DNA of 64,000 nucleotides from Amycolatopsis cihanbeyliensis (GTDB lineage Bacteria > Actinomycetota > Actinomycetes > Mycobacteriales > Pseudonocardiaceae), in the NCBI RefSeq assembly GCF_006715045.1, contig NZ_VFML01000001.1, positions 682,001-746,000 on the forward strand, read 5' to 3'. Position 1 is the first letter of the stretch, and every line of letters starts with the position of its first letter. The notes under the pieces were generated by a model. That model was not told the DNA's origin. It was given only the letters and a program-made list of their open reading frames with translations, and ran no database searches. Positions 1 to 64,000 of this stretch are shown in pieces. The translations under genes were made by a program, and so were the position numbers.

Positions 1-65
1 CCACCGGCGCCGAGCCGGGCGCCGCGGGGTCCTGGGCGGTCTGGCGAGACGCCGGAGCCTGCTGA
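1..65 (+). CDS. 3' end of a gene entering from the left edge (unidentified)
   Basis: An open frame runs from the window edge to a TGA at 63-65 and is followed 25 bases later by a clear terminator hairpin, so a coding 3' end is plausible. Only about 20 residues are visible (Gly/Ala-rich, ending Ala-Cys). No family can be named. Confidence 0.35.
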   Translation, partial: TGAEPGAAGSWAVWRDAGAC

Positions 66-90
66 TAAGCCGATTTGCGCAAATTCCCCG

Positions 91-123
91 TGGGGGCCAC
101 CGAGTATGGTGGCCCCCACTTTT
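91..123 (+). terminator. Rho-independent terminator
   Basis: Perfect 11-bp inverted repeat (91-101 pairing with 108-118), a 6-base loop and a CTTTT tail at 119-123. It would end transcription entering from the left, before the betaine operon. Confidence 0.8.
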
Positions 124-360
124 CTGTCCGGAGACAGGACGGTGAGCTGCCAGGGTAAAGCATTACCGCCTGCCCACCCTCCGCCCACATCCCGCCCCGG
201 AATAGTGGGCAAAATTACGCCGGAACCCCCCGTGGATGCGCGTCGATCTTCCGCGCATAAGATTCCTCGTTGGCTACCGACCGATTCGGCGTTATCGGAT
301 CGGACAAGAACGAGACATCCGGAGGACGCACTCTTCCGGCAGTTCAGGAGAAGGTGAACC

Positions 361-1437
361 TTGGCCGCCCCCGTCCAGCAACCCAGCACCGGCGACGACC
401 ACGCAGGCGCACCCGTCATCTCGGTACGCGGCCTGTGGAAGGTGTTCGGCCCCAGAGCAGCCGAGGTGCCCCGTTCCACCGAGCTACGGGCGCTGAGCAG
501 GTCCGAACTGATGGAGCAGACCGGCTGCACCGCGGCCGTGCGCGAGGTCGACTTCGACGTCTCGCCGGGCGAGGTGTTCGTCGTGATGGGACTGTCCGGT
601 TCGGGCAAATCGACCCTCGTTCGCTGCCTCACCAGGCTGATCGAGCCCACCGCGGGCGAGCTCTCCTTCGAGCGCGAGGATCTGCTGGCCGCGGACGCCA
701 AGCAGCTGCGTACCTTGCGGCGCAACAAGTTCTCCATGGTGTTCCAGCACTTCGGACTGTTGCCGCATCGCAGCGTCGTCGACAATGTCGGTTTTGGACT
801 GGAGGTACGCGGCGTCGGCAAGGCGGAGCGGCTGCGGCGCGCGAACGAGGTCATCGAGCTGGTCGGCCTGGACAGCTACCGCAACTCCTACCCCGACCAG
901 CTCTCCGGCGGTATGCAGCAGCGCGTCGGACTGGCCAGGGCGCTGGCCGGTGAGCCGGACGTGCTGTTCTTCGACGAGCCGTTCTCCGCGCTGGACCCGC
1001 TGATCCGGCGTGAGATGCAGAACGAGGTCATCCACCTGCACCGCACGGTCGGCAAGACCATGGTGTTCATCACCCATGACCTTTCCGAGGCGCTCAAGCT
1101 CGGCGACCGGATCCTGATCATGCGGGACGGTCAGATGGTCCAGCTCGGCACCGGCGACGAGCTGGTCGGCGCACCCGCGGACGACTATGTCCGTGACTTC
1201 GTCCGGGACGTGCCGCGCGCCGACGTGCTCACCCTGAAATGGATCATGCGCGCCCCGCGTCCGGGGGACGAGCTGGACGGCCCCGAGCTCGGGCCGGACA
1301 CCCTCGCCAGGGAGGCGACCCGCAGCGTGCTCGCCGCCGGCAAGCCGGTGAAAGTGGTGCGGGACGGCGAGCTGCTCGGGATCGTCAGCGACGAGGAGAT
1401 CCTGACCCTGGTCGTCGGCCGGGGGGACGAGGAGTGA
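361..1437 (+). CDS. Glycine betaine/proline-type ABC transporter ATPase (ProV/OpuAA-like)
   Basis: 358-residue ATP-binding subunit of a quaternary-amine importer, acting on the cytoplasmic face. The Walker A motif GLSGSGKST, a signature around [15 protein letters not shown], a Walker B ending [12 protein letters not shown] and the switch His in FITHDL are all visible. The long N-terminal segment before Walker A and a CBS-like C-terminal tail (about residues 280-355) are typical of ProV/OpuAA. The chosen start is TTG at 361, ten bases after AGGAG. Its TGA overlaps the permease ATG (TGATG), so it is the first gene of a three-gene operon. The substrate is inferred from family and from the binding protein downstream. 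Confidence 0.93.
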
Positions 1438-3425
1438 TGGCGGTACTGGACGCCGCGAGGAGCACCGTCGGCGCCGCCGCGAGGCACCCGCGCCGCGGGC
1501 TGATCGTGCTGGGGATCCTGGCGTGCTGGCTGGTGCTGTGGCTGTTCTCGCGCGGCATGCACACGCTGGCGCTCGGACCGGCCCAGCTCACCGGGCTGCA
1601 CGAGTGGCTGAACGAGGTACGCGACTCGATCGGCGCCAACCGCAACAGCAACCCGCTGTTCCTCTACTTCTTCAACGAGATCCGGCTGGTCATCGACGAG
1701 TTCGTCACCTTCGTCCAGTCGCTGTTCGCCCGGCCCGCCTACGGCTCGCCGATCCCGGTGCTCGGCTGGCTCGGCGTGGTCGCCGTGGCGGGCTACGTCT
1801 CCTATGCGGTGGCCAACCTGCGGATCGCCCTGCTGGCCGTGGGTGGTCTCGCCTTTCTCGGCCTGCAGGGGTTGTGGCAGGAGAGCATGGACACGCTCGC
1901 GCTGACCACGGCCGCCGTGCTGATCGCCCTGCTGTTCGCGATCCCGATCGGCATCGCGGCCGGGCTCTCCGACAGGTTCCACCGGCTCATCACGCCGGTG
2001 CTGGACTTCATGCAGACGATGCCGCCGTTCGTCTACCTCGCGCCGTTGACCCTGTTCTTCCTGATCGGCCCGGCTTCGGCGACCATCGCCACGCTGATCT
2101 ACGCCGCTCCCCCGACGATCCGGCTCACCGCGCACGGCGTGCGGTCGGTGCCACGCCCGATGGTCGAGGCCAGCGAGTCGCTCGGCGCCACCAGGCGGCA
2201 GACCCTGACCAAGGTGCTGTTGCCCGCCGCGAAACGCACCATCGTGCTGGGTATCAACCAGACGATCATGGCGGCGCTGGCGATGGTCACGGTCGCCGCG
2301 CTGATCGACGCACCCGGGCTGGGCAAGACCGTGGTGAGCGCACTGGGCACGCTCGAGGTCGGCCAGGCGTTCAACGGCGGGCTGGCCATCGTGGTGCTCG
2401 CGATCGTGCTGGACCGGGTCACCACCGCGGCCAGCGGGCGGGCCGAGCGGGCCCGGCTGGCCACCCGCGGGCTTGCCGCCAGGCTGCGGCCCGCGGCTCT
2501 GCTCGGCGGCGGAATCGCCGCCGCGGTCGCGGTGTGGTTCTCCCGCACCTATGTCTGGGCCGCGGAGTTCCCGGATGAGGTGAGCATCGGCGACGACATC
2601 GCGCTGGCCGTGGCGAACGCCACCGACTGGGTGAAGGAGAACCTGGTCACCGTCACGAACGGGATCAAGAACGGGGTGACCGAGGCCCTGATCAACCCGC
2701 TGCAGGCGCTGCTGGTGCAGTCCCCGTGGTGGCTGGTCGCCGCCGTGCTGCTGGCCATCGCGATGGTGCTCGGCGACCTGCGCGCGGTGCTGGTGTCCAT
2801 CGTCTGTATCGCGCTGCTGATCGGCTCCGGCCTGTGGCAGAACAGCATGATCACCCTGGCGGCCACCCTGGTCGCCACCACGATCGTGGTCCTGCTCGGA
2901 CTGGTGATCGGAGTCTGGATGGGCCGCAGCACCAGGGCCGATCGGATCATCCGGCCGTTGCTGGACGCCGGGCAGACCATGCCACCGTTCGTCTACCTGG
3001 TGCCGTTCCTGGCGCTGTTCGCCGCTTCCCGGTTCACCGCCATCGCGGCCGCCGTGGTGTACGCGGCCCCGGTGACCATCAAGATCATCGCGGACGGGAT
3101 ACGCGGCGTGCCCGCGACCACCGTCGAGGCCGCCACGGCCACCGGCGCGAGCACCTGGCAGACCATCACCAAGGTGCAGTTGCCGATGGCGCGCGGGGCG
3201 GTGACCCTGGCCACCAACCAGGGCCTGATCTACGTGCTGTCCATGGTGGTCGTCGGCGGCCTGGTCGGCGCGGGCGCCCTCGGCTTCGACGTGGTCGCAG
3301 GCTTCTCCCAGGGCCAGCTGTTCGGCAAGGGCCTCGCGGCGGGCGTCGCGATCGTGCTGCTCGGCGTCATGCTCGACCGCATCTCGCAGGCCGCCGCGAA
3401 CCGGTCCGGCCGGGTCACGACCTGA
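1437..3425 (+). CDS. Tandem-duplicated glycine-betaine-type ABC permease (two ProW units)
   Basis: 662-residue inner-membrane permease. It contains two homologous ProW-type units in one chain: both halves repeat the pattern 'D-x-Q-T-M-P-P-F-V-Y-L' (near residues 190 and 515) followed by the coupling EAA-like loop (VEASESLGATRRQT; VEAATATGASTWQT). The usual ProW permease is about half this length and homodimerises, so this chain probably forms the whole transmembrane pore. The start ATG at 1437 overlaps the ATPase stop. The ProX-like gene follows after 21 bp. The two halves have clearly diverged, so the duplication is old. Confidence 0.9.
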   Translation: MAVLDAARSTVGAAARHPRRGLIVLGILACWLVLWLFSRGMHTLALGPAQLTGLHEWLNEVRDSIGANRNSNPLFLYFFNEIRLVIDEFVTFVQSLFARPAYGSPIPVLGWLGVVAVAGYVSYAVANLRIALLAVGGLAFLGLQGLWQESMDTLALTTAAVLIALLFAIPIGIAAGLSDRFHRLITPVLDFMQTMPPFVYLAPLTLFFLIGPASATIATLIYAAPPTIRLTAHGVRSVPRPMVEASESLGATRRQTLTKVLLPAAKRTIVLGINQTIMAALAMVTVAALIDAPGLGKTVVSALGTLEVGQAFNGGLAIVVLAIVLDRVTTAASGRAERARLATRGLAARLRPAALLGGGIAAAVAVWFSRTYVWAAEFPDEVSIGDDIALAVANATDWVKENLVTVTNGIKNGVTEALINPLQALLVQSPWWLVAAVLLAIAMVLGDLRAVLVSIVCIALLIGSGLWQNSMITLAATLVATTIVVLLGLVIGVWMGRSTRADRIIRPLLDAGQTMPPFVYLVPFLALFAASRFTAIAAAVVYAAPVTIKIIADGIRGVPATTVEAATATGASTWQTITKVQLPMARGAVTLATNQGLIYVLSMVVVGGLVGAGALGFDVVAGFSQGQLFGKGLAAGVAIVLLGVMLDRISQAAANRSGRVTT

Positions 3426-3446
3426 ACAAGGTAAGGAGGTTCCCTC

Positions 3447-4427
3447 GTGGGACAGAACAGGACCGCCACCACCAGGCTGGCGCTCGGCACCGGGATCGCA
3501 CTGGTCGCGGCGCTGGGTCTGGCGGGTTGCGGCGGGGCGAAGGTCGGCGAGTCCGGTGGCGATGCAGCCTCCGGTGAGTGCGGCACGTTCAACCTGGCCA
3601 TCAACCCGTGGGTCGGCTACAAGGCGAACGCCGCGGTGATCGCGCATGTCGCGGAGACCGAGTTGGGCTGCACGGTGAACAAGAAGGATCTCAAGGAGGA
3701 GATCGCCTGGCAGGGTTTCGGCAGCGGTGAGGTCGACGCCATCGTGGAGAACTGGGGTCACGCCGACCTCAAGAAGAAGTACATCGAGGAGCAGCAGACC
3801 GCGGTGGAGGCCGGCTCGACCGGCGTCGACGGTGAGATCGGCTGGTACGTGCCGCCGTGGATGGTGGAGAAATACCCGGACATCACCGACTGGAAGAACC
3901 TGAACAAGTACTCCGACCTGTTCCGGACTTCCGAGTCGGGCGGCAAGGGCCAGCTACTCGACGGCGACCCCTCCTTCGTCACCAACGACGAGGCTCTGGT
4001 GCGCAACCTGGACCTGGACTACAAGGTGGTTTACGGCGGAAGCGAGACGGCACTGATCCAGGGGTTCCGGCAGGCGCAGGAGCGGCAGAAGCCGTTCCTC
4101 GGCTATTTCTACTCACCGCACTGGCTGCTCCAGGACATCGAGCTGGCCAAGGTGCAACTGCCGCCGCATACCGAGGGCTGCGACGAGGACGCGCAGAAGG
4201 TGGCCTGCGACTATCCGGAATACGACCTCGACAAGATCGTGAGCAAGAAGTTCGCAGATGCCGGCGGTCCTGCATACCGGCTGGTGCAGAACTTCGAGTG
4301 GACCAACGAGGACCAGAACGTGGTCGCCGGTTACATCGCCGAGGACAAGATGTCACCGGAGGCCGCCGCCAAGAAGTGGGTGGAGGAGAACCAGGACAAG
4401 GTCAAGGCCTGGCTGCCCGGAGAGTGA
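3447..4427 (+). CDS. Glycine betaine-type substrate-binding lipoprotein (ProX/OpuAC family)
   Basis: 326-residue extracytoplasmic receptor. A short basic N-terminus, a hydrophobic stretch and a lipobox LAGC (Cys28) mark a lipoprotein. The mature part starts with the ProX-type pattern around INPWVGYKANAAV and contains DAIVENWGH; aromatic residues of this kind form the cation cage in the family. GTG at 3447 is preceded by AAGGAGG seven bases upstream. Last gene of the operon, followed by a terminator at 4441. It differs from the second betaine receptor at 54003, so the two systems may favour different ligands. Confidence 0.9.
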   Translation: MGQNRTATTRLALGTGIALVAALGLAGCGGAKVGESGGDAASGECGTFNLAINPWVGYKANAAVIAHVAETELGCTVNKKDLKEEIAWQGFGSGEVDAIVENWGHADLKKKYIEEQQTAVEAGSTGVDGEIGWYVPPWMVEKYPDITDWKNLNKYSDLFRTSESGGKGQLLDGDPSFVTNDEALVRNLDLDYKVVYGGSETALIQGFRQAQERQKPFLGYFYSPHWLLQDIELAKVQLPPHTEGCDEDAQKVACDYPEYDLDKIVSKKFADAGGPAYRLVQNFEWTNEDQNVVAGYIAEDKMSPEAAAKKWVEENQDKVKAWLPGE

Positions 4428-4440
4428 CCGGCTGACCGTA

Positions 4441-4483
4441 CGGAAGTCGGCCGCCATTCTTCCCGGCGGCCGACTTCCGTTTA
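4441..4483. terminator. Strong bidirectional-looking terminator hairpin
   Basis: Perfect 15-bp inverted repeat (4441-4455 with 4465-4479), a 9-base loop and a TTT tail. It sits between the convergent betaine operon and lsr2 and can serve the plus-strand operon. Confidence 0.85.
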
Positions 4484-4550
4484 CCCGATTTGCCTCCGGG
4501 CCGGAGCGTGACGCGCCCGGAATCTGTCCACCCACCGCGAGCCGCGACGG

Positions 4551-4895
4551 TTACTTCTTACCGTGGTAGGCGTCGACCACCTCGGCCGGGATACGACCAC
4601 GGTCGGAGATCTCGTAACCCTGGTCCCGCGCCCAGGCGCGAATCGCCTGATTCTGCTCACGGTCGGCACTCGCCGGCCGGGCACCATTGCGCGCACCGCG
4701 CTTCGCGGTCCGCTTACGGCCACCCGCCCGCCTGGCGTGCTCCACGTACTGAGCCAGAACGTCCCGCAGCTCTTCCGCGTTATCCTCGGAGAGGTCGATC
4801 TGGTAGGTGACGCCGTCCAGACCGAACTCGACAGTCTCCTGCGCTTCGGAACCGTCGATGTCGTCGACCAACGAGACCAGGACCTGCTGTGCCAT
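4551..4895 (-). CDS. lsr2: Lsr2-family nucleoid-associated protein
   Basis: 114-residue H-NS-like DNA-bridging protein of actinobacteria. The N-terminal oligomerisation domain ([12 protein letters not shown] start, residues 1-60) is joined by a basic Lys/Arg linker to a C-terminal DNA-binding domain. That domain carries the conserved [19 protein letters not shown] segment, whose RGR binds the minor groove of AT-rich DNA. Length matches the family. ATG is preceded by an AGGAG-type site. Monocistronic. Proteins of this family silence horizontally acquired AT-rich genes. Whether this copy is the main chromosomal Lsr2 or a paralogue cannot be told from the window. Confidence 0.96.
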
Positions 4896-5335
4896 GTTTC
4901 TCCTCTTTCACCGAACACTTGTCCAACGGGTACATGTCAGAACGGCTGAGCCATGTGCCCGTCGTGGCAGACCGGGAACCCACAGATGCCGCTCATTCAC
5001 CCCGGCTACCGCCAATCGCCAGTAGATTTCTACCACTCGATCTCGGCAATCATACCCGGAAGACCACCTTCATGTTGACACCGTATACCCCGGGCGTCGT
5101 CGTTCGAGCAAGGGATCCGGTGGCCGCATGATAGACACCGGCAGGCACACATACCCAGCTTAATTTGAGTTTCATTCGGCTTACGGCCTTCCACCCGCAC
5201 CGAGATCTGTCGGAACAGCTCGCAGCATCTACCCGTACGATGTACGGTACCAATGTTCTCGATACTCGGCCGAACACTTCGGACAGCCTTCCGGTGCCCC
5301 ATGGGATGAAACGCGGCGGCGCTCCGCGGTCACGC
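4896..5335. other. Intergenic region upstream of lsr2 (440 bp)
   Basis: No convincing gene. Short open frames here have no ribosome site or recognisable sequence. The stretch is lower in GC than its surroundings and must hold the lsr2 promoter and the 3' flank of folP2. A 15-base palindrome lies at 5233-5247 (CCGTAC-GAT-GTACGG). Confidence 0.5.
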
Positions 5336-6235
5336 TCAGGCGAGGCCGCGCAGTGTGGACGAGGGCGGACGGGTGCCGCGAATACTGGCCACCATTTCCA
5401 GCACGCGCCGGGTCTGCCGAACCTGGTGCGCGCGAAACACCGCGGCCCCGCTCGCGGCCGCGACGGCGGTGGCCGCCAAGGTTCCGTCCAGCCGCCCCGC
5501 CATATCGACGCCGATGGTCTCCCCGACGAAATCCTTGTTCGACAGTGCCATCAGCACCGGCCACCCGGTGTCCACCAGCCGATCCAGATGGCGCAGCAGT
5601 TCCAGACCGTGCCAGGTGTTCTTGCCGAAATCGTGCGTAGGATCGACGAGTATTCCCGCTCGCGGCACACCCCGCGCCACCGCGCCTTCCGCCTGCCGGG
5701 TCACCTCGTCCACCACCGCGGACACGACGTCGGGATAGCGCACCCGGTGCGGCCGGCTGCGTGGGGTCAGCCCGCCGGTGTGCGAACACACATAGCCCGC
5801 GCCGAACTCGGCCGCCACCCCGACCAGCTCCGGATCGTGCCCTGCCCAGGTATCGTTGATCAGGTCGGCGCCGGCGTGGCAGGCCTGCCGTCCGACGGTG
5901 TGCCGCCAGGTGTCCACGCTGATCACGACCTCGGGGAACCGTTCCCTGGCCCAGGCGACCGTGGGCACGACCCGCCGGATCTCCTCGTCCACGTCCACCT
6001 CGGGACCGGGACCGGCCTTCACGCCGCCGATGTCGATGATGTCCGCCCCGTCGGCCACGGCCTGCCGGATCGCGTCCCTGGCCCGCTCGTCGGTGAACGT
6101 GGCTCCCCTGTCGTAGAAAGAATCCGGGGTGCGGTTGACGATGGCCATCACCAGTGCCCGGTCCCCGGCCACGCGCTTGCCGCGAAACACCAGCTCGGGC
6201 ACGGCCGGCGGCACCCAGTCGGTCACGTCCCCCAT
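5336..6235 (-). CDS. folP2: Dihydropteroate synthase-like protein FolP2
   Basis: 299-residue TIM-barrel protein of the pterin-binding family. The segments IVNRTPDSFYDRGATF, DIIDIGGVKAG and FGKNTWHGLELLRH closely follow my recollection of mycobacterial FolP2 (Rv1207 type), not the true folate enzyme FolP1. FolP2 of mycobacteria lacks demonstrated dihydropteroate synthase activity, so folate synthesis should not be assumed. The chosen ATG at 6235 overlaps the end of the upstream amidase gene by 13 bp, suggesting co-transcription. In mycobacteria folP2 lies near glucosyl-3-phosphoglycerate synthase; here it lies next to an amidase instead. Confidence 0.88.
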   Translation of the reverse strand: MGDVTDWVPPAVPELVFRGKRVAGDRALVMAIVNRTPDSFYDRGATFTDERARDAIRQAVADGADIIDIGGVKAGPGPEVDVDEEIRRVVPTVAWARERFPEVVISVDTWRHTVGRQACHAGADLINDTWAGHDPELVGVAAEFGAGYVCSHTGGLTPRSRPHRVRYPDVVSAVVDEVTRQAEGAVARGVPRAGILVDPTHDFGKNTWHGLELLRHLDRLVDTGWPVLMALSNKDFVGETIGVDMAGRLDGTLAATAVAAASGAAVFRAHQVRQTRRVLEMVASIRGTRPPSSTLRGLA

Positions 6236-7704
6236 GGTGCCAGGCCCCACGGACGCTCGGCCTCGATCCGCGTGGCCAGCGCCAGCAACGTGCCCTCGCT
6301 GCCGAGGCCGCCGACGAGCTGCACTCCGAGCGGGAGACCACCCGGAGTGCGATAGGTGGGCACACTCATCGCCGGGCGCCCGGTGATGTTGGCGAGCTGG
6401 GTATACGGCGTGCGCGCCAGGTTCCCGAGCACCACCCCGTCGGCCGCGCGGCTGGACATCAGCCTGCCGGCGAGCCCCATGCGCAGCATGGCCGCCCCCG
6501 CGGCACGCATCCACGCGGGCAACTCGAGCTCACCGATCCGGGCGGGCGGGTGCGCCAGCGTCGGGGTCAGCAGCAGGTCGTAGCGCTCGTGAAAGGCCGC
6601 CAGCGCGCGGTTGTAGTCGTTCCACCGCTCGTGCGCCTCGAGGTAGTCCACCGCGCGTTCCGCACGGCCCGCGGCAGCCAGCAGCCGGGTGTCCAGCTCG
6701 AAGCCGTCCGGGCCGGCACCGGTTTCCCGGCGGGTGACCGCCACCTGCCGGGCAAGTTTGGCGAACCACATGGTGAGAAAGTCCCTGCAGAGCGCGCGCC
6801 CGTCCAGGCCGACCTCGGCGGGTTCGACCTCGTGACCGAGTCCGGCCAGCAGTTCCGCGGCATCGGTCACCGCGGCGACCGCCTCCGGGTGCACCTCCGC
6901 CCCGACCGGCGAGCCCGCCGTCCAGCCGATCCGGAGCCGGCCAGGATCCCGGCGCGCGGCCTCGGCGTAGGGCAACTCGGGACGCGCGGGAAGGAAAGGC
7001 CCGCCAGGATCGGGATCGGCGGTCAGCACATCCAGCAACACGGCACTGTCCCGCACGCTTCGGGAGACCACCCCGTTGGTGCCGGCGCCGTGCAGGTGCT
7101 CGGCGGCTCCGGGCCCGGCCGGCACCAGGCCACGCCCGGGCTTCAGCCCGAACAGCCCGCAGCAGGCCGCCGGGATCCGGATCGAGCCGCCGCCGTCGTT
7201 CGCCCCGGCGGCCGGCACCACCCCGGCGGCGACCGCGGCCGCGGAGCCGCCCGAGGACCCGCCGGGGGTGTGCGCGGGGTTCCATGGGTTGCGGGCGGGG
7301 CCGTGCACGGTGGGCTCGGTGATGCCCTTCGCGCCGAACTCGGGGGTGTTGGTCTTGCCGAAGATCACCAGGCCGGCGTCCAGCCAGCGCCGGACCACCG
7401 CGCTGTGTTCGGCGACCGGCCGTTGCTGCAGTGCCCCGCATCCCGAACCGGTCGGCACACCCGCGTAGTCCTGGAGGAGATCCTTGATCAGGAACGGCAC
7501 CCCCGCCAGCGGACCGGTCGGCCCGGCGGCGGCCCGCGCGCGAGCCGTGTCGTGCATCGGCCGCACGATCGCGTTCAGCTCACCGTTGACCCGTTCGGCA
7601 CGAGCGATCGCGACCTCGAGCAGCTCCGCGGGGGACACCTCTCCCCTGGCGATCAGTTCGGCCAGGCCGACCGCGTCGTGCCGGCGATAGTCCGCATAGT
7701 CCAT
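6223..7704 (-). CDS. Amidase-signature family hydrolase
   Basis: 493-residue serine hydrolase. The Ser-cisSer-Lys triad can be placed: Lys74 (in FLIKDLLQ), Ser150 in PGGSSGGSA and Ser174 in DGGGSIRIPA, with the 24-residue spacing between the serines usual for the family. These enzymes hydrolyse amides in the cytoplasm; no signal peptide is present. The substrate cannot be read from sequence. It is co-directional with, and overlaps, folP2. Upstream are a small unknown protein and an ArsR/binding-protein-fusion pair that could act as its sensor. Confidence 0.92.
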   Translation of the reverse strand: MDYADYRRHDAVGLAELIARGEVSPAELLEVAIARAERVNGELNAIVRPMHDTARARAAAGPTGPLAGVPFLIKDLLQDYAGVPTGSGCGALQQRPVAEHSAVVRRWLDAGLVIFGKTNTPEFGAKGITEPTVHGPARNPWNPAHTPGGSSGGSAAAVAAGVVPAAGANDGGGSIRIPAACCGLFGLKPGRGLVPAGPGAAEHLHGAGTNGVVSRSVRDSAVLLDVLTADPDPGGPFLPARPELPYAEAARRDPGRLRIGWTAGSPVGAEVHPEAVAAVTDAAELLAGLGHEVEPAEVGLDGRALCRDFLTMWFAKLARQVAVTRRETGAGPDGFELDTRLLAAAGRAERAVDYLEAHERWNDYNRALAAFHERYDLLLTPTLAHPPARIGELELPAWMRAAGAAMLRMGLAGRLMSSRAADGVVLGNLARTPYTQLANITGRPAMSVPTYRTPGGLPLGVQLVGGLGSEGTLLALATRIEAERPWGLAPWGT

Positions 7705-7766
7705 CCGGCAAGGTTAGGTGATCACGTGGTGGTGCGTGGTCACTCGCGGCTCCCCGTTCCGGCGGG

Positions 7767-8099
7767 TCAGTGTCCGGTCCGTGGCCGCGGCGGGCGGGGC
7801 CTGCGGAACAACCTCGCCAGCAGCCTCGGCGCGGCCTCCGGCGCGGGTTCGACGGCCGCCGGCCCGCGCAGGGTGTCCATGCAGTGGGGGCAGGCCTGCC
7901 CGGGTGGGGTCACCGCGGCGGCGATCTGCACGAGGTGGTCGCAGATGGCGCGGTACTGCCCGGGGAACGGCGCGGTCGGCGCCGCGAACTCCTCGTCCGT
8001 CACGGCGTGGTCCCTGCCGTCCCGCACGCATCGAAACCAGGTGGTGTAGATCCGCGTCGTCTCGGCCATCGTCTCGTACACCTTCGCCGTGAACTCCAT
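7767..8099 (-). CDS. Small hypothetical protein with an ACPHC motif
   Basis: About 110 residues. The N-terminal half is acidic and aromatic-rich (Tyr/Trp/Phe spaced as in a helical bundle), an Ala-Cys-Pro-His-Cys motif lies near residue 70 and an Arg/Pro-rich tail follows. Third-position GC bias and position between same-strand genes support coding. ATG at 8099 is used; a TTG at 8111 with GGTGAG just upstream is an alternative. I do not recognise the family. The CPHC motif could bind metal or be redox-active, but with only two Cys this is a guess. Confidence 0.6.
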   Translation of the reverse strand: MEFTAKVYETMAETTRIYTTWFRCVRDGRDHAVTDEEFAAPTAPFPGQYRAICDHLVQIAAAVTPPGQACPHCMDTLRGPAAVEPAPEAAPRLLARLFRRPRPPRPRTGH

Positions 8100-8237
8100 T
8101 CGTGCGCCCAACTCACCCGCCTCACACCGGAGCTACCGCAACCATAGGTGCGCAATGAGGGCCAAAGACTACGGAGCGGGCACGCACTGCGTCAATGAGT
8201 GTCGTCACGTTGACACGTTTGGCCTAACTCCAACGGG

Positions 8238-9668
8238 TCACAACGGCGTATCGAACACCCGGAATCCGCCCGGCCTGGCCTCGGCGAGGTGCAGCCGCTG
8301 CCGGAGCACGTGCGGCCCGGCCAGCTCGACATCCCCGCGGGGCAGGTCGGCGCGGAGCCGTCGCAACTCGCCGGCCACCCCCTGCTGGTCGCCGCCGCGC
8401 AGGTTGCGCACCGCCGCCGCGTACAGCAGGACCGCCTCGTACACCGCGGCCGACATCGAGGACACCGGCGGCGCCCAGCGGCCGAAGGCCTCCCGGTATC
8501 GGGCGAGTAGTTCCTTGTTGCGCCGGGTGGGAAGTTGCTGGAAGTAGCCGAGCGAGGTCCACAGGCCGGCGGCGGCACGATCACCCATCCGCTCCCGGGT
8601 GGACTCGTCCAGCAGCAGGGAAAGGGTGCGGCAGCGGTCTCGCAGGCCCATTTCCAGACTCTGCTTCTGGAAGGCCACCTCGTCGGCTCCGGCGAGGGTG
8701 GACAGGACGAGATCCGCGCCCGAGCGCATGATGTCCTCGATCACCCGCGTGAAGTCCCGAGTGCCGAGCGGGACGTACCGCTCGTTCACGATCACGTTGC
8801 CGCGCTCCGGCAACACCACCCGCGCCGCGGCGTGCGCCCCGTGCGACCAGGAATAGTCGTCGCCCACCAGGAACCAGTGCCGCGCCCCGGTGTGCCGCAT
8901 GAACGGCGTCGCGGCCGCCCGCAGCTGATCGGCAGGCCGCTCGCCGAGCCGGAACACGTGGCCCGGTCCCGCACCGCCCTCGTTGATCACGGCATGTACC
9001 AGAGGTATGCCCTCGCCCTCGACCGCATGCTGCACGGCGGTGAAGGTCGCCGAGGTGACGCTGCCGAGGAGCACCCGGCAGCCTGCGCGCAGCAGGCGAC
9101 GTGCCTCCATCGCACCCACCTCGGGACTGGTCGCGTCGTCGCCGACGAGCAACCGCACCCGGCTGCCATCGAGGCCACCCTCGGCGTTCAGCTCGTCCAC
9201 CGCGAGTTCGGCAAGGTGCTCGCAGCCGATGGTGGACACCGCGGCGGGGCCGGACTGGCTGGTCAGCAGGCCGATCCGGTGCGTGCCGTCATCCTCCGGT
9301 TCCGCGGCCGGCCAGCCGCAGCGGCGGGCCAGCCACTCGACGCCGCCGTCCTCGACCTGGGCAGTGAGCCGGACGGTGGTCCATCCCGCGGCGGCGGGTT
9401 CGAAAGCCACCCGCAGGCGGCCGCGCCAGGGCTCGTCGTGCGCCACCACGATGCGCCGCCCGGGCACGATCCCGCTGATCCGACCTAGTATCTGCACCGT
9501 GTGACCGTGGCGGCCGCGGCCGACCGGCAGGTTGAACGTCACCGCCGAACCGACCGCGAGCCGATCGCACTCGGCGTCGAAAACCCATCCGGAGCCCCGG
9601 CCGGTACCGAATAGACTGAACACCTCCCCCGGGGTGGCCGCGATCGACTCCTCGGCCGAGAGCACCAC
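8238..9668 (-). CDS. SRPBCC domain fused to a type I periplasmic-binding-protein domain (cytoplasmic ligand sensor?)
   Basis: About 476 residues. Residues 1-120 look like an SRPBCC/Bet v1-type cavity domain (AESIAATPGEVFSLF start, later an FEP-x-G-x-T-x-V strand pattern). From about 130 (GLLTSQSGPAA) to the end it resembles a Leu/amide/urea-binding type I periplasmic-binding fold, as in AmiC or UrtA. There is no signal peptide or lipobox and no permease or ATPase nearby, so it should be cytoplasmic. GTG at 9668 is chosen because AGGAG, partly inside the stop codon of the upstream ArsR gene, lies ten bases before it; TTG at 9677 is too close to that site. Coupling to ArsR suggests a regulatory role. 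Confidence 0.8.
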   Translation of the reverse strand: MVLSAEESIAATPGEVFSLFGTGRGSGWVFDAECDRLAVGSAVTFNLPVGRGRHGHTVQILGRISGIVPGRRIVVAHDEPWRGRLRVAFEPAAAGWTTVRLTAQVEDGGVEWLARRCGWPAAEPEDDGTHRIGLLTSQSGPAAVSTIGCEHLAELAVDELNAEGGLDGSRVRLLVGDDATSPEVGAMEARRLLRAGCRVLLGSVTSATFTAVQHAVEGEGIPLVHAVINEGGAGPGHVFRLGERPADQLRAAATPFMRHTGARHWFLVGDDYSWSHGAHAAARVVLPERGNVIVNERYVPLGTRDFTRVIEDIMRSGADLVLSTLAGADEVAFQKQSLEMGLRDRCRTLSLLLDESTRERMGDRAAAGLWTSLGYFQQLPTRRNKELLARYREAFGRWAPPVSSMSAAVYEAVLLYAAAVRNLRGGDQQGVAGELRRLRADLPRGDVELAGPHVLRQRLHLAEARPGGFRVFDTPL

Positions 9669-9681
9669 CGAGCCCAAACTC

Positions 9682-10029
9682 CTACCCAGCCTTTCCGGAA
9701 TGTTTGGGTAAAGGTTCGGCCGGCGTCGTTTCGGCGGTCGTTTTCAGCTCGGTGAGCGAGGACTGGAACAGCTCCTGCAAGAAGGTCAGCGCGTCCCGCG
9801 CCGGGCCGGCCGAGTCGAGCGAGTAGTAGCGGTTGCGCCCCGCCTTGCGCTCGGCCACCACGCCAGAGGTGCGCAACACCCGCAGATGGCTGGAGACCGT
9901 TGTCCTGCCGACCCGCCCGACCTTGGCCGCGATATCCCCGGCACTGCACTCGCCGTGCCGGGCCAGCACCGAGAGAATCTCCCGCCGCACCTCGTCGGCC
10001 AACGCGTCGAAGGCCCGGTCCGCAGTCAT
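9682..10029 (-). CDS. ArsR-family winged-helix regulator
   Basis: About 115 residues with the ArsR winged-helix core (FDALADEVRREILSVLARH, then TTVSSHLRVLRTSGVV recognition helix and a YYSLD wing). No Cys-rich metal site is visible in the recognition helix; the only Cys is in GECSAGD, so metal sensing is doubtful. ATG at 10029 follows GGAGTGGG. The stop is 13 bases from the chosen start of the SRPBCC-binding-protein gene, which uses a ribosome site overlapping this stop, so the pair is translationally coupled. Confidence 0.9.
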   Translation of the reverse strand: MTADRAFDALADEVRREILSVLARHGECSAGDIAAKVGRVGRTTVSSHLRVLRTSGVVAERKAGRNRYYSLDSAGPARDALTFLQELFQSSLTELKTTAETTPAEPLPKHSGKAG

Positions 10030-10161
10030 CCACCCACTCCGTTCGAGGGGAAAAGCCAATAGTCGGGCGACATCGTAGCAATCGGCGCGGCCTGGGCCAT
10101 GGTGGATACTTCTTCACCCAGGTTACCGTGTACGATAACCTCCGGGAGAAACTGACGTAAA

Positions 10162-10177
10162 TACCGACTCGTCGGTA
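10162..10177. promoter_or_regulatory. 16-bp palindrome (TetR-operator-like)
   Basis: TACCGAC and GTCGGTA arms separated by TC, 11 bases upstream of the DUF2165 gene start. The shape fits many TetR-type operators. No TetR gene is in the window, so the regulator would be elsewhere. Confidence 0.45.
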
Positions 10178-10188
10178 GCCTTCGCCGT

Positions 10189-10725
10189 ATGCGTCTTCTC
10201 GCCAGACTGGGCAGCCTGCACATGGTCGTCGCGGTACTCAGCGCGATCACCGGCCTGTACATGGGAATGGTCGTCCTCAACAATCTCACCGATTTCGGCA
10301 CCAACCAGGCATTCGTCCGGCATGTGCTGGCCATGGACACCACCTTCGAGTCACCGAATCTGATGTGGCGGGCGATCACGGACCCGACCCTGGCCGACAT
10401 CGCCTACTTCGCCATCATCGTGTGGGAGGCGCTCACCGCCGTCGCGCTGCTCGGCGGGTTCATCGCCTGGGTGCGTGCACTCGCCGGCCGCACGGGCACC
10501 GACACGGCACGCCGCCTTTCCACCCTCGGCTGGCTCATGCAGGTGCTGCTGTTCGGTGGTGGTTTCCTCGCCATCGGCGGCGAATGGTTCCAGATGTGGC
10601 AATCCGCCGACTGGAACGGCATGGACGCGGCCATGCGAAACGTCCTGCTGGCCTCGGTCGGCATCATTCTCGCCCACCTGCCGAACCGGGAAACGGCACC
10701 GATCGAGGCCGGGAACAGGCACTGA
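10189..10725 (+). CDS. DUF2165-family small integral membrane protein
   Basis: 178 residues with four predicted membrane segments (around 10-30, 70-92, 110-135, 145-162). The conserved segments FGTNQAFVRHVLAMDTTF and GGEWFQMWQS match what I recall of DUF2165. Function unknown. ATG at 10189 has no strong ribosome site. Divergent from the ArsR operon and convergent with the hexosaminidase gene, so it is probably monocistronic, with a palindrome overlapping its leader. Confidence 0.8.
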   Translation: MRLLARLGSLHMVVAVLSAITGLYMGMVVLNNLTDFGTNQAFVRHVLAMDTTFESPNLMWRAITDPTLADIAYFAIIVWEALTAVALLGGFIAWVRALAGRTGTDTARRLSTLGWLMQVLLFGGGFLAIGGEWFQMWQSADWNGMDAAMRNVLLASVGIILAHLPNRETAPIEAGNRH

Positions 10726-10727
10726 GT

Positions 10728-12197
10728 TCAGGACCGTCCGGCCAGCAGTTCCGCGGCCGCATGCAGGCTCACAAGGGAACCGCCATGGGTGTCCACCCGG
10801 CAACCGGCACCGAGATCCGGTCCAGGGACCCCCGTCTCCACGTGCACGACATCGAGGCCGAGCGCGACCAGCTCGGTGACCAGGCGGGTCGCCTCCGGAT
10901 ACCGGTGCGCGTCCCTTGTCGTCACCACCACCCCGCCGCCTTGCACGCGTGCCGCCAGCTCGCCGGCGTCCAGCTCGCCGCTGGCCGCGCACACCGTGCG
11001 GGTGCCCGGCAGCAGTTCGGCCAGCCGCGGCCCGAGTCCCCAGGGCACCGCACCGGCGGCCATACTCGGCGCCACCTGCACGTCCACCACCAGCGGCGGC
11101 CCGGCCAGCCCGGCCCGGCCACGGACCCGGATCGCGCCGCGGGCGGCGGACCTCCCGATGTCGGGGTCGATGGCGCCCCCGACGGGCGGCGCCGGGACGG
11201 TGCCCAGCTCCGCCACCCTGGCCGCGGCCTCGGCGAGCCTGTCCTCGGTGAGCTCGCCGGCTCGTACCGCCCGCACGATGGCATCCGTCACCTGGGTCAC
11301 CGCCGCCTCGGCGGCGATCTCACCCCCGATGCAGAGCGCGTCGGCGCCGGCGACCAGCGCGCGCACGGCCGCCGCGGCGAGCCCGTCCACCCGACCGAGT
11401 TCGCCTGCCACCGCGCCCATCTCCAGCGCGTCCGTGACCACCGTGCCGGTGAAGCCCAGTTCCCCGCGCAACACGCCGGTGATCGCCTTCGGATTCAGGG
11501 TCGCCGGCTCGGCACCCCATTCCGGGACCACCAGGTGCCCCGGCATCACCGCGCGAACCCCGGCCCGCACGGCCGCGGCGAACGGGATCAGCTCGGCCGC
11601 GCGTAGTTCGGAGTCGGTGCGCCTGAGCACCGGGAGCGCGAAGTGAGAATCCGTTGTGGACGCTCCGTGACCAGGAAAATGCTTGGCGCAGGCGGCGACA
11701 CCGTATCGCTGCGACCCGGATACGAAGGCGGCCACCTGCGCCGCGGCGGCGGCCGGGTCGGAACCGAAGGAACGTACGCCGATGATCGGATCGTCCCGGG
11801 TGAGGGTCAGATCGGCACAGGGTGCGAGGTTCAGGGTGACCCCACACCCGGCGAGCCGACCGCCGAGTCCCTCCGCGACGCTGCCGGTGAGCTCCGGGTC
11901 GGCCACCGCGCCGAGCGCGAGCGGGCCGGGAAACAACGATCCGGTCCCCGCGTCCAGCCGGGTGACGTCACCACCCTCCTCGTCGATCCCGACGACCACC
12001 CGCTCGCGCCGATCCCGCAGCCGCGTACTCAGCTCCGCCACCTGCTGATCGTCCACCACGTTTCGGGCGAACAGCACCACACCGCCGAGACCACGGTCGA
12101 GTGCGGCCAGCACCCAGTCCGGCGCGCGGGCCCCTTCGAACCCGGCGAGCAGCACGCCCGCGGCGAGCTCGCGCAACTCACTTTCCACAACGGGCAC
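10728..12197 (-). CDS. Glycoside hydrolase family 3 beta-N-acetylhexosaminidase (NagZ/DasD-like)
   Basis: 489-residue cytoplasmic enzyme (no signal peptide). The GH3 motifs are present: GIDEEGGDVTRL (residues 70-81), KHFPGHGASTTDSH (172-185), with the His of the acid/base loop, and the nucleophile Asp256 in VVTDALEMGAV. The KHFPGHG motif identifies the N-acetylhexosaminidase branch. It should cleave imported GlcNAc oligomers or muropeptides. It is the last gene of the sugar ABC operon (4 bp after the permease stop), which resembles Streptomyces das loci. The Asp in place of Arg in the EEGG loop seems usual for this actinobacterial branch. Confidence 0.9.
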   Translation of the reverse strand: MPVVESELRELAAGVLLAGFEGARAPDWVLAALDRGLGGVVLFARNVVDDQQVAELSTRLRDRRERVVVGIDEEGGDVTRLDAGTGSLFPGPLALGAVADPELTGSVAEGLGGRLAGCGVTLNLAPCADLTLTRDDPIIGVRSFGSDPAAAAAQVAAFVSGSQRYGVAACAKHFPGHGASTTDSHFALPVLRRTDSELRAAELIPFAAAVRAGVRAVMPGHLVVPEWGAEPATLNPKAITGVLRGELGFTGTVVTDALEMGAVAGELGRVDGLAAAAVRALVAGADALCIGGEIAAEAAVTQVTDAIVRAVRAGELTEDRLAEAAARVAELGTVPAPPVGGAIDPDIGRSAARGAIRVRGRAGLAGPPLVVDVQVAPSMAAGAVPWGLGPRLAELLPGTRTVCAASGELDAGELAARVQGGGVVVTTRDAHRYPEATRLVTELVALGLDVVHVETGVPGPDLGAGCRVDTHGGSLVSLHAAAELLAGRS

Positions 12198-12200
12198 TTG

Positions 12201-13037
12201 TCATCCCTTCACCGCGCCGGCGGTACCGCCGGACACCAGCTTGCGCTGCACCAGCAGGAAGAACACCAGCGCGGGCACGGAGTACAGGACGGCACCGGCC
12301 ATCGCGCCACTCCAGTCGGTTCCGAACGCGGTCTGGAAGGACTCCAGCCACACCGGCAGGGTGTACTTCGACGAGTCGCGCATGAACACGAAGGCGTACA
12401 GGAACTCGTTCCACGCGGTGATGAAGCCGAACACCGAGGTGGCCACCAGCCCGGGACCGAGCAGGGGCAGGGTCACCCTGCGGAAGGCTCCCCAGCGGCC
12501 GCACCCGTCGACCATCGCCGCCTCTTCCAACTCGACCGGGATCCCGTTGACGAAACCGCGCAGGGTCCAGATGGTGAACGGCAGGGTGGTGGCGAAGTAC
12601 ACCAGCAGGAGCGAGGGCAGGGTGTTCAGCAGCCCGAGGTCCTTCATCAGCAGGTACATCGGGATGAACAGGGCCTCCAGCGGCGCCAGCTGGGCCACCA
12701 GCACCAGCAGCACGAAGCCCTTGCGCCCGCGAAAGCGCAGCCTGGCGAGCGGGACCGCCGCGAGCAGGCCGGCGACCAGCGAGCAGGCGACCGCGCCGAG
12801 GGTCACGATCAGGCTGTTGGTCAGGTAGGTGGCGAAACCCGGCTTGGCGATCGCGGTGGCGAAGTTGTCCAGGGACACCGAGAGCGGGATCAGGTCGTAC
12901 CGCGCGGACAGCACCTCGATCGGCGGCTTGAGCGCGCTGGTGATCATCCAGTAGGTCGGGAAGGCGAAGACCGCGGCCACCAGCAGGCCGATGGTGCCCA
13001 GCAGGATCCGTCGCGGCCCGGTTCGCATGCTGCTCAT
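12201..13037 (-). CDS. Carbohydrate ABC transporter permease (MalG/DasC type)
   Basis: 278-residue permease with six predicted membrane segments and the coupling EAA loop (EEAAMVDGCGRWGAFRRVTLPLLGPG, near residues 185-210). The ATG at 13037 overlaps the stop of the partner permease by four bases (ATGA). It pairs with the MalF-type subunit upstream. No ATPase gene is in the operon. Confidence 0.92.
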   Translation of the reverse strand: MSSMRTGPRRILLGTIGLLVAAVFAFPTYWMITSALKPPIEVLSARYDLIPLSVSLDNFATAIAKPGFATYLTNSLIVTLGAVACSLVAGLLAAVPLARLRFRGRKGFVLLVLVAQLAPLEALFIPMYLLMKDLGLLNTLPSLLLVYFATTLPFTIWTLRGFVNGIPVELEEAAMVDGCGRWGAFRRVTLPLLGPGLVATSVFGFITAWNEFLYAFVFMRDSSKYTLPVWLESFQTAFGTDWSGAMAGAVLYSVPALVFFLLVQRKLVSGGTAGAVKG

Positions 13038-14014
13038 GCCTGCCCCTCCCTGGTCCGCAGCAGTAGTTGCAGGTACCTCGCGGTGAGCACCACCAGCAGC
13101 AGCACCATCAACGTGGCCACCGCGGAGGCCACACCGAATCGGCTGTCGGCGATGCCCTTGAGGTACAGCAGCACCGGCAGGGTGGTGCTCTCCCCGTCCG
13201 GTCCCCCTTCCCTGATGGCCCACACCTGCGCGAACACCTTGAAGTTCCACAGCACGGAGAGGAACGTGGTCAAGGTGATCAGCGGCCGCAGCGCGGGCCA
13301 GCTGACCGCGCGGAAGACCTGCGAAGGCCGTGCCCCGTCGATGCCGGCCGCCTCGTACAGGTCCTTGGGCACGGTGAGCAGGCCGGCGTACAGCGTGAAG
13401 GTGACGAACGGGACCGCCTGCCAGATGATCAGCAGGCTGATCACCGCCAGCGTGCTCACCCCGCTGCCGAACCAGGAATGTCCCGCGAAACTCTCGAAAC
13501 CCAGTTTGACCAGTGTCTTGTTCAGGATCCCGTACTGCTGATCGAAGATCCACTGGAACACGGTGGTCGAGGCAATGATCGGCATGGCCCAGGCCAGCAC
13601 CAGGGTCACCTGCAGGATGACCCGTACCGCGGACGGCAGGTGCCGCATCAGCAGGGCGATCAGCAACGCGCAGGACATGACGCCGCCGACACAGGTGGCG
13701 GTGAAGGCCAGCGTGCGCAACGTGATCGTCCAGAACTCCGGGTCGGCGAAGATCTCCCGGTAGTTCGCCAGCCCGACCCACACCACCTCGCCGCGGACCA
13801 GCGCGCCGAGATCGAGCCTGCGCAGGCTGATCCCGATCACCTGTACCGCGGGCCAGCCCAGGAACGCGACCAGCACGAGCACCGCGGGGGCGAGCAACAG
13901 ATAGGGCATGGCGCGCTCACCGGTGAGCCGGCGCACCGCGGAGCGTGCCTTCCGGCCACCGGACGGTGCCGGCGGGTGGTCGCCCGCCGGCACCGTGGGA
14001 AGTACCGTTGTCAT
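13034..14014 (-). CDS. Carbohydrate ABC transporter permease (MalF/DasB type)
   Basis: 326-residue permease with a basic N-terminus, about six membrane helices and an EAA loop (YEAAGIDGARPSQVFRAVSWPALRP). It forms the transmembrane heterodimer with the next gene. Located 20 bp after the binding-protein gene. As in das and msiK-dependent systems, the energising ATPase is presumably encoded elsewhere. Confidence 0.92.
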   Translation of the reverse strand: MTTVLPTVPAGDHPPAPSGGRKARSAVRRLTGERAMPYLLLAPAVLVLVAFLGWPAVQVIGISLRRLDLGALVRGEVVWVGLANYREIFADPEFWTITLRTLAFTATCVGGVMSCALLIALLMRHLPSAVRVILQVTLVLAWAMPIIASTTVFQWIFDQQYGILNKTLVKLGFESFAGHSWFGSGVSTLAVISLLIIWQAVPFVTFTLYAGLLTVPKDLYEAAGIDGARPSQVFRAVSWPALRPLITLTTFLSVLWNFKVFAQVWAIREGGPDGESTTLPVLLYLKGIADSRFGVASAVATLMVLLLVVLTARYLQLLLRTREGQA

Positions 14015-14033
14015 CTACTGACCAGTGCGGCGC

Positions 14034-15320
14034 TCAGCCGGCCAGTGCGCTGGTGAGCGCGGCGTTGGCGTCGGCGCTGGCGGTGTCGATGTCCTTGGCC
14101 CCGGTGAGCACCGCGGTCAGCATGTCCTTCAACGGATTCTGCCCGGCCTCGATGCTGCCCCACTCCGGGCTGGCCGGAACGGCCCTCCCCTTCTGCGCCG
14201 CCTCGGCCATCGCCTTGCCGAACGGGTCGGCTTCCAGCGCGCTGGTGTCCTTGGACGTGCCGGGCACCATGCCCGCCTCGGCGATCTTACCCTGGTACTT
14301 GGCGCTGCTGATCAGCTTCAGGTACTCCTTGGCCAGTTCCGGATTCTTGCTGTTGGCCGGGATGGCGAGGTTGGAGCCGCCGAGGAACACCGGGGCGTTC
14401 TCGCCGGCGACCTTCGAAGGGATCGGGAAGGCTCCGGTCTTGGCCTCCAGCTCCGGGGCGTCCTCCGTTACGCTCGCCATCTCCCACGGCAGGCCGATGA
14501 ACATCGCGACCTTGCCCTGGCCGTATATCCCCGACTGCGCGGGCGTCTGCTCGTCGGAGTCCTTCGGCGCGGTGGTGCCGGAGGACTCCACCAGCTCCTG
14601 GTAGAAGGCCAGCCCGTCCTTGGACTCGGCCGAGTCCAGCGTGGCTTGGAAACCGTCGCCGGTGGCCCGCGCGACGTCGCCGCCCTCGTCCCAGATGAAG
14701 GACAGCAGCGTGTACCAGTTCTGACCAGGCATGTACAACGACTGGAACTCGGGATCGTCGCCGAACTTCTCGTTCAGCTTGGTGATCGCGTCCAGCCACT
14801 CCGCCCGCGAGGTCGGCGGGCCGGCGATCCCGGCCTCGGTGAACATGTCCTTGCGGTAGAACACCTCGCGGTTGGCCGCGAAGAACGGCATGCCGTACTG
14901 CTTGCCGTCGTACTCACCGGACGCGCGCAGGCCCTCCAGCCACTCCGCGGAGTTCAGCTCGGTGGCCGAGCCGGAAAGGTCGAGCAGCACCTGCTCGGCG
15001 GCGAACTGCGGGGTCTGGGTGTTGCCGAGCTCGATCACGTCCGGCGGGTTGTCCCCGGCCAGCGCGGTCGTCAACTTCTCCTGGATCCCGTTCCACTGCT
15101 GTACCTCGTAGTTGACCGTGACGCCCTCGTTGGCGGCCTCGAGCTCGCCGTGCAGCTCGTTGGTCAGCGTCTCCGGCGCGGAGCCCTCCATCATCCACAC
15201 GGTCAGCGCGCGCGGACCGTCCTCGGGCTCGCCGCCCGTGTCGCCGCCGGAACCGGCGCAGCCGGTGGCCAACAGCGCCACGGCCGCGGCTGAGACCGCG
15301 CCCTTCACCCAACGTCTCAC
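14034..15320 (-). CDS. Sugar-binding lipoprotein of an ABC importer (DasA-like)
   Basis: About 428 residues. Signal peptide with lipobox ending at Cys21 (LATGC), then a family 1 extracellular solute-binding fold (Trp-rich opening, PDVIELGNTQ, GMPFFAANREVFYRKD). GTG at 15320 is chosen for GGAGG eight bases upstream; a GTG at 15347 is less likely. Heads the operon with two permeases and a hexosaminidase. Two DasR-like operators lie 45-86 bases upstream of the start, so control by GlcNAc-6-P via DasR and a chitobiose/GlcNAc substrate are inferred. Confidence 0.9.
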   Translation of the reverse strand: MRRWVKGAVSAAAVALLATGCAGSGGDTGGEPEDGPRALTVWMMEGSAPETLTNELHGELEAANEGVTVNYEVQQWNGIQEKLTTALAGDNPPDVIELGNTQTPQFAAEQVLLDLSGSATELNSAEWLEGLRASGEYDGKQYGMPFFAANREVFYRKDMFTEAGIAGPPTSRAEWLDAITKLNEKFGDDPEFQSLYMPGQNWYTLLSFIWDEGGDVARATGDGFQATLDSAESKDGLAFYQELVESSGTTAPKDSDEQTPAQSGIYGQGKVAMFIGLPWEMASVTEDAPELEAKTGAFPIPSKVAGENAPVFLGGSNLAIPANSKNPELAKEYLKLISSAKYQGKIAEAGMVPGTSKDTSALEADPFGKAMAEAAQKGRAVPASPEWGSIEAGQNPLKDMLTAVLTGAKDIDTASADANAALTSALAG

Positions 15321-15364
15321 TCGTGCCGCCCTCCTCGCCCGGACCACTGCCGGGTAGTTGTCTC

Positions 15365-15380
15365 AGTGGTGTAGACCAAT
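15365..15380. promoter_or_regulatory. DasR-type operator (dre-like), site 1
   Basis: AGTGGTGTAGACCAAT resembles the dre consensus as I recall it (ACTGGTCTAGACCAGT), with intact TGG and ACCA halves. Centred 26 bp from site 2, upstream of the sugar-binding lipoprotein gene. Confidence 0.65.
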
Positions 15381-15390
15381 AGAGGTAGAG

Positions 15391-15406
15391 CGTGGTCCGG
15401 ACCACA
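15391..15406. promoter_or_regulatory. DasR-type operator (dre-like), site 2
   Basis: Contains the perfect 14-bp palindrome GTGGTCCGGACCAC (15392-15405). It matches a GntR/HutC-family dre half-site pattern and lies between the divergent sugar ABC operon and the nucleoside-type operon. Confidence 0.65.
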
Positions 15407-15579
15407 GGTACTGTCAAGCGGGTTGCCAATCCGTTGCAAAGCCCATCGCACGGCGGTGATCTGGCCGAACGGCGCCATTCCGTAAGATCGCTGGTCGCAC
15501 CGCGGAGAGGCATGCACCGCCGAACCGTAGGCATGTCTGGTGAATCACTGACCCGACTCCGGGTGTACATTCCGGTGCC

Positions 15580-16626
15580 ATGAGAAGGGGTGCCCTCGCG
15601 TGCGGTCTGTTGCTGGTGGCCACGCTGGCAGCCGGCTGCGCCGGAGAAACGGAGTCCGGAGGCGGCCGGGACAAAGCGGCACTGGTGATCGCACAGGGCG
15701 GCATCGGCGACGAGTCCTACAACGATCTCGCGCTCAGCGGGTTCGAGTCCTCGACCGAGAAGCACGGCATCGAGGGCAGCCCGATCGAGTCCGCGGACAT
15801 CGTCGCGCAGGGCGAGCAGATCCTGCGGCGTGCCGCCACCACCGGCTTCGGCCTGGTGATCGACCTCGAGTTCTCGCACGGGGAGATCCTGCCGACGGTC
15901 GCCGCCGAGCACCCGGACGTCCGCTGGGCCATCCTGAACACCGAGGTGCGGGGCGAGAACGTGCTCTCGATCATGTTCGCCGAGCACGAGGGCTCCTACC
16001 TCGCCGGCGCGCTCGCCGCGATGATGACCACCCAGACCGGCAACCCGAAGATCAACCCGGCCAAGAAGATCGGCGTCATCGGCGGCACCAAGTCGGTGGG
16101 CATCGACAAGTTCGTCTCCGGCTACGTGCAGGGCGCGCGGGAAACCGATCCCGAGGTGGAGGTCCTGGTCAAGTACAGCAACACCTTCGGGGACCCGGCC
16201 ACCGGAAGGCAACTCGCCTCCACCATGTACGAACAGGGCGCGGACATCGTCTTCCAGGTCGCGGGCGGCACCGGTGCCGGCGTGATCCAGGAAGCCGCCG
16301 ACGCGGGCCGCTACGCCATCGGCGTAGACACCAACCAGGACGACATCGCGCCGGGCCACGTGCTCACCAGCATGGTCAAGCGCAGCGACCAGGCCGTGGC
16401 CAGGACCGTGGCGCGGTTCGCCGAGGGCCGGTTCACCGGCGGCGAGACTCTCACCCTCGGGTTGTCCGAAGGCGGTGTCGGGCTCACCGGGTTCGAGCAC
16501 ACCAAGCAGGACATCCCGGAACCGATCCGCACCCGGATCGGCGAGTTGCGGGAGGAGATCGTCGACGGCAGGCGGGACGTGTGGAACGTGGTGAGCCAGG
16601 GATACCCGAGCTGGCTCACCGGCTGA
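15580..16626 (+). CDS. BMP-family lipoprotein, nucleoside-type substrate-binding protein
   Basis: 348 residues. Lipobox Cys20 (LAAGC) then a Med/BMP (PnrA-like) fold: the opening GGIGDESYNDLALSGF is the typical ligand-loop, followed by DLEFSHGEILPTVA and later GVDTNQDDIAPGHVLTSMVKR. Such receptors usually bind purine or other nucleosides. It begins a seven-gene operon with a double ATPase, two permeases and nucleoside-processing enzymes, which supports nucleoside import. The start ATG at 15580 has only a weak ribosome site. Confidence 0.9.
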   Translation: MRRGALACGLLLVATLAAGCAGETESGGGRDKAALVIAQGGIGDESYNDLALSGFESSTEKHGIEGSPIESADIVAQGEQILRRAATTGFGLVIDLEFSHGEILPTVAAEHPDVRWAILNTEVRGENVLSIMFAEHEGSYLAGALAAMMTTQTGNPKINPAKKIGVIGGTKSVGIDKFVSGYVQGARETDPEVEVLVKYSNTFGDPATGRQLASTMYEQGADIVFQVAGGTGAGVIQEAADAGRYAIGVDTNQDDIAPGHVLTSMVKRSDQAVARTVARFAEGRFTGGETLTLGLSEGGVGLTGFEHTKQDIPEPIRTRIGELREEIVDGRRDVWNVVSQGYPSWLTG

Positions 16627-16630
16627 CCCC

Positions 16631-18133
16631 GTGACCGCCCCACTCGGTGCCCGTGCCGTGCACCGGAGGTTCGGCCAGGTCGTCGCGAACGACGACCTGA
16701 GTATGGATGTCCACAGTGGAACCGTGCATGCCGTCGTCGGGGAGAACGGTGCGGGCAAGACCACCCTGATGCGGATCCTCGCCGGTCTCGACCAGCCGGA
16801 CTCCGGCACCGTGGTCCTGGACGGCGCACCGGTCCGGCTGCGCGGCCCGGCCGACGCCGCCGCTCGCGGCATCGCCATCGTGGAGCAGGAGCCGGCCATG
16901 GTCGGCGAGCTGACCCTGCTGGAAAACCTGGTCCTCGGCGCGGAACCACGCCGAGGTCCGCTCATCGACTGGCGCGTGGCACGGGCCGAGGCGCACCGGG
17001 TCGCCGCCGAGGCCGGGCTCGACCCGCCGTGGGACACCCGCGCCGCCGATGCCCCGGTGAGCGCGCGTCAGCAGGTCGCCATCCTGCGCGCACTGCTGCG
17101 TTCCGCTCGCGTTCTGATCATGGACGAACCCACCTCGGCGCTGGCACCGGCACAGGTGCGGCGGCTGTTCCGCCTGCTGCGCGGGCTGCGCGAGGCCGGG
17201 CACACCGTGGTGTTCATCAGCCACAAACTGAACGAGGTGCTGGACATCGCCGATGTGGTCACGGTGCTGCGGCGGGGCAGGACGGTCACCACCGTGGACG
17301 CCGCCACCGTCGGCCAGCGCGAGCTGACCGAGCTCGCCGTCGGCCGGTACGTCCCGGACACCGAGTTCCGCCCTGCCGGGCGACCGGGTGCGGCCGTGCT
17401 GACGCTGGACGGCCTCACCGCAGCCGGGTCGCCGGGCCTGCACGAGGTGTCCTTCGAGGTGCGTGCCGGTCACATCGTCGGTGTCGCCGGGGTCAGCGGG
17501 AGCGGTCAGGACGAGCTCGCCGGCTGCGTCGTCGGGCTGCACCCGGCTACCTCGGGCCGGATCCTGCTGCGGGGCGAGGACGTCACCGGATGGAAGGTGG
17601 CCGACCGGCGGGCCGCCGGACTCGGCTATGTCGGCGCCGACCGTACCCGCGAGGGCCTCGCGCCGGACGCGTCCCTCGCCGACAACGCGATCGCCGGCGC
17701 GCACCGCGGGCCGTCGTCCCGCGGCGGATGGTTGAGCCGGACCGCGATGCGGGCCGCCGTCGACCGGCTCACCGGTGAGTACGCGGTGCGGCACGGGCGG
17801 TTGACCGATCCGGTGCGGACACTGTCCGGGGGCAACCAGCAGCGGCTGGTGCTCGGGCGCGAGCTGGAACGCCGGCCCCGCATGCTGGTCGCGGCGCACC
17901 CCACGCGTGGGGTGGATGTCCAGGGCATCGCCTTCCTCCACGAACGGCTGCGCGCCCTGCGCGACGGCGGCGCCGCCGTGCTGCTGGTGTCCGAGGAGCT
18001 GGACGAGTTGCTCGCACTCAGTGACCGGATCGTGGTGCTGTCCGGCGGCCGCCTCGCCGGAGAGCTCGGCGGCGGGCCGCACAACCGGGCGGCCGTCGGT
18101 GAGCTGATGCTGGGTGGGAGCGCGCGGGGATGA
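16631..18133 (+). CDS. Nucleoside/sugar-type ABC transporter double ATPase
   Basis: 500 residues with two ATPase halves (RbsA/YufO type). The first half has Walker A GENGAGKTTL and Walker B LIMDEPTSAL. The second half has a degenerate Walker A (GVSGSGQDE), a signature LSGGNQQRL and an altered Walker B (VAAHPTRGVD, lacking the usual Asp-Glu). Degeneration of the second site is common in this family. GTG at 16631 follows the BMP stop by four bases; the 3' end overlaps the permease gene by four bases. Confidence 0.92.
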   Translation: MTAPLGARAVHRRFGQVVANDDLSMDVHSGTVHAVVGENGAGKTTLMRILAGLDQPDSGTVVLDGAPVRLRGPADAAARGIAIVEQEPAMVGELTLLENLVLGAEPRRGPLIDWRVARAEAHRVAAEAGLDPPWDTRAADAPVSARQQVAILRALLRSARVLIMDEPTSALAPAQVRRLFRLLRGLREAGHTVVFISHKLNEVLDIADVVTVLRRGRTVTTVDAATVGQRELTELAVGRYVPDTEFRPAGRPGAAVLTLDGLTAAGSPGLHEVSFEVRAGHIVGVAGVSGSGQDELAGCVVGLHPATSGRILLRGEDVTGWKVADRRAAGLGYVGADRTREGLAPDASLADNAIAGAHRGPSSRGGWLSRTAMRAAVDRLTGEYAVRHGRLTDPVRTLSGGNQQRLVLGRELERRPRMLVAAHPTRGVDVQGIAFLHERLRALRDGGAAVLLVSEELDELLALSDRIVVLSGGRLAGELGGGPHNRAAVGELMLGGSARG

Positions 18134-19149
18134 GCGCGCTGGCGCCCGGCAGGCTGCTGCCCGCACTCGCCCCCGTCCTCGCGGCACTCACGGTCGGTGC
18201 GCTCGTCCTGCTCGCCACCGGGGACGATCCGCTCACCGTCTACCCCCTGCTGCTGCGCGAGGCGTTCGGCGACCTCGACCGGGTCGCCGCCACCCTGGTC
18301 GCGGCGACCCCGCTGCTGTTCACCGGGCTGGCCACCGCGTTCACCTTCCGCGCCGGGGTGTTCAACGTCGGGGCCGAGGGCGGGTTCGTGCTCGGCGGCC
18401 TGGCCGCGGCCACTGTGGGTGCGCACCTCACCGGGCTGCCGGGTCCGCTGGTGGCCCTGCTCGCACTGGCCGCGGGCACCGCGGCCGGCATGGCGACCAG
18501 CGCGGTCCCCGGCTGGCTGCGGGCCAGGTGGGAGGTGAACGAAGTGGTCATCACGCTCATGACCAACTTCATCGCACTCGGCCTGGCCGGGTGGCTGGTG
18601 ACCTCCTTCCTCCAGGCCGAGGGCGTGGCCAACTCGGCCACCCCGCTGGTGCCGCCGGACGCCTGGCTGCCGGTGCTGCTGTCACCCGGCCTCACCGTGG
18701 GCGTGCTGCTCGGGCTGGCGCTGCTGGCCGGATACGCCTGCTGGATCCGCTACTCGGTTCCCGGCTACGAGTTGCGGATGACCGGGCACAACCCGGAGTT
18801 CGCGCGGGCACAGGGCATCCGTACCGGCCGGGTGGTGCTGGTCGCCATGCTGGTGTCCGGCGCGGTGGCCGGGCTGGGTGGCGGGGCGCAGGCGCTCGGT
18901 GTGGTGCATCGCTTCGTCGAGGGATTCTCCCCCGGCTACGGCTTCACCGGTATCGCCGTGGCGCTGCTCGGCCGCAACGGTGCCCTCGGCGTCGCCCTCG
19001 GCGCGTTGTTCCTCGGCGCCATGTCCTCCGCGGGCGCCACCGTGCAGTTGTTCAGCGACATCCCGCTGGACATCGTGCAGGTGCTCACCGGCGCGGTGAT
19101 GATCTTCGCCGTGGCCAGGGGTGCCCTGTCCAGGGGCGCGGCGCGGTGA
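18130..19149 (+). CDS. Nucleoside-type ABC permease (YufP/NupP-like)
   Basis: 339-residue permease of the branched-chain/ribose/nucleoside type with 8-10 membrane segments. Typical conserved stretches are TFRAGVFNVGAEGGFVLGG and GFSPGYGFTGIAVALLGRN. ATGA overlap with the ATPase gene and GTGA overlap with the second permease indicate tight coupling. Confidence 0.92.
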   Translation: MSALAPGRLLPALAPVLAALTVGALVLLATGDDPLTVYPLLLREAFGDLDRVAATLVAATPLLFTGLATAFTFRAGVFNVGAEGGFVLGGLAAATVGAHLTGLPGPLVALLALAAGTAAGMATSAVPGWLRARWEVNEVVITLMTNFIALGLAGWLVTSFLQAEGVANSATPLVPPDAWLPVLLSPGLTVGVLLGLALLAGYACWIRYSVPGYELRMTGHNPEFARAQGIRTGRVVLVAMLVSGAVAGLGGGAQALGVVHRFVEGFSPGYGFTGIAVALLGRNGALGVALGALFLGAMSSAGATVQLFSDIPLDIVQVLTGAVMIFAVARGALSRGAAR

Positions 19150-20045
19150 TCGAGTCACTGGTCGCCTCGGCACTGCTGCTGTGGACCCCGCTCGCGCTGG
19201 CCGCCACCGGCGGGCTGCTCAACCGGGTGGGCGGCATCGTGAACATCGGGCTGGAGGGGCATATGCTCGCCGGCGCGCTCACCGCGGCGCTGGTCAGCGG
19301 CGCGGCCGGCGACTGGCTCGCCGGCGTGGCCGCGGCGGCGGCCACCGGCGCCCTGCTCGGCCTGCTGATGTCCCTGCCGATCACCCGGCTCGGCGCGAAC
19401 CCGATCGTCGTGGGCCTCGGGTACAACATCATGATCGCCGGGGTCGCGGGCTACCTGCTGAGCAAGCTGTTCGGGGTGTCGGGGACGCTGCGCGTGCCAG
19501 GGCTGGACCCGCTGCCCCGGCTCGATCTCCCGTTCCTCGCCGAGGTTCCGGTGCTGGGCGTGCTGATGTCCGGCAAGGATCCGCTGTTCTGGCTCGCCGT
19601 ACTGGCGCTGCCCGCGGTGAGCATGCTGCTGCGGCACACCCGCGCCGGGCTCCGGCTACGGGCCGCGGGGGCCGGCGCGGAGACCGCGCGGTCGCTCGGC
19701 CTGCCCGCCACCCGGATCCGGGACCAGTCCAGCGTGCTGGCCGGCCTGCTCGCCGGCGTGGCCGGCGCGCAGCTGTGCCTGGGCCAGGTCGGACTCTTCC
19801 ACACCGATATGGTCGCCGGGCGCGGGTTCATCGCGCTCGCCGCCTTCTACTTCGGCAGGTCACGTCCGTTGCCGACGGCCGCGGCCTGCCTGCTGTTCGC
19901 CTTCTTCGACGCCGGTCAGGCCCGTGTCCAGACCGGGGGTGGCGCCGCGCACCTGCTGCAAACCCTGCCGTATCTTGTAGTGGCCGTAGTACTGACCGTC
20001 ACCGGCATCCGGGAAAGCCGTCGCAGAACCCGAAGGGCGGGCTGA
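19146..20045 (+). CDS. Nucleoside-type ABC permease (YufQ/NupQ-like)
   Basis: 299-residue partner permease. GGIVNIGLEGHMLAGA and AGRGFIALAAFYFGRSRPL are the diagnostic segments. GTG at 19146 overlaps the preceding TGA. The two permeases should form the transmembrane heterodimer. Its own stop codon overlaps the proposed CTG start of the hydrolase gene. Confidence 0.92.
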   Translation: MIESLVASALLLWTPLALAATGGLLNRVGGIVNIGLEGHMLAGALTAALVSGAAGDWLAGVAAAAATGALLGLLMSLPITRLGANPIVVGLGYNIMIAGVAGYLLSKLFGVSGTLRVPGLDPLPRLDLPFLAEVPVLGVLMSGKDPLFWLAVLALPAVSMLLRHTRAGLRLRAAGAGAETARSLGLPATRIRDQSSVLAGLLAGVAGAQLCLGQVGLFHTDMVAGRGFIALAAFYFGRSRPLPTAAACLLFAFFDAGQARVQTGGGAAHLLQTLPYLVVAVVLTVTGIRESRRRTRRAG

Positions 20046-20608
20046 TCATCACAACCCCAGGAACGGCGCTGATCCTCGTGGACGTGCTCGAGGCGTTCTT
20101 CACCCCTGGCAAACCCGCCTACTACCCCGAGTCGGCCGAGGTGCTCGACCCGTTGCGCGGCCTGCTCGCCAGGGCGCGGGATCGGGGGCGGCTGGTGGTG
20201 CACGCGGTCGAGCGGCACTATCCGGGGCTGGCCGACTTCGAGCACAAGAAGCTCCCGCGACACTGCGAGATCGGGGACGACCAGGCCCGCTACGTCGAGG
20301 GTTTCCAGCCCACCGGCCCGCCGGACGAGATCGAGGTGCCCAAGCGGCGCTACTCCGCGTTCTACGCCACCGACCTGGATCTGCTGCTGCGCGAGCAGCG
20401 GATAGCCAGGGTCGTCGTCGCCGGGGTGAAGACGAACGTCTGCGTCCGCGCCACCGTGCAGGACGCGTTCGCCGCGGGGTACGAGGTGCTGCTACCGCGG
20501 GAGGCCACGAACTCCAACCGTCCACACCTCGCCGAGGCCAGCCTCGAGGACATCAACCGGTACTTCGGCAAGGTCGTCTCACTCGAGCAAGCATGGGAAA
20601 GCTTGTGA
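20042..20608 (+). CDS. Isochorismatase-like cysteine hydrolase
   Basis: About 188 residues. The Asp-Lys-Cys triad is visible: Asp14 (ALILVDVLEAFF), Lys101 (PKRRYSAFY) and Cys134 (KTNVCVRAT). The fold includes nicotinamidases, ureidoacrylate hydrolases and others; lack of a clear metal DxH motif argues against a simple nicotinamidase call. No ATG, GTG or TTG stands ahead of the essential first strand; GTG at 20078 would delete it. The likely start is CTG at 20042, overlapping the permease stop as CTGA with GAAGGG upstream. Position in the operon suggests it acts on a base or breakdown product of the imported nucleoside. Confidence 0.82.
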   Translation: MIITTPGTALILVDVLEAFFTPGKPAYYPESAEVLDPLRGLLARARDRGRLVVHAVERHYPGLADFEHKKLPRHCEIGDDQARYVEGFQPTGPPDEIEVPKRRYSAFYATDLDLLLREQRIARVVVAGVKTNVCVRATVQDAFAAGYEVLLPREATNSNRPHLAEASLEDINRYFGKVVSLEQAWESL

Positions 20609-21486
20609 TGCCACGAGTCGCGGTAGTCGGTTACGCCAGCGTGGATCACGCGATGGCGACCGAGGAGTTCCGGGGCGCACGGGGCACCACCCTGATCAGG
20701 GAACGGCTGTCCGAGCCGTGGCCGGGGATCGGCGGGATCGCCTACGCCGCGCGCGGCCTGGCCGAGGCCGGTCTCGAGGTCAACGCCGTGACCTGGGTCG
20801 GTGCGGACGCCCTCGGCGAGGAGTACACCGAACGGCTCGCCTCCTTCGGCGTGGACACCACCGGCGTCGTGGCGGCCGGGGACCGCACCCCGTCCTGCTA
20901 CCTGTTCTACGGCCCCGAGGGCGACACGGTGGTGGTCTACGACCCCGGCGACCGGATGCCGACCGGCCTCACCGACGCGCAGCGGGAGGTGCTCGCGGGC
21001 TGCGACTGGGTGTGCCTGCTGGTCGGCCCGCGCTCGGCCACCGTGGACGTGCTGCGGATGTTGCGCCCCGAGCAGCGGCTCGCCTGGGGGGTCAAGGGCG
21101 ATCCGGATGCCTACACCGCCGCGCTGGTACATCGCCTGCTGTTCCGGGTCAGCGTCCTGACCTTCAGCGCCCGGGAGCGGATTTTCCTGGAGCGGATGCT
21201 CACCCCGCGCACACTCCGCGACCGAACACCCCGCGAGGCGCTGCTGGTGGAGACCAACGGCACGGCCGGAATCCGGTTCTGGCACGGCGAGCAGCGCGGC
21301 GCGCTGTCGGTCACCCCGATCGACGCGGTGGACACCACCGGTGCCGGTGACGTGCTGTTCGCGGCGACCGTGGCCAGCATGATCGAGCAACCGGACGGCG
21401 AGCTGGCCGTGCGCCACGGGGTGGACGCCGCCACCGCGCTGCTGCGCAGCCGCTTGCCCGCCACGTTGCGGATCCGGACGGAGTAG
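20608..21486 (+). CDS. PfkB-family sugar/nucleoside kinase
   Basis: About 292 residues. The C-terminal PfkB signature DTTGAGDVLF supplies the catalytic Asp and anion hole; an N-terminal GIGGIAYAARGLAEAG segment fits the Gly-rich substrate side. ATG at 20608 overlaps the previous TGA (TGATG); ATG at 20593 is an in-frame alternative. It probably phosphorylates a ribose, deoxyribose or nucleoside-like substrate supplied by the importer. It cannot be assigned to ribokinase, adenosine kinase or pseudouridine kinase from motifs alone. Confidence 0.88.
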   Translation: MPRVAVVGYASVDHAMATEEFRGARGTTLIRERLSEPWPGIGGIAYAARGLAEAGLEVNAVTWVGADALGEEYTERLASFGVDTTGVVAAGDRTPSCYLFYGPEGDTVVVYDPGDRMPTGLTDAQREVLAGCDWVCLLVGPRSATVDVLRMLRPEQRLAWGVKGDPDAYTAALVHRLLFRVSVLTFSARERIFLERMLTPRTLRDRTPREALLVETNGTAGIRFWHGEQRGALSVTPIDAVDTTGAGDVLFAATVASMIEQPDGELAVRHGVDAATALLRSRLPATLRIRTE

Positions 21487-21492
21487 CCACCG

Positions 21493-22242
21493 GTGACCGA
21501 GCAATCCGGCAGGGCCTGGTTTCTTCGATGCGGCGCGGAGGATGTCGGCGAGCTTGCCGTCCTGGTGGGCGACCGCGGCCGGGTGACCGCCGTCGCCGAG
21601 ATACTCGCGGAACCGGTCCTGCTGAACACCGACCGCGGGCTGACCACGGTGACCGGCCGATACGCCGGGCAGCGGGTCACCGTGGCCGCGTTCGGAATGG
21701 GCGCACCGGCCGCCGCGCTCGTGCTGGAGGAGCTGGCCATGCTCGGCGTGCGCCGGTTCCTCCGGCTGGGCACCGCCCTGGCCGTCGGCGGCACCGGGCT
21801 CGGCGACCTCGTGCTGGCCGATGGCGCGATACGCAACGAGTCCACCTCGGCGAGCTACGCCCCCGCGGCCTTCCCCGCCGTCCCGGACCCCGTGCTGTAC
21901 GCGGCGGTGCGGGCGCGACTGCGCGATACGCCGCGCCGGTGGGTGTCCGGCCTGTTCGCCTCCCAGGACGGCTTCTACACCGAGATGGTCGCCGCCCGCC
22001 CGGAGCGCGCGGCCGCGGTGTCGGCGCACCTGGCGGAGCTGGTGCGGTACGGGGTGCGCGCGATGGACATGGAGACCTCGGCCGTGCTGGTCGCCGCGCG
22101 CGTGCTCGGGGTGCGCGCGGCCTCGCTGTGCCTGGCCAGCGTCACCGCGCCGGAGCGGCGCCGGATGGACGGAACGGAGCGGGCGGACGCCGAGTTGGCG
22201 CTGATGCGCACCGGGCTCGACGCCCTGACCGTCCCCGGCTGA
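21493..22242 (+). CDS. Nucleoside phosphorylase family protein (PNP/UDP type)
   Basis: 249 residues. Family features: GDRGRVTAVAEIL opening, FGMGAPAAALVLEELAMLGV and RLGTALAVGGTGLGDLV phosphate/base loops, and AMDMETSAVLVAARVLGVRA carrying the Met-Glu ribose-binding motif. It should split a nucleoside with phosphate to base and ribose-1-phosphate. It closes the operon, six bases after the kinase stop, which strengthens the nucleoside-salvage reading. GTG start at 21493. Confidence 0.88.
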   Translation: MTEQSGRAWFLRCGAEDVGELAVLVGDRGRVTAVAEILAEPVLLNTDRGLTTVTGRYAGQRVTVAAFGMGAPAAALVLEELAMLGVRRFLRLGTALAVGGTGLGDLVLADGAIRNESTSASYAPAAFPAVPDPVLYAAVRARLRDTPRRWVSGLFASQDGFYTEMVAARPERAAAVSAHLAELVRYGVRAMDMETSAVLVAARVLGVRAASLCLASVTAPERRRMDGTERADAELALMRTGLDALTVPG

Positions 22243-22250
22243 GCAGCTCC

Positions 22251-22499
22251 TCAGAACAGCGAGACGTGCCCGCTGGTCTCCGGGGTCCAGTCGTCCGGCG
22301 AGCGGGGCGCGGGCGCCTTCGGGCCGCTCGGCCAGGCATGCTTGACCTCGTCCAGCATGCAGGGTACGTCCCGCAGTTCGAGCAGCTCGTCCTGGCAACG
22401 CTCGCATTCCATCAGGTGCGTCTCGAAGGCCACATGATCCGGCTGATCGAGCACCCCGAGCAGGTAAGCGGCGATGTCAGCGTGGCTGGTCTCGGCCAT
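22251..22499 (-). CDS. Zinc-finger anti-sigma factor (RslA/ZAS-like, soluble)
   Basis: 82 residues. The ZAS motif His28-x3-Cys32-x2-Cys35 is present in ETHLMECERC, preceded by the helix AAYLLGVLDQPDHVAFE typical of anti-sigma domains. No membrane helix follows; the protein ends after a short Pro-rich tail, so it is a soluble, possibly redox- or zinc-responsive inhibitor. ATG at 22499 with GGGGGGA upstream overlaps the 3' end of the sigma gene by 23 bp, the usual pairing. Confidence 0.88.
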   Translation of the reverse strand: MAETSHADIAAYLLGVLDQPDHVAFETHLMECERCQDELLELRDVPCMLDEVKHAWPSGPKAPAPRSPDDWTPETSGHVSLF

Positions 22500-23067
22500 C
22501 CTCGCGGTCCCCCCGATCTCGCAACGCACGACGTAGCGCACGAACGGCGTGGTAGATTCTCGATTTGACCGTACCTGGCGGAACGCCGAGAGACACCGCC
22601 GCCTCGTTCACGGTTCGATCACGGATGTATGTCTGCAATACGGCATCACGTTGCTCCGGTGAAAGGGTACTGAGCGCCTCGTACACCACGAGCGCGGCCA
22701 GTGTTCTGTCCGATTCGTCGGGAACTCCGACCGAATCCGCATCGACCTCCTCGACCTCTTGCGGCCGGGCCTTTCGACTTCGCCAGCCATCAATGACGAT
22801 GCGTCTCGCCACCGTATACAACCAGGCCAGCAACGTGTCAGGTCTGCGATCGAGCTTGTGCGCGTTGCGCCAGGCCCTGATCAGCGTCTCCTGCACGACG
22901 TCTTCGGCCCAATGCCGGTCCTGACCAGTCAGTTTGAGCGTATACGCCATCAACTGCCTGCCGAATTCCTGATACAACGTCCGCACGAGGTCGTCGGAAC
23001 CAGCCGCGCTGGCGTACTGACGGACCACGGGGTTGAGTGTCCGGCTTGGGTGGGCCACGGGGGACAT
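22477..23067 (-). CDS. ECF RNA polymerase sigma factor (SigL/SigK-like)
   Basis: About 196 residues. Region 2 (AYTLKLTGQDRHWAEDVVQETLIRAW, LAWLYTVARRIVIDGWRSR) and region 4 (LSPEQRDAVLQTYIRDRTVNEAAVSLGVPPGTVKSRIYHAVRALRRAL) are complete. ATG at 23067 is a guess; GTG at 23058 is better spaced from AAGGA. Partner of the overlapping anti-sigma gene. Divergent from a flavoprotein gene that may be part of its regulon. Confidence 0.93.
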   Translation of the reverse strand: MSPVAHPSRTLNPVVRQYASAAGSDDLVRTLYQEFGRQLMAYTLKLTGQDRHWAEDVVQETLIRAWRNAHKLDRRPDTLLAWLYTVARRIVIDGWRSRKARPQEVEEVDADSVGVPDESDRTLAALVVYEALSTLSPEQRDAVLQTYIRDRTVNEAAVSLGVPPGTVKSRIYHAVRALRRALRDRGDREDGRDQPR

Positions 23068-23195
23068 CCTTGTGGTGTGCTGGGCTATGTGTCCAGTACC
23101 GATATCACGAGAGTATTTCTTTGAACCAGACCGGATCATCCGCCGTATATCCCACTGTAGGCCCCGCAAACGTCGCACCCCGAGCGACTATGCCG

Positions 23196-23225
23196 TCCAC
23201 TATGGACCATGACGTCCATAGTGGA
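23196..23225. promoter_or_regulatory. Long perfect inverted repeat between the sigma and flavoprotein genes
   Basis: TCCACTATGGAC (23196-23207) and its exact complement (23214-23225) flank the six-base spacer CATGAC. Twelve matched base pairs are far above chance. It may be an operator for the divergent pair or an RNA hairpin in the flavoprotein leader. Confidence 0.6.
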
Positions 23226-23298
23226 TTCACCGTGCCCGCTTGCAGGGGTTTCGTCGAATGAGGGTCCTGCCGGCCACGCGCACACCAGGGAGGAACTG

Positions 23299-24588
23299 AT
23301 GACCGACAGCGCGGAACGGATCGTGATCGTCGGCGCGGGCGTGGCCGGGCTACGCGCCGCCGAGAGACTCCGTGAGCTGGGCTTCGACGGGGAGGTGGTG
23401 ATCATCGGCGATGAACGGCGTCGGCCGTACCACCGGCCCGCGGCATCCAAGCAGTTGCTCGGTGGTACGGCACGCGAATCGGACCTGGCCTTGCGGACCT
23501 ATACCGACCTGGACGCGCGATGGCGGCTCGGCACGACGGCCACCCGACTGGACACCAGCCATCGGATCGTGCACCTGCCCGGTGGCGAGGAACTGCGTTA
23601 TGACGGGCTGGTCATCGCGACCGGCGTCTTCCCGAAACACCTGCCCGGTGCCCCCCGGCACGACCCGCGGGTACGTGTGCTACGGACCGTCGAGGACGCG
23701 GTCGCCGTGCGGAGGGCGCTGGCCGGCAGCAACAAACCGGCCGTGGTGCTCGGCAGCGGGCTGATCGGCTGCGAGTTCGCGGCCACCATGCGCCACCTCG
23801 GCAGGGACGTGACCATCGTGGGCCGCTCCCCCACTCCGCTGGACCGGCTCGGCACGGGGGTCGGCTCCGCGGTGACCAGGCTGCACCGCCAGCACCGGGC
23901 CGGGCTCGCACTGGGTACCTCGGTGCGGCACTGGATCAACCTCAAGGACGGCATCGGGCTGCACCTGGCCAACAGCAGGTTGCTGGTCGCCGGCTGCGTG
24001 GTGCTCGCGATCGGCAGCGTGCCGGCCACCGACTGGATGCGCGGCTCGGGGCTGGTACTCGAGGACGGTGTGCTGTGCAAGTCGACCCTGTTCGCGGCGG
24101 GGGTGAACGATGTGGTCGCGGCCGGGGACGTGGCCCGCTGGCCGAACCTGCGCTTCGACGAGGTGCCACGGCGGGTCGAGCACTGGATCAACGCGGTCGA
24201 GATGGGCCGGGCGGCCGCGGAGAACCTGCTGGCGGGCCAGCAGGGCGCGCGGCCGTTCACCCCGATACCGCGAGCCTGGTCCGGTCAGTACGAGGTACGG
24301 CTACAGACCGTGGGACTACCGGCCCTCGGCACCGACACGGTGCGCCTGGCCGAGGGCGTGACCGGGTACGTCCGCGCCGGCAAACTGGTCGGCGCGTGCA
24401 CCTGGGACCGCCCGCGAGCGATGTTGCACTGGGCCGAGGAGCTGGAACGCCAACTGCCGGTGCCGCAGCCCGCCCGACCACACCGGCACACCCGGGAGCC
24501 GGAGATCACCCCGCTGGCCACGGTGCCGCCGGTTCCGGCGCGGACCACGACTCCGCCACTGGGCGACCTGTGGTTGTCTGGTGCCTGA
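23299..24588 (+). CDS. FAD-dependent pyridine nucleotide oxidoreductase (ferredoxin/rubredoxin reductase type)
   Basis: About 429 residues. FAD site VIVGAGVAGLRAAERL near the N-terminus, then the NAD(P) site VVLGSGLIGCEFAATM, an ATG motif (LVIATGVFPK) and the FAD-ribityl motif VVAAGDVARW followed by WINAVEMGR. The order and the C-terminal domain match ferredoxin-NAD reductases of oxygenase systems. ATG at 23299 has AGGGAGG six bases upstream. The last 40 residues are a Pro/Thr-rich tail not usual in the family. No ferredoxin or P450 is nearby, so the partner is unknown. Confidence 0.9.
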   Translation: MTDSAERIVIVGAGVAGLRAAERLRELGFDGEVVIIGDERRRPYHRPAASKQLLGGTARESDLALRTYTDLDARWRLGTTATRLDTSHRIVHLPGGEELRYDGLVIATGVFPKHLPGAPRHDPRVRVLRTVEDAVAVRRALAGSNKPAVVLGSGLIGCEFAATMRHLGRDVTIVGRSPTPLDRLGTGVGSAVTRLHRQHRAGLALGTSVRHWINLKDGIGLHLANSRLLVAGCVVLAIGSVPATDWMRGSGLVLEDGVLCKSTLFAAGVNDVVAAGDVARWPNLRFDEVPRRVEHWINAVEMGRAAAENLLAGQQGARPFTPIPRAWSGQYEVRLQTVGLPALGTDTVRLAEGVTGYVRAGKLVGACTWDRPRAMLHWAEELERQLPVPQPARPHRHTREPEITPLATVPPVPARTTTPPLGDLWLSGA

Positions 24589-24598
24589 GCGGGCCGGG

Positions 24599-25582
24599 TC
24601 AGCCACGCCTGGAGCTCAGCACGTTGCCGATGAGCTCCAGTGCGGGGCCGGTCTCCGGGCCGAGCTCGCCGGAGAAGGAGACCGCGCCGAAGCCCGCGTC
24701 GGCCAGTTTGTCCAGGCCTGCGGCCAGGTCACCGGCATCGCCCGCGGCCATGAACAGGTCGACGGTGCGGTCGCTGATCTCCTCGAGCCGTTCGGTGGCC
24801 CCGTCCCGCACGGCAGCCCGCGCGGCCTCCACCTCGGCCTCCGGCACGCCGTGGAACGTCAGCAGCGGACCGAGGTGCGGCAGGAAGGTGGCCAGTACCC
24901 TGCGCGCACCCCGGCGGGCGTACTCCCGGTCCGGGTGCACGAAGGTCCAGTTCTCCACGACGAAGTCGACCTCACCCGGGTCGCGACCCACCTCTTTCGC
25001 GCCCGCGGCGACATGCTCGGCGAGCATGCTGGGGTAGGCCGGGTCCCACTGCGCGGCGACCCGGAGGCCGTCACAGTGCGCGCCGGCGAGCCGGGCTCCT
25101 TTGGGCCCGAGGGCGCCGAGGTACACCGGTACCCGCCGGCCGGTGCCGAAATGCAGCCGTGCCGTGTCGGCGAGGGTGAACGTCGCGCCCTGGTGACCGC
25201 CACCGTCCCCGCCGACCAGCGCCCTGATCACGTCGATCGCCTCGCGCACCCCGGCCAGGGTCGCCGGATTGCGCATGCCGAGCAGCTCGTACATCGAGCC
25301 ACGACCGATACCGAGCACGGCACGCCCGCCGGAGAGCTCGTCCAGGTGAGCCAGGTTCGCCGCGAGCTGGGCCGGATGGGTGAGGTAGGGGTGCGTGACG
25401 TTCGGCCCGAGCTGCGGCCGCGAGGTGGCGCGGGCCAGGTCGCACAGCACCGGCCACACCGGCCTGCGCAGCAGCACATCGTGCACCGTGATGTCCTCGA
25501 AGCCCAACTCCTCGGCCCGTCCGGCCAGCTCAGGGTAGGCGTCGATCGGCAGGTTCCCGTGCAGTTGCAGGAGGTAACGCAT
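24599..25582 (-). CDS. LLM-class (luciferase-like, probably F420-dependent) oxidoreductase
   Basis: About 327 residues with the bacterial-luciferase-like TIM barrel: GFEDITVHD, LGPNVTHPYLTHPAQLAANLAHLDELSGGRAVLGIGRG and VPVYLGALGPKGARLAG. In actinobacteria this branch commonly uses coenzyme F420. ATG at 25582 follows AAAGG; GTG at 25588 would give a four-base overlap with the upstream stop. Co-transcribed with an opine-dehydrogenase-family gene, so the two may act on the same metabolite. Substrate unknown. Confidence 0.9.
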   Translation of the reverse strand: MRYLLQLHGNLPIDAYPELAGRAEELGFEDITVHDVLLRRPVWPVLCDLARATSRPQLGPNVTHPYLTHPAQLAANLAHLDELSGGRAVLGIGRGSMYELLGMRNPATLAGVREAIDVIRALVGGDGGGHQGATFTLADTARLHFGTGRRVPVYLGALGPKGARLAGAHCDGLRVAAQWDPAYPSMLAEHVAAGAKEVGRDPGEVDFVVENWTFVHPDREYARRGARRVLATFLPHLGPLLTFHGVPEAEVEAARAAVRDGATERLEEISDRTVDLFMAAGDAGDLAAGLDKLADAGFGAVSFSGELGPETGPALELIGNVLSSRRG

Positions 25583-25584
25583 CC

Positions 25585-26661
25585 TCACCTTTCGCTGGTC
25601 GCCATGCCCTCGCGGGCGAGCCGGCGCAGTTCGTCCAGATCACGGGTGCCGAGCAGGTCCGGTCCCCGCCCCGAGGCGGCGAGGTCCTCGCCGAGCGCGG
25701 CGCCCATCAGCGCCAGTATCGCGGCACCCGTCGGCGCAGGGACGCCTGCCAGCCGCGCGAGTTCGACGTTCAGCACCAGCCCGCACCGGATGTCCTCGTG
25801 TACGTAGCGGTGGTCGATGTGCACCGACTCGCGCCACAGGTTGGAGGCGAGCAGCCGCGCCTTGGCGTCCGGAGGATACATCGAGGTGTCCTTGCCGAGG
25901 TGGTAGTCCAGCAACGGCCAGTGCGGCTCCCCGAACCCCAGCCGCTCACGCAGCGCGACGCGTTCGGCGTCCAGCGCCCGCGTGGTGGCCAGCACCGAGG
26001 GTGAGGTGCCGTCGGCGTGGATGTCGAAGCGGTCGCCGAAGGACTCGATGGCCCCCAGGTTGTGCACGATGAGCGGCGGATGGATGACCGGCCCCCAGTT
26101 GGCGAGGGCGGCGTCCAGACCGTCACGTACCCGCACGGCCGTCGGGAAGGCGGCGGCGAACCGGGCATGCGCCTCGTCGGCGAGTGGGCCGGTGCCGGGA
26201 ACGGAGCCGACCGGCAACCGGCCGGCCGTGACCGGGATGCTGACCTCGCCGGGCGCGGTCACGCGCGCGAGGTACGGCAACGTTCCGGTTTCCAGGAAGG
26301 CCACATCCGGCCGCAGTCGCGCGCCGAGCCAGGTGCCGAAGGTGCCCGGGGTGAAGGCCACCGCCTGCCCCGGCTCGAGCACCGCGGCCAGCGCGTCCAG
26401 CAGTTCCCGCTGCGCCGAGGCCGGGACGGGCGCGATCACCAGGTCGCTGCCCGCGACCGCAGCGTCCAGGTCGTTGGTGGCGAGGGCGACCGTGATCTCG
26501 CCACGAGTCTCGCCCGCCACGTACCGGACACGGCCACCCGGTGGCAGCGGGGCCCGCCTGCGCCACCACCGGACCTCGTGCCCACGGAGGGTGAGATCGA
26601 CGGCGGTGGCATGGGAGCCGTTCCCGCCGCCCAGTACCGCCACGATCAACGGTGCCTCCAC
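25585..26661 (-). CDS. NAD/NADP octopine dehydrogenase family protein
   Basis: About 358 residues. Nucleotide-binding motif IVAVLGGGNGSHATAVDLTLRGHEV at the N-terminus, then GSDLVIAPVPASAQ and a C-terminal domain with NWGPVIHPPLIVHNLGAIES and LDYHLGKDTSMYPP, where the His and Asp fit the opine-dehydrogenase catalytic pair. These enzymes reductively join an amino acid with an alpha-keto acid or act on related substrates. GTG at 26661 is chosen by alignment to the usual N-terminus; TTG at 26757 would add 32 unusual residues. No strong ribosome site decides it. Confidence 0.82.
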   Translation of the reverse strand: MEAPLIVAVLGGGNGSHATAVDLTLRGHEVRWWRRRAPLPPGGRVRYVAGETRGEITVALATNDLDAAVAGSDLVIAPVPASAQRELLDALAAVLEPGQAVAFTPGTFGTWLGARLRPDVAFLETGTLPYLARVTAPGEVSIPVTAGRLPVGSVPGTGPLADEAHARFAAAFPTAVRVRDGLDAALANWGPVIHPPLIVHNLGAIESFGDRFDIHADGTSPSVLATTRALDAERVALRERLGFGEPHWPLLDYHLGKDTSMYPPDAKARLLASNLWRESVHIDHRYVHEDIRCGLVLNVELARLAGVPAPTGAAILALMGAALGEDLAASGRGPDLLGTRDLDELRRLAREGMATSER

Positions 26662-27023
26662 GGTCCGGGCTGCCTGTTGCCGGCGAAGTAGATCATCGCC
26701 GCGCAGCCTAGCCGAGCGGGTGAGTCCGCTGAGCAGACCGTCGTCCGGCGACGCCAAGGACCCGTTGCTTGACCAGGAGCCAGCTCGCGCATTATGGTCT
26801 AGACCACATCGGCAAGCGCAAACCCTTTCTCGCCCTGCTCACAACCGAGATCAAGGGGAAGACGGATGTATCCCTGACACGCCTCATCGAGGGGGCGGAA
26901 CCTGGCCGCGGGCCCGATCCTCGGCCGGGACGACCGCTTGCCGTACCTCATTCCCTTTTCCCGCCCTGTGGCGAGTCCCTGCGCTCGTCTGGGAACTGTG
27001 GATGTGTCCGAGAAGGAGCTGAG
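26662..27023. other. Intergenic region carrying a DasR-type site and the LPMO promoter
   Basis: About 360 bases between the divergent opine-dehydrogenase-family gene and the LPMO gene. Apart from the DasR-like operator at 26793-26808 and the LPMO ribosome site (AAGGAG at 27013) I see no gene or other structure. Confidence 0.6.
26793..26808. promoter_or_regulatory. DasR-type operator (dre) upstream of the LPMO gene
   Basis: Contains the perfect 12-bp palindrome TGGTCTAGACCA (26795-26806), identical to the core of the dre consensus as I recall it. It is about 215 bp upstream of the LPMO start and about 130 bp from the divergent gene. Confidence 0.75.
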
Positions 27024-27767
27024 ATGAATCTGAAGAAGAAGCTCGCGGTGGTCGCCGCCGGCGCGGGCGTCGCCCCGCTGATCCTGGTCGCGCTGCCCGC
27101 GGGCGTGGCCAACGCGCACGGGTACGTGTCCTCGCCGCCGAGCAGGCAGGCCCAGTGCGCACAGGGGACCGTGTCCTGCGGATCGATCAAGTGGGAGCCG
27201 CAGAGCGTCGAGGGGCCCAAGGGCCTGCGTAGTTGCAGTGGTGGCAACTCCCGGTTCTCCGAGCTGGACGACGACGGCAAGGGCTGGCGCGCGACCCCGG
27301 TCGGCAACTCGGTGACGTTCAAGTGGACGTTCACCGCGCGGCACGCCACCGCGAACTACGAGTACTTCCTGAACGGCCGCAGAATCGCCGAGTTCAACGG
27401 CAATGGCCAGCAGCCGCCGCCCACCATCTCGCACAACGTCAATCTCGGCGGGGTGAGCGGCCGGCAGAAGGTGCTCGCGGTGTGGAACATCGGCGACACC
27501 GGCAACGCCTTTTACGCCTGCATCGACCTGAACGTCAACGGCGGAGGGGACCCGGACCCCGAGCCGACCACCACGACCACGACACCACCGCCGGACACCA
27601 CCACGACCACTCCCCCGCCCAGCAGCGGAACCTGGGAGGTCGGCACGGCTTACCAAACGGGTAGCGAGGTGACCTACAACGGTTCCTCCTACCGTTGCCG
27701 GCAGACACACACCGCCATCGCCGGCTGGGAACCCGCCAACACCCCCGCCCTGTGGCAAGAAGTCTGA
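27024..27767 (+). CDS. Secreted chitin-active lytic polysaccharide monooxygenase (AA10) with CBM5/12
   Basis: 247 residues. The signal peptide ends ANA, exposing His32 as mature His1; with His107 (TARHATANYEY) it forms the copper histidine brace. The AA10 domain covers about 32-180 (GYVSSPPSRQAQC, SELDDDGKGWR). A Thr/Pro linker (about 184-206) leads to a small chitin-binding CBM5/12 (WEVGTAYQTGSEVTYNGSSYRC ... AGWEPANTPALWQEV). It oxidatively cleaves chitin outside the cell. ATG at 27024 with AAGGAG five bases upstream. The dre palindrome upstream predicts DasR control together with the sugar importer at 12-15 kb. Confidence 0.95.
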   Translation: MNLKKKLAVVAAGAGVAPLILVALPAGVANAHGYVSSPPSRQAQCAQGTVSCGSIKWEPQSVEGPKGLRSCSGGNSRFSELDDDGKGWRATPVGNSVTFKWTFTARHATANYEYFLNGRRIAEFNGNGQQPPPTISHNVNLGGVSGRQKVLAVWNIGDTGNAFYACIDLNVNGGGDPDPEPTTTTTTPPPDTTTTTPPPSSGTWEVGTAYQTGSEVTYNGSSYRCRQTHTAIAGWEPANTPALWQEV

Positions 27768-27827
27768 GTTCGCCGCGGGTCCGCGCTCCCATCGGGGCGC
27801 GGGCCCGTCGCGGGAAGTAAGGCGACC

Positions 27828-28448
27828 ATGCGGTCTTTCCTGCTCGTCCTCACCGTCGCGGCCACCGTGGCGCTCACCGGCTGCGGCAGTGCCCCCACCG
27901 GAACTCCCCAGGAGAACCCGGCGCCCACCGCGCCTCCGCCCCCCGCCGAACCGGCCTCGGCGCAGTTCAACGAGGCCGACCTGCTGTTCCTGCGGACGAT
28001 GATCCCCCACCACGAGCAAGGCCTGGACATGGCGCGCCAGGCCAAGCAGCGCGCGACCAGCGCCGAGGTGCGGCAGCTCGCGGGCGCCATCGAGGCGACC
28101 CAGCAGTACGAGGTCGAGACCATGACGACCTGGCTGCGTGGCTGGAACCAACCGCTCACCGCCGAGCGCTCGGCGCACTCCGAGCACTCCGGGAGCGCCG
28201 AACACTCCGAGCACGCGGACATCCACACCACCGACCCCGAGGTCATCACCGAGTTGGAGCGGACAGCGAGCGAGGAGTTCGACTCGACCTTCCTGAACGT
28301 GTTCACCGGCCACCAGCACAACGCCGTTGCCATGGCCAGGAAAGAAACCACCGAGGGCAAGAACCCGGAAGCCAAGGACCTCGCCGACCGGATCGTGCAG
28401 TCCCGCACGGCACAGATCGAGCAGATGCTGACGATCCTCGGCGGGTAG
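27828..28448 (+). CDS. DUF305-family lipoprotein
   Basis: 206 residues. Lipobox with Cys19 (LTGC), a Pro-rich linker, then the DUF305 ferritin-like helical domain: LLFLRTMIPHHEQGLDMARQA and, in the second half, FDSTFLNVFTGHQHNAVAMAR, both with paired His characteristic of the family. A Ser/His/Glu-rich insert (about 118-134) separates the halves. Function unknown; proposed metal (copper) or redox roles for relatives are not proven. Sixty bases after the LPMO, possibly the same transcript, which would be notable because LPMOs need copper. Confidence 0.88.
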   Translation: MRSFLLVLTVAATVALTGCGSAPTGTPQENPAPTAPPPPAEPASAQFNEADLLFLRTMIPHHEQGLDMARQAKQRATSAEVRQLAGAIEATQQYEVETMTTWLRGWNQPLTAERSAHSEHSGSAEHSEHADIHTTDPEVITELERTASEEFDSTFLNVFTGHQHNAVAMARKETTEGKNPEAKDLADRIVQSRTAQIEQMLTILGG

Positions 28449-28560
28449 CGTCGCGGTCAGGCGTAGCGAAAACTCCTTTCGCGACCGCGGTAAAACCCGA
28501 TCGAGTGATGCGGATACCGGTCGTTTCACTATTTACCGTTATCGACATAGTATCGAACGC

Positions 28561-29685
28561 ATGAACGACACCAACATCGACGTTCCTGGGTGGACGACGG
28601 ACGAGCTCCTCGCCACCCCCACCGACGACCTCACCGAACAGGAGGCCCTCACGTTTCTGTACGGCATCAGCCGGATGCAAGCCATGCTGGACGCCGTCCG
28701 AATGAAGGCCATCGAACGATTCGCCACGTTGCGGGCGGACGACGAACGGGTGCGGGACATTCTCGCGGCGGAACTCAAGGTCACTTCGGCCAAAGCGGGG
28801 GACGATCTCGCCCTGGCCCACACGCTGCACACCCGACTACCCCGAACCCGCCACGCCCTCACCACCGGCATCCTCGACCTGGCCCGCGCGCGGCAGATCG
28901 ACCGCGCCACCACCCCACTCACCGACGGCCAGGCCCGCCAGGTGGAAGAGCTGGCCTTCCCGCAGGCCGTCGACAGGAATCCACGCCGGCTCTACGAGTT
29001 GCTCCGCAAGGCGGTGCAGGAAGTCGACCCCGACGGCGCCGCCGCCCGGACCGCAGTCAGAAGGGAACAGCGCCGGGTCAGCCTCGGGCCCAAGAAGGAC
29101 GGCATGTGCTGGCTGCACGCCTTTCTCCCCGCGGAGGACGGGATCGCCATCGACAGCCTGGTCGACTCCGCGGCGCGCGAAGCCAGGATGCCGGGAGACG
29201 AGCGCACCACGAACCAACTGCGCGCCGATGCCTTGCGCGACCTCATCCTCGGCACCCACCGGCAACGAGTCGCGAGCCCGCATCCACCTCACCGCCAACG
29301 GCACCACCGTCCTCGGCAACCTCCCCGGCGGGCTCCGTGGCTACGGCCCGCTTCCCGCCGAACACATCCGCGAACTCGCCTACACCCTCAGGGCCACCTG
29401 CCAGGACGTGGCCATCACCAGCTACCGGTTCACCGGCCGCATCATCGACCTCATCCGGCAGCGCGACCGCACCTGCCGGTTCCCGGGTTACAACGCCCCC
29501 GCCGACCGCTGCGACATCGACCGCAGAACCCCCTGCGACAAGGGAGGAGCCACCGCCAGTGGTAACGGCGACCGCCACTGCCGGCGCCATCACCGACTGA
29601 ACAGACCGGAACCTGAACCATCACCAAGACCGACACCGGACGCCTGATCTGGACCAGCCCGCACGGCCACTCCCTCACGAACTGA
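28561..29685 (+). pseudogene. Decayed DUF222/13E12-type HNH endonuclease gene
   Basis: Residues 1-230 read as a normal DUF222 domain. The frame is then lost around 29255-29275 and continues in the +1 frame (RARIHLTANGTTVLGN to CRRHHRL), where the HNH segment reads CDIDRRTPCDKGG instead of the usual CDIDHRTPWDKGG-type sequence. A second shift near 29605 returns to the first frame, and the normal tail (RLIWTSPHGHSL) ends at 29685. Two frame changes plus loss of the catalytic His and a zinc Cys (FPGYN) indicate a dead gene. These genes are multicopy in actinobacteria and often degrade. Confidence 0.85.
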
Positions 29686-29786
29686 GGCCTCCCCGGATCG
29701 TCCCTAACCCGGTTACCGCCGACGCGGTGGTCTACCGGTGGTTCCCGCGGTGGCGACTGGGGTAACACCCCGGGGGGCCGCCCCGG

Positions 29787-30632
29787 CTACGGCGCGGTGA
29801 GTTTTTGGCGTTGCCTGCCGAGCCCTTCGATCTCCAGCTCGACCACGTCCCCCGCTTTCAGATACGGGAACCGGCCGGACAGCGCGACGCCCTCCGGCGT
29901 GCCGGTGAGCACCAGGTCGCCCGGTTCCAGCGCCAGGTACTGGCTGAGGTGCCAGATCAGCAGCTCCACGTTGAAGATCATGTCCGAGGTGTTCGAGTCC
30001 TGCCGTGGCTCGCCGTTCACCCAGCTACGCAACCGCAACCGGCGATGGTCGAGCTCGTCCGGGGTCACCAGCCAGGGCCCGGTCGGGGTGAACCCCGGCG
30101 CGCATTTGCCCTTGCTCCACTGGCCGCCCGAGTCGACCAGCTGGTGGTCGCGCTCGGAGAAGTCATTAGCCAGGACGAACCCGGCCACGTGCTCGAGGGC
30201 GTCCTGGGGTGAGTCCAGGTAGCTCGCCCGCGTCCCGAGCACCACCCCGAGCTCGACTTCCCAGTCCATCCGACGGCTGCCAGGCGGCACAGCCACCGCG
30301 TCGGTGGGTCCACACACCGTGTTGGGCGTCTTCAGGAACATGATCGGCGACTCCGGCCGTGCCGAACCGGCCTCCGCGGCGTGTGCCGCGTAGTTCAGTC
30401 CGATACCGATCACCGCGCTTGGCCGCGCCACGGGTGGGCCGATTCTGGTCGGGGCCACCGCGAGTTCCGGGAGGTCACCCGCGGCGCGCAGCTTGCGCAC
30501 AGCGTCAAGGCCACCGCCGGCGAGGAAGTCACCGTCGAGATCACCGGTGAGGCTCCCGAGATCGTAGGTCGCCGAGTCGTCCACTAGCACCGGCCGCTCC
30601 GCGCCCCGCGGACCGAGCCTCGCGAGTTTCAC
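29787..30632 (-). CDS. Fumarylacetoacetate hydrolase family protein
   Basis: 281 residues. FAH motifs: GIGLNYAAHAAEAG, the metal ligands in DWEVELGVVLG and FVLANDFSERDHQ, and LTGTPEGVAL. Such enzymes hydrolyse or decarboxylate 2,4-diketo acids in aromatic or sugar-acid breakdown. GTG at 30632 is chosen for GGAGGAG six bases upstream; the frame extends to 30656. Divergent from the ribose-type ABC operon, so it may act on a product of that sugar, for example an acyl-pyruvate from sugar oxidation. Confidence 0.9.
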   Translation of the reverse strand: MKLARLGPRGAERPVLVDDSATYDLGSLTGDLDGDFLAGGGLDAVRKLRAAGDLPELAVAPTRIGPPVARPSAVIGIGLNYAAHAAEAGSARPESPIMFLKTPNTVCGPTDAVAVPPGSRRMDWEVELGVVLGTRASYLDSPQDALEHVAGFVLANDFSERDHQLVDSGGQWSKGKCAPGFTPTGPWLVTPDELDHRRLRLRSWVNGEPRQDSNTSDMIFNVELLIWHLSQYLALEPGDLVLTGTPEGVALSGRFPYLKAGDVVELEIEGLGRQRQKLTAP

Positions 30633-30730
30633 AGTCTGCTCCTCCAGCAAAATCATCTGGTAATTTCCCCAGCTTACGGACCTTACTTCGGATCTTCGAT
30701 TTCGTCGCCGCTTCTGGCAGCATCGACTAC

Positions 30731-32281
30731 GTGGTGCACGAGAATGTGGCCATCCCGCTCCTGGAGGTCGAGGGGGTCAGCAAGAGCTTTCCCGGCGTCC
30801 GCGCCGTCACCGATATGCGGCTGGACCTGCGGGGCGGGGAGGTCCTCGCGCTGGTCGGCGAGAACGGCGCCGGTAAGTCGACCCTGATGAAGTTGCTTTC
30901 CGGGATTCACCGCGCGGACGCCGGGCGGTTCCGCTTGGACGGCGGCGAGTTCCGGCCCACCGGTCCCAAGCAGGCGCTCGAACGCGGGATCAGCATCATC
31001 CATCAGGAGTTCAACCTGATGCCGCACCTGACGGTGGCGCAGAACATCTTCATCGGCAGGGAGCCACGGCGGTGGCGCGCCCTGCTGGATGAGCGGGCGC
31101 TCAACGCGCGAGCGCGTGAGCTGATCGGCCGGTTGCGGCTACCGTTGGACGCCGAGGCGGTGGTCGGTGGGCTGACCGTGGCGAAGCAGCAGATGGTGGA
31201 GATCGCCAAGGCACTCTCCCACGACGCCAGGGTGCTCATCATGGACGAGCCAACGGCCGCACTGAACGAGGCAGAGGTCGCCACCCTGCACGAGCTGATC
31301 CGGCGGTTCGTGCGCCCCGGCACCGGGGTCGTCTACATCTCGCACCGGATGGAAGAGATCAAGCGGATCGCCGATCGGGTGACCGTCATCCGGGACGGTC
31401 GGTACGTCGGCACCGTGGACGGCCCGAGCAGCGACACCAGGGAAATCATCGCGCTGATGGTGGGCAGGACCCTCACAGACGGGGCCCGGCCGGCGAATAT
31501 TCGTCCGGACCGCCCGATAGTGCTGCGGGTAGCGGGGCTGAGCACCAGGACTCTGCTGGACGACGTGTCCTTCGACCTGCGGCAGGGCGAGATCCTCGGG
31601 TTCGCCGGGCTGATGGGTGCCGGGCGGACAGAGGTGGCCCGGGCGCTGGTGGGCGCGGACAGCGCACAGTCCGGGACGATCACCCTGCGCGGGAAGCGGA
31701 TTCGGATCGCCAACCCGGCCGACGCGGTCCGAAACGGCCTCGGCTACCTGTCCGAGGACCGCAAGCGCTTCGGCCTGCTGCTCGACCAGGATGTCCAGGC
31801 GAACATCACCCTCGCCGCGCTCCGCGAGCGGTTCAGCAGGGCCGGTTTCGTACGGGACACCGCCGCGGCTCGCGAGGCCGGCGAGTACGCCCGGACCCTG
31901 CGGATCAAGACACCCACCCTCCGCCAGACCGCCAGGAATCTCTCCGGCGGCAACCAGCAGAAGGTCGTGATCGCCAAGTGGTTGATCAAGGACTGCGAGG
32001 TGTTGATCTTCGACGAGCCGACCCGCGGCATCGACGTCGGCGCCAAGGAGGAGATCTACCAGTTGCTGGGCGAGCTGGCCGCGCGGGGCAAGTCCATCAT
32101 CATGATCTCCTCCGAACTGCCGGAGATCCTCCGGATGTCGCACCGGATCGTGGTGATGAGCGAGGGCAGGGTCACCGGCGTGCTGGACGCCGAGGAGGCG
32201 ACCCAGGAGAACATCATGCACCACGCGACGCTGGGCACAGGCGGTGTGGGGAGGCGGAAAACGCATGACGGCGCTGGATGA
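30731..32281 (+). CDS. Ribose-type sugar ABC transporter double ATPase (RbsA-like)
   Basis: 516 residues, two ATPase halves: Walker A GENGAGKSTLMK, signature VAKQQMVEIAKAL, Walker B VLIMDEPTAAL; the second half has GLMGAGRTE, LSGGNQQKVVIAKWL and LIFDEPTRGIDVG. GTG at 30731, 30734 or 30746 could be the start; none has a good ribosome site, so the transcript may be leaderless. The 3' end overlaps the permease gene by 17 bp. Confidence 0.92.
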   Translation: MVHENVAIPLLEVEGVSKSFPGVRAVTDMRLDLRGGEVLALVGENGAGKSTLMKLLSGIHRADAGRFRLDGGEFRPTGPKQALERGISIIHQEFNLMPHLTVAQNIFIGREPRRWRALLDERALNARARELIGRLRLPLDAEAVVGGLTVAKQQMVEIAKALSHDARVLIMDEPTAALNEAEVATLHELIRRFVRPGTGVVYISHRMEEIKRIADRVTVIRDGRYVGTVDGPSSDTREIIALMVGRTLTDGARPANIRPDRPIVLRVAGLSTRTLLDDVSFDLRQGEILGFAGLMGAGRTEVARALVGADSAQSGTITLRGKRIRIANPADAVRNGLGYLSEDRKRFGLLLDQDVQANITLAALRERFSRAGFVRDTAAAREAGEYARTLRIKTPTLRQTARNLSGGNQQKVVIAKWLIKDCEVLIFDEPTRGIDVGAKEEIYQLLGELAARGKSIIMISSELPEILRMSHRIVVMSEGRVTGVLDAEEATQENIMHHATLGTGGVGRRKTHDGAG

Positions 32282-33266
32282 CCCGCCGGACGAAAGCGAG
32301 GAACGCCGCGGGATCACCACGGCGGTCAAGGGGCGCCTCCAGCAGTTGCTCGCCTTCGGCAGCCTGGTGGTGATCTCCGCATTCTTCTCGGTGGCGAGCC
32401 CGTTCTTCTTCACCTACGGCAACATCACCGCGATCCTGTTCTCCACCGTGGTGATCGGGACGCTCGCCGTCGGCACCACCTTCGTGATCATCGCCGGTGG
32501 GATCGACCTGTCCATCGGCACCGGAATGGCGTTGTGCGCCGTGATGTCCGGGGTGTTCCTGGTGCACATCGGGCTGCCGCCGGCGCTCGGGGTCCCCGCG
32601 GCGATCCTGTTCGGCGGGCTCATCGGGCTGGTCAACGGGATGAATGTGGCGCTGCTGCGGATCCCGCCGTTCATCGCGACCCTGGCCATGATGCTGGTCG
32701 CGGAGGGACTCGCGCTGGTGCTGTCGGGCAGTGCGCCCATCTACTTCACCGGGGTCGAGGGTTATGTCGAGATCTCGACCGGCAGTCTCATCCCCGGCGT
32801 GGACTTCCCGAACGCCGTGCTGGTGCTGCTCGGCATCGCCGCGCTGGCGGGGCTGTTGCTCACCAGAACCGTGCTCGGCAGGTACACCTACTCGATCGGC
32901 AGCAACGAGGAGGCCACCGAGCTGTCCGGGATCGACGTGCGCAAGTGGAAGATCGGCATCTACGCCTTCGCCGGGCTGTTCATCGGGCTCGCCGGGGTGC
33001 TGATCTCCGCGCGGCTGGGCTCGGCTCAGCCCGCCACCGGGATGGGCTACGAGTTGCAGGCGATCGCGGCGGTGGTGCTCGGCGGAACCTCACTGTCCGG
33101 CGGGCGCGGCTCCATCCTCGGCACGCTGATCGGTGCCCTGATCATCTCGGTGCTGAACAACGGGCTACAGATCATGTCGATCCCGCAGGAATGGCAAAAC
33201 GTCATCCTCGGCTGCGTGATCCTGGTGGCCGTCTACACCGACATCATCCGGAAGCGGCGCGGGTGA
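32265..33266 (+). CDS. Ribose-type sugar ABC permease (RbsC-like)
   Basis: 333 residues, eight to ten membrane segments. GGIDLSIGTGMAL, GLVNGMNVALLRIPPFIATLAMM and VVLGGTSLSGGRGSILGTLIGALII are the RbsC hallmarks. ATG at 32265 with GGGAGGCGG upstream. Second gene of the operon. Confidence 0.93.
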   Translation: MTALDDPPDESEERRGITTAVKGRLQQLLAFGSLVVISAFFSVASPFFFTYGNITAILFSTVVIGTLAVGTTFVIIAGGIDLSIGTGMALCAVMSGVFLVHIGLPPALGVPAAILFGGLIGLVNGMNVALLRIPPFIATLAMMLVAEGLALVLSGSAPIYFTGVEGYVEISTGSLIPGVDFPNAVLVLLGIAALAGLLLTRTVLGRYTYSIGSNEEATELSGIDVRKWKIGIYAFAGLFIGLAGVLISARLGSAQPATGMGYELQAIAAVVLGGTSLSGGRGSILGTLIGALIISVLNNGLQIMSIPQEWQNVILGCVILVAVYTDIIRKRRG

Positions 33267-33296
33267 CCGCGCCGGCCGAACCAAGGGAGGGCCGGC

Positions 33297-34256
33297 ATGA
33301 CGGGCAGGAAGATCGGTGGCGCACTCGCGGCCGCCGCGCTGGGACTGACGCTCGGGGCCTGCGGGCCGGGCGGTGGCGCCGGCGGGGACCAGCCGTACCT
33401 CGCGATCGTCTCCAAAGGATTCCAGCATCAGTTCTGGCAGGCGGTGAAGCAAGGGGCGGAGCAGGAGGCACGGCGGCGCGGCGCCCGGGTCACGTTCGTC
33501 GGGCCGGCCACCGAACAGGACGTCGAGGAGCAGATGAACATGCTCACCAACGAACTCGCCAAGCAGCCCGACGCGCTCGGGTTCGCCGCACTGGATTCCC
33601 GCGCGGCGGCGCCGTTGTTGCAGCAGGCCAAGGCGAACGACATCCCGGTCATCGCTTTCGACTCCGGTGTGGACAGTGACGTTCCGCTGACCACCGTGGC
33701 CACCGACAACAGGGCCGCGGCCGCCGAGGCCGCCAAGCACATGGCGGAGTTGCTCGACGGTCAGGGCGAGGTGGCGATGGTGGTGCACGACCAGACCAGC
33801 AGGTCGGGCATCGACCGCAGGGATGGCTTCACCGAGTGGATGGCGAGCAACGCGCCGGGGATCACCGTGCTACCGCCCCAGTACGGCGGTGGCGACCAGC
33901 TCGAGTCGGCCAACATCACCAAGTCCTTCCTGTCCGCGAACCCGAACCTGGAAGGGATCTACGCATCCAACGAAGGCTCGGCGATCGGCGTCATCAAGGG
34001 GGCACAGGAGAGCGGGCGCGAGGAGGTCACCATCGTCGGCTTCGACTCCGGTAAGGCGCAGATCGACGCGATCCGGAACGGGCGAATGGCCGGTGCGGTG
34101 ACCCAGAATCCGATCGGCATGGGTGAGCGGCTGGTGGACTCGGCGTTGCGGGCCGTGGAGGGCGCACAGCTCCCGGAGAGCATCGACACCGGCTACTTCT
34201 GGTACGACCATGAGAACCTGGACGACCCGAAGATCAAGGAGGTGTTGTACCAGTAA
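33297..34256 (+). CDS. Ribose-type sugar-binding lipoprotein (RbsB-like)
   Basis: 319 residues. Lipobox Cys22, then a periplasmic-binding fold of the LacI/RbsB type: YLAIVSKGFQHQFWQAVKQG, IPVIAFDSGVDS and LEGIYASNEGSAIGV. The aromatic FQHQFW segment forms the sugar-stacking face in the family. ATG at 33297 after GGGAGGG. Last intact gene of the operon; a sugar-isomerase remnant follows immediately. Confidence 0.92.
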   Translation: MTGRKIGGALAAAALGLTLGACGPGGGAGGDQPYLAIVSKGFQHQFWQAVKQGAEQEARRRGARVTFVGPATEQDVEEQMNMLTNELAKQPDALGFAALDSRAAAPLLQQAKANDIPVIAFDSGVDSDVPLTTVATDNRAAAAEAAKHMAELLDGQGEVAMVVHDQTSRSGIDRRDGFTEWMASNAPGITVLPPQYGGGDQLESANITKSFLSANPNLEGIYASNEGSAIGVIKGAQESGREEVTIVGFDSGKAQIDAIRNGRMAGAVTQNPIGMGERLVDSALRAVEGAQLPESIDTGYFWYDHENLDDPKIKEVLYQ

Positions 34257-34261
34257 GCCGG

Positions 34262-34373
34262 ATGCCGGCGGCCCGGGGGCCGATCGAGGTCGAGGTGTTC
34301 AACGCCGAACCGTGGCGGAGGCGCGGAGGTACCGGCGGAGGTGGTCTCCGCCTGTGCCGATCACGTCGCCTGA
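34262..34373 (+). pseudogene. 3' remnant of a sugar-phosphate isomerase/epimerase gene
   Basis: From 34280 one frame reads PIEVEVFNAEPWRR; a one-base shift near 34325 continues as AEVVSACADHVA and a stop at 34371-34373. This is the usual C-terminal pattern of xylose-isomerase-like TIM barrel isomerases. No 5' part exists in the window, so only a fragment survives after the ribose-type operon. Confidence 0.5.
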
Positions 34374-34411
34374 GCTTGTCGTCCTGACCGGACTTCACTG
34401 ATCTCGCCTAC

Positions 34412-36172
34412 TCATGGCGTGTGCACGACCGTGGGCAGATCGCCAGCCTGGTAGCGGGCCCGGCACCGGGGCCGCTGGATCTTCCCACTGCTCGTGCGGG
34501 GAATCGAGCCCGGCCGCAGATACACCAGGTCGTGCAGACGCAGCCCGTGCTCGGCGAGCAAAGCACGACGAACGGCCAGTGCGAGATCTCCTCGCCCGGC
34601 CGGCCGCGGCAGGTCCTGCGGGGTGACCTCGGCGAGCACGACCACCCGCTCGGTCTCGGTCTCCTCGTCGGTGAGGCCGAAGGCGGCGAGGCGGTCCCTG
34701 CGCAGCACGGGACAGACCCGCTGCACAGTATGTTCGATGTCCTGCGGGTAATGGTCGAGCCCGGCCACGACGATCAGTTCCTCGATCCGGCCGGTGACAT
34801 AGAGCTCTCCCCCGTGCAGGAATCCCAGATCGCCGGTGCGTAGCCACGGTTGCCGCGGGGTGCCCTGCGAAGGGCTCTCCAGCCGGGCACCGAAGCCGGC
34901 CGCTTCGCGCTCGGGGCGGCCCCAGTAGCCTGCCGCGATATTCGGTCCGTGCAGCCAGATCTCGCCGACCCAACCGTCGTCGAGTTCGGTGCACCACTCC
35001 GGTTCGACGATACGCACCAACTGCTCGACCGGTCGTCCGGCCGAGACCAGCCTGCGCCCCCGAGGCGCACCGGGTCCCGCCTCGCGCGCGGTCGCGATGC
35101 CCAGGGCGTCCGCGTCGAAGGCCCTGATCCTCAGCCTGTCGCTCGTGGTCACCAGCACGGTCGCCTCGGCAAGGCCGTACACGGGGCGCACCGCGGTGGG
35201 CCTCAGGCCATGCGGCGCGAACTCATCGAGAAACCGTTCGACCGTGTCGGCCCGGATCGGCTCGCCGCCGTTGAGCAGCCTGCGCACGCCGCGCAGATCG
35301 AGCCCGGTTCGCTCGCGTCGCGGGATACGGGCGCAGTGTTCGAAGGCGACGTTGGGCGCGGCCCCGTAGCACCGGGAGAAACGGGACAGCAGCCACAACC
35401 ATCGCGCCGGCCGCTGCAGGAAGGCGAGCGGAGACATGTACACCGAGCGCACACCGAGCACCATCGGTACGCCGACCGTTGCCGCCAGGCCCATATCATG
35501 GAACAGCGGGAGCCAATTCACCGCGGTGACCTCCGCGTCGCCCCCGTAGGCATGCACGGCTTGCCGTACGTTCGCCGCCAGGTTGGCGTGCGTGATCATG
35601 GCGCCGGAGGGCTGTCCGGTCGATCCGGAGGTGAACTGCAGGTAGGCCACATCCGCGCCACGTGGATCCGGCGGTTGGTACCGCGTGGCCGCGCCGAGGT
35701 CAAGGTCGTCCACGGCGATCAGCTTCCTGGCGCGGGCTCCGCTGTGCTGCTCGATGAACCGCCGGACGACGGGAAGGACGTCCCCGGTGGTGAGGATGAA
35801 CTCCGGATCGCATTCGCCGAGAACCGTCGCCAACCTGCCACCCTGCCCCGGTACATCCGGGCCGAGCAGTGGGACCGCGACGACCCCGGCGGCCAGGCAA
35901 CCGAGAAACGCGAGCACGTAGACGTTTCCCTGCGGGGTCAGGATCGCCGCCCGGTCCTCCGGCCGTGCGCCCGCCTCACGCAGGCGCACGGCGAGGGCCT
36001 TGGTCAATTGGTCCAGTTCGGACCATCTCACGGTGTCCGCCAGGCCGTCCCGATGCCGGGCGTAGTCCACATAGCTGAACGCGGGCGCCGTGGGCCGGAC
36101 CGAAGCCCAGTGGGACACCCAGTCGACGAGGGTGTCCTGCGTGGGCGGCGCTGGATCTGTACTGGAGGTCAT
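34412..36172 (-). CDS. Fatty-acyl-AMP ligase (FadD32-like, FAAL)
   Basis: 586-residue adenylating enzyme. P-loop-like LQFTSGSTGQPSGAMITH, the A5 region PVYGLAEATV, GEIWLHGPNIAAGYW, the ATP-ribose Asp in RTGDLGFLHGGELYVTGR and the catalytic Lys in RTSSGKIQR. Length and these motifs fit the FAAL branch that loads fatty acids on carrier proteins as acyl-AMP instead of making acyl-CoA. No PKS, NRPS or carrier gene is adjacent, so the acceptor is unknown. Ser-Ser-rich N-terminus; ATG at 36172. Confidence 0.9.
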   Translation of the reverse strand: MTSSTDPAPPTQDTLVDWVSHWASVRPTAPAFSYVDYARHRDGLADTVRWSELDQLTKALAVRLREAGARPEDRAAILTPQGNVYVLAFLGCLAAGVVAVPLLGPDVPGQGGRLATVLGECDPEFILTTGDVLPVVRRFIEQHSGARARKLIAVDDLDLGAATRYQPPDPRGADVAYLQFTSGSTGQPSGAMITHANLAANVRQAVHAYGGDAEVTAVNWLPLFHDMGLAATVGVPMVLGVRSVYMSPLAFLQRPARWLWLLSRFSRCYGAAPNVAFEHCARIPRRERTGLDLRGVRRLLNGGEPIRADTVERFLDEFAPHGLRPTAVRPVYGLAEATVLVTTSDRLRIRAFDADALGIATAREAGPGAPRGRRLVSAGRPVEQLVRIVEPEWCTELDDGWVGEIWLHGPNIAAGYWGRPEREAAGFGARLESPSQGTPRQPWLRTGDLGFLHGGELYVTGRIEELIVVAGLDHYPQDIEHTVQRVCPVLRRDRLAAFGLTDEETETERVVVLAEVTPQDLPRPAGRGDLALAVRRALLAEHGLRLHDLVYLRPGSIPRTSSGKIQRPRCRARYQAGDLPTVVHTP

Positions 36173-36328
36173 CGCGTCACCTCAGCGGACGAGGTCTGGG
36201 GTTCCGGACGCCATTCCCGGAACCCCGGATGGTAGGCACCTCGCCGCGCCAGGTCCACGGAACCGACACTATTTTTCCATTATTTTTTCATCAACCAACA
36301 TCGAGTAATTCGAAGGTAATGATCGCTA

Positions 36329-37435
36329 CTATTTCAACATCGCGGGGTGGCGCTGGACGAACAACGCGCCACGGACGATGGTCTCCTTGTACAACACGGC
36401 GAGCCGGCCGGTGAGCACGGCCTCGACCGGGCTGTCGTCGGCTCGGACGAACTGGATGAGGGCGTCCCGCCTGCCGAGGCTGATGCACTGGTTGAAGTAG
36501 CGGAACCTCAGCGGGCGCGGCTGCTTGCCTGCCAACCTGCTGGCGACCGCACCCACGGCCCTCGGAGCGGAAGGGATCCCGGTGGCGCAGGCCATCCGCA
36601 GCTCCTGGCCGTCCGGCATGCGTGCGGCCGCGGCGTCCCCGATCCCGTAGACCTCCGGATGCGATACCGACCGCAGGGTCTCGTCCACGATCATGCGGCC
36701 GTGCTCGTCCACGGCGAACCCCGCGGCGTGCGCCAGGTCGGGCACCTGGAACCCGGCGGTCCACACGACGGTGTCGGCGGCGAGGTGCGAGCCATCGTCC
36801 AGCAGCAGGCCGTCCGGGCGGACCTCACTGACCCGCGCGCCGGCGCGGACCTCGATACCGAGCCGATCGGTCACCCTCCGCAGGTGGCGTCGCCCGCGTT
36901 CGGAGAGTGCCTCGCCCAACTGCCCCGCGGTGAGCAGGAGCACCTTCAACTCCGGACGGGACTCGGCCAGCTCGGTGGCGGCCTCGATGCCGGTCAGCCA
37001 GGCACCGGCCACCGCCACCACGCCGGAGCCGGGCTCGAGCCGCTCCCGCAGCCGCTGCGCCTGCTCGGCTCCCGCCACGGTGTAGGCGTGCTCGGCCACG
37101 CCGGGAACGGACTCCAGGTCGGCCCGGCTGCCCAGTGCGTAGATCAACTGGTCGTAGTGCAGCGGGTCGGCGCCGGCCACCCGCACGACCCGGTCATCCG
37201 GGTCGATCTCGGTGACCCTGCCGATCACCGTACGCACGCCCGCGCCGCCCAGCAGGTCGGCCAGCGGCAGATCCCGGAGCGACTGCCCGGAGGCGAGCTG
37301 GTGCAGCCGCACCCGCTCGACGAACCGGTCGCGCTCGTTGACCAGCGTCACGGTCGCGTTGGTGCGCCGAGCCGCCAGCTTGGCGGCGATCAGGCCGGAG
37401 TAGCCGGCCCCGAGGACCACGATGTGCGGTGTCAT
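36329..37435 (-). CDS. NDH-2-like FAD/NAD(P)-dependent oxidoreductase
   Basis: 368 residues. FAD-binding GAGYSGLIAAKLA (from Gly9), NAD-binding AVAGAWLTGIEAATELAE near 140, and the second FAD motif VYGIGDAAAARMPDG near 270. Resembles type II NADH dehydrogenases and carotenoid/thioredoxin-type relatives but lacks an evident C-terminal membrane helix. It may oxidise NAD(P)H with a quinone or other acceptor. Monocistronic; the stretch before it (36250-36330) is AT-rich. Confidence 0.87.
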   Translation of the reverse strand: MTPHIVVLGAGYSGLIAAKLAARRTNATVTLVNERDRFVERVRLHQLASGQSLRDLPLADLLGGAGVRTVIGRVTEIDPDDRVVRVAGADPLHYDQLIYALGSRADLESVPGVAEHAYTVAGAEQAQRLRERLEPGSGVVAVAGAWLTGIEAATELAESRPELKVLLLTAGQLGEALSERGRRHLRRVTDRLGIEVRAGARVSEVRPDGLLLDDGSHLAADTVVWTAGFQVPDLAHAAGFAVDEHGRMIVDETLRSVSHPEVYGIGDAAAARMPDGQELRMACATGIPSAPRAVGAVASRLAGKQPRPLRFRYFNQCISLGRRDALIQFVRADDSPVEAVLTGRLAVLYKETIVRGALFVQRHPAMLK

Positions 37436-37527
37436 CGGTTTCTCCCTTCGTCATGCGGAAGAACCGAAAGGGAGCCCCTGCTGTGACAGTCCGGGCAGTG
37501 ACCTCGGTCACGCTCACCGGCGCGGGC

Positions 37528-38925
37528 TCAGCCGAGCGGTGCGGATACGTGGTCCAGCGTCCAGTTTTCCGAGCCCGGAGTGCGTTCGTGGCAGTAGTAG
37601 CTGTGCATGGTGTCGCCGAAGACATGCTGGAACACGCAGGCCGATCCGGCGCCGTAGACCGGATTCGCGGGAACCTCGAAGAATCCGCCGGTCGGGCTCG
37701 TGCTGGTGAGGACGCGGCTCATCCACACGTTCTGGTTCTCGTAGGTCTCGACGACGAGGTAGTACAGCTCGCCCACTTTCATCACCTGCGGGGCGGCCAC
37801 CACCTCGGCCGAGTACACCACCAACTCCCCGATATCCGCCGGATCGGCGGCGAACAGGCCGTCGAGATCCGCGGCGCCCCGGACCCTGATCGTGAAGGTG
37901 TCCCCGTCCCGCCGGAACCAGTAGAGGTAGACCCGCCCATCGGCCGGGTCCCGAAACAGGGTCGGATTCCCGTTCTCCCGATGCGGTTCCTTCACCAGCG
38001 GGAGCGGTTCGGTGAACCGGGTGCCGTGCAGCCCGTCCGTGCTCTTCCTGCCGACGATGTAGTAGGGCAAGCCGTCCGGGCTGCCGCCGCACCAGTACAC
38101 GTTGTGCACGATCGCGATGGCATCGCCGTCCCGCAGTGCCGAGCACCACCGTTCGCCGTGCCCGGTGAACAACGGTTCCTCCTGCTGGTCCCAGGAAGGG
38201 GTGGCGGGATCGTCGGCCCGCGCGATGCCGATACCGGAACATCCGGCGTGCCCGTAGTACCCGAGGTAGCGGTAGCCCCGGTTGAGGTCCGGTGTGCGGT
38301 CCGGGTTGACGTCCAGGACGCTCAGCGTGTGCGGGCGATCCTCGGACCCTGTCCACGGCATGGGTTCCAGCACCGTGCTGCGCGGCTCGCCGAGCGGGAA
38401 ATAGCCGCCCTCAGCGGTCGGCGAGTCGTACGGGTACGCGTAGAACAGGAAGGTCCTGTCCTGGTACCCCAGTGATTCCAGGTGATCATCGGAGATCTCG
38501 CCGTCCCGCAGGGTAATCCAGTCACGGTCGCCCGGATTCCACCAGCGGTACACCGCTACGGTGCCCGTCCGCGCCACCGGGAAGACGAAGTACTGGAACA
38601 TCTTGATCGTGTAACCGTACTCCCGCATACGCTCGTCGCTGATCGAGCCTTCGGGAACGTCGATCCAGTCCTTGTCCGCCGGGTGCCACCAGCGATAGTT
38701 GGCGACCAGCTCCGAGTTTCCGACCAGATCGACGTAGAACTGTACCTCGGGGACCGGCTCGTAGCCGTAGGATTCCAGCCGTTCCCGCGTCGGATGGCTT
38801 CCGTGCGCGGGAACGGAAACCCAGTCCCGATCCCCGGGATGCCAGTAGCGATGAACAGGAGTCGCGGCGCCGCTTCCCGGTTCGAGTAGGAGACGTCCCG
38901 GCGCCGCATTCGCGGCCGCGCTCAT
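37528..38925 (-). CDS. Three-repeat RWW/GDRDW protein with a beta-propeller (GH43/32-like) domain
   Basis: About 465 residues from ATG 38925. Three about 49-residue repeats (approximately 24-66, 74-115, 123-164) share the pattern Y-R-W/Y-W-H/N-P-x-D-x-D-W ... (E/D)-(R/H)-(L/M)-x-(E/S)-(Y/L)-G-Y, similar to DUF5648-type carbohydrate-associated repeats as I recall them. The remainder (about 170-465) resembles a GH43/GH32 five-bladed propeller (GNPTLFRDPADGRVYLYWF). No signal peptide is visible with this start. The frame is open far upstream to 39210 because a decayed HD gene reads into it; ATG at 38979 is an alternative. Function unknown. Confidence 0.75.
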   Translation of the reverse strand: MSAAANAAPGRLLLEPGSGAATPVHRYWHPGDRDWVSVPAHGSHPTRERLESYGYEPVPEVQFYVDLVGNSELVANYRWWHPADKDWIDVPEGSISDERMREYGYTIKMFQYFVFPVARTGTVAVYRWWNPGDRDWITLRDGEISDDHLESLGYQDRTFLFYAYPYDSPTAEGGYFPLGEPRSTVLEPMPWTGSEDRPHTLSVLDVNPDRTPDLNRGYRYLGYYGHAGCSGIGIARADDPATPSWDQQEEPLFTGHGERWCSALRDGDAIAIVHNVYWCGGSPDGLPYYIVGRKSTDGLHGTRFTEPLPLVKEPHRENGNPTLFRDPADGRVYLYWFRRDGDTFTIRVRGAADLDGLFAADPADIGELVVYSAEVVAAPQVMKVGELYYLVVETYENQNVWMSRVLTSTSPTGGFFEVPANPVYGAGSACVFQHVFGDTMHSYYCHERTPGSENWTLDHVSAPLG

Positions 38926-39029
38926 GCCCTCAGCGTACGCATCCCACGGTGGCGAACCATCCGCCGAAATGCGCAACATGCCCGGCTGTCGCTCAGTTGC
39001 CCGGCGTCCGGCATCCGCCGGCAGCGCCA

Positions 39030-39464
39030 ATCCGGTACGACGCGGCGGTTGTGACCACTCCTCAACCAGATCCGCGATGATCGAGTGCGGCGGCGCCTGC
39101 TCCGGCCTCGCCCGCGCCTGGGCGAGGGTCGCCTCCCGGACCGCGTTCACCTCGGCGGCGGGCAGGCCGTTGTCGGCGAGTAACTCGGTCGTGACGTCTG
39201 CACCGTCCACTTCGAACCGTTACCGCCGACTGCCTCCGCGCTGAACCCGATGCCGTACAACACGCAGGCGTACAGCAACAGGCCCGACTCGTAGTCCGCA
39301 CCGACGCGCATGCCCTGATGCTCGGCAAGCAGGCGGGCGAACAGGAGGCTGCGGATGCTGTGGCTGGCCGTGGCCGCGCTCCCCACCCGGACGGCGAGTT
39401 CGACGGCCTTCGCGGCGAGCCCGGTCGACGGCAGGTCGAGCACGGCGGATCCGTCCTCGTTCAT
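39030..39464 (-). pseudogene. Decayed HD-domain protein gene
   Basis: From ATG 39464 the product reads LPSTGLAAKAVELAVRVGSAATASHSIRS, as in actinobacterial HD-domain hydrolases. The HD motif itself is replaced by CVLYGIG (His to Tyr, Asp to Gly) near 39250. A frame change near 39215 then continues as FEVDGADVTTELLADNGLPAAEV, the normal next segment. The reading frame runs without a stop into the downstream repeat protein. The active site is lost, so the gene is dead. Confidence 0.65.
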
Positions 39465-39477
39465 ACCGCCCATCATC

Positions 39478-39650
39478 CCGGGCTGGCCGCGCGGATCGAC
39501 CTGGCACGGCAGTTGCTGGAGAGCGGCGACCTGGGGATCACCCGGATCGCCCAGCCCCGCGGGTTCGGCAGCGGACCCGACCTGCGCAAGCACTTCCACC
39601 GGTTGACCGGGTCTCGCCTACCGCCTACCGTCAGTCGTTCGCCTTTCCCG
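39478..39650 (+). pseudogene. C-terminal fragment of an AraC/GlxA-type regulator
   Basis: The plus strand reads AARIDLARQLLESGDLGITRIAQ then GFGSGPDLRKHFHRLTG, the second half of an AraC-type double helix-turn-helix as in GlxA regulators. Nothing of the N-terminal domain remains upstream; instead the divergent HD remnant begins. GlxA-like and HD-domain genes are often neighbours, so this is probably the relic of such a pair. Confidence 0.6.
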
Positions 39651-40371
39651 GCACGGACCCGACAAGTTCCGGCTCCGCCGAACCGGCCGGCGCGGTCGAC
39701 GTCCCGCGGGTGCGATAGGTCGCCTCGACCGTGTGGCGCTCCCGCCACAGGTGGTAGACGGCGATGGCGAAGATGACGGTGCCCACGACGTTGGCCACGA
39801 AGTGCCACCAGATCCGGTAGGTCCACAGCCCGGGGCCGGGGTCGAGGAAACCGAAGAAGGTCGACATCCCGATGGCCTGATTGGCGCCCAGCGCGACGGA
39901 CAGGGTCAGCACCACGTGCTCGATGCCATGGATGCCTTGCATCCACACGCCCATCCTGCCCCACTTGCGCGCCCTGGTGTTCAGCGCTCGCTTGGTGATC
40001 AGCATGACGCCGACCAGCCCGGCGAGGAAGATGAAGTTTCCGGTCATGTGCAGGATCTCCATGCCGAGCGACGGCTTGGACATGTCCACCACGCCGAGCC
40101 CGTCCGCGAGACCGGTGCCCCACGGGGTCATCCAGGGCCGCTCGTTCGGATGCGCCACCCAGTAGCCCACCTGCGCGAAATGCTCCTGAACGTGACCCAG
40201 TTGGCCGACGATTCCGAGGATGATCACGCCGGCCGAGGCACGGAACAGCCAGGGCCGAACGGTGCCGCGGTTCGCGTACGCCAGCACGGCGACCGCGGCC
40301 CACATGACGACGGCCCATAACCCGAGTAACACTGCCCCGAGTGTGTCCAGGGTCGAAGGAGTACCACCCAC
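39631..40371 (-). CDS. Polytopic membrane protein of unknown function
   Basis: 246 residues with about five membrane segments (10-30, 45-66, 108-130, 150-170, 188-210). His residues sit at or near helix ends (GHVQEH, ILHMTGN, GIHGIEHVVL, IWWHFVANVV), which recalls haem- or metal-binding membrane proteins but is not proof. The C-terminal 30 residues are polar. GTG at 40371 has GGGAGGTAAGG just upstream. I do not recognise the family with certainty. Confidence 0.7.
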   Translation of the reverse strand: MGGTPSTLDTLGAVLLGLWAVVMWAAVAVLAYANRGTVRPWLFRASAGVIILGIVGQLGHVQEHFAQVGYWVAHPNERPWMTPWGTGLADGLGVVDMSKPSLGMEILHMTGNFIFLAGLVGVMLITKRALNTRARKWGRMGVWMQGIHGIEHVVLTLSVALGANQAIGMSTFFGFLDPGPGLWTYRIWWHFVANVVGTVIFAIAVYHLWRERHTVEATYRTRGTSTAPAGSAEPELVGSVPGKAND

Positions 40372-40478
40372 GACCTTACCTCCCTAGCCGACGGTGAGTC
40401 CGTGCGTCGCCTCCTCAGACTTCGCGCAACACGGTCCCGGCGGCAACTTCCAGCTTGCGGCCCGTCATGCGCGATAAC

Positions 40479-40493
40479 TAGGTGGGGCACCTA
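40479..40493. promoter_or_regulatory. 15-bp palindrome TAGGTG-GGG-CACCTA
   Basis: Six-base perfect arms with a three-base spacer in the 236-bp divergent region between the membrane-protein gene and the carboxypeptidase gene. The regulator is unknown. Spacing does not match the IdeR/DtxR consensus. Confidence 0.35.
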
Positions 40494-40607
40494 ATATTTC
40501 CCCGATTGCACGGGGTGGGTGGGTCCGGCGAGGCTCGCGGGACCCTGCGGCATACGGCGACCGGTGCGCGCCGTATGCCGGATCCAGCTATCCGGAGGTC
40601 GCAGACA

Positions 40608-42422
40608 ATGCTCCGAAGACTGCTTCCCCTCGCCATGGGGCTCGCGCTACTGGCGCCACCGGCGGTCGCCCTCGCCGAGACCCAGCAGGACGAGCCGGCC
40701 CCCGCCGACGCCGGGGTCTATCTGGTGCAGGGAGCGGACACCAGGGACGAGCGCACGAGTGTCGTGCGTACCGGTGCCGCGATCGACGAGATCGGCGCGG
40801 ACCACGTCCTGGTCTCCGCGTTGCCCGGCGAGGTGGCCGCGATCAGGGATCTCGGTTTCGCGGTCACCCGGCAGGCGAGGGCGATGGACTTCCCGCCGTC
40901 GGATTCCGGCTACCACAACTACGACGAGCTGCGCACCGAGCTCGACCGGATCGCGGGTGAACACCCGGACCTCGTCGAGCTCGGCAGCATCGGCGAGTCG
41001 TACGAGGGCCGCGAGCTGCCGGTGATGAAGATCAGTGACAACGTGGCGACGGACGAGGACGAGCCGGAGGTGCTGTTCACGGCCAACCAGCACGCCCGCG
41101 AGCACCTCACCGCAGAAATGGCGCTGTACCTGGCGAATCTGCTCACCGACTCGCACGGCACCGACAGCCAGATCACCCGCCTGGTGAACCAGCGGGAGGT
41201 CTGGATCATCCCGATGGCCAACCCCGATGGTGTCGAGTACGACGTGGCCACCGGCCAGTACCGCTCCTGGCGGAAGAACCGGGAGCCGAACGGCGGGTCG
41301 ACCGGCACCGACCTGAACCGCAACTGGGACTACAAGTGGGGCTGCTGCGGCGGTTCCTCCGGCAACCCGGCGAGCAACACCTACCGCGGCCCCAGTGCCG
41401 AGTCGTCCCCCGAGGTGAGCGCGATCGCGGACTTCGTGCGCGGCCGGGTCGTCGGCGGCGAACAGCAGATCACCGCGCATATCGACTTCCACACCTACGG
41501 CGAGCTCGTGCTGTGGCCGATGGGCTACACCTACGACGACACCGGCCCTGACATGCCGCGGGACGCGCACGACACGTTCGTCGAGATCGGCAGGGAGATG
41601 GCGGCCACCAACAACTACACGCCGCAGCAGTCCAGCGACCTCTACATCACCGACGGCTCGGTCAACGACTGGATGTGGGCGGTGCAGGACATCTTCTCCT
41701 ACACCTTCGAGATGTACCCGCGTGGTTCGAACCCCGGTTTCTACCCACCGGACGAGGTGATCGACCGGGAGACCTCGCGCAACCGGGAGGCCGCGCTCTC
41801 CCTGATCGACTATGCCGACTGCCCCTACCGCGCCATCGGCAAGCAGGACCAGTACTGCGGCTCGGACGAGCCGGGGGCACCCACCGCCGAGTTCACCGCG
41901 CAGTGCGCGGAGGCCGAGCCGTCCTGCACTTTCGACGCGAGCGCGTCGCGGGACTCCGAGGGCACGATCGAGTCCTTCGAGTGGAACTTCGGGGACGGCG
42001 AGACCGGCACCGGGGTGCGCCCGGAACACACCTACCCGCAGCCGGGTGAGTACACCGTGACGTTGACGGTGACCGATGACGAGGGCAACACCGACGAGGC
42101 GACCCGGACGGTCACCGCGGGCACCCCACCGGACACCGGGGAACCGCCCGCGGCCGCGTTCACCGTCGACTGCTACTACGACGAGTGTTCCTTCGACGCC
42201 TCCGGTAGCACCGACCCCGACAGGGACATCGAGTCCTACACCTGGGACTTCGGGGACGGCCGGTCGGGTGCGGGCACCGGCCCGAGCCACCGCTACCCGC
42301 CGGAGTCCGCCTCGTACACCGTCGAGCTGACCGTAACCGATGCGGCGGGCCACAGCGACACCGCCACCCGCCCCGTGCAGTGTTGGAACTTCGGCAGCAG
42401 GGCCTTCTGCTTCGCCGGCTGA
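40608..42422 (+). CDS. Secreted zinc carboxypeptidase (M14) with two PKD domains
   Basis: 604 residues. Signal peptide to about residue 23 (ALA). M14 catalytic domain about 100-410: zinc ligands His162 and Glu165 (NQHAREH) and His295 ([10 protein letters not shown]), substrate Arg/Asn in DLNRNW, and the catalytic Glu368 in YTFEMYP. Two PKD-type Ig domains follow (about 425-510 and 520-595) with the WNFGDG and WDFGDG hallmarks and paired Cys. It should trim C-terminal residues from peptides outside the cell. ATG at 40608 is chosen for GGAGG upstream and the immediate signal peptide; the frame opens earlier. Confidence 0.93.
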
Positions 42423-42431
42423 CCCCGCGGG

Positions 42432-42476
42432 GAGTGACCCCGTCCCCCGTGCCTTCCGCGGGGAACGGGATCACTC
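42432..42476. terminator. Candidate terminator hairpin
   Basis: Twelve-base arms (42432-42443 and 42465-42476) with one mismatch and a 21-base loop, right after the carboxypeptidase stop and before the convergent remnant. No T tract follows, so it is only a candidate. Confidence 0.35.
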
Positions 42477-42488
42477 ACGCGGATGGCT

Positions 42489-42899
42489 TCAGGGGGTCCG
42501 GATGACCTCGTAGAGGCTGGTCCAGCCGCTCCGGCCATGGCCGGCGGCGATGGCGCGGTCGTAGTGCCCCTTGACCGCGGTGGGTGGGGCGAGATCGATC
42601 CCGGCGTCCTCGCCTGCGCCCAGGATATGCCCGGCGGTCGCACCCATCATGGTCACGTTGGCCAGCTCGCCGGGGTAGCTGCGCTGGTCGATCTCCCTGG
42701 CCGAGTCGGTCAGGGAGGAGGACAGGGTGTCCATGAACTCGACGGCGTACGGCTGGAAGGTTTCGGCGGGCACTCCCGCCGAGCCGACCAGTGCCGTCGC
42801 GTGCAGGTACGCCGCGAGCGAGGTCAGGACGATGTCCAGCAACGCCTGGTAGTAGAGCTGCGCGAGACGGCGTCCGCGCCGCGGTAGTCCGGTCTCCCG
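42489..42899 (-). pseudogene. C-terminal fragment of an imine-reductase/hydroxyisobutyrate-dehydrogenase-like gene
   Basis: Reads [55 protein letters not shown] and GHGRSGWTSLYEVIRTP, the helical C-terminal domain of NADPH imine reductases as I recall it. The N-terminal Rossmann domain is missing; the sequence upstream belongs to a different remnant on the other strand. Probably truncated by a deletion. Confidence 0.65.
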
Positions 42900-42917
42900 A
42901 TCAGCCGCGGCGGAGGC

Positions 42918-43235
42918 GTGTGCGCGGGCGAGGGGGTGCGGCCGGAGGAGGTGCTCGGTCTGCTGGCCCGGCTGGTCGACCGCTCACTGGTAGTCGGCCA
43001 ACCCGATACCGGCACCGGACCCCGGTACAAGCTGCTGGGGTCGGTCACGGGCTACTGCCTGGAACGGTGGGTGAGCCCGTGGCCTCCGCCCGGCTGCTCG
43101 GGGCCGCCGCCGCGGCGCGGGAGTCGGTGGGCGCACCGCTGCCACCCGCTGAACGCGGTGACGTCGATCGGATCACCACGGCGGCCCGTGCGGCGCTGGG
43201 CGAGGACGAGTTCGCCGCCGAGTGCCCTAGCCCGC
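42918..43235 (+). pseudogene. Remnant of a large ATPase-type (SARP/LuxR) transcriptional regulator
   Basis: One frame reads [17 protein letters not shown] ... [16 protein letters not shown], the end of an NB-ARC-like ATPase region. After a jump to another frame near 43070 it reads [32 protein letters not shown], the C-terminal end of the TPR region of such regulators. Several hundred residues between and before are gone. Adjoins the truncated imine reductase head to head, so one deletion may have destroyed both. Confidence 0.65.
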
Positions 43236-44702
43236 CGGGATGCCCCGGCGCTCGGCCGTGTTGGTGATGTTGCGAACCATCCCGCCGAAGATCAGCCCGT
43301 GGAAGGGCGCGATGGCTTTCCAGTAAAGATGCCCGGCCAGCCCGTGCGGTTCGAAGACGGCGCGCTGCCGGTACCTCGCGCCACCCGCGGGATCCGGCAC
43401 GGCGGACAGCTCCAGCCAGGCGCGCCCGGGCAGCCGCATCTCGGCGCGCAACCGGAGTTCGTGCGGCCGGTCCAGGTACTCCACCCGCCACCAGTCGAGG
43501 GCCTCGCCCAGGTGCAGGTACCGCGGGTCGCGGCGCCCACGGCGCAGGCCGACCCCGCCGAGCAGCCGGTCGATCCAGCCGCGCACCGACCAGGCGAGGG
43601 GGAAGGAGTACCAGCCGTGCTCGCCACCGATCGACTCGATGACCTGCCACAGGATCCGGACCTCGGCGGAGGTCGAGCGTTCGCGGACGTCCTCGTACAG
43701 GGTGCCGCCTGCCCATGCGGGATCGGATGGCAGCGGTCCCGACGGCGCGCCCAGGATGGCCGCGTCCGACCACCTGGTGGGTACGTCGGCGTCGCGGATG
43801 CGGCCCAGCGCCAGCTCGATCGCGCGATCACAAGAGATCCGTCCCGCGTCGGGGGCGGGGATGTAGGCGGAGATGTCGTCATCCGCGCAGACCACCTCGT
43901 GCACCAGGGACTCGATCAGCGGCACCGCGATGCTGCGCGGCACGGGCGTGACAAGGTTGACCCACTGCGCGGACAGCCACGGCGTGAGCATCGGAACCGG
44001 AATCACCAGCCGGCGCGGCAGGCCGGCGACCAGGGCATAGCGGCGCATCATGTCCAGGTAGGACAGTACGTCCGGTCCCCCGATGTCGAAGCCGCGATTG
44101 ATCTCACCCTCAAGCGCGGCCGCGCGGACCAGGTAGTGCAGGACGTCACGTACCGCGATCGGCTGGACCCGGTTGTGCACCCACCGTGGGGTGACCATCA
44201 TCGGGAGTCGTTCGGTGAGATGGCGCAGCATCTCGAAGCTGGCCGACCCGGACCCCAGGATCACCGCCGCCCGCAGCACGATCGTCGGCACCCCGGACTC
44301 GAGCAGGATCCGCCCTACCTCGGCGCGCGAGGCGAGATGGGACGAGAGTTCCGCGCTGTCCGGCGTGAGACCCCCGAGATAGATGATCCGGCCGACTCCG
44401 GCCGCGCGGGCGCGTGAAGCCACTGTCGCCGCGGCGGCGCGATCGCGCGCTACGAAGTCGTGCTGGTGCAGCGCATGTACCAGGTAGTAAGCGACCTCCT
44501 GCCCCTCCAGGGCGGCGCCCACACTGGCCGGATCGGTGACGTCACCGTGCACGACCTCGGCCTGGTCCCGCCACGGTGCCTCGGCCAGCTTCCCGGTGTC
44601 CCGCGCCACCGCTCGCACCTCATGCCCGGCCCGCAGGAGCTCCGGGATCAACCTGCCGCCGATATAGCCGGTAGCGCCGAACACCACACACCGCATACCC
44701 AT
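43227..44702 (-). CDS. SDR/NmrA-type NAD(P)-binding protein with DUF2867 domain
   Basis: About 491 residues. N-terminal atypical SDR fold with [19 protein letters not shown]; residues about 60-130 give HGDVTD and YYLVHAL. The C-terminal third (about 325-490) matches DUF2867, a lipocalin/SRPBCC-like domain ([20 protein letters not shown] ... [17 protein letters not shown]). This two-domain arrangement is common in actinobacteria; substrate unknown. ATG at 44702 or 44696. A run of tandem repeats lies just upstream. Confidence 0.88.
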
Positions 44703-44758
44703 GATCTTTACCCAATCCGACCGCCGCCGCAGTAGGCGGGGTGCCCTCGACGAGTGAG

Positions 44759-44821
44759 GCGAACGGCCAACTCGCCCACGCGAACGGCCAACTCGGGCGC
44801 GCGAACGGCCAACTCGGGCGC
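44759..44821. repeat. Three tandem 21-bp repeats (GCGAACGGCCAACTCG core)
   Basis: Copies at 44759-44779, 44780-44800 and 44801-44821; the last two are identical and the first differs at three 3' positions. They continue into a two-copy degenerate GAGCAAACACGCGGACGT/GAGCGGCAAACACACC unit (44826-44860). Intergenic, between the SDR gene and the divergent-looking ArsR 3' end. Confidence 0.85.
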
Positions 44822-44877
44822 GTGGGGAGCAAACACGCGGACGTGAGCGGCAAACACACCGGCGTCGCAGACGCGGC

Positions 44878-45177
44878 TCACGGTGATGAGGCGGGGTCCC
44901 GATGCGGGGTCCAGCAGCGCCGAAAGCGGTCGAGCCACACGTCCACATCCCGCAGCGGCTCGGCGTCCACCGCGTACAACCGGCGGGCACCATCCGGCCG
45001 CACTGTCGCGAAACCGTTGTCACGCAACACCTTCAGATGTTGCGACACGGCGGGCTGGGTGATCCCGAACTCCTCGACGATCACCGCACACATCGCGCCG
45101 GATGTCATCTCCCCCTCGACCAGCAGCTCGAGGATCCTGCGGCGGACCGGATCACCGAGTACGTCGAACGCATGCAC
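44878..45177 (-). CDS. ArsR-family regulator
   Basis: 99 residues. Winged-helix core FDVLGDPVRRRILELL, TQPAVSQHLKVLRDNGF and a YAVDAEPL wing. The tail WLDRFRR-CW matches the subgroup that controls SRPBCC/AHSA1-type genes. The two Cys residues do not form a known metal site. No SRPBCC gene adjoins; the nearest same-strand gene is the DUF2867 protein, about 180 bp downstream across the tandem repeats. Confidence 0.9.
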   Translation of the reverse strand: MHAFDVLGDPVRRRILELLVEGEMTSGAMCAVIVEEFGITQPAVSQHLKVLRDNGFATVRPDGARRLYAVDAEPLRDVDVWLDRFRRCWTPHRDPASSP

Positions 45178-45299
45178 CCGGCCAACATACCACCTTCTAC
45201 TTATATAAGTGCAGAATGTATTTAAGAGCGGTCACAGACCCGCCCCCGCTCGGGTCCTGCCCGGGTATAGTTCCTCGCGCCGCACCTCGGGAGCCGAGC

Positions 45300-46733
45300 A
45301 TGACCTCACCTGCCGAGCCAACCGATGCCCACCTTGTGGAGCTCGTCCTCGGCGGCGACCACGCCGCCTTCGCCGCGATCTACGACCGGTACGCCGACCG
45401 GCTGCACGACTTCTGCGTCTCGATCCTGCGCAATCGGGAGGACGCCGCCGACGCGGTGCAGGACACCTTCCTGCTGGCCGCGGAACGGCTTTCCCAGCTC
45501 GGTGACGCGCGGCGACTCCGGCCCTGGCTGTACGCCGTGGCGCGCAACGCGGCCCTGCGCAGGGCGCGGGACCGAAGCCGGTACGCCCCGGAGGCGGACA
45601 TGGCGGACAACCCCGACACCGGACCGGTACCGCAGCAGGCCGCCGAGCAGGCCGCGGTGCGTGATCTGGTGTGGAGCGCGGCCGCCGGACTGTCCGATCG
45701 CGACCGCACTCTGCTGGACCTGCACCTGCGGCACGGGTTGGACGGTGCCGAGCTCGCCGAGGCGGTCGGTGTGGGCGCGGGGCACGCCTACGTGCTGCTG
45801 AACCGGCTGCGCGGTCAGCTCGAACGCTCGCTCGGCGCACTGCTCATCGCCCGGCTGGGCAGGCGGGACTGCACCGGGCTGGCCGCGTTGCTGCGGGACT
45901 GGGACGGCCGGTTCTCCCCGCTGGTACGCAAACGGGTCGCCCGGCATGTGGACGGCTGCGAGACCTGCGGGGAGCGCAAGCGGCGCACGCTCAGCCCGGT
46001 GGCCCTGCTGGCCGCGGTGCCGCTGGTGCCGGCGCCCACCCTGCTCCGCGACCGGGTGCTGGGCCAGGTGGAGCCGGTGGCCCAGGTACGGGATCCCCGA
46101 TCCGACGAGCCGCCGCCACCGCGTTCCGGCCGCCGCCGGGTGCTGGCGGCCGGGGCCGCGCTGGTCGTGCTCACCGGCACGGGAGTGTGGCTGGGCACCA
46201 GGGATGCGACGACTCCGGAGCTGGCCGGAGAGGCGACCCCGGGTGCGGCAGGTACCTCGGGACCGGCGTCCCCGGCCGCCGCGCCGCCTCCCACGCCGTC
46301 CGACTCGGTCGCCCCGGCCGGGCCCTCCGGCACGACCACCCTCACCCGGAGCGCGACGGCCCCGACCTCGGATGCCGGGCGGCCGGACACCACCGGCCCG
46401 GCCTTCCTGCACCAGTCCGTCCACCCGCCGCGGGTCGGCGTCCGGGGCTGCCCGAACGACCGGGCCGACGTACGCGCCGAGGTCGACGACGACTCCGGCG
46501 TCGAGAAGGTGCGCCTGGACTGGACCGACCCGGACGGCCGGAGCGGAGGCGCCGAACTGCTCGCGACGGAGGGGTCGTGGCGAGGAACGCTGGGGCCGTT
46601 CCCGCGGCGCGGGCGGGTGCGCTGGCAGCTGACCGCCACCGACCAGGCCGGGAACACCGGCACCGGCACCCCCGGGTCACTGACCGTGTTCGCGTGTGCC
46701 CCCGGCACGTCGACCCCGAACCGGGTCAACTGA
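45300..46733 (+). CDS. ECF sigma factor fused to zinc finger, membrane anchor and extracytoplasmic domain
   Basis: 477 residues. Sigma region 2 (FAAIYDRYADRLHDFCVSILRNREDAADAVQDTFL) and region 4 (LSDRDRTLLDLHLRHGLDGAELAEAVGV) fill residues 1-180. A ZAS-like His216-x3-Cys220-x2-Cys223 follows, then a single membrane helix (281-299), a Pro/Ser/Thr-rich linker and an Ig-like outer domain with paired Cys (about 375-470). The protein therefore looks like sigma and anti-sigma in one chain. ATG at 45300 with GGGAG seven bases upstream; the frame opens earlier. Such C-terminally extended ECFs occur in actinobacteria, but the signal sensed here is unknown. Confidence 0.9.
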   Translation: MTSPAEPTDAHLVELVLGGDHAAFAAIYDRYADRLHDFCVSILRNREDAADAVQDTFLLAAERLSQLGDARRLRPWLYAVARNAALRRARDRSRYAPEADMADNPDTGPVPQQAAEQAAVRDLVWSAAAGLSDRDRTLLDLHLRHGLDGAELAEAVGVGAGHAYVLLNRLRGQLERSLGALLIARLGRRDCTGLAALLRDWDGRFSPLVRKRVARHVDGCETCGERKRRTLSPVALLAAVPLVPAPTLLRDRVLGQVEPVAQVRDPRSDEPPPPRSGRRRVLAAGAALVVLTGTGVWLGTRDATTPELAGEATPGAAGTSGPASPAAAPPPTPSDSVAPAGPSGTTTLTRSATAPTSDAGRPDTTGPAFLHQSVHPPRVGVRGCPNDRADVRAEVDDDSGVEKVRLDWTDPDGRSGGAELLATEGSWRGTLGPFPRRGRVRWQLTATDQAGNTGTGTPGSLTVFACAPGTSTPNRVN

Positions 46734-46825
46734 GAACTCGGCGAAAAGGACGGGAAAAGTTGTAAGGTCATGCCGCGCTACCGGCTCCTACCTGGCGAAG
46801 GATCCCAACGACCCAGGAGGACATC

Positions 46826-47329
46826 ATGGTCGGCGTCCCTCGCCCGATCCGGCACGGTCTGCCGGTGGCCCTGTTCCTGCTCGGCACCGTGCTGCCGCCG
46901 GCTGAGCCGACACCCGCCGCCGAACCCCCTTCCGACGACCTCGGCATCGAGCGGCCGTGCTGGAAGTACGCCACCTGCCCGGCACCGACCGGGGAACCCG
47001 GCACCACCTCCGAGCCCACACCGACGATCGAACCACCGCCGTCCACCACCCCGCCGCCGGCGACCACGACCACCGCGCCGCGGCCCACCGGCTCGACCGG
47101 ACAGCAGGGTGGGGCCGCCGGGCCCCGACGCCCAGCCGGCACCCCGCCGACGGGCCGGGCCGCCCACCCCGATCCGGCGGCGGTCGAGCGGGCCACGGCC
47201 ACGCGAGACGGCGGCCTGCCCGGCTGGGTGGGACCGGCCGCGTTCGGCATCGGTGCGTTGCTGCTCCTGCTCGGCCTGGCGGCCAGCCGCTGGCTCACCT
47301 GGTCCGAGCGTCGCGGTGGGTGGTCCTGA
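46826..47329 (+). CDS. Proline/threonine-rich exported protein with C-terminal membrane helix
   Basis: 167 residues. N-terminal signal-like helix (about 10-25), a low-complexity Pro/Thr-rich middle with two Cys (CWKYATC), and a C-terminal helix (132-155, GPAAFGIGALLLLLGLAA) followed by positive charge, so most of the chain should lie outside. AGGAGG precedes ATG 46826. Translationally coupled (TGATG) to the SARP-type regulator. Family not recognised. Confidence 0.75.
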   Translation: MVGVPRPIRHGLPVALFLLGTVLPPAEPTPAAEPPSDDLGIERPCWKYATCPAPTGEPGTTSEPTPTIEPPPSTTPPPATTTTAPRPTGSTGQQGGAAGPRRPAGTPPTGRAAHPDPAAVERATATRDGGLPGWVGPAAFGIGALLLLLGLAASRWLTWSERRGGWS

Positions 47330-48078
47330 TGAGCACGACTGCCGAGCGGGAGTACCCCCGCCTGCGGACCCTCGGCGGGTTCACCCTGTACCGCACGGGC
47401 AGGCCGGTCCGGGCCGGGGAATGGCGGTCACGGAAGGCCCGCGAGCTGCTGATCCTGTTGGTGGCGCGCCGCCACGAGTCGATCCGCCGGGAGCGGGTGT
47501 CCGAACTGCTCTGGCCGGGAACAGACCCGGCCTCCTGCCGCAACCGGCTCTCCGTCGCGCTGTGCACGGTCCGTGGCATGCTCGATCCGCGGCGGCAGTG
47601 GGCGCCGGACATCTTCGTCACCACCTACGCCGACGCGGTTCGGCTGACGAACCTGCCGGTGGACGCCTACGAGTTCCTGGCAGGGGCCCGGCGCGCGCTG
47701 CGCGCCCATCAGGCGGGAGCCGAGCTGGCCTATTGCCTGCTGCTCGCCGCGGACGCGGCGTACACAGGGGACTTCTGTACCGGCGACCCCTGCCTGGAGT
47801 ACGCCGTCCCGCTGCGCGAGGAGGTGCGGGCCACACACGTGGCCGTGCTCCGCGCGCTGGCGAGCGCCGCGGCGGACATCGACGACACCGAGCGGCAGCA
47901 CCGGTGCTTCCTCCGGTTGCTGGAACACGATCCGTTCGACGAGTTCGCCCAGGTAGGCCTGGTGCGGTTGCTGCGAGCGCAGCGGCGGCTCGGCGAGGCG
48001 AGCAGGCGTTACGCGCACTACGCCCGCCGGATGGCCGAGCTGGGTTGCCGACCCCGCCCACTGGCCGAGCTGGCCTGA
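47329..48078 (+). CDS. SARP-type regulator (OmpR-like HTH plus BTAD)
   Basis: 249 residues. N-terminal OmpR-type winged helix (LRTLGGFTLYRTGRPV ... KARELLILLVARRHESIRRERVSELLWPG) then the bacterial transcriptional activation domain (VDAYEFLAGARRAL to the end) with TPR-like helices. Size fits small SARPs that activate secondary-metabolite or envelope genes. ATG overlaps the stop of the Pro-rich membrane protein, so both are made together. Likely targets are not adjacent. Confidence 0.88.
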   Translation: MSTTAEREYPRLRTLGGFTLYRTGRPVRAGEWRSRKARELLILLVARRHESIRRERVSELLWPGTDPASCRNRLSVALCTVRGMLDPRRQWAPDIFVTTYADAVRLTNLPVDAYEFLAGARRALRAHQAGAELAYCLLLAADAAYTGDFCTGDPCLEYAVPLREEVRATHVAVLRALASAAADIDDTERQHRCFLRLLEHDPFDEFAQVGLVRLLRAQRRLGEASRRYAHYARRMAELGCRPRPLAELA

Positions 48079-48100
48079 CGCGGCGTGCCCGGCATCGGGG

Positions 48101-49105
48101 TCAACGGGTGGGCGGCTCGCCGAGGTCGCCCAGTTCGGCACGCACCCGGTCGAGTCTGCGTCGCCACCAGGCCGCCCGGTCGGGGTCGCTGAGCTCATGC
48201 CGGTCCAGCAGGCCGGGGTCCGGTGCCGGCGGCGTCCCCGGCACCGTGAGGTAGCCGTCCACCGGCCGCAGCGCCGCGGTGCCCGGGACCAGGTCACCGT
48301 CCAACAAGGACAGTGTGCCGAGCCCGCAGGCGAAGTCCAGCTCAGGCAGGGCCCCGGCGAGGGCGAGTTGGGCCGCGAGACCGATGCTGGTCTCCAGCGC
48401 GGAGGAGACCACGCACGGCAGCCCCGCGGCCTCGGCGATCCGCAGCGCGCGTCGCACCCCGCCCAGCGGGGCGCACTTGAGCACCGCCACATCGGCGGCG
48501 CCCGCGAGTGCGACCCGCATCGGGTCCTCCGCGCGGCGGATGGACTCGTCGGCGGCGATCCGCACATCCACCCGGCGGCGCACGGAGGCGAGCTCGTCGA
48601 CGGACCGGCAGGGCTGCTCGACGTACTCCAGGCCGCCCGCCGCCTTGTCGAGCAGCCGGATGCGGTGCACCGCGGTATCCACGTCCCAGGCACCGTTGGC
48701 ATCCACCCGAAGCGCGCCGCCGGGGCCCAGCGCTGCCCGGACGGCTTCCACCCTGGCGAGATCCTCGGCAAGGGACCCGGGATGGTCGGCCACCTTCACC
48801 TTGGCGGTGCGGCAGCGTGCGGCCTGGACGATCCGCAGGGCGCGTTCGGGCCCGACCGCGGGAACCGTGCAGTTGACCGGAACCCGATCCCGTACCGGCT
48901 CGGGCCACCCCACGGTGCACTGCTCGACGGCGGCGGCCAGCCACGGCGCCGACTCACGATCGTCGTACTCGGCGAACGGGCAGAACTCCGCCCAGCCCAC
49001 CGGCCCGGAGAGCACCATGCCCTCGCGCACGGTGATCCCGCGGAACCGGCTGCGCATCCCGATCGCGTAACAGCGGGCGGAACCGGGGTCGATCTCGATG
49101 GTCAT
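48101..49105 (-). CDS. menC: o-Succinylbenzoate synthase
   Basis: 334-residue enolase-superfamily enzyme of menaquinone synthesis. Lys102/Lys104 (KVKVA), metal ligands Asp135 (VDANG), Glu163 (VEQP) and Asp186 (AADES), and a second Lys in VAVLKCAPLGG are all in place. The N-terminus MRSRFRGITVREG closely resembles mycobacterial MenC. ATG at 49105 chosen by this similarity; the frame extends to 49225. No other men gene is in the window. Dipeptide epimerases share the fold, but the N-terminus favours MenC. Confidence 0.88.
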   Translation of the reverse strand: MTIEIDPGSARCYAIGMRSRFRGITVREGMVLSGPVGWAEFCPFAEYDDRESAPWLAAAVEQCTVGWPEPVRDRVPVNCTVPAVGPERALRIVQAARCRTAKVKVADHPGSLAEDLARVEAVRAALGPGGALRVDANGAWDVDTAVHRIRLLDKAAGGLEYVEQPCRSVDELASVRRRVDVRIAADESIRRAEDPMRVALAGAADVAVLKCAPLGGVRRALRIAEAAGLPCVVSSALETSIGLAAQLALAGALPELDFACGLGTLSLLDGDLVPGTAALRPVDGYLTVPGTPPAPDPGLLDRHELSDPDRAAWWRRRLDRVRAELGDLGEPPTR

Positions 49106-49474
49106 CCGGTGCACACCCTCATCCGCATTCCGTTCCGCCGAATCAATTGTGGCCCGGGGCATAGCTAAATCCCCGGCGACATCCGGCCGCCTCGGGTACG
49201 CTGGATCAAGTGCGTCTCGGCGCACACGGGATCCGACCCACGGCCGGAGCGTACGAGAGCTTGTCGCCGGGAACCCTGCGGGGGTCCGAAGCGTTACACC
49301 TCGTACCGGCTGAGCACGATCTCAGTCGAGGGAACCTGGCTCGATTGGCCCGCGGGCGAATCGCGGCCGCTACCGCACCTGTCCTCGTTCTCTGTGTGCC
49401 CGCTCGTCACCCGCGGGCCGCTCTGGCGAGCACGAAGAACGACGTCGAAACGCCGTGAAAGGAGGCGGCACCTG
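49106..49474. other. Divergent intergenic region between menC and the WhiB gene
   Basis: 369 bases with no convincing gene. Holds the promoters of both neighbours; a strong ribosome site AAGGAGG (49459-49465 region) belongs to the WhiB gene. No repeat or palindrome stands out. Confidence 0.5.
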
Positions 49475-49735
49475 ATGGACACCACGATAACCGATTGGCG
49501 GCATCGTGCCGCCTGCCGGGATGAGGATCCCGAGTTGTTCTTTCCGGTTTCCGATGTGGGGCCCGCCGCCGCGCAGGCCGCGCAGGCGAAGGCCGTATGC
49601 GCCCGGTGCCCGGTACGGGCCCTGTGCCTGCGGTACGCATTGGACAACGGTCTGGACTACGGGATCTACGGCGGCACCACCGAGCGCGAGCGGCGAGATC
49701 TCGTCCGCCGGGCGCGCCGCGCACACGCCGCCTGA
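49475..49735 (+). CDS. WhiB1-like Fe-S cluster regulator
   Basis: 86 residues. The four cluster cysteines are Cys14, Cys42, Cys45 and Cys51 (RAACRDEDPELFFP; VCARCPVRALC), followed by the turn YGIYGGTTERERR and a basic tail. The opening WRHRAACRDEDPELFFPV is the WhiB1 type, but WhiB1 usually has GVWGG where this has GIYGG, so it may be a paralogue. WhiB1-class proteins bind the sigma-A region 4 through a [4Fe-4S] cluster. ATG 49475 after AAGGAGG. Confidence 0.93.
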   Translation: MDTTITDWRHRAACRDEDPELFFPVSDVGPAAAQAAQAKAVCARCPVRALCLRYALDNGLDYGIYGGTTERERRDLVRRARRAHAA

Positions 49736-49778
49736 GCAACCACCCCGGCGGGTGGTCTACCCCTTGGCACCTACCGCC

Positions 49779-49811
49779 GCCCCGGACCGGACCACTCGTC
49801 CGGCCCGGGGC
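49779..49811. terminator. GC-rich hairpin after the WhiB gene
   Basis: Fourteen-base arms (49779-49792 and 49798-49811) with one mismatch and a five-base loop. No T tract, so termination is likely but not certain. Confidence 0.5.
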
Positions 49812-49952
49812 GCCTCCATGCCACCACTAACCTGATCGAGTGAAGAGCAACTAGACTTCCAGGTTCGGGAACAATAAAGTTGAGCCTGTCGTTGGCAAGG
49901 TTGAGATCGTCGATGCCGCGCCGGATGAGGCGTGGCCGGAAGGAGGCTGTGC

Positions 49953-50387
49953 ATGATGTTGATGCGGACGGACCCGTTCCGGGAGCTGGACCGGTTGACC
50001 CAGCAGTTCTTCGGAGCCAACGGCACCGCGACGCGCCCCGCGGTGATGCCGATGGACGCGTACCGCTCAGGTGAGCACTACGTCGTCCAGTTCGACCTGC
50101 CGGGCGTGCGCCCGGACTCGATCGACCTCGATGTCGAGCGCAACGTGCTGACCGTCAAGGCGGAGCGGCAGCCCAACTACGAGGACACCAGCGAGGTCCA
50201 GGTGGCCGAGCGGCCCCGCGGCGTGTTCTCCCGGCAGCTGTTCCTCGGCGAGACGCTGGACACCGACAGGATCGAGGCCAACTACGAGGCAGGCGTGCTG
50301 ACCCTGCGCATTCCGGTACTGGAGCGCGCGAAGCCGCGCAAGATCGCCGTCAGCGGCACGGACCAGGCCAGGCAGCTCGACGCCTGA
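49953..50387 (+). CDS. Hsp20-family small heat shock protein
   Basis: 144 residues. Alpha-crystallin domain with [31 protein letters not shown] and the C-terminal [18 protein letters not shown]xI-type motif. N-terminus [20 protein letters not shown] as in actinobacterial Hsp18/20. It keeps unfolded proteins soluble under stress. AAGGAGG six bases before ATG 49953. The leader (49840-49950) is AT-richer and probably holds the promoter, but I see no clear HAIR or CIRCE element. Confidence 0.92.
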
Positions 50388-50400
50388 TCCGCATGCGGCG

Positions 50401-50427
50401 CCGGCCCCGCGACCCGGGGCCGGTTTT
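50401..50427 (+). terminator. Rho-independent terminator after hsp20
   Basis: CCGGCCCC and GGGGCCGG arms around GCGACCC, followed by TTTT. Confidence 0.75.
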
Positions 50428-50456
50428 CCGTATCCGGAACCGCCTAGAGTGGCCGG

Positions 50457-51623
50457 GTGACCGAACGGGCCCGGCCGACCGGCGCACTCTCCGGCATTCT
50501 CGTCGCGGACTTCTCCCGCGTGCTGGCCGCGCCCTACGCCACCATGTTGATGGCCGACCTCGGCGCGGACGTGATCAAGGTCGAGCGGCAGGGCGACGGG
50601 GACGACACCCGCGCCTGGGGGCCGCCGTTCGCCGGCGATCAGGCCACCTACTTCCTCTCGGTGAACCGCAACAAGCGGTCGATCGCCCTGGACCTACGGG
50701 CCGAGCAGGACCTGCACCGCGCCCGCGAACTGGCCCGCAGGGCCGATGTGGTGATCGAGAACTTCCGTCCGGGCACGATGGCCAAGTACGGCCTGGACTA
50801 TGCCCGGGTGCGGGAGGCCAACCCGGGCGTCGTCTACTGCTCGGTAACCGGCTTCGGCGCTGACGCAGGGGCCGACCTGCCGGGGTACGACCTGCTGGCA
50901 CAGGCGGTCGGCGGGCTGATGAGTGTCACCGGCCCGGCGCCGGGCGAGCCGGTGAAGGTCGGCGTGGCCCTGGTCGATGTGCTCACCGGGCTGCACGCCA
51001 CCGTCGGCGTGCTCGCCGCGTTACGGCACCGGGAGCGCACCGGCGAGGGCCAGCTCGTCGAGCTGAACCTCCTCGGCACGCTGCTGTCCAGCATGGTCAA
51101 CCAGAGCGCGGCCTACACGCACACCGGCGTCGCGCCCGGCATCATGGGCAACCGGCACCCTTCGATCGCCCCCTACGCGGTGTTCCCCGCCGCGGACCGC
51201 CCCCTCGTCGTCGCGGTGGGCAACGACCGGCAGTTCGCCGCATTGTGCAAGGGAATCGGCAGGCCGGAGCTGGCCGAGGACCCACGCTTCGGCACGAACA
51301 GCTCGCGGGTGGCACACGTCGAGGAGCTCACCACGCTCCTCGAGGAGGACCTGGCGCGGCGTACGGCGACCGAATGGTTCGACAGCCTCAGCCCGCTCGG
51401 CGTGCCCTGCGGCCCGGTGAACGACCTGGCCGGCGCGGTCGAGCTGGCGCAACGACTCGGCCTCGACCCGCTCGTGCCGAACGGCACGGGCGACACCGGC
51501 GACACGGTGGCCAACCCGATCAACCTGTCCCTGACCCCGCCCGACTACGCCGTTCGCCCGCCGCGGCTCGGCGAACACACCGCGGACATCGCCGCCTGGC
51601 TGGACGACCCACGGGCGGGCTAG
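50457..51623 (+). CDS. Class III CoA transferase (CaiB/BaiF family)
   Basis: 388 residues. Family features: GILVADFSRVLAAPYATMLMADLGADVIKVE at the N-terminus, FLSVNRNKRSIALDL, GVVYCSVTGFG, and the catalytic Asp in GVALVDVLTGLHA. It moves CoA between acids without free acyl-CoA hydrolysis. Named members include carnitine CoA-transferase, alpha-methylacyl-CoA racemase and formyl-CoA transferase; the sequence alone does not choose. Proximity to a betaine transporter and a carnitine-acyltransferase homologue makes a quaternary-amine acid possible. GTG at 50457; terminator follows. Confidence 0.92.
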   Translation: MTERARPTGALSGILVADFSRVLAAPYATMLMADLGADVIKVERQGDGDDTRAWGPPFAGDQATYFLSVNRNKRSIALDLRAEQDLHRARELARRADVVIENFRPGTMAKYGLDYARVREANPGVVYCSVTGFGADAGADLPGYDLLAQAVGGLMSVTGPAPGEPVKVGVALVDVLTGLHATVGVLAALRHRERTGEGQLVELNLLGTLLSSMVNQSAAYTHTGVAPGIMGNRHPSIAPYAVFPAADRPLVVAVGNDRQFAALCKGIGRPELAEDPRFGTNSSRVAHVEELTTLLEEDLARRTATEWFDSLSPLGVPCGPVNDLAGAVELAQRLGLDPLVPNGTGDTGDTVANPINLSLTPPDYAVRPPRLGEHTADIAAWLDDPRAG

Positions 51624-51635
51624 GGACGCGATGTC

Positions 51636-51665
51636 GCGGGCATTGAATGCGTTGCCCGCAATTTT
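51636..51665 (+). terminator. Terminator after the CoA transferase
   Basis: GCGGGCA (51636-51642) pairs with TGCCCGC (51653-51659) across a ten-base loop, followed by AATTTT. Confidence 0.7.
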
Positions 51666-52023
51666 GCCGACAACGCCGGGCGGGAAATCACCGCAGGTAG
51701 CCATAATAGACCACATCGTCACGAATGCGGTACGTCACCGTGTGGTTGTCACCAGCTCGCAACGCTCCAGGAAAACGAATTCCCAACCGTCGCTGTAGGT
51801 TGCTCTCTGTTACGACCAGGTCTCGATTGATCCATTTGTATGCCCGGATTGTTTACTTTCTGTCGAAATTCCGGCCGAGGAGCGGGTAGGTTCCAGACAA
51901 ACGACGACACGGGCGGGCGCGGCCGTTATCCGTTCCACGGCCGCACCATCCGGCACGCACGGCGTGCGCGGTCCATCCGGCGCCGGTAATGGCGCTGTGC
52001 CGCCCCTCGAACGGAAGGTGATC
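51666..52023. other. AT-richer intergenic stretch before the second betaine operon
   Basis: No intact gene. On the minus strand a 54-codon open frame without a start codon (about 51688-51855) ends HTVTYRIRDDVVYY-x3-LR, vaguely like the end of a RelE/ParE-type toxin, so it may be a relic. The rest should contain the promoter of the operon. Confidence 0.4.
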
Positions 52024-53082
52024 GTGACTGCCATACGAACGGAAGGGCTCTACAAGATCTTCGGCCGTCGTGCCGATGAGGCGCTGCGCAAGCTGTCCGA
52101 TGGCGCCAGCCGCGAGGACGCCGTCGCTCTCGGCACCACTCCGGCCGTCATCGACGTGACGTTCGAGGTCAAGCCCGGCGAGATCTTCGTCGTCATGGGC
52201 CTGTCCGGATCGGGTAAGTCCACCCTCATCCGGATGCTCAACGGCCTGCTGACCCCCACCGCGGGGCACGTCTACGTCGGCGGCGAGGACGTCGCCGCCC
52301 TGGAGGCCGGCGCGTTGCGCGCCCTGCGCAGGGACCAGATGAGCATGGTGTTCCAGCATTTCGCGCTGCTGCCACACCGGACGGTGCTGGAGAACGCCGC
52401 CTACCCACTGAAAGTGCGCGGGGTGCCGACCACCGAGCGCGCGGAGAAGGCGAAGGCCGCGCTGGAGATGGTCGGCCTCGCCGGGTGGGACGACCGGCTG
52501 CCGCAACAGCTCTCCGGCGGGATGAAACAGCGTGTCGGGCTGGCAAGGGCGTTGGCGGCGGAGACCGACATCATGCTGATGGACGAGGCGTTCTCCGCGC
52601 TGGACCCGCTGATTCGCCGCGAGATGCAGGATCAGCTGCTCGAACTCCAGCACCGGCTGAACAAGACGATCGTGTTCATCACCCACGACCTCAACGAGGC
52701 GATGCGTCTCGGCGACCGGATCGCGATGATGCGCGCCGGCAGGGTGGTGCAGGTCGGCACGGCGGAGACGATCCTGCGGGAGCCCGCCAACGACTACGTC
52801 GCCCAGTTCGTGCAGGACGTCGACCGCGCCCGGGTACTGACCGCGTCCGCGGTGATGGAGCCCGCCGAGGCCGCCTCCCCCGGCAACGGTCAGCCGACCG
52901 TGCCGGCCGACGCACTGCTCATCGACGTGTTGCCGCTGTCGGGGCAGAGCACGTTGCCGGTCTCCGTCCTCGGCGACGGTGGGCGCCAACTCGGTGTCAT
53001 TCACCGCGAGACGCTGCTGCGCGCCATGTCCGCGCCGGCCGAGATCCGGCAGGGCGAGGGAGGGGAGGTCAGCCATGGATGA
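52024..53082 (+). CDS. Glycine betaine ABC transporter ATPase, second system
   Basis: 352 residues, ProV/OpuAA type. [36 protein letters not shown] (Ala in place of the usual Pro after Glu, as in many ProV) and ITHDLNEAM. A degenerate CBS-like tail follows about residue 285. GTG at 52024 after GGAAGGTGA. Overlaps the permease gene by eight bases. Independent of the 361 gene: same family, clearly diverged. Confidence 0.93.
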   Translation: MTAIRTEGLYKIFGRRADEALRKLSDGASREDAVALGTTPAVIDVTFEVKPGEIFVVMGLSGSGKSTLIRMLNGLLTPTAGHVYVGGEDVAALEAGALRALRRDQMSMVFQHFALLPHRTVLENAAYPLKVRGVPTTERAEKAKAALEMVGLAGWDDRLPQQLSGGMKQRVGLARALAAETDIMLMDEAFSALDPLIRREMQDQLLELQHRLNKTIVFITHDLNEAMRLGDRIAMMRAGRVVQVGTAETILREPANDYVAQFVQDVDRARVLTASAVMEPAEAASPGNGQPTVPADALLIDVLPLSGQSTLPVSVLGDGGRQLGVIHRETLLRAMSAPAEIRQGEGGEVSHG

Positions 53083-53929
53083 ATGGCGTATACCGGTCGG
53101 TGAATGGACCGAGGAGGCCATCGACTGGCTGCAATCGGTGTTGGGTCCGGTCTTCGAGTTCGTGCGCGAGGTGCTCCTCGGCGCCTACGAGAACCTCGCC
53201 GACCTGCTGCAGTTCCCCGCGGCGTGGGTGATGATCCTGATCCTCGGCGGGCTCGGCGTGCTCGCCAGGGGGCTGGTGTTCGGCATCGGCAGCATCGTCG
53301 CGCTCCTGCTGATCCAGCTGATGGAGCAGTGGCCGAACGCCATGCAGACCCTCGCGCTGGTGATCGTGTCGGTGGCGGTCGCCGGAGTGCTCACGGTGCC
53401 GATCGGCATCCTCGCCGCCAAGTCCCGGATGGTCAGCAGCATCGTGCGGCCGGTGCTGGACTTCATGCAGACGATGCCGCCACTGGTCTACCTCATCCCC
53501 GCCGTCGTGATCTTCCAGGTCGGCGTGGTTCCCGGCATCATCGCGACGATCATCTTCGCGATGCCGCCCGGCATCCGGCTCACCGAGCTGGGAATCCGGC
53601 AGGTCGACCCGGAGGTGGTGGAGGCGGGACACGCCTTCGGCAGCTCCCCCGGCAAGATCCTGCGGCACATCCAACTTCCGCTCGCCCTCCCGACGATCAT
53701 GGCCGGCATCAACCAGGTGATCATGCTGGCGCTGTCCATGGTGGTGCTGGCCGGCTTCGTCGGCGGCCCCGGGCTGGGCCAGGAAGTGCTCTCGGCCATT
53801 TCCCGAGTGGACGTCGGCCTCGGCATGGAGGCCGGCCTGTCCGTGGTGATCCTCGCGATCTACCTGGACAGGGTGACCGCGGCCCTCGGGGCCCGGTCCG
53901 CTGTCGCGCGCCAGGAACAGGTGGCGTGA
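53075..53929 (+). CDS. Glycine betaine ABC permease, second system (ProW/OpuAB-like)
   Basis: 284 residues, single ProW unit with about six membrane helices. FMQTMPPLVYLIPAVV and the EAA loop VEAGHAFGSSPGKILRHIQLPLALPTIMAGINQ are typical. ATG at 53075 with GGGGAGG upstream. Contrasts with the double-length permease at 1437. Confidence 0.93.
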   Translation: MDEWRIPVGEWTEEAIDWLQSVLGPVFEFVREVLLGAYENLADLLQFPAAWVMILILGGLGVLARGLVFGIGSIVALLLIQLMEQWPNAMQTLALVIVSVAVAGVLTVPIGILAAKSRMVSSIVRPVLDFMQTMPPLVYLIPAVVIFQVGVVPGIIATIIFAMPPGIRLTELGIRQVDPEVVEAGHAFGSSPGKILRHIQLPLALPTIMAGINQVIMLALSMVVLAGFVGGPGLGQEVLSAISRVDVGLGMEAGLSVVILAIYLDRVTAALGARSAVARQEQVA

Positions 53930-54002
53930 CGTGTCATTACCGAAGTCACAACGCGGGTATCGCGCAGACATTGAGTCAGATGCCCAAGGAGGGACGAGTT
54001 AC

Positions 54003-54932
54003 ATGAGCAACGTCAGTAAGGCGGCGCGGCTGACCGCCGTCGCCGCCACGGCCTTACTGGTCCTTGCGGCCTGCGGTGGGGACGACGGGGGTGACGCAGG
54101 CGGTCAGACCGACGGCGGCGGTGACGGCGCGTTGGCGGGCAAGGACATCACGATCGGCGTGTTCAGCGGTTGGGAGGAGGGCCTCGCCGCCTCCTACCTG
54201 TGGGGGCACATCCTCGAGGAGGAGGGTGCCACGGTCGAGTACCAGACCGCCGACCCCGGGCCGATCTACTCGGGCGTCGCGCAGGGGCAGTTCGACGTCG
54301 GGTTCGACGCCTGGCTGCCGGCCACGCACGAGGACTACTGGGCCGAGCACGGCGAGAAGCTCGAGGATCTCGGCACCTGGTTCACCGACGCGCCGCTGAC
54401 CATCGCGGTGAACGAGGACGCACCGATCCAGTCGCTCGACGAGCTCGCGGGCGCGGCCGACCAGTTCGACAACCGCCTGGTGGGCATCGAGCCGGGCGCC
54501 GGCCTGACCCGGATCACCAAGGAGGAGGTGATCCCGACCTACGGTCTTGACGACATGCAGTTCATCGAGTCCTCGACGCCCGCCATGCTCGCCGAGTTGG
54601 AGGGCGCGATCGACAGCGGCAAGAACGTCGTCGTCACCCTCTGGCGCCCGCACTGGGCCTACGACGCGTTCCCGATCCGGGATCTCGAGGACCCGCAGAA
54701 CGCGCTCGGCGACCCGGAGGAGATCCACTCCTTCGGCCGCGAGGGTTTCGCGACCGACTTTCCCGAGGTCGCGAAGTGGATCGGCAACTTCACGATGACC
54801 GACGAGCAGCTGCACTCGCTGGAGAAGATCATGTTCTTCGAGAACGACGGCGAGGACAACGAGAAGTCGGTCGACACCTGGTTGCAGGACAACCCGGACT
54901 TCATCAGCAACCTGAAGGCGGGAAACCTGTAA
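54003..54932 (+). CDS. Glycine betaine-binding lipoprotein, second system
   Basis: 309 residues. Lipobox Cys24 (LAAC) then a ProX/OpuAC-type fold: ITIGVFSGWEEGLAASYLWGHILEEEG, VGFDAWLPATHEDYW and NVVVTLWRPHWAYDAFPI, with the Trp residues expected for the betaine cage. ATG 54003 after AAGGAGGG. Third gene of the operon, followed by a strong terminator. Confidence 0.93.
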   Translation: MSNVSKAARLTAVAATALLVLAACGGDDGGDAGGQTDGGGDGALAGKDITIGVFSGWEEGLAASYLWGHILEEEGATVEYQTADPGPIYSGVAQGQFDVGFDAWLPATHEDYWAEHGEKLEDLGTWFTDAPLTIAVNEDAPIQSLDELAGAADQFDNRLVGIEPGAGLTRITKEEVIPTYGLDDMQFIESSTPAMLAELEGAIDSGKNVVVTLWRPHWAYDAFPIRDLEDPQNALGDPEEIHSFGREGFATDFPEVAKWIGNFTMTDEQLHSLEKIMFFENDGEDNEKSVDTWLQDNPDFISNLKAGNL

Positions 54933-54958
54933 GGTAGCGAGTCACGAGGATCGACGAA

Positions 54959-54993
54959 ATCCGGCCCCGGTCGCCCGACCGGGGCCGGATTCC
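54959..54993 (+). terminator. Terminator after the second betaine operon
   Basis: Fourteen-base perfect arms (54959-54972 and 54977-54990) with a four-base loop and TCCT tail. Confidence 0.8.
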
Positions 54994-55015
54994 TGCCGCT
55001 GGGGAAGGGGACTCG

Positions 55016-56032
55016 ATGTCCGGTATGGCGCCACCGCCGCTGCACGTCATGACGGCCGCCGAGGTGTCGAGGGTGGTGGAAGGCGATCGGCAGGGTGCGC
55101 TCGACGCGGTACGCGGCGCGTACCTGGCGCACCACCGCGGCGACACCGTGAATCCGCACTCCAGCTTCCTGCGCTTTCCGCGGCGGGAACGGGACCGGAT
55201 CATCGCGCTGCCCGCGTACCTCGGTGACCAGCAGGAGGTCGCCGGAATCAAGTGGATCGCCAGCTGGCCGGGCAACACCGCGCAGGGTATACCGCGCGCC
55301 TCGGCCATGTTGATCCTCAACGATATGGCCACCGGCTACCCGTACGCGATGCTGGAGTCCTCGATCGTGTCCGCCACCCGCACCGCGGCCTCGGCCGTGC
55401 TGGCCGCCGAGGAGTTGCTCGGCGGGCGGGAGGCGAAGCGGGTGGGCTTCATCGGCACCGGCCTGATCGCCGAGCATGTGCGCCGGTTTCTCCGCGACCT
55501 GGACTGGAGGATCGGTAGCTACCGGCTTTTCGATCTCGACCCCGCGGCGGCCGCGCGATTCGGCGAGACCATCGGCACGGACGGGGGTGCCGAGGCACGG
55601 GTGTCGGAGGACGCCGCCGGGGCGTTCGCGGACGCCGATCTGGTGGTGATCGCGACGGTGGCGGGCGAGCCGCACCTGGTCGATCCGGACCTGCTGGCGC
55701 AGGCGCCGGTGGTGTTGCACCTCTCGCTGCGTGACCTCTCCCCCGAGCTGATCCTGGCGTCCACCAACGTCACCGACGACGCCGATCACGCGGTACGGGA
55801 ACGGACCTCGCTGCACCTGGCCGAGCAGCGAACCGGAAACCGTACGTTCGTGCACGGCACCATCGGCGAGGTCCTGGACGGCACGCTGCGCCCGGTGCCC
55901 GGCCGGGCCACGGTGTTCACCCCGTTCGGGCTCGGCGTGCTGGACCTCGCCGTCGGCCGGTGGGTGCACGACCGGCTCACCGCGCAGGGCGGTGGCCTGC
56001 CGATTCCCGGATTCTTCGACGCCACGGAGTAG
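55016..56032 (+). CDS. Ornithine cyclodeaminase / mu-crystallin family enzyme (SbnB-like)
   Basis: 338 residues. NAD-binding motif GFIGTGLIAEHVRRFL near 145, substrate segments GIKWIASWPGN and MATGYPYAMLESSIVSATRTAA. The last is typical of the ornithine-cyclodeaminase/alanine-dehydrogenase fold, and the SWPGN form recalls SbnB (diaminopropionate precursor synthesis). No SbnA-type partner is present, so its amino-acid substrate is open. ATG 55016 follows a weak GGGGAAGGGG. Ends two bases from the convergent acyltransferase gene. Confidence 0.85.
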   Translation: MSGMAPPPLHVMTAAEVSRVVEGDRQGALDAVRGAYLAHHRGDTVNPHSSFLRFPRRERDRIIALPAYLGDQQEVAGIKWIASWPGNTAQGIPRASAMLILNDMATGYPYAMLESSIVSATRTAASAVLAAEELLGGREAKRVGFIGTGLIAEHVRRFLRDLDWRIGSYRLFDLDPAAAARFGETIGTDGGAEARVSEDAAGAFADADLVVIATVAGEPHLVDPDLLAQAPVVLHLSLRDLSPELILASTNVTDDADHAVRERTSLHLAEQRTGNRTFVHGTIGEVLDGTLRPVPGRATVFTPFGLGVLDLAVGRWVHDRLTAQGGGLPIPGFFDATE

Positions 56033-56034
56033 CC

Positions 56035-57864
56035 CTACGGCTGCGGCTCCCCCGTGGCCAGCAGCTCGCGGAGTTCCTCGACCGCGACCGTGAGCTGGCG
56101 GGCGAAGGCGAACATCTGCTCCGCGACCGGTCGCGGCGTGCTCAGGTACAGGTTCCACCGCTGCGGCAGCAGCACGTACGCGACCCCGATGCAGGTGCCG
56201 CTGGTGGACCCGAAGCCGAAGTACTGGATATGGGTCGACGGGGCCGAGCTGGTGCTCAGGTAGTCGTTGCGCATGATGGTCCAGCCGGGGCTGTCGTACA
56301 GCGCGAGCGGCTCGGTCGCGCCCAGCGGCTCGCCCTCCCGCTGCTGGATCAGTTGCAGCTCCCACAGGTGCTGCTCGGGCGCCTGCCCCTGCTGGCACTC
56401 CTTGGCGCGGGAGACGTGCTTGTCGGCGGCCGCGCGGAACGCGGCCCTGCGGGTGGCCGGATCGGTGCCGGGATCCTCCATCGCGGCCACGAATCGCAGT
56501 ATCTCGGGGGTCACCACGCGCATGGCCTCGGTGCGCCCGTTCTGGTACTGCCGGGTGGCGATCGACTCGTAGGTGGCGCCGGTAACTCCCTTGGAACGCC
56601 GGTGCGCGAGCTGGTAGGCCAGCTGCGCGAAGGCGTCCGGCGAGCAGCGCAGCCCCTTGATCTGGTCCGCGCCGAAGTCGAACGACACCGTGGTGGTGGC
56701 CGTGTCGGCCGCGTAGGCGGCGAACGCGGCGCCGGCGGCCCGTACGTCCGCCCGCAGCTCGTCGTCCAGCACGAACTCCACCGGATCCACCGCGGGCATA
56801 CCCTGCGTCCGGGCGCCGGACCGTGCCGAATGTTCCCGCGCGGGCGTGCTCAGCAGGGTGTCCACGAAGCTGAGGATCGTGGTGCCGTCCAGGCCACAGT
56901 GCTCCACGTTGATCCCCGCCGTGCCGTCCGCGAAGACGATCAGCGAGACCGCCTTGTCGAACCACCGGTTGCCGCTGTCCCCGTGCAGCAGCTGGTCGCA
57001 GGCCTGCTGGGTGCTCTCCGGGGCGAAATCCTCGAGGCACACGCAGAACAACGCGCCCTCCACGGCCTCGAGTGCGTCGGCGTTTCCCCGTTCCGCCGCC
57101 AGCAACGCCTGCCTGCTCGCCGCCCACTCGGCGCGGGCCTTGGTGGTCAGGTGCCCGACCGCGTCCTCGGTGTCCGCGCGCGCCGCGCCGGCCTTGAGCA
57201 CCGAGCGGAGCCCCGCCGCGAGGTCGTCCAGGGTGTACGGGTGCCCGTCCGGACCCAGCACGTCCAGCCGGAAGATGTTGCCGCGGAAGAACACGGCGAT
57301 ATGGCGTGCCGAAGCCGGACCCGGCCGCTCCGCGCTGTACGGTGCACGCACGGTGTCCTGGACCGCTCCGGGGATCCGGGTGGTGGAGAACAGGAACTTG
57401 TGCTGCTCCATGGAATGCGCGGCACCACGCTGCACCACCGGGGGGATCGACTCCTGGTCGAGCAGCTTCTTGTAGCCCACCGCCGCGGCGACCAGCCCGG
57501 CCGCCCGCTCGACCTGCCCCTGATCCGACTCCTGGAACAGGAAGAAGAAGTTCGCGTTCAGCGCGATGCGGTCCCGCCTGCCGAGATACCGGGCGGGCCA
57601 GAACCGGTCCAGCCAGCTGCGCACACCCTCGGACGCGTCGTACCGCTCGAGCTCGGCATGCAGTGCGCGGGCCGCGCTGTCGGGCCGGAGGAACTCCGCC
57701 ACCGCCGCCCCGGTTCGAGCCCGCTCGTCCTCGGTCAGCAGGGGTTCACACCATTCGAGGAACCTCGTGCAGCTGTCCTCGAGGGTGGGTAGCGGCACGC
57801 GCGGCAGGCGGTCCTCGTTGCCGAAGGTACGGGTGGACCATTCCGGGCTGCTGTTCACTGTCAT
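56035..57864 (-). CDS. Choline/carnitine O-acyltransferase homologue
   Basis: About 609 residues, close to eukaryotic carnitine acetyltransferases. N-terminus LPRVPLPTLEDSCTRFLEWCEPLL follows the family opening. The catalytic His322 is in GINVEHCGLDGT, and the Ser/Thr-rich substrate/carnitine motif YLSTSSAPSTHIQYFGFG is near residue 540. The CoA-binding and second-domain blocks (FDFGADQIKGL, YESIATRQYQNGRTEAMR) are present. The family moves acyl groups between CoA and a hydroxyl of carnitine or choline; it is uncommon in bacteria. ATG 57864; two-base convergent gap with the cyclodeaminase-like gene, 37 bp after the 2OG oxygenase gene. Confidence 0.9.
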   Translation of the reverse strand: MTVNSSPEWSTRTFGNEDRLPRVPLPTLEDSCTRFLEWCEPLLTEDERARTGAAVAEFLRPDSAARALHAELERYDASEGVRSWLDRFWPARYLGRRDRIALNANFFFLFQESDQGQVERAAGLVAAAVGYKKLLDQESIPPVVQRGAAHSMEQHKFLFSTTRIPGAVQDTVRAPYSAERPGPASARHIAVFFRGNIFRLDVLGPDGHPYTLDDLAAGLRSVLKAGAARADTEDAVGHLTTKARAEWAASRQALLAAERGNADALEAVEGALFCVCLEDFAPESTQQACDQLLHGDSGNRWFDKAVSLIVFADGTAGINVEHCGLDGTTILSFVDTLLSTPAREHSARSGARTQGMPAVDPVEFVLDDELRADVRAAGAAFAAYAADTATTTVSFDFGADQIKGLRCSPDAFAQLAYQLAHRRSKGVTGATYESIATRQYQNGRTEAMRVVTPEILRFVAAMEDPGTDPATRRAAFRAAADKHVSRAKECQQGQAPEQHLWELQLIQQREGEPLGATEPLALYDSPGWTIMRNDYLSTSSAPSTHIQYFGFGSTSGTCIGVAYVLLPQRWNLYLSTPRPVAEQMFAFARQLTVAVEELRELLATGEPQP

Positions 57865-57901
57865 CCTCTGCGATCGACGGGGTTTGTTTCCGAAACGATT
57901 T

Positions 57902-58798
57902 CTAGTCAAGCAGTTGGTCGCCGCGGACCGCGCGGCGTTCGGCGGCGAGATGTTCTGGCAGGACCCGGCCGAACAGCTGCCGGGTCCGTGCCACGCTGCC
58001 CACCACGCCCGGCCGCTCGCTGTAGGCGAGGATCGCCGAGTGCCGAGCCGTCTCGCCGCGCACCGGCGTGACGCGATGCAGCGAGTACCGCCCCTTGAAC
58101 AGCTGGAGGTCGCCGGGGCGCAGGGTCAGCCGCCGGATGGCGCGCTCACCGCGGCCGTCCAGCACCGCACGGACGTCGGGAAAGTTCTCCGCCCGCGCGG
58201 ACCGGATATTCGGGCAGTACTCGAACACTCCACCTTGCTCGGACTCTTGGGTCAGCAGGCTCACCGTGAACTCGTTGGTGTCGAAGTGCCAGGGATGGGA
58301 CAGTCCCGGTGAGATCACGTTGAGGCACAGCTTCGACAGCGGGTCGGCGAGCTCGTGAATCTGCGGGAGCTCGAAGCAGGCGGCGATAAAGCATTGGAAC
58401 TCCACGCTGCGGTACAGCTGGTGGATAATAGAATGTGACGGTATGTGGTCATGCGCGACGAACGCATTTCCACGTTCCATTGTGGTGCGACCGGGATGGT
58501 CCGCCGGCAACGGTGTGTCCGTCGCGATGTTGTAGGCGTTGACCACCTCCATGTCGTCGTGCGCGAGCGGCGCGATCTCGGCGCATTCCCGCCGGAGTTC
58601 GTCCTGCAACTCGGGACGGATGAAATCGGGGAGCACGCTGCATCCCACGTCCCGCAGCTCGCGATGGACCACGGAGACGATTTCCGCCAACGCCGTACCC
58701 GCCGGTTCCGCGAGCGGGTAGCGATCCGTGTCCACCACCCCGCCGACCCGCCCACTCTCGGCGATGTCCGACGGGAACGACGATCCGTGCGTTGTCAA
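57902..58798 (-). CDS. 2-Oxoglutarate/Fe(II) oxygenase (HalD/BesD-like fold)
   Basis: 298 residues. The facial triad is His171-x-Asp173 ... His241 (HPWHFDTNEF; KGRYSLHRVTP), so the Asp ligand is kept, as in hydroxylases and unlike the halogenases of this fold. The block TLRPGDLQLFKGRYSLHRV plus LAYSERPGVVGSVARTRQLFGR is characteristic of the free-amino-acid-modifying branch I recall. TTG at 58798 is chosen because GGAGG lies eight bases upstream; the frame opens at 58843. Same strand and 37 bp from the acyltransferase, so probably co-transcribed. Confidence 0.87.
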   Translation of the reverse strand: MTTHGSSFPSDIAESGRVGGVVDTDRYPLAEPAGTALAEIVSVVHRELRDVGCSVLPDFIRPELQDELRRECAEIAPLAHDDMEVVNAYNIATDTPLPADHPGRTTMERGNAFVAHDHIPSHSIIHQLYRSVEFQCFIAACFELPQIHELADPLSKLCLNVISPGLSHPWHFDTNEFTVSLLTQESEQGGVFEYCPNIRSARAENFPDVRAVLDGRGERAIRRLTLRPGDLQLFKGRYSLHRVTPVRGETARHSAILAYSERPGVVGSVARTRQLFGRVLPEHLAAERRAVRGDQLLD

Positions 58799-58985
58799 GC
58801 CCTTCACCTCCGCTGGCCGAACTACCCGTGCACCATCCCGCACTCCTCGTGATTCCAGAGCGGTTTAGCACAGCCGGCGGAGGGGTTTCACGCCTTGAAC
58901 TCGTTTGTGAGGTGTGACACCGGCGCGGCACCGACGTTCGTGAGCGTCGCCATATTGTGCCGCTCACCGCGCATCAGGTATTCGC

Positions 58986-59483
58986 CTAGAACAACGGACC
59001 GCCCGCGGATCCGGGAACCGGCGGCTCGTCACCGGCTTCCGCGAACACGGTCAGCACTCTGACCAAATCCTGCCGGGTACCCGGGGGCATCCGGCCGACA
59101 ATACGGGTGATCTCGGCCCGCCTGCGCGCGGTCACGTCCGCCACCACATCGGCACCGGCCCCCGTCAGCGTCACCATCAGCTCGCGCCGGGAGGCCGGGT
59201 TGGTCTCCCGGCTGACGAAGCCGGCCGACACCAGTCGATCGACCATGCGCGTGGCGGTGGAGGGATTCACCGCGAGCCGGTCGGCGAGCGCGGTCAGCTT
59301 GAGCGGCCCGCGGCTCTCCAGCACTACCAGCAGCCGAAACTGCGGAAGGGTGATCACCTCGGCCACCGCGGCAATCGAGCGCGCGGACACGGCCACCAGC
59401 AAGCGGGAAGCCGTCAACACGGCGTCGGCCATCGCGTCGACGTCATCGGGCGCCACCGCCCCGGCGCGCTCGCTCTCTGGCAT
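58986..59483 (-). CDS. MarR-family regulator
   Basis: 165 residues. Winged-helix core LPQFRLLVVLESRGPLKLTALADRLAVNPSTATRMVDRLVSAGFVSRE and the long flanking helices of MarR dimers. Divergent from the ClC channel gene; the palindrome at 59534-59546 is a likely operator for both. Ligand unknown. Confidence 0.9.
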   Translation of the reverse strand: MPESERAGAVAPDDVDAMADAVLTASRLLVAVSARSIAAVAEVITLPQFRLLVVLESRGPLKLTALADRLAVNPSTATRMVDRLVSAGFVSRETNPASRRELMVTLTGAGADVVADVTARRRAEITRIVGRMPPGTRQDLVRVLTVFAEAGDEPPVPGSAGGPLF

Positions 59484-59533
59484 AGCTCCGTTGTACCTTA
59501 CGTCACCTCGCCTATCTGTGCACTACGCAAGTA

Positions 59534-59546
59534 TTGCATACTGCAA
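59534..59546. promoter_or_regulatory. MarR-type operator candidate
   Basis: TTGCA-TAC-TGCAA, a 13-base palindrome of the TTGn5-7CAA MarR type, in the 66-bp gap between the marR and ClC genes, directly over the ClC ribosome-binding region. A second overlapping palindrome GTAT-TGC-ATAC lies at 59531-59541. Confidence 0.55.
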
Positions 59547-59549
59547 GAG

Positions 59550-61349
59550 ATGGCTGTCGCAGGAAGAGGTGTCCCGGTGCCGGCGCGTCAGCCGCTCGGT
59601 CGCTGGCTGCGGGAGAGCTCGGCGGGCCTGGTCACCCTCGCGCTGGTGATCGGCGCGGGCGCGGGACTCGGCGCGATCGCCTTCCGCTGGCTGATCGACA
59701 GCGGTACCCGGTTGTTCTCCGGGCACGCCGACTACTCGATCGCCGGTGGCGAGGCGCATCCATGGCTGCCCGCGCTCGGGCCCTGGTTCCTGCTGCTGGC
59801 GCCGGTGGTGGCCGGCCTGATCTACGGCCCACTGGTATACCGGTTCGCGCCCGAGGCACGCGGCCACGGGGTGCCGGAGGTCATGTACGCGGTCGCCGAG
59901 CGCGGTGGCCGAATCCCGCTGCAGGTCAGCGGCGTGAAGGCGCTCGCATCGGCCTTGTGCATCGGATCGGGCGGCTCGGTCGGCCGCGAGGGCCCGATCG
60001 TGCAGATCGGCTCGGCGCTGGGCTCCAGCCTCGGCGGGCTCGCCAGGCTGCCGGAGTCCCGCCTGCGGGTGCTGGTCGCCTGCGGCGCCGCGGGCGGGAT
60101 CGCCGCCACCTTCAACGCACCGCTTGCCGGCCCGTTCTTCGCGATGGAGCTGCTGTTGCGGGACTTCGCGATGGAGTCCTTCGGCGCGGTCGTGCTGGCC
60201 AGCGTGACGGCCAGTGTCGTGGGGCGGGCCGCGTTCGGGGACGTCGCGTTCCTCGACCTGCCCGCGTTCAGCCTGCGCAGCCCGGTCGAGTACCTGCTGT
60301 TCATCGGGCTCGGCATCGTCATCGGCGCCTGCGGGACGCTGTTCACCCGGGTGCTGTACTGGATCGAGGACGCCTGCGACTGGGCCTGGCGCGGCCCGGA
60401 GTGGCTACGGCCCGCGGTGGGCGGGCTGCTGCTCGGCGGGCTGCTGCTCCTGCTGCCGGAGATGTACGGGGTCGGCTACCCGGTGCTGCAACACGCCGTG
60501 ACCGGCGACTACCTGTTCGGCTTCCTGCTTCTGCTGCTGTTCGGCAAGATCCTGGCGACCGCGCTGACGATCGGCATCGGCGGTTCCGGCGGGGTGTTCG
60601 CGCCCTCGTTGTTCGTCGGCGCGATGGGCGGAACGGCCTTCGGGATCGCGGTGAACGCCTTCCTGCCGGGCATGACCGCGGGACCGGGCGTCTACGGGCT
60701 GATCGGCATGGGCGCGGCCTTCGCCGGCGCGGCCGGTGCACCGATCACCGCGGTGATCGTGCTGTTCGAGCTCACCGGCGAGTACTCGATCATCCTGCCG
60801 CTGATGACCGCCATCGTGATCGCCACGCTCACCGGGCGGGCGCTGTCCAGGGACACCATCTACACGCTCAAGCTGCGCCGCCGCGGGATCGACCTCGACC
60901 GGCGTCCGGAGTCGCGCGGGCTCGCGGGCACCACGGTCGCCGCCGCGATGGAGGCGCTGCCCGAACCGCTGCCGGGTCGCACCCACCTTGCCGAGGCAGC
61001 GCATGCGCTCGCCGTCTCCCAGCGGGGTATCCTCCCGGTGGTCGGCGATGATGGCGACTACCACGGCTGCGTGACGGCACGAGCGGTCACCGAGGCGCTG
61101 GCGGACGACTCCGCCGCGAAGGGCACGGTGGACGGCCTCGCCGAGCTACCGCCGCTGCTCACCCGCGAGTCCGGCATCCCGGAGGCACTGGCCGCGCTCT
61201 CCGACGCGCCGGGCACCGGCCTGCCCGTCCTTTCCGCGGAGCGCAGGCTGGTCGGCTGGGTCACGCACCAGTCGATCCTGGACGCGCTGCACCCGCCCGC
61301 GGCGCGCACGCACCCGACACGGGAGCAGAAAGGAACCACCGAACCGTGA
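59550..61349 (+). CDS. ClC-family chloride channel/antiporter with two CBS domains
   Basis: 599 residues. Chloride-path motifs GSGGSVGREGP (139-149, gating Glu147), GIGGSGGVFAPSLFVG and FNAPLAG; 10-12 membrane helices to about residue 430, then a CBS pair (about 450-590) at the C-terminus. At the position of the proton glutamate of the E. coli antiporter (the second Glu of EEM) this has Leu (AMELLL), which might favour channel behaviour; this alignment was made by eye. ATG 59550. MarR control is inferred from the divergent gene. Confidence 0.92.
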   Translation: MAVAGRGVPVPARQPLGRWLRESSAGLVTLALVIGAGAGLGAIAFRWLIDSGTRLFSGHADYSIAGGEAHPWLPALGPWFLLLAPVVAGLIYGPLVYRFAPEARGHGVPEVMYAVAERGGRIPLQVSGVKALASALCIGSGGSVGREGPIVQIGSALGSSLGGLARLPESRLRVLVACGAAGGIAATFNAPLAGPFFAMELLLRDFAMESFGAVVLASVTASVVGRAAFGDVAFLDLPAFSLRSPVEYLLFIGLGIVIGACGTLFTRVLYWIEDACDWAWRGPEWLRPAVGGLLLGGLLLLLPEMYGVGYPVLQHAVTGDYLFGFLLLLLFGKILATALTIGIGGSGGVFAPSLFVGAMGGTAFGIAVNAFLPGMTAGPGVYGLIGMGAAFAGAAGAPITAVIVLFELTGEYSIILPLMTAIVIATLTGRALSRDTIYTLKLRRRGIDLDRRPESRGLAGTTVAAAMEALPEPLPGRTHLAEAAHALAVSQRGILPVVGDDGDYHGCVTARAVTEALADDSAAKGTVDGLAELPPLLTRESGIPEALAALSDAPGTGLPVLSAERRLVGWVTHQSILDALHPPAARTHPTREQKGTTEP

Positions 61350-61930
61350 TGACCTCACCACTGCTGCCGGAATGGCTGCGGATCGTGCTCGCCGCCGTCC
61401 TGTGCGGGGTGGCCGTGCTGCACGTCGGACACGTGCTGGCCATGCGCGGGCAGCGCCGGTGGTGGCACGCGGGTCACACCGTGATGGCGCTCGGGATGGC
61501 GGCGATGTACCTGCTGCCCAGGATGAGGAACGAGGGGCTGTACGAAGCGGGGCTCGTGCTGTTCGCGCTGTTCACCGTGGCAGTGGTGATCGGCGCCCTG
61601 CTCATCCGGCGCAACGAGGGCGTGTTGAACCCGCTGTGGATCGCCGCGGGCGTGGACATGGTCGCGATGACCTACATGCTGCTGCCGATGAGCGGCAGGT
61701 TCGCGCCGGTGACCTACCTCTTCGTCGGCTACCTCGGCTGCCAGGCTGTGGCCTGGGTGACCGGCCTGTGGGGCCGGGTTCCGGTACTGCGCCCCGTGCT
61801 CGCGGGTGCCCCGGACGCACCGGAGGCCGCGGCACCGGCCGTGGCGCTGACCGCGCACTCCGCACCGACCGTGCCACCCAGCCTCGCCGTGATGGCGGCC
61901 ACCATGGCCTACATGCTGGCCGCCATGTGA
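61349..61930 (+). CDS. DUF5134-family membrane protein
   Basis: About 193 residues, five to six membrane segments with the opening LRIVLAAVLCGVAVLHVGHVL and HAGHTVMALGMAAMYL; His residues at helix ends. ATG at 61349 overlaps the ClC stop (TGATG); GTG 61346 is an alternative. Conserved in actinobacteria, often near copper or thiol genes, but the function is not known. Co-transcribed with the ClC gene. Confidence 0.78.
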   Translation: MTSPLLPEWLRIVLAAVLCGVAVLHVGHVLAMRGQRRWWHAGHTVMALGMAAMYLLPRMRNEGLYEAGLVLFALFTVAVVIGALLIRRNEGVLNPLWIAAGVDMVAMTYMLLPMSGRFAPVTYLFVGYLGCQAVAWVTGLWGRVPVLRPVLAGAPDAPEAAAPAVALTAHSAPTVPPSLAVMAATMAYMLAAM

Positions 61931-61961
61931 TCCGGCTCTGGAGACCCTGCCGCGGTGCTGC

Positions 61962-63155
61962 TCAACGCGGCAGCGCCCGCGCCAGGTCGGCCCACAGGTC
62001 CTCGACGTGCTCGACGCCCACCGAGAGGCGCACCGTGCCCTCGCCGATGCCGGCCGCCCGCAACGCCTCCGGATCCAGCTGGCGGTGTGAGGTGCTCGCC
62101 GGGTGCAGCAACGTGGTCTCCACCCCGCCCAGTGAACCGGCCAGCTTCGCCAGCCGCACCCGCTTGCCCAGCGCGTGCCCGGCTTCCCGTCCACCGGCCA
62201 GCTCGAAGGCCACGATCGCGCCGTAGTCCGCGAGATGCCGGGCGGCGACCTGGTGGTCGGGGTGGTCGATCCGGCCCGGCCAGCGAACCGACTCCACCGC
62301 GGGATGCCCGGCCAGCCGGTCGGCCAGCACGCGGGCGTTCGCGCACTGCTCCCGGATTCGCAGTGGCAGGGTGTGCAGCCCGCGGATGGTCAGCCAGGCC
62401 GCGAACGGGTCGGCGCAGGCACCGAGCTCCATGGCGTGGTGCCAGGTGTGCCGGTACCGCTGCTCCTCGGCGAGGACGACAATCCCGCCGATCACGTCGG
62501 AGTGCCCACCGAGGTACTTCGTGGCCGAGTGCACGACGGCGTCGGCGCCGAGCCGGATGGGTTGGCACAGCAGCGGTGTGGCGAAGGTGTTGTCCACAAT
62601 CGTCATCAGGCCGGCCCGCTCGCCTGCGGCGAGGAACGCCGGCAGGTCGACCACCTTCGTCACCGGGTTCGCGATGGTCTCCAGGTAGAGCATGCGCGAG
62701 TTCGGGCGCACCGCCGCGGCCACCTCGGCGGGGTCGTCACCGGGCACGAAGGTCACCTCTACCCCGAAGCGGGCGGCGAGGTCGCGCAGGCTGGCGTAGG
62801 TGCCGCCGTAGAGGCAGTCCTGGGCGATCACGTGATCACCCGCGTTGAGCGTGGCCAGCAGCACCGAGTTGATCGCGCCCATACCGGAGGCCGTGGCGAT
62901 GGCGGCCACCCCGCCCTCGAGATCGGCCACCGCTCGCTCCAGGGCCCGGATGGTCGGGTTGCCGTAGCGGCTGTAGACGAACGGGCCGTCCGGCCGCTCC
63001 ATCGAATCGGCGAGGGCGTCCGGGTCCTCGAAGGCGAAGTTGGCGGCCTGGTAGATCGGCACGCTGAGGGGCTGGGAGTGCTCCGGTCGGGGTGCGGATA
63101 CGTGTACGGCCCTGGTGGCCGGGTGCTGCTCGACAGTGGTTTCGGTAGCGGTCAT
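61962..63155 (-). CDS. Cys/Met-metabolism PLP enzyme (cystathionine gamma-synthase/lyase family)
   Basis: 397 residues. Fold-type I PLP enzyme: PLP-Lys213 in SATKYLGGHSDVIGG, YSRYGNPT, ASGMGAINS phosphate site and VDNTFATPLL. It closely follows cystathionine gamma-synthase/lyase and methionine gamma-lyase relatives; which reaction it runs cannot be fixed here. ATG 63155 is the family start; the frame extends to 63368. Divergent from the MocR regulator, which may control it. Confidence 0.9.
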   Translation of the reverse strand: MTATETTVEQHPATRAVHVSAPRPEHSQPLSVPIYQAANFAFEDPDALADSMERPDGPFVYSRYGNPTIRALERAVADLEGGVAAIATASGMGAINSVLLATLNAGDHVIAQDCLYGGTYASLRDLAARFGVEVTFVPGDDPAEVAAAVRPNSRMLYLETIANPVTKVVDLPAFLAAGERAGLMTIVDNTFATPLLCQPIRLGADAVVHSATKYLGGHSDVIGGIVVLAEEQRYRHTWHHAMELGACADPFAAWLTIRGLHTLPLRIREQCANARVLADRLAGHPAVESVRWPGRIDHPDHQVAARHLADYGAIVAFELAGGREAGHALGKRVRLAKLAGSLGGVETTLLHPASTSHRQLDPEALRAAGIGEGTVRLSVGVEHVEDLWADLARALPR

Positions 63156-63193
63156 GCAGGCCAGCCTGCGCCGGGCAGACCTTCCCGACCAGC

Positions 63194-63214
63194 ACCAATT
63201 CCGGCTAGATTGGT
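63194..63214. promoter_or_regulatory. Candidate MocR operator
   Basis: ACCAAT (63194-63199) and ATTGGT (63209-63214) separated by nine bases, in the 62-bp gap between the PLP-enzyme and MocR genes, just before the mocR start. Suits autoregulation and control of the divergent gene. Confidence 0.45.
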
Positions 63215-63217
63215 TTG

Positions 63218-64000
63218 ATGACCAAGCCAATACCCTGGCCGGTGGAGCGACTCGTCGCGCAGCTCGGCCGCTGGTCCACCAGCCGCGGGCCGCTGTACCT
63301 GCTGCTGGCCGAGCGGCTGCGCGAGCTGATCGACTCCGGGCAGCTGCCGCCGCGCGCCGCGCTGCCACCCGACCGGGTACTGGCCGAGCAGCTCGCTGTC
63401 GGGCGGAGCACCGTGGTCGCCGCGTACGACCATCTCCGGGCCGAGCGCAAGCTGGAACGGCAGCAGGGCCGGGGCACCTGGGTGGCGTCCGCCGTGCTGT
63501 CCGGGGTGCAGCCCAGCGCGGTGGGCACGGCGAACCCGTTGTTCCTCAACTACCTCGAGCCCGCGGACACGGCGACGCCGCTGGCCTGTGCCGCACCCTC
63601 CGGCCCGCCGCCGGAGCTGATCGATGCCTACCGGCGCGCGCTGGCGACGCTGCCCGGGCCGGACGGCGGCGACATCGGGTACCACCCGCTCGGGCATCCG
63701 GCGCTGCGCATGGGGTTGGCCAGGCGCTACACCGAGCACGGCCTGCCGACCGGACCGGAACAGATCCTGGTCACCACCGGCGGGCAGCAGGCGCTCGCGC
63801 TGATCGCCCGGTTGTTCCTCGGTCCGGGTGACCCGGTGCTGGTGCAGGGCCCGACCTATCCCGGGGCACTGGAGGTGTTCCGGGATGCCGCGGCGGTGAT
63901 CAGATCTGTTACAACCACTGTGGACGGTGTCGATCCAACACAGTGGACAGCCACACTGGACTCGACGAGGCCCCGGCTGGCCTACCTGAACCCGACCAAC
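63218..64000 (+). CDS. MocR-type regulator (GntR HTH plus aminotransferase-like domain), truncated by the window edge
   Basis: 261 codons visible, no stop. Residues 1-85 form a GntR winged helix (GPLYLLLAERLRELIDSGQLPPRAALPPDRVLAEQLAVGRSTVVAAYDHL), joined to a class I aminotransferase-like PLP domain (YHPLGHPALR, VTTGGQQALALIARLFLGPGDPVLVQGPTYPGAL). The PLP lysine would lie beyond the right edge. ATG 63218 is a clear start. Relatives regulate PLP, GABA or amino-acid genes; the divergent Cys/Met enzyme is the likely target. Confidence 0.9.
   Translation, partial: MTKPIPWPVERLVAQLGRWSTSRGPLYLLLAERLRELIDSGQLPPRAALPPDRVLAEQLAVGRSTVVAAYDHLRAERKLERQQGRGTWVASAVLSGVQPSAVGTANPLFLNYLEPADTATPLACAAPSGPPPELIDAYRRALATLPGPDGGDIGYHPLGHPALRMGLARRYTEHGLPTGPEQILVTTGGQQALALIARLFLGPGDPVLVQGPTYPGALEVFRDAAAVIRSVTTTVDGVDPTQWTATLDSTRPRLAYLNPTN

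Follow-up and report, generated by a model that had tools for sequence, protein, structure and literature searches.

A conserved actinomycete gene set pairs a carnitine-acyltransferase homologue with a HalD/BesD-fold oxygenase and, usually, a methyltransferase

An oxygenase gene (OX) and a choline/carnitine acyltransferase homologue (CAT), neighbours in a 64,000-nucleotide stretch of Amycolatopsis cihanbeyliensis DNA (contig NZ_VFML01000001.1, positions 682,001 to 746,000; hereafter the window), belong to a gene set that recurs in many genera of actinomycetes, most often with the gene of a SAM-dependent methyltransferase (MT) between them. We propose, with a probability of about 0.5, a dedicated small-molecule pathway, OX-(MT)-CAT, which has OX and CAT at its centre and follows the same logic as carnitine metabolism. 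Its starting compound would be small and amino-acid-like; the gene set probably hydroxylates it first and then attaches a short acyl group, in most hosts with the help of the methylating enzyme. This resembles the making and use of carnitine in animals, though the parts are unrelated or altered. The initial annotation of this DNA did not include the three-gene unit and had suggested a two-step pathway: a pathway common to OX and CAT is supported, but the two steps are incomplete, since the usual unit includes a methyltransferase of which no match turned up in the window's genome.

In the window, OX is the first gene of the pair and CAT the second, both on the minus strand. CAT (56035..57864) encodes 609 residues, counted from the ATG at 57864. 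Its assignment is based on the PF00755 profile, on alignments to CrAT and CPT2 and on residue counts; the profile scores 536.8 bits (cut-off 22.3) and is covered from position 1 to 572 of 574, and His322 and the STSS motif are both present, as expected from the earlier description of a nearly full-length enzyme. OX (57902..58798) encodes 298 residues if translation is counted from the TTG at 58798, the stored protein (P0001) beginning at a shorter start. It is identified by PF23169, the HalD profile (55.3 bits, cut-off 26), by its predicted fold (AF2/Foldseek) and by its invariant residues. PF23169 is the sole Pfam-A family that OX matches at E 0.001, which leaves it outside the BBOX/TMLH family, and no NCBIfam model matches OX or CAT at the same threshold. 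The gap between the two genes (57865-57901) measures 37 bp, as first annotated. Among the best 120 of 4546 matches to OX, the closest one with a name comes from Amycolatopsis aidingensis (89% identity), and among the best 120 of 1702 matches to CAT the closest other protein is 86% identical.

Most knowledge of carnitine acyltransferases comes from eukaryotes, and CAT had been called unusual in bacteria. This is true of the phylum as a whole, where PF00755 was detected in 5 of 396 genomes (one of the five being a short fragment, E 4.5e-5), and of the control genomes, none of the 14 having it, but it does not hold within the window's own genus, where 60 of 80 genomes carry CAT. Strong OX matches (E 1.1e-111 or better) are found in these same 60 genomes, and one extra OX relative, 31% identical, occurs in genome G009. 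A neighbourhood search in relatives had been chosen beforehand as the check on the claim that the two enzymes share a pathway, and it revealed a conserved co-occurrence. In a sample of 200 genomes of the family, CAT is present in 69, and in 67 of these OX lies upstream on the same strand, within 1.1 kb in 66 cases and at 1189 bp in one. None of the 131 CAT-less genomes of the sample has a close OX; G631 has a relative 38% identical and two others have weak matches. The association gives a Fisher p of 1.6e-51 when relatedness is ignored (two weak pieces from G579 are left out of the table). Likewise, OX is upstream of CAT in all 80 loci inspected, the best 80 of 112 confirmed, whose hosts include Amycolatopsis, Saccharopolyspora, Streptomyces, Actinomadura, Nocardia and Frankia, among others. 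That OX and CAT function together is thus well supported. The two exceptions of the family sample (G519 and G552) have CAT and no close OX; in its place, an amino-acid-permease-type gene precedes CAT by about 10 bp. This arrangement is seen at L152:7323-10389 and L153:7181-10241, where hydroxylation may have been replaced by import.

The third gene came to light through the length of certain CAT relatives. Fourteen of the 120 listed (the best 120 of 1702 matches) have about 900 residues, and the N-terminal part of three of these contains VLD(I/V)GCSYG, a motif of SAM methyltransferases. MT is encoded in the same operon, between OX and CAT and on the same strand, in 73 of the 80 loci (best 80 of 112 confirmed), with median flanking gaps of 54 and 59 bp (the largest being 271 and 1646), which rules out a fixed two-gene pathway. 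In three loci (L023, L025 and L170) a single frame free of stops runs through MT and CAT; the fusion at L170:8019-10694 has 891 residues by gene calls. A fourth suspected fusion, at L049, was not borne out by the reading-frame check. The place of MT varies among the 69 CAT genomes of the family sample: 43 have it between the other two genes, 5 have it after CAT and 2 have it unlinked, and in 19 it was not found. That the gene order changes while the linkage is kept speaks for a functional tie. Of the 60 CAT genomes in the genus, 53 encode MT at one place or another. MT without CAT is met in 3 of the 56 MT genomes of the genus and in 7 of the 57 tabulated in the family sample, and the gene contexts of these MTs offered no further clue.

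The MT model, made from the L021 protein (pLDDT 87.8), shows the Rossmann-type fold of a class I SAM methyltransferase. Its structural neighbours are methyltransferases of different kinds, N- and C-methyltransferases among them, and since the fold is generic and its neighbours mixed, N-methylation is a putative activity. A sequence search against solved structures returned nothing significant, no Pfam family scored above its cut-off for four MTs and two relatives, and no NCBIfam family was found for the one relative tested. In this MT differs from the glycine, sarcosine and dimethylglycine methyltransferases of betaine synthesis, with which it shares the use of SAM.

MT is not a constant partner. 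The window's genome gave no MT match, and MT is not beside CAT in 26 of 126 CAT rows, one of which is a distant outgroup (L128), while two others (L122 and L162) have MT elsewhere in the genome. Six MT-less Streptomyces have only an MT relative 35-43% identical elsewhere in the genome. On the tree of 125 CAT rows, the presence and absence of MT requires at least 13 changes, and no CAT column tracks it at a 75% threshold (in an earlier set of 105). Because of these repeated changes and the lack of a tracking column, methylation may not be what defines the substrate.

The active site of OX was examined by aligning 22 sequences. H171-x-D173...H241 and R252 are invariant in all of them, which makes OX of the hydroxylase rather than the halogenase type; the glycine that replaces the Fe-binding Asp in halogenases appears in none of the 22, all having D173. 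The AF2 model is of moderate confidence (pLDDT 79.5). The closest folds are those of HalB, HalD, BesD, HalA and the lysine hydroxylase Hydrox (best Foldseek E 8.1e-14), and the first 41 Foldseek rows all belong to the HalD/BesD family. The HalD/BesD-fold oxygenase with a hydroxylase Asp that had been read from the sequence is therefore confirmed. The nearest solved structures (6nie, 9oer, 7u6i, 7u6h and 7jsd, covering BesD, HalA, HalB, HalD and Hydrox) are only 16-20% identical to OX; they hold lysine, ornithine or glycine, some having no substrate in their title. OX shares with Hydrox the Fe triad with its Asp, and differs from the BesD group by an insertion of its own around N87-N90.

In BesD, the substrate carboxylate is contacted by R77, H137 and W241 and the amine by D239, D143 and E123, according to a 2026 report on BesD (PMC13244439). 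R77, H137, E123 and D143 were mapped to OX by motif spacing and alignment column among seven canonical members; no counterpart could be assigned to W241 or D239, and L188 was left out of the comparison. Of the mapped contacts, the carboxylate pair is conserved as R109 and H168, in 22 of 22 OX sequences, while two acids that hold the ammonium group are replaced, E123 by L154 in 22 of 22 and D143 by T174 (a Lys in P0004). With the Arg and His kept and these two acids lost, the substrate is probably a carboxylate with a cationic end other than a primary ammonium, and a quaternary amine would fit.

The residues of CAT were counted in 125 close rows (122 distinct sequences) plus the outgroup L128, that is 126 rows and 123 distinct sequences, L129 having been dropped for want of a CAT match. 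Positions were assigned by alignment to human and mouse CrAT and CPT2, with a presumed offset of 21 residues in the CrAT numbering. The catalytic His (H322) and S537-T538-S539 are present in all 125 rows, the fourth residue of the STSS motif (537-540) being Ser in 121 and Ala in 4. The equivalents of Tyr452, Thr465 and Phe566 are also invariant in the 125, and the equivalent of Lys423 is kept and that of Lys419 lost. CAT thus resembles CrAT and CPT2 in its full-length fold, its catalytic His and these conserved residues, and differs from them in being bacterial and in sharing an operon with an oxygenase. We take the STS motif and the Phe566 equivalent to face a trimethylammonium group.

These features weigh on the strongest of the alternatives, in which OX would hydroxylate a free amino acid and CAT would O-acylate the hydroxy-amino acid, MT making a later or side modification and no quaternary amine being involved. 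The retention in OX of the carboxylate pair of free-amino-acid enzymes agrees with this account, as do the failure to find MT in 19 of the 69 CAT genomes of the family sample and in the window's genome, and the fact that no CAT column separates MT-less from MT-bearing members. Yet OX has lost two acids that contact the ammonium of lysine in BesD, CAT keeps the STS and Phe566 equivalents with their presumed role, and three loci have MT and CAT as a fusion. We regard it as a possible but rather unlikely explanation.

Two other positions of CAT bear on its specificity. The position of CrAT Arg518, a residue that presumably binds the carboxylate of carnitine, is Gln498 in the window's CAT and Gln in 125 of 125 rows, whereas it is Arg in human and mouse CrAT, in CPT2 and in the OX-less outgroup. 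CrAT Met564, which we take to be an acyl-pocket position, corresponds to Phe549, with Phe in 124 rows and Trp in one. The absence of the carnitine-carboxylate Arg makes carnitine itself an unlikely substrate of CAT; if the assumed roles are correct, a lost carboxylate contact and a narrow acyl pocket point to the transfer of a short acyl group onto a carnitine-like but different alcohol as the likeliest reaction. Two proposals of the initial annotation lose ground here, namely gamma-butyrobetaine or carnitine as substrates and the use of longer acyl-CoAs.

The outgroup L128 (L128:8516-10204) is a distant actinobacterial CAT, 27% identical to that of the window, with neither OX nor MT beside it. 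Its residue at the Arg518 position is still Arg and that of the acyl pocket is Ala, so that it is possibly a true bacterial carnitine acyltransferase.

A genuine carnitine pathway would have MT trimethylate GABA, OX serve as a gamma-butyrobetaine hydroxylase unrelated to the known one, and CAT act as a carnitine acyltransferase. The three genes do match the three steps, the carboxylate site is kept in OX and a betaine/choline-type importer is encoded in the window, but the invariant Gln at the Arg518 position runs counter to it, and we judge it improbable. The parallel with eukaryotic carnitine biosynthesis (trimethyllysine to gamma-butyrobetaine to carnitine, with BBOX) extends to a methylated amine, a 2-oxoglutarate-dependent hydroxylation and an acyl transfer to the hydroxyl. 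It does not extend to the proteins, OX matching PF23169 only in Pfam and CAT having no carnitine Arg.

The pathway that we favour can be laid out as follows, the order of the steps, the N-methylation, the identity of the substrate and the length of the acyl group being those that we infer. In most hosts, MT would methylate an amino acid to give a betaine-like compound, OX would use 2-oxoglutarate and O2 to hydroxylate an unactivated carbon of this compound, and CAT would then load the resulting hydroxyl with a short acyl group (probably an acetyl) taken from CoA. MT-less hosts, including that of the window, would obtain a quaternary or otherwise finished amine by import or by another route. 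We also entertain, more tentatively, the idea that OX-MT-CAT is a separately evolved bacterial counterpart of the carnitine system, in which a hydroxylated betaine, made de novo from an amino acid, would be reversibly acylated with short chains and serve as an acyl buffer or an acylated compatible solute; were it true, actinomycetes would possess such a buffer or solute distinct from carnitine.

In the window, a possible source of the amine is encoded next door, on the plus strand, by a betaine/choline-type ABC importer. It consists of an ATPase of the ProV subfamily (51964..53082; TIGR01186, 359.9 bits, cut-off 326.6), a permease (53069..53929; PF00528, with TIGR03416 at 295.9 bits, below its cut-off of 363) and an OpuAC-type betaine/choline substrate-binding protein (53931..54932; PF04069, 191.7 bits, the best NCBIfam model, TIGR03414, being below its cut-off). 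Between the importer and CAT lies a convergent gene for an SbnB-like dehydrogenase of the ornithine cyclodeaminase family (55016..56032, plus strand; TIGR03944, 397.7 bits, cut-off 326.9), whose stop is 2 bp from the CAT stop on the other strand. By tblastn, the importer and the SbnB-like gene are near CAT only in the window and at L108, in its nearest relative (G001), among 127 loci. Their absence from the other 125 rules them out as general parts of the operon.

Other MT-less loci have neighbours of a similar bent. L112 has a methyltransferase fusion and metK beside OX-CAT, the glycine/sarcosine half of the fusion scoring above its cut-off and the sarcosine/dimethylglycine half below. ectABC is near L156 and L157, and BADH-like and choline-dehydrogenase-like genes accompany L160 and L161 (two of those at L160 were tested, both falling below NCBIfam cut-offs). 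Altogether, betaine- or ectoine-type neighbours, counting the permease of L152 and L153, are present in 9 of 26 MT-less rows versus none of 100 MT-bearing rows. The choice of families was made post hoc, and one background locus in 20 matches as well; an independent-pairs test of neighbours against MT loss was not significant (6 pairs, median p 1). For these reasons such neighbours are not upheld as an explanation of MT loss, and we keep them as hints of a quaternary-amine substrate that MT-less hosts would obtain from elsewhere.

The same neighbours could be taken to mean that CAT is a choline-type acyltransferase, that OX acts on something else, for instance the acyl part, and that choline or betaine is the solute common to all. 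CAT has no carnitine Arg, a trait that we assume it shares with choline acetyltransferase, and the importer, the BADH-like and choline-dehydrogenase-like genes and the glycine/sarcosine methyltransferase fusion all point the same way. But the neighbour count suffers from its post hoc choice and its failed independent-pairs test, and a hydroxylase would be superfluous for choline, whereas only 2 of 69 CAT genomes are without a close OX. We give this scheme little credence. Still less do we favour the tailoring of a carrier-bound or larger natural product. Both HalD-fold enzymes and CAT domains are found in natural-product pathways, but in a non-exhaustive annotation of the neighbours of 80 loci (the best 80 of 112 confirmed), no cluster other than the three genes themselves is found in more than 32. 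Finally, that OX and CAT are neighbours by chance is ruled out by the co-occurrence and adjacency counts (OX in all 60 CAT genomes of the genus and in 67 of the 69 of the family sample) and has a negligible probability.

The combination of CAT with a BesD-type oxygenase and a methyltransferase, in an operon common to many actinomycete genera, suggests a metabolite not yet described and a new class of substrates for both the oxygenase and the acyltransferase families. In the literature searched on the operon and on bacterial carnitine synthesis, whose coverage lacks most subscription papers and so does not establish absence from print, no description of it was found. The operon is short enough to be reconstituted in vitro, which makes the question directly testable.

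Two further loci carry relatives of MT. At L124:7930-10813, a relative 38% identical to MT lies beside what appears by eye to be a metK-like gene, with an unassigned protein that has an HxD motif (by eye, and no Pfam match) and, further on, an EamA-type transporter. The Streptomyces locus L147 has an MT relative (8413-9288) and also a stretch that shows 50% identity to a portion of L112's glycine-betaine methyltransferase fusion.
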